IMG/VR virus record: IMGVR_UViG_3300046820_000967
Coordinates: 1 to 28,141 of that record
DNA: 28,141 bases
Source of the DNA: a virus
Strand: one strand, 5' to 3'
Part shown: piece by piece, positions 1-28,141 of the stretch
Layout: each line of letters begins with the position of its first letter
How positions within the stretch are numbered: the first letter of the stretch is position 1
Made by a program: the position numbers and the translations under genes
The notes under the pieces: model-generated
Told to the model about the DNA's origin: nothing
What the model saw: only the letters and a program-made list of their open reading frames with translations
Database searches by the model: none

Positions 1-963
1 TCGCAAATCAGAACTGCGATTGGGCTATCGAGCCTATCTACGACTGTTCCTGCAAGCGGCATCGCCACCTTCCTCGCCACGCCCACCTCCGCCAACCTAG
101 CGGCGGCAGTGACGGATGAGACGGGGAGTGGGAGCTTGGTGCTTAGTAATCAGCCGACGCTGACATCGCCTAGTATTGCAGGGACGGCGCAATTTACAGG
201 GACAAGTAGACCGACATCGGCAGCTACGGGGATGCCGTCTGCTACAGATTTATTGACCCGCAACGATGTCGGCATGGAGTCGTTTTTCAACCTTGGGCAA
301 GTTTTCCGTCCGCACCCGACTCCTTCTTTTGCTAGTAGCGGGGCTGGATCGATCGCTTCAACTATCGCAGGAGATAGATGGATCAATTTAAATTCAGGCA
401 CAGCAAACAACGGGTGGGGGCGAGCAACTATCGCGAGAGGCGTAACTACTGTGCCAGCGGCTTCTGGTGCTGGCATCTCATTCGCAAGGCCACTTGGCGT
501 TTCTATTATTTTGTTTTTAGGTCTCTCAAGTGCCACAGATAACGGAAACGTTTTTCGTTTGAGATTTGGTTCTGATCAGACTCCAACGCCTGATGGTAGC
601 GATCCAGTCAGCTATCGCAGTTTTGGCATTGAAATCAAGGCTAGAGGAACAACTCACGATTGGCGTGTTTATGCACACAATGGGACATCAATTACTTACA
701 GCGCGTGGGCGAATACTGGATTCCCAATCAATCTTTCGGGGACGCGAATTTACGCATCAGTGATCAGTAATGGTAGTGGGTCAATTGCGGGATACCTCGG
801 CAGCGATGGAAGCCGCTCACTTTCTCAACTAACCATCAGCGGAGGGCCAACAACTACAGGAGCAGCAGCCCAAGCATTTGTTGATGTTCATATCGCCAAT
901 TCATCAACAACAATAACAGGTGCTGGAGCTTTCGTTTTAGACGCAATGATTTACTCTTTGTAA
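1..963 (+). CDS. Tail fibre / receptor-binding protein, 3' part (5' end missing)
   Basis: The reading frame is open from the first base to the stop at 961-963, so the gene began outside the window; the GTG at 109 is probably internal. The early part carries the stalk motif common in phage fibres, of the form FLATPTSANLAAAVTDETG followed by GSGSLVLSNQPTLTSP. The rest is Gly/Ser/Thr/Asn-rich and predicted beta-rich, ending in a probable receptor-binding tip. It lies between the tail genes at the right edge and the lysis genes that follow, as expected if the genome is circular or permuted. The fibre role is firm by family style; the receptor is unknown. Confidence 0.8.
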   Translation, partial: SQIRTAIGLSSLSTTVPASGIATFLATPTSANLAAAVTDETGSGSLVLSNQPTLTSPSIAGTAQFTGTSRPTSAATGMPSATDLLTRNDVGMESFFNLGQVFRPHPTPSFASSGAGSIASTIAGDRWINLNSGTANNGWGRATIARGVTTVPAASGAGISFARPLGVSIILFLGLSSATDNGNVFRLRFGSDQTPTPDGSDPVSYRSFGIEIKARGTTHDWRVYAHNGTSITYSAWANTGFPINLSGTRIYASVISNGSGSIAGYLGSDGSRSLSQLTISGGPTTTGAAAQAFVDVHIANSSTTITGAGAFVLDAMIYSL

Positions 964-980
964 CCATTTACCATCACTTC

Positions 981-1358
981 ATGAACCTAACCACCACCAC
1001 CACCCGCCAAATCGTCGCAGTCGAAGCGCACGGCGATACTTGTCTCGCTTCCCTCAAATCATTCGCCGAGTGCCTCAACCGCGCTCACAGGGATTTCTGG
1101 AGCAAGCCTGACAGCGAACTGCAACCGTTCCTGCAAGCTCTTTTAGACGACGGCAAGCTGCAAGAGCTATTCGACGATCACGAGTTCTACGCTGCGTCCA
1201 CAAACGCGATGCTTGCTCGCTACGGCTCCGCGCCGATCTGCAACACGGGTGCGCTTCGTCAATTTGCCATCGAGGACGGCGTTGTCGTGCTGACTCCGAT
1301 TCCACTCCCCGAGCCCGAGCCAATCATCGAACCACTCCCAGAACCTGAGCAAGCATGA
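981..1358 (+). CDS. Conserved hypothetical protein downstream of tail fibre
   Basis: This 125-aa protein is not recognised with confidence. Residues 1-100 look like a compact helical domain (SLKSFAECLNRAHRDFWS, then DDGKLQELFDDHEFYA). The last 25 residues are a Pro/Glu-rich tail (PLPEPEPIIEPLPEPEQ). There is no signal peptide or membrane segment. It follows the fibre gene by 17 nt and its stop overlaps the next start as ATGA. Position suggests a fibre-associated or fibre-assembly protein, but nothing in the sequence proves this. The upstream leader is A/C-rich without an SD sequence. Confidence 0.7.
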   Translation: MNLTTTTTRQIVAVEAHGDTCLASLKSFAECLNRAHRDFWSKPDSELQPFLQALLDDGKLQELFDDHEFYAASTNAMLARYGSAPICNTGALRQFAIEDGVVVLTPIPLPEPEPIIEPLPEPEQA

Positions 1359-1534
1359 ACCACCACTATCACACCATCGTCAACGGCGCAACTGGCATTC
1401 TCGCCAGCGCAACCAGCGTAATCTCGACATTCCAAACTCAGCTCGAATGGTGGGTGCGCATGTCAGGATCGTTCATCGGCTTGATCATCGCGATCATCTC
1501 GCTTTACAATCTCATCTCTAAGCCAAAGAAATGA
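1355..1534 (+). CDS. Putative holin (small membrane protein)
   Basis: This is a 59-aa protein whose start overlaps the preceding stop (ATGA at 1355-1358). A strong hydrophobic segment lies at about residues 39-54 (SFIGLIIAIISLYNLI), preceded by a weaker apolar stretch at about 8-26, and it ends in a short basic tail (SKPKK). Small size, one or two membrane segments, a charged C-terminus and a place two genes before an endolysin fit a holin, which would permeabilise the inner membrane to time lysis. Holins share little sequence, so the call rests on size, topology and context. It could be another small membrane protein. Confidence 0.55.
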   Translation: MNHHYHTIVNGATGILASATSVISTFQTQLEWWVRMSGSFIGLIIAIISLYNLISKPKK

Positions 1535-2004
1535 ACTCCTACCGCGAACTTCACCCGATCAAAGAAGGTAAACGCAAGTGGCGTTACGGCGCAATTTTTA
1601 TTGAATTGGAACTCCACGGAACCGCCGCGTCGCATCCTGATTGTCTTTTCTACGTCGGCAAAACCTTCGTCGGGGAAATTCGCAAGGGCAAGCTCTACAT
1701 CCATCACCCATACGTCTGGAATGGATCCACACCGAAACGCTACATCGGCTGGCCTCCGTTTGGCATGTGGGTCGGAACACCTGATTTTAAGGCGACGATC
1801 CTTGCATCAGGCGGGCATGACATTTTGTTTCAGTTCTCCGCATTGCTGAAATTCGACATGGAGGAAGTCAACTATTGCTTCTGGAAATGGATCGATGACG
1901 TAGGCGCAGAAAACCTTGCCGACATCTATCACGCCGCCGTCGCTCAGTTTGGCGGGAAATTTTGGGGGAAGGCTGATCCAACCTTGAAAGTGATCTACAC
2001 ATGA
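1531..2004 (+). CDS. DUF1353-like phage protein in lysis block
   Basis: This 157-aa protein starts within an ATGA overlap with the holin-like gene. Its centre resembles the DUF1353 pattern: a WNGSTPK motif near residues 63-69, then GMWVGTPDF, then an ASGGHDILFQF segment like the family's A-x-x-HD-x-L-Y-Q motif. The biochemical function of DUF1353 is not established; members often sit near tail or lysis genes of phages. The dense overlap with holin-like and lipoprotein genes implies co-translation with lysis functions. The family assignment is from motif memory and is moderately sure. Confidence 0.6.
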   Translation: MNSYRELHPIKEGKRKWRYGAIFIELELHGTAASHPDCLFYVGKTFVGEIRKGKLYIHHPYVWNGSTPKRYIGWPPFGMWVGTPDFKATILASGGHDILFQFSALLKFDMEEVNYCFWKWIDDVGAENLADIYHAAVAQFGGKFWGKADPTLKVIYT

Positions 2005-2129
2005 AAACCATCGCCGTCATCTCACTCATGCTCACGTCATGCACGGTCGAGTCAATTACTGTCCGAGGCAAGTTTGGCGACTACATCTTCAAGCCACGCA
2101 AGCCGATCACCATTGAAGCATCGAAATGA
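2001..2129 (+). CDS. Small lipoprotein in lysis cassette
   Basis: This 42-aa protein begins at an ATGA overlap (2001-2004). It has a short signal peptide (MKTIAVISLMLTSC) ending in the lipobox LTSC, so signal peptidase II would cleave before Cys14 and leave a mature lipoprotein of 29 residues. It ends in an ATGA overlap with the endolysin gene. A tiny lipoprotein next to holin and endolysin recalls Rz1-type outer-membrane spanins, but no Rz-type inner-membrane partner is visible and the mature part lacks the proline richness of Rz1. The lipobox is clear; the spanin role is an inference. Confidence 0.6.
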   Translation: MKTIAVISLMLTSCTVESITVRGKFGDYIFKPRKPITIEASK

Positions 2130-2689
2130 CACGCACTCAAATCATCGAGATCCAGAAGCGCATTGGGGCAACTCCTGATGGCTTTTGGGGCGCGAAGTCG
2201 ATTGCCGCGTGTCAGTCGCATCTCAAAGCCATGATGCCATGGCCGAACCCGTGGCCGTCGCAATCACAAGCGGCGTTGCAAGGATTCTACGGCAAAGCAG
2301 GCGACGAAAGCCAGATTGTCAACATCGACGTGACCGGGCTGGGCGTGCGCTTTGATGGCAAGCCAGTTCGCTCCATGCGCATCCATCACAAATGTGCCGA
2401 AAGCCTCCTGCGCGTGCTGCGTGAGATTGCTGCATCGCCATTCCGCTATGTGCTAGGCGAGTATGCTGGCACATACAACAATCGACCAATGCGAGGTGGG
2501 ACGCTTCCGAGCCTACACGCCCGCGGTGCGGCCATTGACCTCATGCCAGCGACCAACCGAAACCACCAACACTGGCCGACAAGCGCGAACATGCCCATCG
2601 AAGTCATGGAAATGTTTACTCGCGAAGGATGGCTATCGGCGGGGGCTTTCTGGTCTAGGGACGGAATGCACTTTCAAGCAACCAAATAA
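2126..2689 (+). CDS. Endolysin, M15 peptidase family (VanY/M15_4-like)
   Basis: This 187-aa cell-wall peptidase should cleave peptide links in peptidoglycan for host lysis. The N-terminal 35 residues resemble a peptidoglycan-binding repeat (IIEIQKRIGATPDGFWG). The C-terminal catalytic domain shows the M15 zinc pattern: S129-L-H131-A-R-G-A-A-I-D138, and RDGMHFQ with H182. H131, D138 and H182 are the expected zinc ligands. There is no signal peptide, so release would depend on the holin-like protein upstream. The start overlaps the lipoprotein stop. Family and role are well supported; the exact bond cleaved is not readable. Confidence 0.85.
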   Translation: MTRTQIIEIQKRIGATPDGFWGAKSIAACQSHLKAMMPWPNPWPSQSQAALQGFYGKAGDESQIVNIDVTGLGVRFDGKPVRSMRIHHKCAESLLRVLREIAASPFRYVLGEYAGTYNNRPMRGGTLPSLHARGAAIDLMPATNRNHQHWPTSANMPIEVMEMFTREGWLSAGAFWSRDGMHFQATK

Positions 2690-2694
2690 AAATC

Positions 2695-3426
2695 ATGAGC
2701 CACAAACGCTTCATCGTAGCAGCCGACAACCACGGAGGCCTTGTGTCTCATGCGGCGAAAAAGGTGCTTCTAAAATTCGCTGAAAACTGGAAGCCGCATT
2801 ACCGCATTCACTTGGGTGACCTTTGGGATTTCTCGCCACTTCGCAAGGGTGCGAGCCAAGAAGAAAAGGCGCATGGCATTGCAGACGACTTTATCGAGGG
2901 GCTAAATTTCCTCGACGAATACAAGCCGCATTTCCTCACGCTCGGCAACCACGACGATCGAATCTACCAATACGCAGCACATTGCGCGGATGGAATGCTT
3001 CAAGAACGATGCGAGGAACTTGTTGTCGCTGCTGAAAAGGAATTCGCGCGGCGCAAGATCACTTTCTGCAAATACAAGGTCAGCGAATACCTGAAAATGC
3101 CAGAAGGCGGGCCAAAACTGATTCACGGGTTCCGCTCGACGATGTATCCAGCGAAGGCGCATTTCGAGAACTGGGGCGAATGTCTGCATGGGCATTGCCA
3201 CACCAAAGACGAACACACCGCGCGTCACATCCAAGGCGGGAAAGCATTCTCAGTCGCTTGCATGGCAGACTTAGACAAACTCACTTACAGCGACCGACAA
3301 CCGGCAAAGTTAGGGCATCGGAACGGATTTCTCTATGGCATCATTAACACTAAAACAGGAGACTGGACAGCATGGCAGGTAACACAAGAAAACGGAACAT
3401 GGATCTCACCACAAGGGATTCTCTGA
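2695..3426 (+). CDS. Calcineurin-like metallophosphoesterase
   Basis: This 243-aa protein carries the full metal-binding signature of the calcineurin-like phosphoesterase superfamily: D11-x-H13 (ADNHGG), G41-D42, G84-N-H-D87, the histidine of LIHG (H144) and G166-H167-x-H169. These residues usually bind two divalent metals and hydrolyse phosphomono- or diesters. Phage members may act on nucleotides, nucleic acid ends or signalling nucleotides; the substrate cannot be told here. It follows the endolysin by 5 nt and overlaps the next gene. It may belong to lysis-end transcription or be an accessory gene. Confidence 0.85.
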   Translation: MSHKRFIVAADNHGGLVSHAAKKVLLKFAENWKPHYRIHLGDLWDFSPLRKGASQEEKAHGIADDFIEGLNFLDEYKPHFLTLGNHDDRIYQYAAHCADGMLQERCEELVVAAEKEFARRKITFCKYKVSEYLKMPEGGPKLIHGFRSTMYPAKAHFENWGECLHGHCHTKDEHTARHIQGGKAFSVACMADLDKLTYSDRQPAKLGHRNGFLYGIINTKTGDWTAWQVTQENGTWISPQGIL

Positions 3427-3653
3427 GCGCATTGGACATGGCACTTGCTATGATCCCGAACGACGTAAAGCGCGATGATGAATTCACGGCGAACGAATTT
3501 CATGCGCGTCGACAGGAGGCTAATCCAAATATGCCAGTGAAAAGCAGTAAGTATTATCTCAATTGCTTGGTCGCAGAGGGCAAGTTGCAAAAACGCAAAG
3601 TGCTTTTTGATGGGAAAATCACTTGTGCTTACAGCATCGTGAATGGCAAATAA
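3372..3653 (+). CDS. Small winged-helix-like hypothetical protein
   Basis: This 93-aa protein is unrecognised beyond fold style. Residues 50-90 (VKSSKYYLNCLVAEGKLQKRKV then a beta-like KITCAYSIV end) look like the recognition helix and wing of a winged-helix domain. The start at 3372 is preceded by AGGAG about 10 nt upstream but gives a 55-nt overlap with the phosphoesterase gene. An ATG at 3402 is the alternative, with no SD. It is the last gene before the 3654-3886 control region, so it could be a regulator acting there. That is inference only. Confidence 0.6.
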   Translation: MAGNTRKRNMDLTTRDSLSALDMALAMIPNDVKRDDEFTANEFHARRQEANPNMPVKSSKYYLNCLVAEGKLQKRKVLFDGKITCAYSIVNGK

Positions 3654-3658
3654 TCATC

Positions 3659-3686
3659 TTGACAAACACCGCGCATGGTGTGAAAT
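3659..3686 (+). promoter_or_regulatory. Candidate promoter for recombination operon
   Basis: A perfect -35 box TTGACA at 3659-3664 is followed after 16 nt by TGAAAT at 3681-3686, which matches 4 of 6 of TATAAT. It lies in the gap after the winged-helix-like gene and faces the nuclease gene at 3887. Its -10 lies inside a perfect 16-bp palindrome. A weaker second candidate (TTGACG at 3832-3837) lies closer to the nuclease gene, but no good -10 box is seen for it. Confidence 0.5.
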
Positions 3687-3693
3687 TTCACAC
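3678..3693. promoter_or_regulatory. Perfect 16-bp palindrome, candidate operator
   Basis: GTGTGAAATTTCACAC is identical to its own reverse complement and covers the -10 box of the promoter at 3659-3686. A palindrome over a -10 is the usual arrangement for repression by a dimeric regulator. The local candidates for such a regulator are the HTH proteins at 5580, 5747 and 8992, or a host protein. CATG tetramers flank it on both sides. The pairing is exact; the operator function is inferred. Confidence 0.55.
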
Positions 3694-3777
3694 ATGATCA
3701 TTGGTTGATCGCCGCGTGCGTTGTTTTTCAATTGCAGCGTGCGCGGCAAAAATTTTCTCTGGCAATGTGTTGTTACA

Positions 3778-3807
3778 CGCCCTCATCAGGTTCGCTTGGT
3801 GAGGGCG
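3778..3807 (+). terminator. Hairpin with UUCG tetraloop, terminator or attenuator
   Basis: CGCCCTCA (3778-3785) pairs perfectly with TGAGGGCG (3800-3807). Inside, after one mismatch, CAGG pairs with CTTG (one G-U) and closes a TTCG tetraloop, a very stable RNA loop. It is followed by AATTGCTTTTC, a modest T-run. It lies downstream of the candidate promoter at 3659 and upstream of the nuclease gene, so it could attenuate that promoter or end read-through from the lysis block. Confidence 0.55.
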
Positions 3808-3886
3808 AATTGCTTTTCTGCAAATTTCTTGTTGACGAGCACAATTTTCTGCAATACTCATTGCCTCGCCACATGGCACCAAAGAA

Positions 3887-4567
3887 ATGAATCAACCAAC
3901 CTATCACGACGATGTCGAGCAAGGCACAGATGAATGGCTTGCTCTCCGCTGCGGAAGAATCACCGCATCAGAGGTGAAAAAACTGCTCACCTCAAAAAAC
4001 CAACTCGCCAACAACGCGACCAGCCGAGGGCTGATCGATGAGCTGGCGGCTCAAAGGATCACGAGCTACGTCGAGCCGCGCTACATCTCCGACGACATGC
4101 TGCGAGGGCATGTGGACGAAATCTACGCTCGCGTGCTTTATGGAGAGAAATATGCGCCAGTGACGCAGACTGGAATTGTCACGCGTGAGATCGCAGACGG
4201 CGTTATCATCGGCGCATCACCCGACGGGCTTGTCGGTGACGATGGCCTGATTGAGGTCAAGTCACGCATCCAGCGCGAGCATGTAAAAACGATTCTTGCA
4301 GGCGAGGTGCCAGAAGATTACATCGCACAGATCCAGACTCAGCTTCTCGTAACTGGGCGCGAATGGTGCGATTTTATCTCCTACTGCGGCGGGCTTCCGA
4401 TGTTCGTGCATCGCGTCCACCGTGACGAGGAAATCATGCAGACGATCACCGAAGCGTGTATTGCTGCCGAGGTGGAGATCCAGCGCGTTGTCGGCTGTTA
4501 TGTTATGGCAGCCATGGGGTTGCATCCGACCGAGCGGGTTGTTGAAGCGAACGAAACTATTATTTGA
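3887..4567 (+). CDS. YqaJ-like / lambda exonuclease family recombination nuclease
   Basis: This 226-aa nuclease of the YqaJ viral recombinase family has the lambda-exonuclease fold and is expected to resect double-stranded DNA ends for annealing-based recombination. The family opening is clear (EQGTDEWLALRCGRITASE, residues 11-29). The PD-(D/E)XK core is at G109-A-S-P-D113-G and E123-V-K125, followed by a Gln-rich helix (YIAQIQTQL, 145-153). Length fits the family. The gene leads a block preceded by the control region and its stop lies next to the following start. The partner annealing protein is not certain, but the 4985 protein is a candidate. Confidence 0.9.
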   Translation: MNQPTYHDDVEQGTDEWLALRCGRITASEVKKLLTSKNQLANNATSRGLIDELAAQRITSYVEPRYISDDMLRGHVDEIYARVLYGEKYAPVTQTGIVTREIADGVIIGASPDGLVGDDGLIEVKSRIQREHVKTILAGEVPEDYIAQIQTQLLVTGREWCDFISYCGGLPMFVHRVHRDEEIMQTITEACIAAEVEIQRVVGCYVMAAMGLHPTERVVEANETII

Positions 4568-4569
4568 TC

Positions 4570-4971
4570 ATGAAACATAAACACGCAGAAAATATGCTGG
4601 CATACGCGCAGGACGCGATGGAAACGGAAACGCCGTGGGAGCGGTGGGAGCGTCGCTACAAAGGCGACGATCATTGGGAATCACTAAAATACTGTCCAAC
4701 ATGGATTCCTCTTGCCGAATACCGCCGCAAACCACGCACAATCATCATCAACGGCTTTGAGGTGCCTGAGCCTGTGCGGGAGCCGTTGGAATACGGGCAA
4801 GAGTATTACATTCCAACAATTGCAGGAGACCATAGGGTGGCTGCGTTATTTATGTGGTATAACAATGATCACGATTCTCGATGGCTCGAAAAAGGACTCA
4901 TCCACCTCACAAAAGACGCTGCCGAAACCCACGCAAAAGCGCTCCTATCCTTTACCATAACACAACCATAA
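4570..4971 (+). CDS. Conserved phage hypothetical protein
   Basis: The ATG at 4570 is chosen over a TTG at 4564, giving 133 aa. The protein is Trp/Tyr-rich (WERWERRYKGDDHWESL; CPTWIPLAEYRRKP). A central motif, INGFEVPEPVREPLEYGQEYY, and an ending HLTKDAAETHAKALLSF recur in phage proteins I have seen next to recombination genes; their function is not known to me. It follows the nuclease by 2 nt, and an A/C-rich gap leads to the next gene. A role in DNA metabolism or host takeover is possible but unproven. Confidence 0.7.
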   Translation: MKHKHAENMLAYAQDAMETETPWERWERRYKGDDHWESLKYCPTWIPLAEYRRKPRTIIINGFEVPEPVREPLEYGQEYYIPTIAGDHRVAALFMWYNNDHDSRWLEKGLIHLTKDAAETHAKALLSFTITQP

Positions 4972-4984
4972 CACAACCAAAACA

Positions 4985-5596
4985 ATGGACATATCCAACA
5001 CCCTTAAACCGAAATCCGACCAACTCAACGCAGACGACCTGCTTACAGGCCCACGCGACATCATCATCACCGCCGTCAAAGTCACGGAATCCGAGCAACC
5101 CGTTTCGATCCACTTCGAGGGCGACGACGGCAAGCCATACAAACCGTGCAAATCCATGCGTCGCGTGATCGTGGCGATTTGGGGCGCGGACTCGAAAGCG
5201 TACACCGGACGCGCTCTACGATTATTCTGCGACCAGAAAGTCGCCTTCGGTGGCGCTCAGGTCGGAGGGATCCGCATCAGTCACGCGAGCCACATTGACA
5301 AGCCGTTCACGATGGCGCTCACCACGACCAGAGCGAAGCGATCGCCCTACACTGTGCAGCCGATGGACATGCCAGCAGCGCCGGTCAAAACGATCGACGC
5401 GACCGGAGTCATTGAGGCAACTGGCGAAGGCACGGTCACGGTGAAGGGCGCGAAGAAAACCATCACCGCGAAGGCATCTGCGGAAATCGTCGAGATCGCC
5501 GCGGGCTTGATCGGTCAGACCTGCGATATGACCATGGCGCAATCAGGCGCGTCGTTTGAAATCCTAACCATCAAAGCACATGCTGCTGACACCTGA
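4985..5596 (+). CDS. Conserved phage protein of recombination block
   Basis: This 203-aa protein has conserved-looking segments: SNTLKPKSDQLNADDLLTGP (residues 4-23), PYKPCKSMRRVIVAIWG (about 52-68), and FGGAQVGGIRISHASHI. The last 70 residues are a separate Lys/Thr/Ala-rich domain (EGTVTVKGAKKTITAKAS). The first domain matches a family often found beside YqaJ nucleases, which suggests a single-strand-binding or annealing role, but I know of no proven function. The leader before the ATG is A/C-rich (CACAACCAAAACA) with no SD. The end overlaps the next gene by 17 nt. Confidence 0.7.
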   Translation: MDISNTLKPKSDQLNADDLLTGPRDIIITAVKVTESEQPVSIHFEGDDGKPYKPCKSMRRVIVAIWGADSKAYTGRALRLFCDQKVAFGGAQVGGIRISHASHIDKPFTMALTTTRAKRSPYTVQPMDMPAAPVKTIDATGVIEATGEGTVTVKGAKKTITAKASAEIVEIAAGLIGQTCDMTMAQSGASFEILTIKAHAADT

Positions 5597-5750
5597 AGAA
5601 CTCTGCGAACGCTGGAAGGGCGCTGTCACTGTCGCTACACTAGCGACTTGGCGAGCGCGAAACATCGGGCCAGCATACGTCAAGGTCGGTCGCCATGTGC
5701 TGTATCGCCTGGAGGATGTGGAGATCTACGAACGGGAGAAAACGAAATGA
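5580..5750 (+). CDS. Excisionase-type HTH protein (HTH_17-like)
   Basis: This small 56-aa gene is easily missed. LTPEELCERW opens the helix-turn-helix, followed by VATLATWRARNIGPAYVKVG and a strand with HVLYRLEDVEIYE. This is the classic MerR/excisionase winged-helix layout (helix-turn-helix, the G-P-x-Y-x-K-x-G turn, then R-x-x-x-Y-R-x-x-D-x-x-x-Y/W). Such proteins bind DNA as excisionases or regulators. No integrase is visible, so a regulator role is more likely. It overlaps its neighbours on both sides, with ATGA at its 3' end. A 7-bp hairpin with a 3-nt loop lies within it at 5631-5647. Confidence 0.75.
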   Translation: MLLTPEELCERWKGAVTVATLATWRARNIGPAYVKVGRHVLYRLEDVEIYEREKTK

Positions 5751-6022
5751 TTGATCACGACGAATTCCACTCAGCCATGTTGCGCATGTCTCGCTACACG
5801 CTTGGCATTAAAGAGGCGATAGCGCTTTTCTCCATCGGGGAAGGTGCAACGCTTCAAGCGATCACCCAGCGATGCAGCGACGAAGCGCGAACCATGCAGA
5901 CGCGTCTCGGCATGTTACGCTCGAAAGGCTATCTACTCCAAAGCGAGAAGGTTGACGGGAAACTGATCTACCGTCTATCACCGCTTGGGCTTGAAATCAT
6001 CAACAAAACACTTGGAAAATGA
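5747..6022 (+). CDS. Winged-helix protein (MarR-like)
   Basis: This 91-aa protein starts at the ATG of an ATGA overlap with an SD-like GGGAGAAAACG upstream; a longer frame upstream is not needed. Residues 25-85 look like a winged-helix domain: EAIALFSIGEGATLQAITQRCSDEARTMQTRLGMLRSKGYL, then a wing SEKVDGKLIYRLSPLGLEII. This resembles MarR/PadR-type DNA-binding proteins, where the L-S-x-x-G ending is typical. It sits between the excisionase-type protein and a membrane protein. A transcription regulator is the best guess. Confidence 0.65.
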   Translation: MIDHDEFHSAMLRMSRYTLGIKEAIALFSIGEGATLQAITQRCSDEARTMQTRLGMLRSKGYLLQSEKVDGKLIYRLSPLGLEIINKTLGK

Positions 6023-6261
6023 AAACAGAAAACATGTATCGACAACTACATCGCACGCACACAGCGCGCTTCATCATCGCCGTTTGCCTGCTCTCGTGGG
6101 TCGCGATCGGGTCGATCCTCGCTGGGTTCTTCGGCTTCACCATGCCTGCCATCTGGGGCATGTTGTTGTCGATGTTTCTTCTCGTGGTGGCCATGGTCGA
6201 GGCTCGCTTGTGCGAGACCTACTACGACAAATGGATGAGGGCTGTAGCTAAGGGGGAATGA
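6019..6261 (+). CDS. Small two-helix membrane protein
   Basis: This 80-aa protein has two clear hydrophobic helices at about residues 18-40 and 43-61 (FIIAVCLLSWVAIGSILAGF and IWGMLLSMFLLVVAMV), with a basic N-terminus and a charged C-terminus. It starts in an ATGA overlap and ends in another. It has no recognised family. It lies in an early block far from the endolysin, so a holin role is unlikely; superinfection exclusion or membrane remodelling are possibilities without direct support. Confidence 0.65.
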   Translation: MKTENMYRQLHRTHTARFIIAVCLLSWVAIGSILAGFFGFTMPAIWGMLLSMFLLVVAMVEARLCETYYDKWMRAVAKGE

Positions 6262-6452
6262 CCACCGACCAGCAACTCGCCCGCTTGCGTGAGGCGTGGA
6301 AGGCGGCTGACAGTGAGGAGCGTTACGCGATCAACGTGACAGCTCAGGCACTAAAAGCCGACGATCCGCTTCACCGCGACACCGTGCAAAGGCGAGTTGC
6401 TGCTCACTTAAAAATTGAGATTCCGAGCGAAGAACAGCAGGAATTGCTCTAA
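6258..6452 (+). CDS. Hypothetical helical protein
   Basis: This 64-aa protein starts in an ATGA overlap with a good SD (AAGGGGG) a few bases upstream. It is predicted helical and charged (QQLARLREAWKAADSEERYAINV), with no cysteines and no membrane segment. No family is recognised. It is the last gene of the block before the regulatory gap at 6453-6579. Confidence 0.6.
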   Translation: MTTDQQLARLREAWKAADSEERYAINVTAQALKADDPLHRDTVQRRVAAHLKIEIPSEEQQELL

Positions 6453-6490
6453 CAAAATGCGCTCTGGAAGTATTGATTTTGCAAGGATTT

Positions 6491-6540
6491 TGAAAATAAT
6501 CGAAAAAAGTCATTGCAAATATGCAATCATTTTGTAGATT
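6491..6540 (+). promoter_or_regulatory. Promoter/operator repeat, copy 1
   Basis: Bases 6491-6531 match 8674-8715 over about 41 nt, with three substitutions and one single-base indel. Within it ATTGCA (6512-6517) and TGCAAT (6522-6527) form a perfect inverted repeat around AATA. A possible -35 TTGCAA (6513-6518) and -10 TAGATT (6535-6540) are 16 nt apart, so the inverted repeat would cover the -35. This looks like a regulated promoter for the gene at 6580. The repeat is seen directly; promoter activity is inferred. Confidence 0.55.
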
Positions 6541-6579
6541 TCCTGTGTCGCCGCGAGCGACGATCAACCAAACCAAATT

Positions 6580-6783
6580 ATGAGATTAAAAATTGAAATT
6601 GAAACAGGTGCGCAAAAAGCTGTATTTGAAGGAGAATTTGAAGCTGACACTCAAACTGATGAGCGCGATTTTGCTGTCAACAGAATGATTCACCTTTGCA
6701 ACTCTGTTTTTTGGGATGATTTTGAGGAAAATGAGCGTGATGAGGAACTCGCTGAGTTAATACAAGAAAACCTTAATTATTGA
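6580..6783 (+). CDS. Small acidic hypothetical protein
   Basis: This 67-aa acidic protein leads a transcription unit behind regulatory repeat copy 1. The leader is A/C-rich (CAACCAAACC) without an SD. The first half is beta-like (RLKIEIETGAQKAVFEGEFEA), the second helical and very acidic (FWDDFEENERDEELAELIQ). The base composition is more A/T-rich than in its neighbours. It has no known family. Small acidic early proteins in phages sometimes mimic DNA or bind host factors, but nothing here proves that. Confidence 0.6.
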   Translation: MRLKIEIETGAQKAVFEGEFEADTQTDERDFAVNRMIHLCNSVFWDDFEENERDEELAELIQENLNY

Positions 6784-6802
6784 TCACTCACCTCAACCAA
6801 CC

Positions 6803-7006
6803 ATGACACCACAACAACAACTCATCGAAAAATACGGCGCAGAAGAACCCATCTGCGAGATCCCAGTGGAAGAATTCGATAACGACGGTCTTGTCGTTCA
6901 GATACTCCGCGAAAAAGGAATCACCGCCGACGCACTTGTCCACATCAACGCTCACTTCTGCTGGGCAACTCCAATCCAAGAATTCATCAACCAAATCAAA
7001 CTATGA
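6803..7006 (+). CDS. Small acidic hypothetical protein
   Basis: This 67-aa acidic protein contains PICEIPVEEFDNDGLVVQILREKGI and INAHFCWATPIQEFINQI. It has no recognised domain; the two cysteines are not arranged as a metal site. The leader is CTCAACCAACC directly before ATG with no SD, a pattern seen before several genes here. The end overlaps the next gene in ATGA. Confidence 0.6.
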   Translation: MTPQQQLIEKYGAEEPICEIPVEEFDNDGLVVQILREKGITADALVHINAHFCWATPIQEFINQIKL

Positions 7007-7206
7007 TCCCATCTATTTTTATCGACATTATGCTCATCCTCGTTGTCGCCAGCTCATGCTTCGCCATCGGCTATCTTCTGGGCTACAACATCCGCGAAGA
7101 AGGCGAGCCCGACTTGCCACCGATCCGCGAAGAAGACGCGCACGGTGACACCGCTGGAGGCAAGCGCCGTGCTTTGATTGCGAGCGTGAAAGGAGGTGAG
7201 GCATGA
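7003..7206 (+). CDS. Small single-pass membrane protein
   Basis: This 67-aa protein has one hydrophobic helix at about residues 5-27 (IFIDIMLILVVASSCFAIGYLLG), followed by an acidic then basic cytoplasmic-type tail. No cleavage site is evident, so it is likely membrane anchored. It starts in an ATGA overlap and ends with the strong SD AAAGGAGG of the next gene inside its coding sequence. Function is unknown. Confidence 0.6.
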   Translation: MIPSIFIDIMLILVVASSCFAIGYLLGYNIREEGEPDLPPIREEDAHGDTAGGKRRALIASVKGGEA

Positions 7207-7508
7207 GCAAGATTGACGATGGAGGGCCGATTGCTTCAAGCCTAGCCAACAAAACGCAAATTGCCGAAAACACTTATTGCACGCAAGTGATTGAAGCTCA
7301 AGGCGGATTGTCATTGCGCGATTACTTCGCGGCGGCGGCTTTGCAGGGGTTACTAGCAAGTGGTCACTACACATTTGTTACTGACAGAGAAGAACCAATG
7401 GTGGCGGAATGCTATTATGATGACACTAAGAAATGCCAATTTGCAGCCCCTGCCGATGCATATCAAGTAGCCGACGCAATGCTCGCAGCCAGAAAGGAGG
7501 GCGCATGA
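7203..7508 (+). CDS. Conserved phage protein (SLRDYFAA family)
   Basis: This 101-aa protein opens with MSKIDDGGPIA and contains GGLSLRDYFAAAALQGLLAS, ending with ADAYQVADAMLAARKE. This pattern recurs widely in small phage early proteins; I know of no established function. The start has a strong SD (AAAGGAGG, 7190-7197) and an ATGA overlap upstream. Its 3' end holds the SD AAAGGAGG of the next gene, so translation is likely coupled. Confidence 0.75.
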   Translation: MSKIDDGGPIASSLANKTQIAENTYCTQVIEAQGGLSLRDYFAAAALQGLLASGHYTFVTDREEPMVAECYYDDTKKCQFAAPADAYQVADAMLAARKEGA

Positions 7509-7675
7509 ACGAATTCCTCAAAGAACTTGCCGACCTCCTCGAAAAGCACGATGCTGGGATGCTGACATGTGACATGGAACCAATTGCCATCACGATCGGT
7601 GGCGACTACATGACTGTCACGACGATCCCAAGCGCTGCGACACCGAGCGAGGTGCGGGCGGCGTATTTGCCCTGA
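7505..7675 (+). CDS. Hypothetical protein
   Basis: This 56-aa protein starts at the ATG of an ATGA overlap, preceded by AAAGGAGG; the longer upstream frame is an overlap artefact. An N-terminal amphipathic helix (NEFLKELADLLEKHDAGM) is followed by a beta-like part (IAITIGGDYMTVTTI). No family is recognised. About 70 nt of non-coding sequence follows, including a TTGTAACAA word at 7678-7686. Confidence 0.6.
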   Translation: MNEFLKELADLLEKHDAGMLTCDMEPIAITIGGDYMTVTTIPSAATPSEVRAAYLP

Positions 7676-7744
7676 CTTGTAACAACATACATAATGCGGG
7701 GTTTGAAAATCCTGCGGAATCTCACCAAAATAACACTGAAAAAT

Positions 7745-8074
7745 ATGATACACAAGATTAAAATTGACCTGATGAAAATACCTGGAGCAAGACGCTTCAC
7801 CGCCAAGGACAACGTCGAACACATCGCAATCCCTGCGACAGCTCTCTACATGGGAGCAAAGGCTGCTTATCTCGACCTCGATATGAAGGAGAATCGCGAC
7901 GGTGAAGACCAATACGGAAACACGCATTTCATCGCCATTTCGCCAACCAAGGAACAGCGCGAGGCAAAAGAGCGCACTCCTATCGTCGGAAATGCCAAGA
8001 CACTGACATTTGGCGACAAACCGAAACCAGCAGCGCCGTCGGTGGCTGAGGAAGAAGAAGATACACCGTTTTGA
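7745..8074 (+). CDS. SSB-like protein with acidic C-terminal tip
   Basis: This 109-aa protein starts at ATG 7745; earlier ATG 7694 has no SD and adds a basic, unlike segment. It resembles small phage proteins of the form K-I-x-I-D-L-x-K-I, then a central D-x-Y-G-N-T-x-F-I, then E-R-x-P-I-V-G-N. It ends in EEEEDTPF, very like the DDDIPF-type tip by which bacterial SSB recruits partners. The likely role is binding single-stranded DNA during replication or recombination alongside the nuclease at 3887 and the primase-helicase. The tail is seen directly; the OB fold is inferred. Confidence 0.65.
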   Translation: MIHKIKIDLMKIPGARRFTAKDNVEHIAIPATALYMGAKAAYLDLDMKENRDGEDQYGNTHFIAISPTKEQREAKERTPIVGNAKTLTFGDKPKPAAPSVAEEEEDTPF

Positions 8075-8076
8075 TT

Positions 8077-8490
8077 ATGAAAACCTACTTCTACGTTTAC
8101 CGCCGCTTCAACGGCGCTCCAAGCCACAAACACGACACGCTCGAATCTGCTGTCGCTGAGTCGCAACGGCTCGCCGCAAGATACCCAAGCGAGACGTTCG
8201 AGATCCTGCAATGCGTCGCGATCACATCCGCGCCGAAGCCTCAAGCGAGTACGCTTTATCTGGATGGCATGACACCAGTTCAGCGCCATGAGGGATTCCC
8301 TGATGGAGTGCCATTGCCAACCATTCCGCATGAGTTCTCAAAGGCGATTTATCGGGGCTATGCGTGGTTTCCAGACCACAAAGCGAACTATGCCGTGCTT
8401 ACAGAATACGATCCAGACCAATGGCAATACATCGGCTACGATCGTCCGCTTGGAAATCCTGATTCACGGTATTGCGAATTTGTCAAATGA
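8077..8490 (+). CDS. Hypothetical protein
   Basis: This 137-aa protein starts at ATG 8077, 2 nt after the SSB-like gene; TTG 8071 is less likely. The N-terminus (KTYFYVYRRFNGAPSHKHDTLESAVAESQRLAARYPSETFEILQCV) resembles small phage domains of unknown role. The second half is Tyr/Pro-rich (YRGYAWFPDHKANYAVL). No catalytic motif or membrane segment is seen. It overlaps the next gene in ATGA. Confidence 0.65.
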   Translation: MKTYFYVYRRFNGAPSHKHDTLESAVAESQRLAARYPSETFEILQCVAITSAPKPQASTLYLDGMTPVQRHEGFPDGVPLPTIPHEFSKAIYRGYAWFPDHKANYAVLTEYDPDQWQYIGYDRPLGNPDSRYCEFVK

Positions 8491-8687
8491 ATCACCCACA
8501 CCTACCAGACGACATAGCTAGATGCAATGGCGTTGGATTCCAAGAAGGCGACGAATGGGATTGGCGCGAAGGCTGCGAACATTGCTTGCGCCGAATCGCC
8601 AAGCGCGGTGAGCGAAATTCATTCATCGAGCCGCCGCCCATCATTGCCTTTGAATGCGAGTTTTTGATTGAGCTGAAAAATAATTGA
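8487..8687 (+). CDS. Small Cys-containing conserved phage protein
   Basis: This 66-aa protein starts at ATG 8487 in an ATGA overlap. The motif HLPDDIARCNGVGF ... WREGCEHCLRR and a PPPIIAFECEF ending recur in phage proteins of unknown function. Cys18, Cys35, Cys38 and Cys60 could form a zinc site. It ends a transcription unit; the second copy of the regulatory repeat begins within its last codons. Confidence 0.65.
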   Translation: MNHPHLPDDIARCNGVGFQEGDEWDWREGCEHCLRRIAKRGERNSFIEPPPIIAFECEFLIELKNN

Positions 8688-8725
8688 AAAAAGTGTTTGC
8701 AAATATGCAATCATTATTCTATTTT
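8674..8725 (+). promoter_or_regulatory. Promoter/operator repeat, copy 2
   Basis: This is the second copy of the element at 6491-6540. TTGCA (8697-8701) and TGCAA (8706-8710) form the inverted repeat around AATA. A possible -35 TTGCAA (8697-8702) is followed after 17 nt by TATTTT (8720-8725). It leads into the gene at 8749 through the leader ACCAATCATCAACC. Two copies with the same layout before two transcription units suggest one regulator controls both. Confidence 0.55.
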
Positions 8726-8748
8726 TCTCCCGCAACCAATCATCAACC

Positions 8749-8910
8749 ATGACACGCCGCCAACGCATCGAAAAAATCGTCACCACGCTCACACGCATCT
8801 ATCGGGTGCGTGTGATGCTGGGCCAACCAGTCGAGCATCTCCGCGCTCGATCACGTAAACTTTCAGCGGCTTATCTTGCCGCGGCAGAATCACCGACCAG
8901 CGAGTGCTGA
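8749..8910 (+). CDS. Small basic hypothetical protein
   Basis: This 53-aa, strongly basic protein (MTRRQRIEKI start; HLRARSRKLSAAYLAAAES) has no recognised domain. The A/C-rich leader lacks an SD. An internal 9-bp hairpin (TCACACGCA at 8789-8797 with TGCGTGTGA at 8807-8815) lies in its middle. It is the first gene behind regulatory repeat copy 2 and is followed by a long GC-rich hairpin. A small nucleic-acid-binding protein is possible; existence is moderately supported by start context and composition. Confidence 0.5.
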   Translation: MTRRQRIEKIVTTLTRIYRVRVMLGQPVEHLRARSRKLSAAYLAAAESPTSEC

Positions 8911-8928
8911 ATCGGTTTCATAACAAGG

Positions 8929-8967
8929 GCCTGCGCGCGTCTACCGAATTAACTGGCGCGCGCAGGC
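8929..8967 (+). terminator. 11-bp perfect GC-rich hairpin
   Basis: GCCTGCGCGCG (8929-8939) pairs perfectly with CGCGCGCAGGC (8957-8967) around a 17-nt loop. It sits between the small basic gene and the Cro-like HTH gene, 25 nt before the latter's start. There is only a weak TTAAC after it, so it is not a textbook terminator. It could be an attenuator, an mRNA-stabilising stem or a protein-binding DNA inverted repeat. Confidence 0.5.
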
Positions 8968-8991
8968 TTAACACTCACGAAATCAACCAAT

Positions 8992-9168
8992 ATGACACCT
9001 ACCGAAATACAGAAAGCCGCCAACGCGCGGAAAACCAGCATGAGGAAAATCCTCAGAGCCGCCAACGTCCAACAATCGACATGGTGGCGGTGGAAGACGG
9101 GGAGAACCTCACCATCTCTCAAAACCGTGACGCGCATTGTTGATGCGGTGAAAGGAGGTGACAAGTGA
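8992..9168 (+). CDS. Cro/CI-like small HTH DNA-binding protein
   Basis: This 58-aa gene is short and overlooked because another frame is open across it. Residues 19-52 fit a lambda-repressor-like helix-turn-helix: KILRAANVQQSTWWRWKTGR, then TSPSLKTVTRIVDAV. The S-T-W-x-R-W-K-x-G-R-x-x-P core is typical of phage Cro-like proteins. It probably regulates phage promoters, perhaps the repeated elements at 6491 and 8674. The leader is AAATCAACCAAT without an SD. Its 3' end contains the SD of the next gene (AAAGGAGGTG) and overlaps it as GTGA. Confidence 0.7.
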   Translation: MTPTEIQKAANARKTSMRKILRAANVQQSTWWRWKTGRTSPSLKTVTRIVDAVKGGDK

Positions 9169-9821
9169 GTAGCTATCACGAAATCTGCCCAAAATGCGAG
9201 GATGAAACAATCACGCATGGGTGGAGTCCTGTGAAATGTCCGTTTTGCGAGCTTGAAGAACTCCAAAAATGGAAAACTGAAACCCTTGAGGTTGAATCAC
9301 AGTGGTGCGTGCAAGCAGTTGGCGGTGCTATTGGGCTCACCTTAGGCGAGCGCATTCGCCCTGCGATACTCCCATACATCAGGAATCTGCAAGATGAGCT
9401 TGCCGAGGCAGATCAGAAATGGGAGCGCCGTTTGATTGCGGCTCTCGGTGGACACGCTGACAGCAAGCTCTGGGGCGATGATGGGCTTATCGCGGCGACT
9501 TGGCGATGCGTCGAGGGTTATGAGAAGATGGAGAAGGAGCTTGCCGAAGCTAAAGCCTACGAGGAAAGTCGCTTGAAATCTACGCAGTTCAATTTTCAGC
9601 GTTACCAAGAAGCGGCAAAGCAACGCGACACGCTGGCGGAGGCCTTGCTACCATTACTCGCTATGACTGTTGCAATGCTTAAAAATGACACCAAAACATT
9701 ACACTCTGAAATCACAATCACAGACAAAAAAACAGGAAATCAAACCAGCATGAAAGCTATTGAGGTGATTGAAAATGCGGACGCTGCTTATCGTTCCTTG
9801 AAAGGAGGTTCTGATGAGTAA
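9165..9821 (+). CDS. Zn-ribbon plus coiled-coil hypothetical protein
   Basis: This 218-aa protein starts at GTG 9165, behind AAAGGAGGTG and overlapping the HTH gene stop. An N-terminal zinc-ribbon-like Cys4 is visible (C8-x2-C11 and C25-x2-C28), followed by long helical segments with heptad character (ELEELQKWKTETL; LQDELAEADQKWERR; EKMEKELAEAKAYEESRLK). The C-terminus is rich in Lys/Thr. No enzyme motif is visible. It may be a nucleic-acid or protein-bridging factor of the replication block. Confidence 0.65.
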   Translation: MSSYHEICPKCEDETITHGWSPVKCPFCELEELQKWKTETLEVESQWCVQAVGGAIGLTLGERIRPAILPYIRNLQDELAEADQKWERRLIAALGGHADSKLWGDDGLIAATWRCVEGYEKMEKELAEAKAYEESRLKSTQFNFQRYQEAAKQRDTLAEALLPLLAMTVAMLKNDTKTLHSEITITDKKTGNQTSMKAIEVIENADAAYRSLKGGSDE

Positions 9822-10161
9822 CACTTTCCAAGCGATCTTAAACGAAGCGGCCCGACTGCCAGGGAAGGAGTTCTCGAAAAAAATTCGCGAAAAAATCACC
9901 GACAAGCAGGTCACCATGCGTGACATGCTGCTGCTGTGGAATCTCTACAATGGCCAGCGAGTGCATGGCAATGATGATACGATCAAACGCTCCAGACTGC
10001 GTAAAGCTGGGTTCATGGATAAGACCATTGATCCGTCTGGAAAGCGCGAATCAAACAATAAGCCGAGCGTGATTTATTCGATTACTCCAGAAGGCGAAAA
10101 GGCGATCAAGCGCATGATTGAGGTCATCAAGGCAATTCAAAACCGCATCGAATCGAAATGA
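9814..10161 (+). CDS. Small winged-helix-like protein
   Basis: This 115-aa protein starts at ATG 9814 with a strong SD (AAAGGAGG, 9801-9808) inside the preceding gene. A basic helical N-terminus (EFSKKIREKITDKQVTMRDMLLLWNLYNGQ) is followed by NKPSVIYSITPEGEKAIKRM, whose Y-S-I-T-P-E-G-E-K-A ending is typical of winged-helix regulators or replication accessory proteins. It overlaps the helicase gene in ATGA. A helicase-loading or regulator role is possible but not shown. Confidence 0.6.
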   Translation: MSNTFQAILNEAARLPGKEFSKKIREKITDKQVTMRDMLLLWNLYNGQRVHGNDDTIKRSRLRKAGFMDKTIDPSGKRESNNKPSVIYSITPEGEKAIKRMIEVIKAIQNRIESK

Positions 10162-11555
10162 TCACCCTAAGAGACTACCAAGAAACACTCGTCGATGCCG
10201 TGCGTGATTCTTTCCGCGCTGGCAAGAAATCACCCCTTGTTGTTTCGCCGACTGGATCCGGGAAGACAGTGCTTTTCGCCTACATCTCCGACCGCACTGC
10301 CGCAAAGGGCAATAAAGTTCTCATCCTTGTCCATCGTCAAGAGTTGGTCGACCAGACCGTGAAGACACTGCGAGCATTTGGAGTCGATCACGGCGTTATT
10401 GCTGCCGGACGAACTCCTGAGAGATGGCGATCGGTTCAGGTGGCAAGCGTTCAAACTCTCGTTCGTCGGCTCGATGATTTTCGGCCTGACCTGATTGTTA
10501 TAGACGAGGCGCATCACGGTACTGCTGGGAGTTGGCGCAAAGTGATCGATCACAATCCACAAGCGCGCGTTTTAGGGGTCACAGCAACTCCAGAAAGGCT
10601 AGACGGCAAAGGACTTGGCGAGGTGTTCGACGATCTTCTGCGCGGCCCTGAGGTCTCATGGTTGATCGACAACGGGCATCTCAGCCGACCGAAATACTAC
10701 GCGCCGCCGCAGGTTGCAGACATCGCGAACGTCCACATCCAAGCGGGGGATTTTAACAAGAAGGAGCTTGCCGACGTGATGGATAAGAAAAGCATCACAG
10801 GCGACGCTGTCGAGCATTACAGCAGGATTTGCCCCAATCAACCCGCCGTCGCCTTCTGTGCATCCGTAGCACATGCGCAACACGTCGCAGAACAGTTCAC
10901 CGCCGCTGGGTTCGCTGCGTCGACGATCGACGGCAAGATGGACAAAGATCACCGGCGTGAAGTCGTGAAAATGCTGGGTGACGGGCGCTTGAAGGTACTG
11001 ACCTCATGCGAGATTATCAATGAGGGATTCGATTTGCCTATTGTGTCCGCCGCGATCCTTCTTCGTCCAACCATGTCGCTGGGCTTGCATTTGCAGCAGA
11101 TCGGGCGGGTTTTGCGTGTGTCCGAGGGCAAGAAAAACGCGTTCATTCTGGATCATGTCGGGAACCTCGCTCGCCATGGATTTGCAGAGGACGTTCGCGA
11201 TTGGAGTCTGGAAGGGCGGAAGAAGGGCAAGAAATCGAAAGACGACGAGCCATCGGTGAATGTTCGTCAATGTCCATCCTGCTATGCTTGTCACCCACCC
11301 GAGCCGAAATGCCCTGAGTGTGGGCATGTCTATGAGATCAAGGCGCGGGAGATTGAGGTGGTTGAGGGAACGCTTGAAGAAGTCGACGTTGAGGCCATGC
11401 GACGCGCGAAGAAGATTGAGCAAGGGCGAGCGGAGACGCTTGAGGACTTGATCAAGGTCGGTGTGGCTAGGGGGTATAAAAATCCGAAGGCTTGGGCGAT
11501 TCATGTTTTCAATGCGCGCCAAGGGAAGCATTCTGGAAATCGATCGGAGCAATGA
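10158..11555 (+). CDS. SF2 DNA/RNA helicase with C-terminal zinc motif
   Basis: This 465-aa superfamily 2 helicase has motif I P31-T-G-S-G-K-T37, motif II D116-E-A-H119, motif III TAT (142-144), motif V-like NEGFD (288-292) and motif VI QQIGRVLR (313-320), so both RecA-like domains are complete. A Cys-rich insertion follows (C372, C375, C378, C385, C388: CPSC..C.....CPEC), suggesting zinc binding. It resembles the RadD/UvsW-like phage helicases that remodel branched DNA in replication or recombination. It lies in a run of overlapping replication genes. The helicase call is firm; the exact substrate is not. Confidence 0.9.
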   Translation: MITLRDYQETLVDAVRDSFRAGKKSPLVVSPTGSGKTVLFAYISDRTAAKGNKVLILVHRQELVDQTVKTLRAFGVDHGVIAAGRTPERWRSVQVASVQTLVRRLDDFRPDLIVIDEAHHGTAGSWRKVIDHNPQARVLGVTATPERLDGKGLGEVFDDLLRGPEVSWLIDNGHLSRPKYYAPPQVADIANVHIQAGDFNKKELADVMDKKSITGDAVEHYSRICPNQPAVAFCASVAHAQHVAEQFTAAGFAASTIDGKMDKDHRREVVKMLGDGRLKVLTSCEIINEGFDLPIVSAAILLRPTMSLGLHLQQIGRVLRVSEGKKNAFILDHVGNLARHGFAEDVRDWSLEGRKKGKKSKDDEPSVNVRQCPSCYACHPPEPKCPECGHVYEIKAREIEVVEGTLEEVDVEAMRRAKKIEQGRAETLEDLIKVGVARGYKNPKAWAIHVFNARQGKHSGNRSEQ

Positions 11556-12145
11556 GCGAGGAAAAGAAATGGAAGCGTGGCGACATTGGGCCTGATGGGA
11601 GGGTGTTTTGGAAGTATGATAAAAGGCTCGCAAATGTGGAACAGTGGGTTGACATTGATAGATTTCGACAGCTTCTACAGAAGAGGAAAGAAATAGACTG
11701 TCGCTATCGCCAAAAAAATCACGGTAAGGTGACGCAAACAAAACGCCGTTATCGCCAAGAGAATCGCGAGAAGGTAAAGCATGGCGACCTTCGCTATAAG
11801 CAAGAAAATCGCGAAAAGGTATTGCAAAACGCACGTATCCATTACCAAGAAAATCGCGAGAAGATAACAGCAGGATTGCGTCGCATAGGCTTAAAAAAAA
11901 CACTACAAAAAGCATCTCCAAAAACTCTGCAAGAATTTTATAATTCACTTTCTAAGCCGTATCATACCCTCGCCGCAATCCTCTCCCTAACCCCCGACGA
12001 AGGCCAGACACTAGCAGAACTCATTCACGAGCTGAGCGGATACCCGATGGGACTTTGCGAGCAAATCGCCAATCCACCCGAGCCAGAACCAGAGCCAACC
12101 CCAGAACCCAAACCACCACCCGTAATCCTACCAGACCTATTCTGA
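11552..12145 (+). CDS. NREK tandem-repeat phage protein
   Basis: This 197-aa protein starts at ATG 11552 in an ATGA overlap. Residues 10-40 (GDIGPDGRVFWKYDKR...WVDIDRF) resemble a small N-terminal motif seen in phage proteins linked to HNH or DNA-handling genes. Residues 51-110 are four 15-aa repeats of the form RYRQENREKVxxxxx, very basic and helical. The C-terminal part is Pro/Glu-rich (PPEPEPEPTPEPKPPP). Function is unknown; the repeats would suit an extended nucleic-acid-binding helix. It lies between helicase and VRR-NUC nuclease genes. Confidence 0.7.
   Translation: MSEEKKWKRGDIGPDGRVFWKYDKRLANVEQWVDIDRFRQLLQKRKEIDCRYRQKNHGKVTQTKRRYRQENREKVKHGDLRYKQENREKVLQNARIHYQENREKITAGLRRIGLKKTLQKASPKTLQEFYNSLSKPYHTLAAILSLTPDEGQTLAELIHELSGYPMGLCEQIANPPEPEPEPTPEPKPPPVILPDLF
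11702..11881 (+). repeat. Four 45-bp tandem repeats within coding sequence
   Basis: Four in-frame 45-bp units encode residues 51-65, 66-80, 81-95 and 96-110 of the repeat protein. Each encodes (R/H)Y(R/K)Q(K/E)N(R/H)(E/G)K(V/I); CAAGAAAATCGCGA and close variants recur on the DNA. The outer copies are more diverged than the middle ones. The unit number could change by recombination or slippage without breaking the frame. Confidence 0.85.
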
Positions 12146-12495
12146 TGAACGAACAATCCATCCAACAAAACATTCGGCTCGCTTTGTCCAAGACGGGCGC
12201 GCGGATCTTCAGGAACAACACCGGTGCCATAAAAGACGCGCAAGGCCGACTCGTTCGCTTCGGACTCTGCAAAGGCTCATCCGACCTCATTGGCTGGACA
12301 CCCGTGACAATCACCGCTGACATGGTGGGGCAGACCAAAGCGATTTTCACAGCGATAGAAGTCAAAACACCCACAGGACGCGCAACTGATGAGCAGATCA
12401 ACTTCCTGCAACGGCTCTCTGCTGACGGCGGCATCGGGGGTATCGCTCGCTCGCCTGATGATGCGGTGGGAATTATCTCGACACACGCCCCATAA
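12145..12495 (+). CDS. VRR-NUC domain nuclease
   Basis: This 116-aa protein starts at ATG 12145 in a TGATG overlap; longer upstream frames are artefacts. It matches the VRR-NUC branch of the PD-(D/E)XK nucleases, often found alone in phages. G44-S-S-D47-L-I-G carries the catalytic Asp, I71-E72-V-K74 the E-x-K, and Q84 with a later GGIGGIARSPDDAV end complete the family pattern. Stand-alone phage VRR-NUC proteins probably resolve branched or forked DNA. It lies between the helicase and primase-helicase genes, so replication or recombination intermediates are the likely substrate. Confidence 0.9.
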   Translation: MNEQSIQQNIRLALSKTGARIFRNNTGAIKDAQGRLVRFGLCKGSSDLIGWTPVTITADMVGQTKAIFTAIEVKTPTGRATDEQINFLQRLSADGGIGGIARSPDDAVGIISTHAP

Positions 12496-12521
12496 CTCTC
12501 CAACTCTCAACCAACCAACCA

Positions 12522-14936
12522 ATGATCGACAAATCGAAACTCCACAACATCAAATTTCAAGGCACCAAAATCATCGCGCAATGCCCAGCGTGTGCGGAAT
12601 CAGGGGCTGATAAAAACTCGAACCATCTTTTTATTAACGAAGACGGGAAATTTGGATGCGTTCTCCACCAAGGCGCGGAAGGCACCGACCACCGCAAACG
12701 CATTTTTGAACTGGTCGGCGTCGCTGAAGCCACCCAACCCAAAAAACGCACCTACACCGCGCAACCACACGCACCGACGAATCAACCTCTTCCCGACCTG
12801 CGCCATTACAAGCACGGTCGACCGTCGAAACACTGGATCTACCGCACCAACGAAGGCGACATCGCTGGCATCGTTTGCCGCTTCGACCTCTCGAACGGCA
12901 AAAAAGAAACTCTCCCGATGACGTGGTGCAAGGACGATGACGGCAACCTGGGCTGGGAGTGGAAGGCGATGCGTGAACCTCGCCCGCTCTACAACCTGCC
13001 AATCACGTCCGACATCGTGGTCGTGGTCGAGGGCGAAAAATGCGCTGAGGCTGTGATCCAAGCTGGCTATCATGCCGTCACTTGGTCGGGCGGGTGCGCT
13101 GCCATCTCGAAATCAGATTTCTCACCGCTCTATGGCAAACACGTCGTTCTTTGGCCTGACAATGACGAACCTGGTATCAAGGCAATGAAGATTCTTCGCG
13201 ACATGCTCACACACAAAGCCGCGTCAATCAAGACCATCACGCTGCCAGATGATCAACCGCAGGGATGGGACGCAGCCGACACTGACGCAGATGAGATTTC
13301 GCGCCTGATCTCGACTGCCGAGGAACCCGCCAAACCCGCGCCCAAGGAAACTCACCCCGACCGATTGCTCGACCTCCCTTTCCGACTCCTGGGCATGGAC
13401 GACGGGGTCATGCGATACATGCCTGACAACGGGCAGCATGTTGTTTCGCTCTCGCCTGCGTCGCATAGCAAACTCAACCTCATGCAGCTCGCCCCGCTGA
13501 ATGTTTGGGAGATGACTTTCCCCGGGCGCAACGGTGTTGACTGGGACGCGGCTTGCAATGCCATGATTCAGTTTTCGCAGTCGCTTCCAAAGTTTGATCC
13601 GCGCTTGATCCGTGGTCGTGGATGCTGGATCGATGGCGACGATGTTGTTTATCATGCCGGCGACAAACTCGCTGTCGGTGGGCAGACTTTACCGATACCG
13701 CGCTACAACTCGACGGAGCGAGCGATTTACGAGTCGGGGCTATCAATTCCCATCACGACGGCAAACCCTGCCAAAAACGCCAATTCTGCGCAATTGATCA
13801 CGCTTTGCGAGTTGCTTTCTTTTGAGCAGCCGCTTTTTGGCAAACTCCTCGCTGGCTGGATTGCGCTCGCTCCGATTTGTGGCGCGATGCAGTGGAGACC
13901 TCACATTTGGGTCACGGGTGCGTCGGGATCAGGCAAGACGTGGATCATGGGCAACATCATCAAGCCATTGGTCGGAAATTCCGCGGTCTTCGTTCAAGGC
14001 AACACGTCCGAAGCTGGGATCAGGGGACAACTGGGATCGGACGCTTTGCCGGTCATGTTTGACGAGGCTGAGGCGGAAAACCTTCGCTCGCAAACTCGCA
14101 TGGAAGGCGTTCTTGAACTCGCTCGGCAATCATCGGCTGAGTCAGGCGCTGGGATCGTGAAAGGAACCCAGAGCGGCGGGTCGATCACCTACATGGTGCG
14201 CTCGATGTTCTGTTTTGCCAGCATCGGTGTTGCCGCGGTGAAGAAAGCCGACACCAGCAGGATTACCGTGCTCGGTCTACGGAAATCCGACGACACCGAG
14301 CAGTTCGCGCGCGTCAAGCAGCTCTGGAAAACCACCGTCGCAAACTCGGACTTCTGCGCATCGATCCGCGCTCGCTCGATCGCCAACGCTAAGACGATTC
14401 GTCACAACGCTGAGATTTTCTCAGCCGCAGCCGTCGCTCACACAGGCGACAAACGCTCAGCTGACCAGATCGGCACGCTTCTCGCTGGGGCTTTCTCGCT
14501 GACCTCGACGAAGACCATCACCGAGCACGCCGCACAGGAATGGCTATCCAAGCAGGATTGGACGGGATTCAAGGTCGACGCGGTCGACGCAGACGAGAAT
14601 CAATGCGTTTCCCATCTGTTTTCCTCGCTCATTCGGGTGGATAAACAGTATGGGACAGAGCAAATCACCATCGACGAGGCCGTTCAAGCGATCAAAAAGG
14701 GCTACATGGCCGACGCTGAAACGCTCGCTTTGTTGCGCATCGGGATCAAAATTGAAGGGGAAACTCTCGCAATCGCGAACAATCACCAAGGATTGGAGCG
14801 CTGTTTTGCCAATACTCCATGGGCTGGAGCCAAGTGGAAGGGGCAATTGCTCAGAGTTTCGGGCGCTTTTGCGAGTGGAAAAGCCATTAGATTCGGTCAG
14901 AATGTGGTGCAAAGAGCCGTTTTTCTGCCTTTGTGA
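12522..14936 (+). CDS. Primase-helicase (TOPRIM plus P-loop ATPase)
   Basis: This 804-aa multidomain replication protein has an N-terminal zinc site (C21-P-A-C24 and C46-x2-H49) and a TOPRIM domain with E170 (VVVVEGEK) and D213-N-D215 (LWPDND), the pattern of DnaG-type or phage primases. The C-terminal half has Walker A G466-A-S-G-S-G-K-T473 and Walker B D514-E515 (LPVMFDEAE), giving a helicase-type ATPase. It would unwind the fork and make primers; no DnaB-type helicase or DNA polymerase is visible in the window, so the host polymerase is probably used. The leader is CTCAACCAACCAACCA with no SD. Confidence 0.85.
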   Translation: MIDKSKLHNIKFQGTKIIAQCPACAESGADKNSNHLFINEDGKFGCVLHQGAEGTDHRKRIFELVGVAEATQPKKRTYTAQPHAPTNQPLPDLRHYKHGRPSKHWIYRTNEGDIAGIVCRFDLSNGKKETLPMTWCKDDDGNLGWEWKAMREPRPLYNLPITSDIVVVVEGEKCAEAVIQAGYHAVTWSGGCAAISKSDFSPLYGKHVVLWPDNDEPGIKAMKILRDMLTHKAASIKTITLPDDQPQGWDAADTDADEISRLISTAEEPAKPAPKETHPDRLLDLPFRLLGMDDGVMRYMPDNGQHVVSLSPASHSKLNLMQLAPLNVWEMTFPGRNGVDWDAACNAMIQFSQSLPKFDPRLIRGRGCWIDGDDVVYHAGDKLAVGGQTLPIPRYNSTERAIYESGLSIPITTANPAKNANSAQLITLCELLSFEQPLFGKLLAGWIALAPICGAMQWRPHIWVTGASGSGKTWIMGNIIKPLVGNSAVFVQGNTSEAGIRGQLGSDALPVMFDEAEAENLRSQTRMEGVLELARQSSAESGAGIVKGTQSGGSITYMVRSMFCFASIGVAAVKKADTSRITVLGLRKSDDTEQFARVKQLWKTTVANSDFCASIRARSIANAKTIRHNAEIFSAAAVAHTGDKRSADQIGTLLAGAFSLTSTKTITEHAAQEWLSKQDWTGFKVDAVDADENQCVSHLFSSLIRVDKQYGTEQITIDEAVQAIKKGYMADAETLALLRIGIKIEGETLAIANNHQGLERCFANTPWAGAKWKGQLLRVSGAFASGKAIRFGQNVVQRAVFLPL

Positions 14937-15028
14937 CGATTTTCTAACAGCCGCAACGCTTGATTTCATCATGCCGAGTGCGCTGGAACCATTGAAGTAC
15001 CCAAGTTTTTACCCGTTATTACCGATTT

Positions 15029-15060
15029 CGCCCTAGAGCCGCAAAGCCTAGGGCGTTTTT
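15029..15060 (+). terminator. Rho-independent terminator after primase-helicase
   Basis: CGCCCTAG (15029-15036) pairs with CTAGGGCG (15048-15055) around an 11-nt loop and is followed at once by TTTTT (15056-15060). It lies 93 nt after the primase-helicase stop and should end the replication transcript. The loop contains AGCCGCAAAG, which is complementary to a word at 15177-15186. Confidence 0.75.
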
Positions 15061-15240
15061 GTAATTTGTAACGTCCTGACAACACAGACTATAATAAATA
15101 AAATTATCTCCCCCCCTCCTTTTTATTATATCTATGTACTAGTATATGTTACTAAAGAGAGGAAATCGGCTAAAGCCTTTGCGGCTGTAAGGAAATTTTT
15201 TGTAACGGGTGCCGTTGCATCTCATTACAAGTCATTACAA
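15059..15240. repeat. Five TTGTAAY words, possible iterons
   Basis: TTGTAAT (15059-15065), TTGTAAC (15066-15072) and TTGTAAC (15200-15206) lie on the + strand. ATTACAA at 15224-15230 and 15234-15240 gives TTGTAAT on the - strand. They flank the AT-rich core from both sides with opposite orientation at the two ends. Short words like this can occur by chance in AT-rich DNA, but the density and symmetry are notable. They may be binding sites for a replication initiator or a packaging protein. Confidence 0.4.
15066..15095 (+). promoter_or_regulatory. Candidate promoter towards packaging genes
   Basis: A perfect -10 TATAAT at 15090-15095 is preceded after 18 nt by TTGTAA (15066-15071), which matches 4 of 6 of the -35 consensus. 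It lies just after the terminator and points to the packaging genes, which would get a leader of about 250 nt. The -35 coincides with one TTGTAAC word, so a protein binding that word could control it. Confidence 0.5.
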
Positions 15241-15317
15241 ATAGGCGCAATCGTTGAATCTACAAGGAAAACACGCTGTCACGGGCCTAGCTCATAATAA
15301 TTACCGCAACAAAACAC

Positions 15318-15329
15318 TTGCAATTGCAA
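15318..15329. promoter_or_regulatory. Perfect 12-bp palindrome TTGCAATTGCAA
   Basis: TTGCAATTGCAA is identical to its reverse complement and uses the same TTGCAA/TGCAA half-site as the repeats at 6512-6527 and 8697-8710. It lies 24 bp before the ATG at 15353. It could be another operator for the same regulator. The half-site is short, so chance similarity cannot be excluded. Confidence 0.4.
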
Positions 15330-15352
15330 AAAAAATGCATTAAGCCCGATGC

Positions 15353-15586
15353 ATGACCGCAAACAAAAAGCGTAAGGCAGGTGGGTGGGCAAAGGAAAAG
15401 ATAGGTAAACGCATCAAATCGCGTCAGTTCCTCTCGCGTGTTGAAATGGCGTCGGCACTCAAGACGTTCCTTGAAACGCGCTCTGAGGGCAAATCTGGGC
15501 TAATTGCCGATACCCCCGCTAAGGAATCTCTTAAAATTTGCAAAAAATCGATCGGGCTGCGTCGCACGATGAACATTAATGCATAA
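15353..15586 (+). CDS. Small basic hypothetical protein upstream of terminase
   Basis: This 77-aa, very basic protein (MTANKKRKAGGWAKEKIGKRIKSRQF start) has no recognised domain. The middle is helical (LSRVEMASALKTFLETRSEGK). There is no clear SD before ATG 15353. Its position just before the small terminase gene suggests a packaging or DNA-binding accessory, but it could also be a non-functional frame in a control region. The 3' end overlaps one copy of a 12-nt repeat. Confidence 0.45.
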   Translation: MTANKKRKAGGWAKEKIGKRIKSRQFLSRVEMASALKTFLETRSEGKSGLIADTPAKESLKICKKSIGLRRTMNINA

Positions 15587-15595
15587 AATTTGCAA
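15532..15595. repeat. 12-nt direct repeat TAAAATTTGCAA before terS
   Basis: TAAAATTTGCAA occurs at 15532-15543 and at 15584-15595, 52 nt apart, about five helical turns. The second copy ends 13 nt before the small terminase start. Repeats at this position could be small-terminase binding sites (cosB/R-like) or operators. A partial copy (TAAAATTTCTGC) occurs at 17827 upstream of another head gene. Confidence 0.4.
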
Positions 15596-15608
15596 CAAGG
15601 ATTAACTA

Positions 15609-16145
15609 ATGGCAAAAAAATTGCAAAAGCAACTAAGTTGCACGGCAGCACATTTGGCCGAAATGTTCGGTCTAAGCGTGCCGAGGGTGTCGCAAATGAT
15701 CGCTGAGGGCATCGTGGTCAAGGTTGAGACAGGCAAATACGACTGCATCGCGAGCGTTCAAAACTACTTGGACAAGTTGCGCAGGAAAAAACCTGACAAG
15801 ATCCAAGATCCAGACACAAGCGGCGTTCCAGACATCGACACATCGAAAGCGCGCAAAGAAGCGGCATTGGCTGAGAAGGAAGAATTGCGATTGGCTGAGA
15901 TGAAACTGGAAGTCGTGCCAATCTCCGAGGTTGAGCAGCGAGAAGCACGCATCGGCGCGGCAGTTCGAGCAGCAATCACAAAACAAAGGTCCGAGTTGCC
16001 ACCGATTTTGGAGGGGCTGACAGCAAATCAAATTGCGTCAATTATCGATGAGCGCAACCGGGCGTTGTTGGACGAACTTGCAGACATGCAAAGCGAGTTC
16101 TGGGAAAGACGCGAAAAACTCAAAGCAGCGGCAACCAATGAGTGA
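15609..16145 (+). CDS. terS: Terminase small subunit (Nu1-like)
   Basis: This 178-aa protein recognises phage DNA for packaging. The N-terminal HTH (AAHLAEMFGLSVPRVSQMIAEGIV, residues 13-36) is followed by VETGKYDCIASVQNYLDKLRRKK, a lambda Nu1-like winged-helix layout. A long charged helix follows (ARKEAALAEKEELRLAEMKLEVV). The C-terminus is helical and ends in an ATGA overlap with the large subunit gene, as usual for terminase pairs. The start has the weak SD AAGGA. The Nu1/GpA pairing points to cohesive-end packaging. Confidence 0.85.
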   Translation: MAKKLQKQLSCTAAHLAEMFGLSVPRVSQMIAEGIVVKVETGKYDCIASVQNYLDKLRRKKPDKIQDPDTSGVPDIDTSKARKEAALAEKEELRLAEMKLEVVPISEVEQREARIGAAVRAAITKQRSELPPILEGLTANQIASIIDERNRALLDELADMQSEFWERREKLKAAATNE

Positions 16146-17829
16146 GGCATTTTGCAGATCCGTGCGACCACCGACCGATTTGCAGGTTGCGGATTGGTGC
16201 GCAGAAAACGTGTTTATCGTCGGGTCGGAGCGCGCAACGAAATTCGACATCGGGCAATTCCCTTGGTGGCGATTTCCCATGGAATTGATCCGTAATCATG
16301 AGGTCCAAGAGGTTTTTTGCGTAATGCCGACTGGATCAGGTAAGTCGACAATGGCAGAGGCGCTTTTCTGCTACATCACGAGCGAGGAACCCGGCAACCT
16401 GCTCTACGCATCGCAGGCGAACGACAAAGCGAAGTTCTGGGCTGAGTCTCGATTGCTGCCAGCATTGCGAAAATGCCGATCGCTTGAATCGCTATGGCCA
16501 GAGGACCGACACAGCAGCAGGAAGACGGAAATCATCTGGCCGCACATGGCCATGCAGTTTGTCGGAGCCAATTTGACAAACTTTCAAGAATGCTCGGTGC
16601 GGTTCAACTACGGCGATGAATTTTGGCGATGGGATGATGGGTTAATCAAGGAAATGCTCAATCGACATCACGAGCGCTGGAATCGAAAAGCGTATTTTGT
16701 GAGTCAGGGTGGATTTGTTGGCAGTGAGGGGCATCGAAAATGCTTGGAGTCGACAGAATACGTTTACCGCTGGACATGTCGCGAGTGCGGGAATTTCCAT
16801 GATTGGGACATGGCAAACCTGAAATACGATGTCGTCATCAAAGATGGACACATCGACCGCGTGTCGACAATGGAAACAGCGCGCATTGAATGTCCGACAT
16901 GCGGCGCGAGGCACGAGGACAAAATTCAAGATCGTCGTTCGCTATGTGACGCGAGCGAGTTTATTTTGGAAAAAATAGGCAACAACCCGAAACAGGTTTA
17001 TTTGCACGGTGTCACCAGGTTGACGATGTGGTGGGTGGGTTACGGCGAAGTTGTCGGCCGCATCTTGGATGCAAAAGCAGCCTTAGGAAAGGGCATAATT
17101 GATCCATGGCGGCAATTGCACCAAAAGGATTTTGCCTTGTTCTGGGATGATAATTTCGTGCAAGAGAAAAAGGAAATTGCAATTGGCGATCATCGAAAAG
17201 AATTGCTGTCAATTGACTTGGTTGACGACGAAAAATGCAGGATCATGACGGTGGACTGCGGAAAAAATCATTTCTGGCATGTTTTGGCAGCATGGACAAA
17301 CGACGGAAAATGCAGGATTCTCAGCGAAGGTTACGTTGATAGCGAAGCAAAACTGAAAAGCATTGCTGACCAAGCTGGCTGCAAATCGGTTTACGTCGAT
17401 GTTGGATGGGACAACGAAAACAAAGACGTTTTGTCGATGATCGACCGCAACAGCTGGATCGGCATACGAGGCAGCGACAAGATGGAGTTTTCGCATCGAT
17501 CCAAAGAGGGAAAGGCGATTGCCAAGCCTTATTCGCCATACGGCAGGGTTATGACAAAGGAAAAGCGCATCGTGCAATACTTTTTTGTTTCGTCCAAGAA
17601 ATTCAAGGATGATGCTGACGGTTTGCTGAATGCTGGGCAAATCGAATTGCCGGTCGATGTATCGAACAATTTCAGATCCCATTTGCAAGCCGAGGTGCGC
17701 ACTATCACGAAAGACAGCAAGGGCAACGAAACGCATTTTTGGAAGCAGATCAACAGGAACAACCACCTTTGGGACTGTCTCTACTACAACGTCGCAGTCG
17801 CTTACATCAAAGGCGTGTTTCGTGAGTAA
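16138..17829 (+). CDS. terL: Terminase large subunit (GpA-type)
   Basis: This 563-aa packaging motor and nuclease starts at ATG 16138 in an overlap with terS; a longer frame from 16033 is an artefact. The ATPase has Walker A P64-T-G-S-G-K-S70 and an acidic pair D160-E161 (NYGDEFWRW) of Walker B type. A zinc knuckle is visible (C214-x2-C217 and C252-x2-C255). The nuclease domain begins at MTVDCG (D373) with a further Asp in YVDVGW (D421), as in GpA/RNase H-fold terminases. It cuts and translocates DNA into the prohead. Confidence 0.9.
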   Translation: MSEAFCRSVRPPTDLQVADWCAENVFIVGSERATKFDIGQFPWWRFPMELIRNHEVQEVFCVMPTGSGKSTMAEALFCYITSEEPGNLLYASQANDKAKFWAESRLLPALRKCRSLESLWPEDRHSSRKTEIIWPHMAMQFVGANLTNFQECSVRFNYGDEFWRWDDGLIKEMLNRHHERWNRKAYFVSQGGFVGSEGHRKCLESTEYVYRWTCRECGNFHDWDMANLKYDVVIKDGHIDRVSTMETARIECPTCGARHEDKIQDRRSLCDASEFILEKIGNNPKQVYLHGVTRLTMWWVGYGEVVGRILDAKAALGKGIIDPWRQLHQKDFALFWDDNFVQEKKEIAIGDHRKELLSIDLVDDEKCRIMTVDCGKNHFWHVLAAWTNDGKCRILSEGYVDSEAKLKSIADQAGCKSVYVDVGWDNENKDVLSMIDRNSWIGIRGSDKMEFSHRSKEGKAIAKPYSPYGRVMTKEKRIVQYFFVSSKKFKDDADGLLNAGQIELPVDVSNNFRSHLQAEVRTITKDSKGNETHFWKQINRNNHLWDCLYYNVAVAYIKGVFRE

Positions 17830-17838
17830 AATTTCTGC

Positions 17839-17865
17839 TTGACGTAAGTCGTTTTAATCGAAAAT
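17839..17865 (+). promoter_or_regulatory. TTGAC...ATCGAAAAT element, copy 1
   Basis: TTGACGTAA at 17839-17847 and ATCGAAAAT at 17857-17865 lie just before the connector-like gene. The same two words, TTGAC-x-TAA and ATCGAAAAT, recur with the same 18-nt offset at 20380-20406. TTGACG is a good -35 match, but no standard -10 follows; the phage or its host may use a different -10. It is a conserved intergenic element, probably a promoter. Confidence 0.45.
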
Positions 17866-17871
17866 GGCTAA

Positions 17872-18153
17872 ATGAATTTGGTGGAGTTAGCAAAAACAAT
17901 CGCCAAGGCGACGCGCAATAATGCCGCCGCTATGCAAGCGATTCGTAGTGAATACGCCACAATCGGCTTAGAGATCGCCACAAATGCCGATGCTGGGCGC
18001 GAAATTACTAGCGCAACGGTGAACGGGCAGAGTTTTTCCGCAAGCACGACGATGAGCAAGATCGATCGCGCCAAAATGCTCGAACGAGTCATTTGGTTTT
18101 ACGATAACGGCATTCCATCCCTCCGCAGAACCCGCGCCATTTTCTACCAATGA
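17872..18153 (+). CDS. Small head-joining-type protein (gpW-like position)
   Basis: This 93-aa protein lies between the large terminase and portal genes, where lambda-like phages encode gpW. A helical N-terminus (LVELAKTIAKATRNNAAAMQAI) is followed by a beta part (REITSATVNGQSFSASTTMS) and a helix (IDRAKMLERVIWFYDNG). The T-S-A-T-V-N-G-Q-S-F motif recurs in small phage head genes. It probably joins head and tail or stabilises DNA in the head. No SD is seen; the leader is AATGGCTAA. It overlaps the portal start in ATGA. Confidence 0.65.
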   Translation: MNLVELAKTIAKATRNNAAAMQAIRSEYATIGLEIATNADAGREITSATVNGQSFSASTTMSKIDRAKMLERVIWFYDNGIPSLRRTRAIFYQ

Positions 18154-19625
18154 TTGTTGACCAATACGGATCCCCAGTGAAATTTGCTCACGCCGCAACG
18201 CGTGACATTTATCGTTCGCCACAGTATCGAAATGTCGATGGCGACATTGATCGCTTGATCCCAATGCATGATCGACGCACTCTGGCATCATTGTCGCGCC
18301 GTCTTTACGCCAATATGGGTGTGCCGCGTGCTGCAATCAATCAGAAAGCCGATTACAGCGTTGGCGAGGCATGGCTTCCGACCTACACAGGCACCGCAGA
18401 CCGCGAGGCAGGATTGGCAGCAACGTCATACATGCAGAACGTGCTTTACCCGAACAGCGACATTCGCGGAGGGATGTATGATTGGCAGACGCAGTTGCGC
18501 TTGACCAGTGTTGCAATCGACCGTGATGGCGGTGAGTTTATACTGAAAACGCGCGACAGCTCTGGCACGTTCCCGCAATTCCAAGCTATTCCGTATCATC
18601 AAGTCTGGTCGAAAGATTGCGTCGACAACAAGCCGCTGGAGAAAGGCGAATACAAAGGGCTTCTAATCCGTGACGGCATCATTTACAACGATGCTGGTCG
18701 CCAAGTCGCTTACCGTGTCAGCACGGGAGAAAATCCAGAAGATTACAAAGACATTCCATCATGGCAAATCATTCACGCCATGAACCCAGAATGGCAAGAG
18801 CAAGGACGCGGTTTGCCATCGTTCACGCACGCTCTGGAAGACCTCAAACATTGCTTGCAATCGACTGAATACGAGCGCATCCGTCAAATGATCGTTTCAT
18901 CAATTGGATTGATCGAACACAACGAGAATGGCTCACCTGATTTTGACGATCCTGCAAACGAACGGCTTTGCGGCATCGATGAAGGCGGCGTAATGGTCGA
19001 GCGCATTGGTCCGGGGATGAATCGCTACTTCACCGCAGGCACTGGCAGCAAGCTGGAAATGGTGAAGCATGAAAACCCGGGTGAGATTTGGGAAAATTTT
19101 CAAGACCGCATGATCCGCATGAGCTTGATCGGCATTGGCTGGTCCTACTCGATGACATGGAAGCCAGCTGGTCAAGGTACAGCAGAGCGAGCCGAGGTTG
19201 AGCGCGCACGACGGGCAATTTCCGCACGTCAAAAGATTTTGAAATACGTCGCAAAGCAGAAACTGATTTACGCATACAGCGTTTTGCGCGAATCCGGCTT
19301 GATTGGTGAGGTCGCAGCGCCGTTCTCATGGTCGTTTACCATGCCTCCACGCTTGTCAATTGACGACGGTCGCGAAGCGCAAATGATGCGCGAAGGCTAC
19401 AAGCTCGGCAGTATCAATATGGGAGATATCCAAGAAGCTCAAGGCACGACGCTGGAAGAACATTACCGCGAACGGGCCGAGGAGATCGCTTTGCGCAAAG
19501 TTATCGCGAATGAAGTTTCCGCTCGCTACGGCGTGCCAATTGAAGACCGCGAAATGTGCATGTTGACACCAAACGAGCCGGCACAACCTCAAACACAAGA
19601 ACAAACAACTCAATCAAATGAATAA
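18150..19625 (+). CDS. Portal protein (lambda family)
   Basis: This 491-aa protein forms the DNA entry vertex. Its length, its place between the gpW-position gene and the protease, and segments such as SRRLYANMGVPRAAINQKADYSVG, IHAMNPEWQEQGRGLPSFTHALEDL and RMSLIGIGWSYSMTWKPAGQGTAERAEVERARRAI fit lambda gpB-type portals. The R-G-L-P/S motif with a following long helix and the YS..TWK segment are typical of the family. The C-terminus is a Gln/Thr-rich tail (PAQPQTQEQTTQSNE). No metal or ATP site is expected. Its ends overlap both neighbours. Confidence 0.85.
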   Translation: MIVDQYGSPVKFAHAATRDIYRSPQYRNVDGDIDRLIPMHDRRTLASLSRRLYANMGVPRAAINQKADYSVGEAWLPTYTGTADREAGLAATSYMQNVLYPNSDIRGGMYDWQTQLRLTSVAIDRDGGEFILKTRDSSGTFPQFQAIPYHQVWSKDCVDNKPLEKGEYKGLLIRDGIIYNDAGRQVAYRVSTGENPEDYKDIPSWQIIHAMNPEWQEQGRGLPSFTHALEDLKHCLQSTEYERIRQMIVSSIGLIEHNENGSPDFDDPANERLCGIDEGGVMVERIGPGMNRYFTAGTGSKLEMVKHENPGEIWENFQDRMIRMSLIGIGWSYSMTWKPAGQGTAERAEVERARRAISARQKILKYVAKQKLIYAYSVLRESGLIGEVAAPFSWSFTMPPRLSIDDGREAQMMREGYKLGSINMGDIQEAQGTTLEEHYRERAEEIALRKVIANEVSARYGVPIEDREMCMLTPNEPAQPQTQEQTTQSNE

Positions 19626-20376
19626 TCAAATCGCAAACTACCTAGCAACGCAGCGCATTTTCGCATGTGAAGCGAGCCAGATCCGCGCCGTCGTGAATGC
19701 AAGCGTTTACGATGATGTCGAGATCGATGACTTCTACACCCTGCGACCAGACGCGTCGATCGACGAAGGCATTGGTCACGTCCATGTGCAAGGCATGTTG
19801 ATGAACGGCGCGCCGAAGATTTACGAAAAGCTTGGCATGGTCACGAGCTACGACACAATCAAGGCGGAGATCGAGGGCGCTTTGATGGCTGGCGCTGGCG
19901 CAATCGTGCTTCATATCAACTCAGGCGGCGGAAGCGTGAATGGCGCAATTGAGCTTTCCCGCTACGTAGCGAGCTTGCCAGTTGAAACGGTGGCAATGGT
20001 CACTTCATGCGCATGTTCCGCCGCATACATGCTTGCATCTGCAACAAATCGCATCGTCGCAACCGAGACAGCGATGATTGGCAACATCGGGGTGATTTTG
20101 TCATGGTATGACTACACCGAGTTCATGCGTGATATGGGCATTGAAGCCAAAGCAATCACCAACGATGGCGCAACGCTGAAATCGACATTCCACACCGAGC
20201 CAAATGCCGAGCAGCTGGCATTTTTGCAAGAGTCAGTGAACGAGACTGGCGAAAAATTCAAAGCGTTTGTGATGGCTCAGCGACCAGAGATCGACGCAGA
20301 GGTTTTCCGCGCGGGCTGGTATTCTGGCGAGCGCGCATTGGCTTTGGGATTGGCAGATGAAATTTCCCAAAAATAG
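19618..20376 (+). CDS. Prohead protease, S49 (SppA/ClpP-class)
   Basis: This 252-aa protein resembles lambda gpC-type serine proteases of family S49 that process the head. It has the oxyanion-type loop L98-H-I-N-S-G-G-G-S106, the nucleophile context CACS134-AAYMLASA, and a later DGATLKS with K188 as the probable general base, 54 residues on, as in short S49 enzymes. IGNIGVI and WYSGERALALGLADEI are further family features. It is followed by a coiled-coil scaffold gene and the capsid gene. It overlaps the portal gene end. Confidence 0.85.
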   Translation: MNNQIANYLATQRIFACEASQIRAVVNASVYDDVEIDDFYTLRPDASIDEGIGHVHVQGMLMNGAPKIYEKLGMVTSYDTIKAEIEGALMAGAGAIVLHINSGGGSVNGAIELSRYVASLPVETVAMVTSCACSAAYMLASATNRIVATETAMIGNIGVILSWYDYTEFMRDMGIEAKAITNDGATLKSTFHTEPNAEQLAFLQESVNETGEKFKAFVMAQRPEIDAEVFRAGWYSGERALALGLADEISQK

Positions 20377-20379
20377 TTC

Positions 20380-20406
20380 TTGACCTAAACAAAATTGATC
20401 GAAAAT
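20380..20406 (+). promoter_or_regulatory. TTGAC...ATCGAAAAT element, copy 2
   Basis: TTGACCTAA at 20380-20388 and ATCGAAAAT at 20398-20406 repeat the element of 17839-17865 with the same 18-nt offset. It lies 3 nt after the protease stop and 8 nt before the scaffold-like ATG. It is well placed as an extra promoter for the scaffold and capsid genes, whose products are needed in bulk. It could alternatively be a leader motif used at the RNA level. Confidence 0.45.
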
Positions 20407-20414
20407 CGACACAA

Positions 20415-20849
20415 ATGAGCTTGACCTTATTCGCTAACAAAAAAGACCTTGAAGCGGCACAATCCAAAATTGAATCGCTAGAAGGTGAAGTGTCCGAACT
20501 GCAAGCATCTTTGCAAATCGCACAAACGGAAGCAAGCGCACACGCTGAAACAATTGCCAGTTTGCAAGCGCAAGTCGCTGAGATTTCAGCCGAGCGCGAC
20601 GAGTGCAAAGCATCTGCCGAAATCGCAAATGGCGAGATCGAAGCGCTGCAAGCAAAGCTCACCGAAGCAGAAGCATCTGCTGAATCTAAAGCTGTTGCGC
20701 TTGTAGCACAAAGCGGTGCCGAGGCCCCTTTGCCAATCGAAGGCAACGCAAGCAAAACGCTTCGCGAGCAATACGAATCCATTTCCAACCCATCCGAGCG
20801 CGCTGAATTCCGCGCGAAACACTGGGACCAACTCATCAAGAAAGACTAA
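20415..20849 (+). CDS. Scaffold-like coiled-coil protein
   Basis: This 144-aa protein has a long predicted coiled coil from about residue 9 to 92 (KKDLEAAQSKIESLEGEVSELQ repeated in heptad style, AETIASLQAQVAEI, EIEALQAKLTEAEASAES). A short C-terminal helical domain follows (ASKTLREQYESISNPSERAEFRAKHWDQLIKKD), which could bind the coat protein. Its position between the prohead protease and major capsid protein genes fits a scaffold that guides prohead assembly and is then removed by the protease. The composition strongly suggests the structure; the scaffold role is inferred from context. Confidence 0.7.
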   Translation: MSLTLFANKKDLEAAQSKIESLEGEVSELQASLQIAQTEASAHAETIASLQAQVAEISAERDECKASAEIANGEIEALQAKLTEAEASAESKAVALVAQSGAEAPLPIEGNASKTLREQYESISNPSERAEFRAKHWDQLIKKD

Positions 20850-20871
20850 TCTCAACTACTAATACACAATC

Positions 20872-21735
20872 ATGGCTAATACATTTGACTCCGCCTTGGT
20901 GACCGACGTCCTCCGCGACAGCGTGATCACCGTCCTCCAATCGCGCTTGGCTCCCCTGAGCGCCTTCACGAAAGATTTTTCCGCTGAGAGCGTCAAGCCT
21001 CGCGCGACGATCCAAGTGCCAATCGCAACCGCTGGTTCGACCACTCAAACCAACGCATCCGACTTTGAAAGCGGCAACAGCACGCTCGATAACGTCGCTG
21101 TCACGGTGAACCAATACAGCAACTCGTTCGCGATCAGCAACGACGAACTGAACCAAGGTTTCCGCTTGGAGAACATCGCCAAAATCAACCTTCATCAGCT
21201 TGCCAACAAACTGATCGACGTGGCTTTGACTCCAGTGACCACCACGAACTTCGGCGCGGCAGTTGTCGACAAAGACGCAGCTACCGACGTTGGTGTTGCT
21301 GACCTTCGCACGCTCTGGGCAGCTCTGAAAGATGGCGACGTTCGCAACGTGATCCTCGATGGCAGCATCTACGCTCAATTCCTTCCTTCCAACCTTGAAG
21401 CCTTCCAAGTCGCTTCTGGTGGCAAGAACGTCGGCATGTATGGTTTCGACCTGTTCACCTACAACAACCGCTGGACTGGTGCTGGCACGAACGTTCGCGG
21501 CTTTGCCTGCTCCCCTCAAGCTATCGCTGTTGCTTCGGGTGTTCCCGTTCAATCGGCAGTCGCTGACGACATGGTGGCTCAAGAGTCCGTGTTGATCCCT
21601 GACCTTGGTTTGTCCGTCCAGATGAACATGTGGGTCAGCCGTCAAACTCGCTCGCTCTGGGCCAGCTACGACGTGATGTTCGGTGCCGCCAAAGCTGACG
21701 GTTCCGCTCTCAAACTTCTGGTTCTCACTCCTTAA
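20872..21735 (+). CDS. Major capsid protein (P22-coat-like type)
   Basis: This 287-aa protein opens MANTFDSALVTDVLRDSVITVLQ and has a QVPIATAGSTTQTNASDFESG segment, then VNQYSNSFAISNDELNQGFRLENIAKINLHQLANKLIDVAL, typical of the P22-like HK97-fold coat group found in many phage clusters. Codon use is highly biased to a few codons, unlike neighbours, which suits an abundant product. It lies after the scaffold-like gene. The leader is A/C-rich (CAACTACTAATACACAATC). The host tie suggested by this type is only an impression. Confidence 0.8.
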   Translation: MANTFDSALVTDVLRDSVITVLQSRLAPLSAFTKDFSAESVKPRATIQVPIATAGSTTQTNASDFESGNSTLDNVAVTVNQYSNSFAISNDELNQGFRLENIAKINLHQLANKLIDVALTPVTTTNFGAAVVDKDAATDVGVADLRTLWAALKDGDVRNVILDGSIYAQFLPSNLEAFQVASGGKNVGMYGFDLFTYNNRWTGAGTNVRGFACSPQAIAVASGVPVQSAVADDMVAQESVLIPDLGLSVQMNMWVSRQTRSLWASYDVMFGAAKADGSALKLLVLTP

Positions 21736-21953
21736 TGTTTCTGGTAGTTTCATCGGTTAACGTGGAGAGCGTGGCGGTTTATTCCGCCGCGCTCAAAGCG
21801 GCTAAAGCGAAGGCAAACGAAACGAAGGACAAGGTACGCATTTATCGAATGCCGACCGTGGTGGAGGAAGTGGTTCGTCCTGACTCTCCGCCCCAGGCAC
21901 CAGATGATCCACCAGCGCAAACACCGCAAACCAAAAAACGCAAAAAACGCTAA
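21735..21953 (+). CDS. Hypothetical small protein after capsid gene
   Basis: This 72-aa protein starts in a TAATG overlap with the capsid gene. The N-terminal half is helical (ESVAVYSAALKAAKAKANETKDKVRIYRMP); the rest is Pro-rich (DSPPQAPDDPPAQTPQT) ending in a Lys/Arg tail (KKRKKR). No family is recognised. By position it may be a small head or connector protein, or a decoration protein. It also ends in a TAATG overlap. Confidence 0.6.
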   Translation: MFLVVSSVNVESVAVYSAALKAAKAKANETKDKVRIYRMPTVVEEVVRPDSPPQAPDDPPAQTPQTKKRKKR

Positions 21954-22285
21954 TGTCATTGCTGTCCGATTTTGCCAAGTCAGCATTCGCAGCCGCTAGG
22001 CAAACTATCGGTGGCGAATCCCTGACGATTGCAGGTGGGACAGCAGTTAGTGTTGTTTTGAGCGAGGCTTCAGACTCGCAGACATACGAAGACACTGGCT
22101 TTATGCCAGTAACATCGTTTCAAGCCGTGATCGACAGCGTGGAATTTTCCGCAGCATACACGGCATCAATCAGGACTTACATCGGCAAAATCGCAACTTG
22201 CCGGTCACGACAATTCCGCATCGTGGAGATTGTGAATGGCAGATCATTTGTGACATTGAGACTCGAAACGACAAACCGCGCATGA
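21953..22285 (+). CDS. Head-tail connector-type protein
   Basis: This 110-aa protein starts in TAATG after the small Pro-rich gene. Its alternation of beta-like segments (ESLTIAGGTAVSVVLSEAS, SFQAVIDSVEFSAAY, QFRIVEIVNGRSFVTLRLE) and its place between capsid and tail genes suit a head-completion or connector protein. No diagnostic motif is seen. It overlaps the next gene in ATGA. Confidence 0.55.
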   Translation: MSLLSDFAKSAFAAARQTIGGESLTIAGGTAVSVVLSEASDSQTYEDTGFMPVTSFQAVIDSVEFSAAYTASIRTYIGKIATCRSRQFRIVEIVNGRSFVTLRLETTNRA

Positions 22286-22965
22286 AATTGACAATGAAAG
22301 TCGACGAAAAGCAATTGATGCGCTCACTTATGAAAACACGCAAGCAGTTTGGCGAGTCGTCTGAGCAAGCAGTTTTCCGCTGGGGCGTTCAAATCGCTCG
22401 CGAGCTTGCAGGATCCACACAGGCATTTGGCAAAGGGAAAAAAGCAAAAGGCATTCAAGAAGGCGCAATCTGGAAAGACGCGTTCAATGTCTGCCGATTG
22501 GTCGAGAAAGTCGGGCAACTGAAATCACCAGCGGACGCATACAACTGGATTGAGCAGAACCGCACAAGAGCAAGAAAGCGCACGGCATTCTTGCCAGAAA
22601 ACGAACGCAAAACCGTAACGCGGCAGGTCTTAGAATCCGCATTACAAATAAAATTTGAGCGCGTCGGCATGGCAAAAGGCGCATGGCTAGGCGGCGGGAA
22701 AGATTTGTCCGACCGGCAAACTGGTCAACAAAAGGTCAAAATTGGCAAAAACTTTTTGGGCTACGCGCAGAAATACGCCGATATGGGCAAGGCAATCAAA
22801 CGCATTTCGGCGTTTAAGCCAAACGTGTCATTGCAAAACAACGTCGAGCATTCATCTGATCAAACCGTTTTGAGCGACAAGCGCAAAAGCGACGTGGTAA
22901 AACGCGCATTGATCAACACGATCAAGTGGTATGACAAAGCATCAACCAAGGCATTAGCAAAATGA
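22282..22965 (+). CDS. Putative tail-completion / minor tail protein
   Basis: This 227-aa protein starts at ATG 22282 in an ATGA overlap; a start at 22198 would intrude on the gene before it. It is very basic and helical (DEKQLMRSLMKTRKQFGESSEQAVFRWGVQIARELAG, ENRKTVTR-type segments, KSDVVKRALINTIKWYDKA). This style resembles gp10/HK97-type neck or tail-completion proteins, which lie at this genome position. The assignment is by context. Confidence 0.5.
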   Translation: MKLTMKVDEKQLMRSLMKTRKQFGESSEQAVFRWGVQIARELAGSTQAFGKGKKAKGIQEGAIWKDAFNVCRLVEKVGQLKSPADAYNWIEQNRTRARKRTAFLPENERKTVTRQVLESALQIKFERVGMAKGAWLGGGKDLSDRQTGQQKVKIGKNFLGYAQKYADMGKAIKRISAFKPNVSLQNNVEHSSDQTVLSDKRKSDVVKRALINTIKWYDKASTKALAK

Positions 22966-23369
22966 CGACCGACCTTGCCATAGCTGAAATCAAAAATTAT
23001 CTCATCGAGTATCTCGATGAAGAAATCGACATTTTCATCGCAGGTGACATCGAGGACCTGATTGCACCATTCATCGACATCACAACCACGGGCAGCAGCG
23101 AGCATGAAGTCCTCAGGGGCGTGCTTGAAATCAATGTCAAGCTGCGCGTGGCGACAATCCCTAGGATTGAGAATACTGGGCGTGCAATTGCTGACGAGCT
23201 TTACGACGTAATTGCTGACAGCGCTCAATTGATCGCATGGAGCGATGAGAATAACACGACCACGAAATTTTTCAATGCGCGCGAATACGAAATGGAAACG
23301 CGCGCGGAAAACGATATGACCATTTCAGAAATCACATTCACGCTTACCGCGTGCAAACTTTACAACTAA
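22962..23369 (+). CDS. Putative tail terminator-type protein
   Basis: This 135-aa acidic protein starts in an ATGA overlap. An N-terminal amphipathic helix (DLAIAEIKNYLIEYLDEEIDIF) is followed by beta segments (HEVLRGVLEINVKLRVAT and SEITFTLTACKLY), a layout like gpU-type tail terminators. It is placed directly before the tail tube gene, which supports this. No family motif is certain. Confidence 0.5.
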   Translation: MTTDLAIAEIKNYLIEYLDEEIDIFIAGDIEDLIAPFIDITTTGSSEHEVLRGVLEINVKLRVATIPRIENTGRAIADELYDVIADSAQLIAWSDENNTTTKFFNAREYEMETRAENDMTISEITFTLTACKLYN

Positions 23370-23373
23370 AATT

Positions 23374-23799
23374 ATGAGCGCAACAGTATTTGGAACATCA
23401 AAATTCGGGGCAGCAAGCGAGGAGTCGACAACTGGTTTGTATGTCGCAAACATTAGCTTTGCAGGAACAAGCGAAAACGCGGTCGCACCAAACCATTTGG
23501 GTCAAGATCAAGCCATGGCAATTTTCAATGAGTCGATCGACGTATCGCTTGACGGCGTGATCAAAACCAAAGGGTCTGGCATGGTTGTTGGAATTGCTGA
23601 TGTTGTCGCTCTGGCAAACTTCACCGCCGACAGCTTGAACATTGGAACTGATTTGCTGAAAACAACCCCAGTATCCAACGCCAGCACGATCATCACAGGC
23701 GGCACGATTTCGCGGACCAACAACGGGTTTGAGACGGGCGATTTGACTGGCGTTTACAAGCCAGGCGTCGACTCGACCGCTGTCAGTAATCCAACCTAA
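23374..23799 (+). CDS. Major tail (tube) protein candidate
   Basis: This 141-aa protein is beta-rich and Gly/Ser/Thr-rich (MSATVFGTSKFGAASEESTTGLYVANISFAG; KGSGMVVGIADVVALANF; ITGGTISRTNNGFETGDLTGVY). It sits just before the chaperone and tape measure genes, the usual place for the tail tube gene. Its N-terminal MSxTxFGT resembles that of the protein at 25973, so the two may share a tail-specific motif. It is followed by an A/C-rich 17-nt gap. Confidence 0.6.
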   Translation: MSATVFGTSKFGAASEESTTGLYVANISFAGTSENAVAPNHLGQDQAMAIFNESIDVSLDGVIKTKGSGMVVGIADVVALANFTADSLNIGTDLLKTTPVSNASTIITGGTISRTNNGFETGDLTGVYKPGVDSTAVSNPT

Positions 23800-23816
23800 T
23801 TCATAGCAACAAAGAA

Positions 23817-24359
23817 ATGATCAACGAAGAAAAGTTTGGAACAGGCGAGATCAATCTTGCTTGCTCGCTCATGGCTCTAGGAGTGCCGTTATCGGTCCTA
23901 GAGCCATGCTCTATTATCGCGCACGAAAATGGGAGCGTGCATAGTCGATACAATTTTGAGCCGGTCAGCATCGACGGGAAATACAAGACAATCGAACTCA
24001 GCCGCGCATGGTCAAACATTAGCAAAGCGCCATCGAATCACCCGCTTGTTTGGCTGTCTGATTTTGTCAAAGCAGGCGGAAAAGGGCGCACGATCAAAGA
24101 ATGGCTGGAATTCGCCATTGATCGCCATGGGCTAGAGCATGTCCGAAATTTTGACGACGCAGAAAGCCACGTCGGGCAGTTTTCAGACAACATCGAAAGT
24201 TATTGCTTGGCGTTTTGCTGCAATCGCAAAACGCTGCTGGATTTGCATTACAAGGCAAAGCAAAAAATCTACATGACAAACGGATCGTCTCGCGTCATGA
24301 TCGACGCGAAAGCTCCAAAGCATGTAAAGCAGGAACTCATCAACAGACTGAACGGATGA
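23817..24359 (+). CDS. Unidentified tail-region protein before chaperone genes
   Basis: This 180-aa protein lies between the tail tube gene and the chaperone pair, an uncommon extra gene here. No recognised domain is found. There is an N-terminal apolar stretch (INLACSLMALGVPLSVL), a central PLVWLSDFVKAGGKGRTIKEWLEFAIDRHG, and a Cys-containing region (SYCLAFCCNRKTLLDLHYK). The first 90 nt contain a perfect 13-bp hairpin (23870-23908). It overlaps the next gene in ATGA. It may help tail assembly; the sequence does not say. Confidence 0.65.
   Translation: MINEEKFGTGEINLACSLMALGVPLSVLEPCSIIAHENGSVHSRYNFEPVSIDGKYKTIELSRAWSNISKAPSNHPLVWLSDFVKAGGKGRTIKEWLEFAIDRHGLEHVRNFDDAESHVGQFSDNIESYCLAFCCNRKTLLDLHYKAKQKIYMTNGSSRVMIDAKAPKHVKQELINRLNG
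23870..23908 (+). other. 13-bp perfect intragenic hairpin
   Basis: CATGGCTCTAGGA (23870-23882) pairs perfectly with TCCTAGAGCCATG (23896-23908). The 13-nt loop can form a further CCG/CGG stem around TTAT. It lies 53 nt inside the gene after the tail tube gene. No U-tract follows, so it is not a standard terminator. It may lower expression after the abundant tail tube gene or protect the upstream mRNA. Confidence 0.65.
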
Positions 24360-24733
24360 ACGCAAGAGAAACGAAATTAGCAGGTGCATGGCTGGGTGAA
24401 ATCATGCTTGGCGATAAGCCATTGAAACCACTTTCACTAGGAAGGCTGCAAAAGCTGGAGCTGATGAAAAACCGCTGCTTTGTCGAGAATTCGTCACAAA
24501 GCGAGATTGAAGCGATGGTTGAGGTGATTTATGTTATGGCTCACGAAGCGCCTGAGGTTGTCGCATACAGCCGCAAAACGCAATCTGAGAGGTCAGACGT
24601 GTTGTCAGATTTCGCGATCATCCACGAATCAGAAATTGAATCAGTAATCGCGCAAGTGCTTGAATCGGTGTCTCGCATCGAAGCGGCAAAAATGGAAGGC
24701 ACATCGTCGGGAAAGGAGACTCGCCATGCGTGA
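24356..24733 (+). CDS. Tail assembly chaperone, upstream (gpG-like) protein
   Basis: This 125-aa protein starts at ATG 24356 in an ATGA overlap; the earlier frame is an artefact. LSLGRLQKLELMKNRCFVE and the following helix (SEIEAMVEVIYVMAHEAPEVV) resemble lambda gpG-type chaperones, which bind the tape measure during tail assembly. Near its end lies the in-frame slippery heptamer G GGA AAG, so some ribosomes shift -1 and extend the protein by 78 residues. The zero-frame protein ends five codons after the slip (last sense codon at 24728-24730). Assignment rests on location, size and the frameshift signal. Confidence 0.75.
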   Translation: MNARETKLAGAWLGEIMLGDKPLKPLSLGRLQKLELMKNRCFVENSSQSEIEAMVEVIYVMAHEAPEVVAYSRKTQSERSDVLSDFAIIHESEIESVIAQVLESVSRIEAAKMEGTSSGKETRHA

Positions 24734-24768
24734 TTGCGCAGATCGAATTTTTTGCAATCAGGCATGGC
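24709..24768 (+). promoter_or_regulatory. Programmed -1 ribosomal frameshift site with stimulatory stem-loop
   Basis: GGGAAAG at 24709-24715 is read as G GGA AAG in the upstream frame, exactly the X-XXY-YYZ slippery format and the same heptamer as in lambda gpG-T. After a 7-nt spacer (24716-24722), the arm GCCATGCGTGATTGC (24723-24737) pairs with GCAATCAGGCATGGC (24754-24768). Fourteen of 15 positions pair, with one G-G mismatch and a 16-nt loop. A -1 shift continues in the frame open to 24951, giving 120 + 78 = 198 residues. The stem also covers the only nearby GTG start (24730). Confidence 0.85.
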
Positions 24769-24951
24769 TTAAAGCTGGATCATCTGTTATGGGATATGGA
24801 GTCGGCGCGCTTGATGCAGTTGCTTTACTGCGAGCCAATTTCACGGGGGGCAACCATGCGTTATGCGGCGGCGATTGAGGATCAACACACAAACAAAAAA
24901 CTTGAACAACTCGAAAGGAATCTTGAACAATGGCAATCGGAACTGAGGTAA
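24730..24951 (+). CDS. Tail assembly chaperone, downstream (gpT-like) part
   Basis: This ORF lies in the -1 frame relative to the upstream chaperone gene and is open from before 24715 to the TAA at 24949-24951. MIAQIEFFAIRHGLKLDHLLWDMESARLMQLLYCE resembles phage chaperone C-terminal parts (an E-F-F-x-x-R-x-G ... L-L-W ... L-x-Q-L-x-Y pattern). The GTG at 24730 overlaps the upstream stop as GTGA, but it is buried in the stem-loop, so most product is probably the frameshift fusion. The C-terminus is a coiled-coil-like LEQLERNLEQWQSEL and overlaps the tape measure gene by 22 nt. Confidence 0.75.
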   Translation: MIAQIEFFAIRHGLKLDHLLWDMESARLMQLLYCEPISRGATMRYAAAIEDQHTNKKLEQLERNLEQWQSELR

Positions 24952-25976
24952 AAGTAGGATTTGACGGCGACGAAGTCAAAAAAGGCTTTGCTGGCATTCG
25001 CGGCATGTTCGCCGGCGCTGCTCGCTCATTTGGCAAGGGCGCGATGATGATGGCTGGGGCAATGGGCGGTAGGACCTTGATCGACCTTGGATTGCGTTTG
25101 GCGAACGGAACGAAAGAACTGGCGGATTTTAGCGGCGAAATTGAAGACGTGGCGGTGCAAACTGGGTCGACGGTGACAGAGATCGCCATGCTAAATCGCG
25201 CATTACAATTGGCAGGCGCAAACATGGACGCTGGGCGCGCGTTGTCGTCATTGAGCGAGAAGATTTATGAAGCCACACACGGCGGAGAAGACTTGCAAAA
25301 AGCATTCGCAAGGATCGGATTGTCAGCTTACGAACTGCAAGGGCTAAATCCGATGCAACAATTCCTGACAACCATGAAGGCGCTTTCTGGTTTTACGGGC
25401 GACATGGGAGAACTCAACGACATCACAAAAGAATTGCTCGGCGGCAAAATGGGGATGCAAGCGATTCGACTTTTCCGTAATGAGGACGCAATGAAAAGCA
25501 TGGGTGAAGATGTGCGAGTTTTTGCAGAACAACTCGACAAACACGCCGCCAATCTTGGAGGGTTTGGCGACCAGATGGATCGACTTCCTTATTTGTGGCA
25601 ATCGTTCAACCTTGCCATTGCGCGCATTCTTGGGGCAAATGGCGACGCGTTAAAAGGGATTATTGACAAGCTCATGGCAATGCTAAATGCCGAGGACTTG
25701 TCGCAATTGCTTTACCAGCTTCGCGCTGAATACGCCAAGATGCTCGAAGTAATCGCAAACTCCGACTTCATGAAGTCATTCAAAGACTTCTTCCGCGACA
25801 TTGGCAGGCAGATTGGCGAAGGGATCAAGGAGAGCCTCAATCTCGATAAGATCCTAGGCTTTGGCGCGAACAACAACGCGCAACCAGATCGTCACATGGC
25901 GCAGCTTTTGAACGCCACGAATCAGACAAACAACATTCTCACATCCATCGAAAGATCAAACAATAGATACGCATGA
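24930..25976 (+). CDS. Tape measure protein (short)
   Basis: This 348-aa protein follows the chaperone genes and is helical and Ala/Gly/Leu-rich with hydrophobic stretches (AMMMAGAMGGRTLIDLGLRL, residues 38-57), as tape measures are. Heptad-like segments follow (SLSEKIYEATHGGEDLQKAF; LLYQLRAEYAKMLEVIANSDFMKSFKDFF). The start overlaps the chaperone ORF by 22 nt. At about 0.15 nm per residue it would specify a tail of roughly 50 nm, short for a siphovirus. The role is well supported by context; the tail length is a calculation from a rule of thumb. Confidence 0.8.
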   Translation: MAIGTEVKVGFDGDEVKKGFAGIRGMFAGAARSFGKGAMMMAGAMGGRTLIDLGLRLANGTKELADFSGEIEDVAVQTGSTVTEIAMLNRALQLAGANMDAGRALSSLSEKIYEATHGGEDLQKAFARIGLSAYELQGLNPMQQFLTTMKALSGFTGDMGELNDITKELLGGKMGMQAIRLFRNEDAMKSMGEDVRVFAEQLDKHAANLGGFGDQMDRLPYLWQSFNLAIARILGANGDALKGIIDKLMAMLNAEDLSQLLYQLRAEYAKMLEVIANSDFMKSFKDFFRDIGRQIGEGIKESLNLDKILGFGANNNAQPDRHMAQLLNATNQTNNILTSIERSNNRYA

Positions 25977-26788
25977 GCAGCACAATTTTTGGAACAACCA
26001 CAGGCGGCATTCCGGGTCCGTCGTTCAAGGCGCGCCGTGACGAAACGGGCAAATGGACAGCCAGTTTGTCGATTGCAGTCAAGCGCGGCGACTACGAATC
26101 GTTGTCAGGCGCATACCGCAAAGGCGAGTCAATCGCGGTAATTTACCCGCAGGTCCAAAGCTATTTTACAGGCATGGTCGTCACGGATCATGAATACATC
26201 GAAAAGCCCGGTGGTCTTGATGAGGTGGTCGTGAATTTTGTCGGCGCATTCATGGAAGAATCAGGCGATCCAGACGCGCGCGATTACGTTTACGACTACC
26301 AAGTCGATTTGGCGGAAAAGCCGATCATCGAACACCCTAAATTTCAACAAGTTTACCCGCCAAACCAAGAGCTTTTGATTAAATACTACGAAGGCAAGGT
26401 GCGAGTGGTTGATGTTGAAACCAATCCAAACAAGTTCATCGACAACTACTCTGGGCAGATTCTTCGCGATTACGAGCCAGCCTCAGGCGAGTTTGGGCAG
26501 GAATTTTACGATGTCATCGTGACAAAAGGAATGCGGACCTACCTGCAGCCGATGGCAGAATACACAGAAACAGTGACCGCTGTTGACGACCTGACAGGCA
26601 AAATCGACTTGATGGGCAAAATCGACACGCCGCCAAATGATCCGCCGCAATTTGAAGGGTTCATCTGGTTTATGAGTGGCGCAACGCAATCTAAGAGCAG
26701 CGACAACCCGATCACATGGTCGCGCACATGGACCAGCATCGAAGACAATACTCAAAACGCATTTTTATATGGCGCAGAAGAAGTCTAA
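25973..26788 (+). CDS. Minor tail protein (distal tail region)
   Basis: This 271-aa protein starts in an ATGA overlap with the tape measure gene, a place usually held by distal tail or minor tail proteins. Beta-rich segments (TASLSIAVKRGDYESLSGAY; EVVVNFVGAFMEES; ITWSRTWTS) suit a tail-tip component. The N-terminus MSSTIFGTTTGGIPG resembles that of the tail tube candidate (MSATVFGTSKFGAAS). No enzyme motif is found. It is possibly a Dit-type or hub protein. Confidence 0.55.
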   Translation: MSSTIFGTTTGGIPGPSFKARRDETGKWTASLSIAVKRGDYESLSGAYRKGESIAVIYPQVQSYFTGMVVTDHEYIEKPGGLDEVVVNFVGAFMEESGDPDARDYVYDYQVDLAEKPIIEHPKFQQVYPPNQELLIKYYEGKVRVVDVETNPNKFIDNYSGQILRDYEPASGEFGQEFYDVIVTKGMRTYLQPMAEYTETVTAVDDLTGKIDLMGKIDTPPNDPPQFEGFIWFMSGATQSKSSDNPITWSRTWTSIEDNTQNAFLYGAEEV

Positions 26789-27308
26789 TTTACCAATCGG
26801 CTACACCCCGCCAAAACGAGGCGAGCGCATCAAAGCGTCCGACATCCAAGGCATTGCCAAGGCTGTTAAACGGTTGACAAGGCAAGGGAGGGAGATTTAT
26901 CAGGCGGCGTTTCCAACACCTGGTCGGTTTCCGTTTGAGATTTACTCAGGAAGCGAAATCCCAGAGGGCGAGACCGAGTCTCAAATTTTTATCGGCGCTT
27001 ACCCTGGCACGCTTGAGGTTGAAGTTTTTGATGATGTTAAAGAATACTCGCCAACAACAGGCACTTGGTATTTGCAGGCGCGAATTGAAATTGATCCTGA
27101 CACTGGGGAAACAATTGATAAAGCCGTTGAGTTTGTGGCAACAATGGGAACCAATACAGGCGTTTTGTTTCATTTGCAGATCGGTTCAATCCAAGTTGAC
27201 GCATCAGGAACACCGCAAAACAACACGATTTCGCAGACAAATTACGGGCCGATACAAGTCGTCAAATACGGAGGCATCGTGCAAAAATGGAATGTAGTTC
27301 TTTATTGA
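26769..27308 (+). CDS. Tail-tip / structural protein, unidentified
   Basis: This 179-aa protein starts at ATG 26769, inside the preceding gene by 20 nt; longer frames are artefacts. The basic N-terminus (AQKKSNLPIGYTPPKRGERIKASDIQGIAKAVKRLTRQG) is followed by a beta-rich part with a fibre-like style (FPFEIYSGSEIPEGETESQIFIGAYPGTLEVEVFDD; GTWYLQARIEIDPDTGE). The order basic linker then beta domain suits a baseplate or tail-tip protein. No family is recognised. Confidence 0.6.
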   Translation: MAQKKSNLPIGYTPPKRGERIKASDIQGIAKAVKRLTRQGREIYQAAFPTPGRFPFEIYSGSEIPEGETESQIFIGAYPGTLEVEVFDDVKEYSPTTGTWYLQARIEIDPDTGETIDKAVEFVATMGTNTGVLFHLQIGSIQVDASGTPQNNTISQTNYGPIQVVKYGGIVQKWNVVLY

Positions 27309-27309
27309 T

Positions 27310-28086
27310 ATGACAAATGAAGAAAGATTAAATGATTTCTGGCAAAAGCAGCACTTGAAAAAATACCAAGTTGAATTAAAGCTGCGCCAAGGTCTCTTTA
27401 ATCACCCGAACCGCACGTCGCAAATGGTTCCGAGCGGGACGCTGACCATTGAGCGAGATGAGCGAGTAATGGCAGGCACGCCATCAGAAAACGCTGAAGC
27501 AGACGTGACGACTTTGAGCGTCACCTTTGGCTCTATCCCTGCGACTACACGTCATTTTTTCGATGTCCCGATGATGCGAGAGGCGACCGTGTTTGATGAA
27601 GCCCCTGCAGGCAAATTCTCGATGATGCACGGCCCAGTTCATCCATGGCTTTTCGCTTTTTTTGTAAACACGCCAGCTGAAACATCGCCAACAATCGGAA
27701 CGAACACGGTCAAGCGATACAAGTATCAAAGCGGATCATGGAACCTGATTGCAACAACCAGTAATGATGTTGTCGGAGATTCGTTTTTTGAGGTGCTTTT
27801 TGGTGGTGGGTATTATGTGCCTTCGCCGGGCAATTTTTACAACGGGGGATTCTCCGAGGACAGCGATGATTACAAGGCTGAAATTGTTTGCGACATCAGC
27901 TTGTCTGGTTACACGATTTTACCACCGTCTTTGGCCGTAACAACAAAGCGATGGCCATGGGATGATGCTTGGGGAGTCGTAAACGATGGATTGGCAACTT
28001 CGTTTGCTGATGATTTGGCGTCAAGGAATGCATCAAATCCCGGACAATGGTCGGGAAGTTTGTCGCTTGCTTACAATTTCTCTTGA
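27310..28086 (+). CDS. Structural protein near tail tip, unidentified
   Basis: This 258-aa protein begins 1 nt after the preceding stop and is beta-rich and aromatic (PATTRHFFDVPMMREATVFDEAPAGKFSMMHGPVHPWLFAFFVN; FFEVLFGGGYYVPSPGNFYNGGF). The N-terminus is helical (NEERLNDFWQKQHLKKYQVELKLRQGLF). No motif is recognised. Together with the next partial gene and the fibre at the left edge it forms the host-recognition end of the tail. Confidence 0.6.
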   Translation: MTNEERLNDFWQKQHLKKYQVELKLRQGLFNHPNRTSQMVPSGTLTIERDERVMAGTPSENAEADVTTLSVTFGSIPATTRHFFDVPMMREATVFDEAPAGKFSMMHGPVHPWLFAFFVNTPAETSPTIGTNTVKRYKYQSGSWNLIATTSNDVVGDSFFEVLFGGGYYVPSPGNFYNGGFSEDSDDYKAEIVCDISLSGYTILPPSLAVTTKRWPWDDAWGVVNDGLATSFADDLASRNASNPGQWSGSLSLAYNFS

Positions 28087-28116
28087 CGCAAACATTTTTG
28101 ACATGACAACAAGTGC

Positions 28117-28141
28117 ATGAGCTTCGCGACATACGCGCTAC
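28117..28141 (+). CDS. Start of a further tail gene (3' truncated by window end)
   Basis: ATG 28117 opens MSFATYAL and runs off the window. It follows the structural gene after 30 nt that include TTGACG (28083-28088), resembling the TTGAC element at 17839. It is possibly the N-terminus of the tail fibre whose 3' part is at bases 1-963, but the two ends do not join in frame as given, so sequence would be missing between them. Confidence 0.35.

Follow-up and report, generated by a model that had tools for sequence, protein, structure and literature searches.

The window analysed here, a viral contig of 28,141 bases encoding a helicase, a primase, a terminase, a portal, a head protease and tail genes, contains two overlapping reading frames immediately upstream of its tape measure gene, in the order G, T, tape measure. 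G denotes the zero-frame gene and T the domain encoded in the -1 frame (Table 1). The locus raises the question of how T is expressed, and of what part the predicted RNA hairpin at the junction plays in it. Judged from the sequence and its relatives, T is in all likelihood expressed by a -1 programmed frameshift of the phage lambda G/GT kind, with the hairpin probably stimulating the slip in the near clade.

Table 1. Features of the G and T frames and their surroundings, with positions in the window.
Feature	Position	Strand	Details
Zero-frame gene, G-like tail assembly chaperone	24356..24733	+	125 aa, stop TGA 24731-24733
Slippery heptamer G_GGA_AAG	24709..24715	+	X_XXY_YYZ pattern in zero-frame phase, near 3' end of G gene
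Spacer, 7 nt	24716..24722	+	first four bases GAGA invariant in near clade
Hairpin	24723..24768	+	RNA folding; comparison of relatives
-1 frame, T-like domain	24709..24951	+	80 codons from heptamer, stop TAA 24949-24951
Tape measure gene	24930..25976	+	348 aa; phrog_9570, E 4.4e-7

The two frames and the conserved heptamer

Around the slip the zero frame reads ...SSGKETRHA* and the -1 frame GKGDSPCV.... The 3' end of the -1 frame reaches 22 nt into the tape measure gene, and the start of that gene lies inside T. A preliminary description of the locus had placed the heptamer in the correct frame, equated it with the lambda gpG-T site, and proposed that a spacer of 7 nt follows it and that no stop interrupts the -1 frame between the slip and 24951. 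All four points agree with the sequence and its translation, the heptamer being that of lambda in the same phase. We infer the occurrence and rate of slipping, and the functions of the hairpin and of both proteins, as follows. Most ribosomes would read the 125-codon gene to its TGA and yield the short chaperone G, while a minority would slip back by one base on the heptamer and continue in the -1 frame to the TAA, producing a G plus T fusion of about 198 aa. If the proteins act as they do in lambda, G would coat the tape measure and the T part would recruit the tail-tube protein. The hairpin, located 7-8 nt downstream of the heptamer in the window phage and most near relatives, would probably raise or set the slip rate.

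Neither G nor T returned a Pfam, PHROG or PDB sequence match, and no named chaperone family was matched. The structural model of G is helical (pLDDT 79.6) and gave weak BFVD matches, the third-ranking being the one named tail assembly chaperone among them (E 2.3). The model of T is of low quality (pTM 0.47), and fold searches with both models returned nothing convincing. Searches of named phages with tblastn yielded no match for the window T, for G or T of the related locus L036, or for T of L039, and no relatives were found among bacterial genome contigs. Since neither half matches a named family, sequence libraries miss the pair, and the present analysis provides an annotation for these orphan tail genes.

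This strand of the window contains GGGAAAG five times, and the heptamer alone is therefore weak evidence. The strong evidence for the putative signal is its conservation in relatives. Searches with the chaperone proteins initially gave two loci, to which a DNA pattern added L009/L017 and L016. A set of 23 loci, some of them near-copies of one another, was selected by tape measure profile, with the slip site playing no part in the selection. L055, L056 and L057 were added by a T-protein profile and L076 by a final pattern search; having been found via patterns that touch the slip region, these four carry no independent weight for the heptamer. Both frames are kept and GGGAAAG stands at the homologous position in all 23 tape measure-selected loci, down to about 37-42% tape measure identity, so that the comparison across relatives proposed in the preliminary description came out in favour of the heptamer. 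Across the 23 loci, the distance from the heptamer to the tape measure ATG is 215 to 238 nt, the zero-frame stop follows 22 to 37 nt after the first heptamer base, and the -1 frame runs for 80 to 87 codons without a stop. Altogether, the heptamer is identical at the homologous place in 26 listed loci and the window, and it is also kept in a distant group whose G protein is about 28-35% identical. The residues GK occur at the slip in 13/13 aligned G relatives, and the window T protein shares 59-66% identity with its counterparts in four other lineages from the slip onward.

The contig is metagenomic, and the two frames might in principle represent a single gene split by an assembly or sequencing error. 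The same two-frame layout with the heptamer is, however, found in more than 20 other contigs; the relatives thus already refute this explanation, to which we assign a negligible probability. Transcriptional slippage was considered as well and appears unlikely by inference, as there is no long homopolymer.

Start codons downstream of the slip

Alternatively, ribosomes might re-initiate at GTG 24730 and produce T as a protein of its own; in the window phage this GTG overlaps the zero-frame stop as GTGA and is preceded, 11 nt upstream, by the Shine-Dalgarno-like motif AAAGGAG (24712-24718). This GTG, however, is private to the window phage. Near relatives have CTG, CTA, TTA, CTC or ATC in its place and still keep the T frame as protein, and T is conserved beyond the GTG on its upstream side, as far as the slip itself (GKGDSPC). 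In the near clade, the stretch from the slip to the conserved T core contains no ATG, GTG or TTG other than an ATG at T codon 9 of L033. Re-initiation at GTG 24730 was rejected since the start is not conserved, and we regard it as highly improbable. For the same reason, the earlier proposal that structure selects one of two products, a fusion or a separate protein started at the GTG, was not sustained. Neither was the accompanying claim that the stem overlaps AAAGGAG, as the motif overlaps the heptamer and lies wholly upstream of the stem. With GTG 24730 confined to the window phage and T conserved to the slip, the -1 slip is the route consistent with every relative; the predicted -1 fusion is thus the best-supported expression route for T, and a separate GTG-started product is not supported.

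The spacing of AAAGGAG is better suited to ATG 24726, 7 nt downstream in the third (+1) frame, than to GTG 24730. From position 24712 to 24728, AAAGGAG followed by [A/G]TG resembles a +1-frame ribosome binding site within the frameshift signal, and does so in all near relatives. A third gene starting at ATG 24726 and controlled by the hairpin would account for the spacing of 7 nt that all near relatives keep, and for a +1 frame that is open for 35-55 codons in them. Yet this openness is no greater than that obtained by synonymous re-coding of T, its length is not kept among relatives, and the +1 product shows 36-40% identity, compared with 64-66% in the -1 frame, for the two lineages compared. 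Moreover, the start is missing from the distant group, and its letters follow from the Pro-Cys codons of the -1 frame. The third gene was rejected on the synonymous null and on conservation, and we deem it slightly less credible still than re-initiation at the GTG. The arrangement of AAAGGAG and [A/G]TG probably arose as a side effect of stem pairing and of the coding demands of the other two frames.

The hairpin downstream of the heptamer

RNA folding of 91 nt yielded a free energy of -29.3 kcal/mol (z -2.4 versus dinucleotide shuffles) and returned the stem-loop after the heptamer at the coordinates previously given. The hairpin consists of a base stem, in which 24723-24729 pairs with 24762-24768 and which is common to most near relatives, and an inner stem, in which 24731-24738 pairs with 24753-24760 and which is mostly private to the window phage; a G.G mismatch at 24730/24761 separates the two. 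Its start 7 nt past the heptamer falls within the 5-8 nt at which stimulatory structures generally begin (PMC4066793), and in the window phage it is more stable than expected.

The excess of structure was assessed with a protein-preserving null, in which the T protein was held fixed, synonymous codons were redrawn and the 60 nt after the heptamer were scored. For the window phage, two runs that differed slightly in codon table and in random draw gave z -3.4 and -2.6. The group L021-L055 gave z values of about -2.2 to -3.2, the excess is smaller in L026, L028 and L030, L020 stands at z -1.0, and L033, L056 and L029 are near zero. When nine near lineages were combined, the stretch just after the slip was the lowest of 31 scanned positions, with a Stouffer z of -4.06 that treats these related lineages as independent. 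As a useful control, the tape measure start was the highest of the 31 (combined z +4.47, near clade). In the near clade the region around it, 24881-24940, has far less structure than the null predicts, which is what a ribosome binding site inside the T frame should show. After the slip of the distant group the mean z is +0.35, and the same test on lambda gives +0.94.

For the covariation analysis, RNAalifold gave a base stem of 7-8 pairs. In 18 sequences, 74.3% of the cells of the named structure are paired, compared with 30.6-53.8% when the structure is slid along the alignment, and the covariation score was matched by 6/500 shuffles. With one sequence per lineage, the covariation is not clear of shuffles (66/500, and 45/500 for the base stem only, where 88.8% of the cells pair in ten lineages), and its significance at lineage level is modest. 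Six lineages have A-U at pair 24726/24765; L030/L031 and L076 have G-C there, and L029 and L033 have the mismatch A.C. On a protein tree, the G-C state must have changed at least twice. As 20/67 same-residue codons differ between L076 and L028, the probability of both wobble positions changing together by chance is about 9%. Of the compensatory changes that had been suggested as a check, this one pair offers at least two forced A-U/G-C switches; against them stand the breaks in L029 and L033 and the lineage counts that are not significant.

The frameshift could be real and the hairpin an incidental by-product of conserved codons in two overlapping frames, a reading we find rather unlikely. Most letters of the base stem encode conserved residues, with Pro-Cys on its 5' arm and Arg-His-Gly on its 3' arm, and protein constraint accounts for part of its conservation. 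The lineage-level covariation falls in line with such a reading, as does the distribution of the hairpin, which is broken in L029, carries an A.C mismatch in L033, is weak in L056, and is absent from lambda and from the distant relatives that keep the heptamer. However, the excess of structure persists when the null holds the protein fixed, and a pair at a wobble position has switched between A-U and G-C at least twice. We regard the support for the hairpin as moderate. Three lineages have it in a weak or broken form, and distant relatives and lambda lack it, so it would be at most an auxiliary stimulator and not an essential part of a signal whose conserved core is the heptamer. The earlier notion of a heptamer-plus-structure signal holds insofar as a hairpin lies downstream here and none does in lambda, but not in making the hairpin an essential part, as distant relatives keep the heptamer without it.

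Comparison with known systems

The lambda G/GT frameshift and its wide conservation have been reviewed (PMC5009743), and modification of tRNA-Lys has a role at the lambda site (PMC7618472). The locus resembles lambda G/GT (Levin 1993; Xu 2004, 2013) in the heptamer, its phase and the position in a short gene before the tape measure, and in a -1 frame that adds a T domain and overlaps the tape measure start. Unlike the window phage with its hairpin, lambda has no excess structure after the slip; the proteins are not recognisably related by sequence, and T comprises 80 codons here and 146 in lambda. Very likely, the locus adds to the lambda G/GT class a new case, from an orphan chaperone family.

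Signals of the IS911 type (PMC4066793) and of the dnaX type likewise combine a slippery heptamer with a hairpin placed at the customary distance downstream, but their heptamer is A_AAA_AAG and the gene is different. A conserved upstream Shine-Dalgarno stimulator was not seen at our locus, where a weak AAGG at 24696-24699, noted by eye, is not kept in relatives. Provided that a stimulator is present, G_GG.A_AA.G is one of the three heptamers on which slipping is strongest in E. coli (PMC4066793). In the survey of E. coli and other enterobacterial genomes in the same paper, a conserved hairpin followed the heptamer in three of five phage clusters and was judged relevant in one. A heptamer with a hairpin in phage genes has thus been reported before; in contrast to those clusters, all members of the window family known here come from environmental viral contigs.

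The relatives form a natural series with the same heptamer, with and without the hairpin, in which the addition that a hairpin makes to a lambda-type slip site could be measured. It is conceivable, though we think it unlikely, that in this family a fixed heptamer is accompanied by a hairpin that is gained, re-paired and lost, so that structure alone would tune the ratio of G to GT, perhaps in step with tail length. The tape measures, all short compared with that of lambda, have 345-351 aa in the complete loci of the near, mostly hairpin-bearing clade versus 372-411 aa in the distant group without the hairpin, a single contrast that is confounded with descent.

Among named phages, the window tape measure is 31.5% identical over 45% to that of Methylophilaceae phage P19250A, in which the stretch before the tape measure contains no GGGAAAG. 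The window portal is 25.6% identical to the portal of Verrucomicrobia phage P8625. Directly before the tape measure, P8625 has a single ORF of 206 aa, gp18 (L058:7918-8538, NC_029047.1); the heptamer GGGAAAG does not occur in this stretch, and gp18 matches the profiles of G (E 0.13) and then T (E 0.014) weakly and in collinear order. From these matches, gp18 may represent a natural in-frame G-T fusion.
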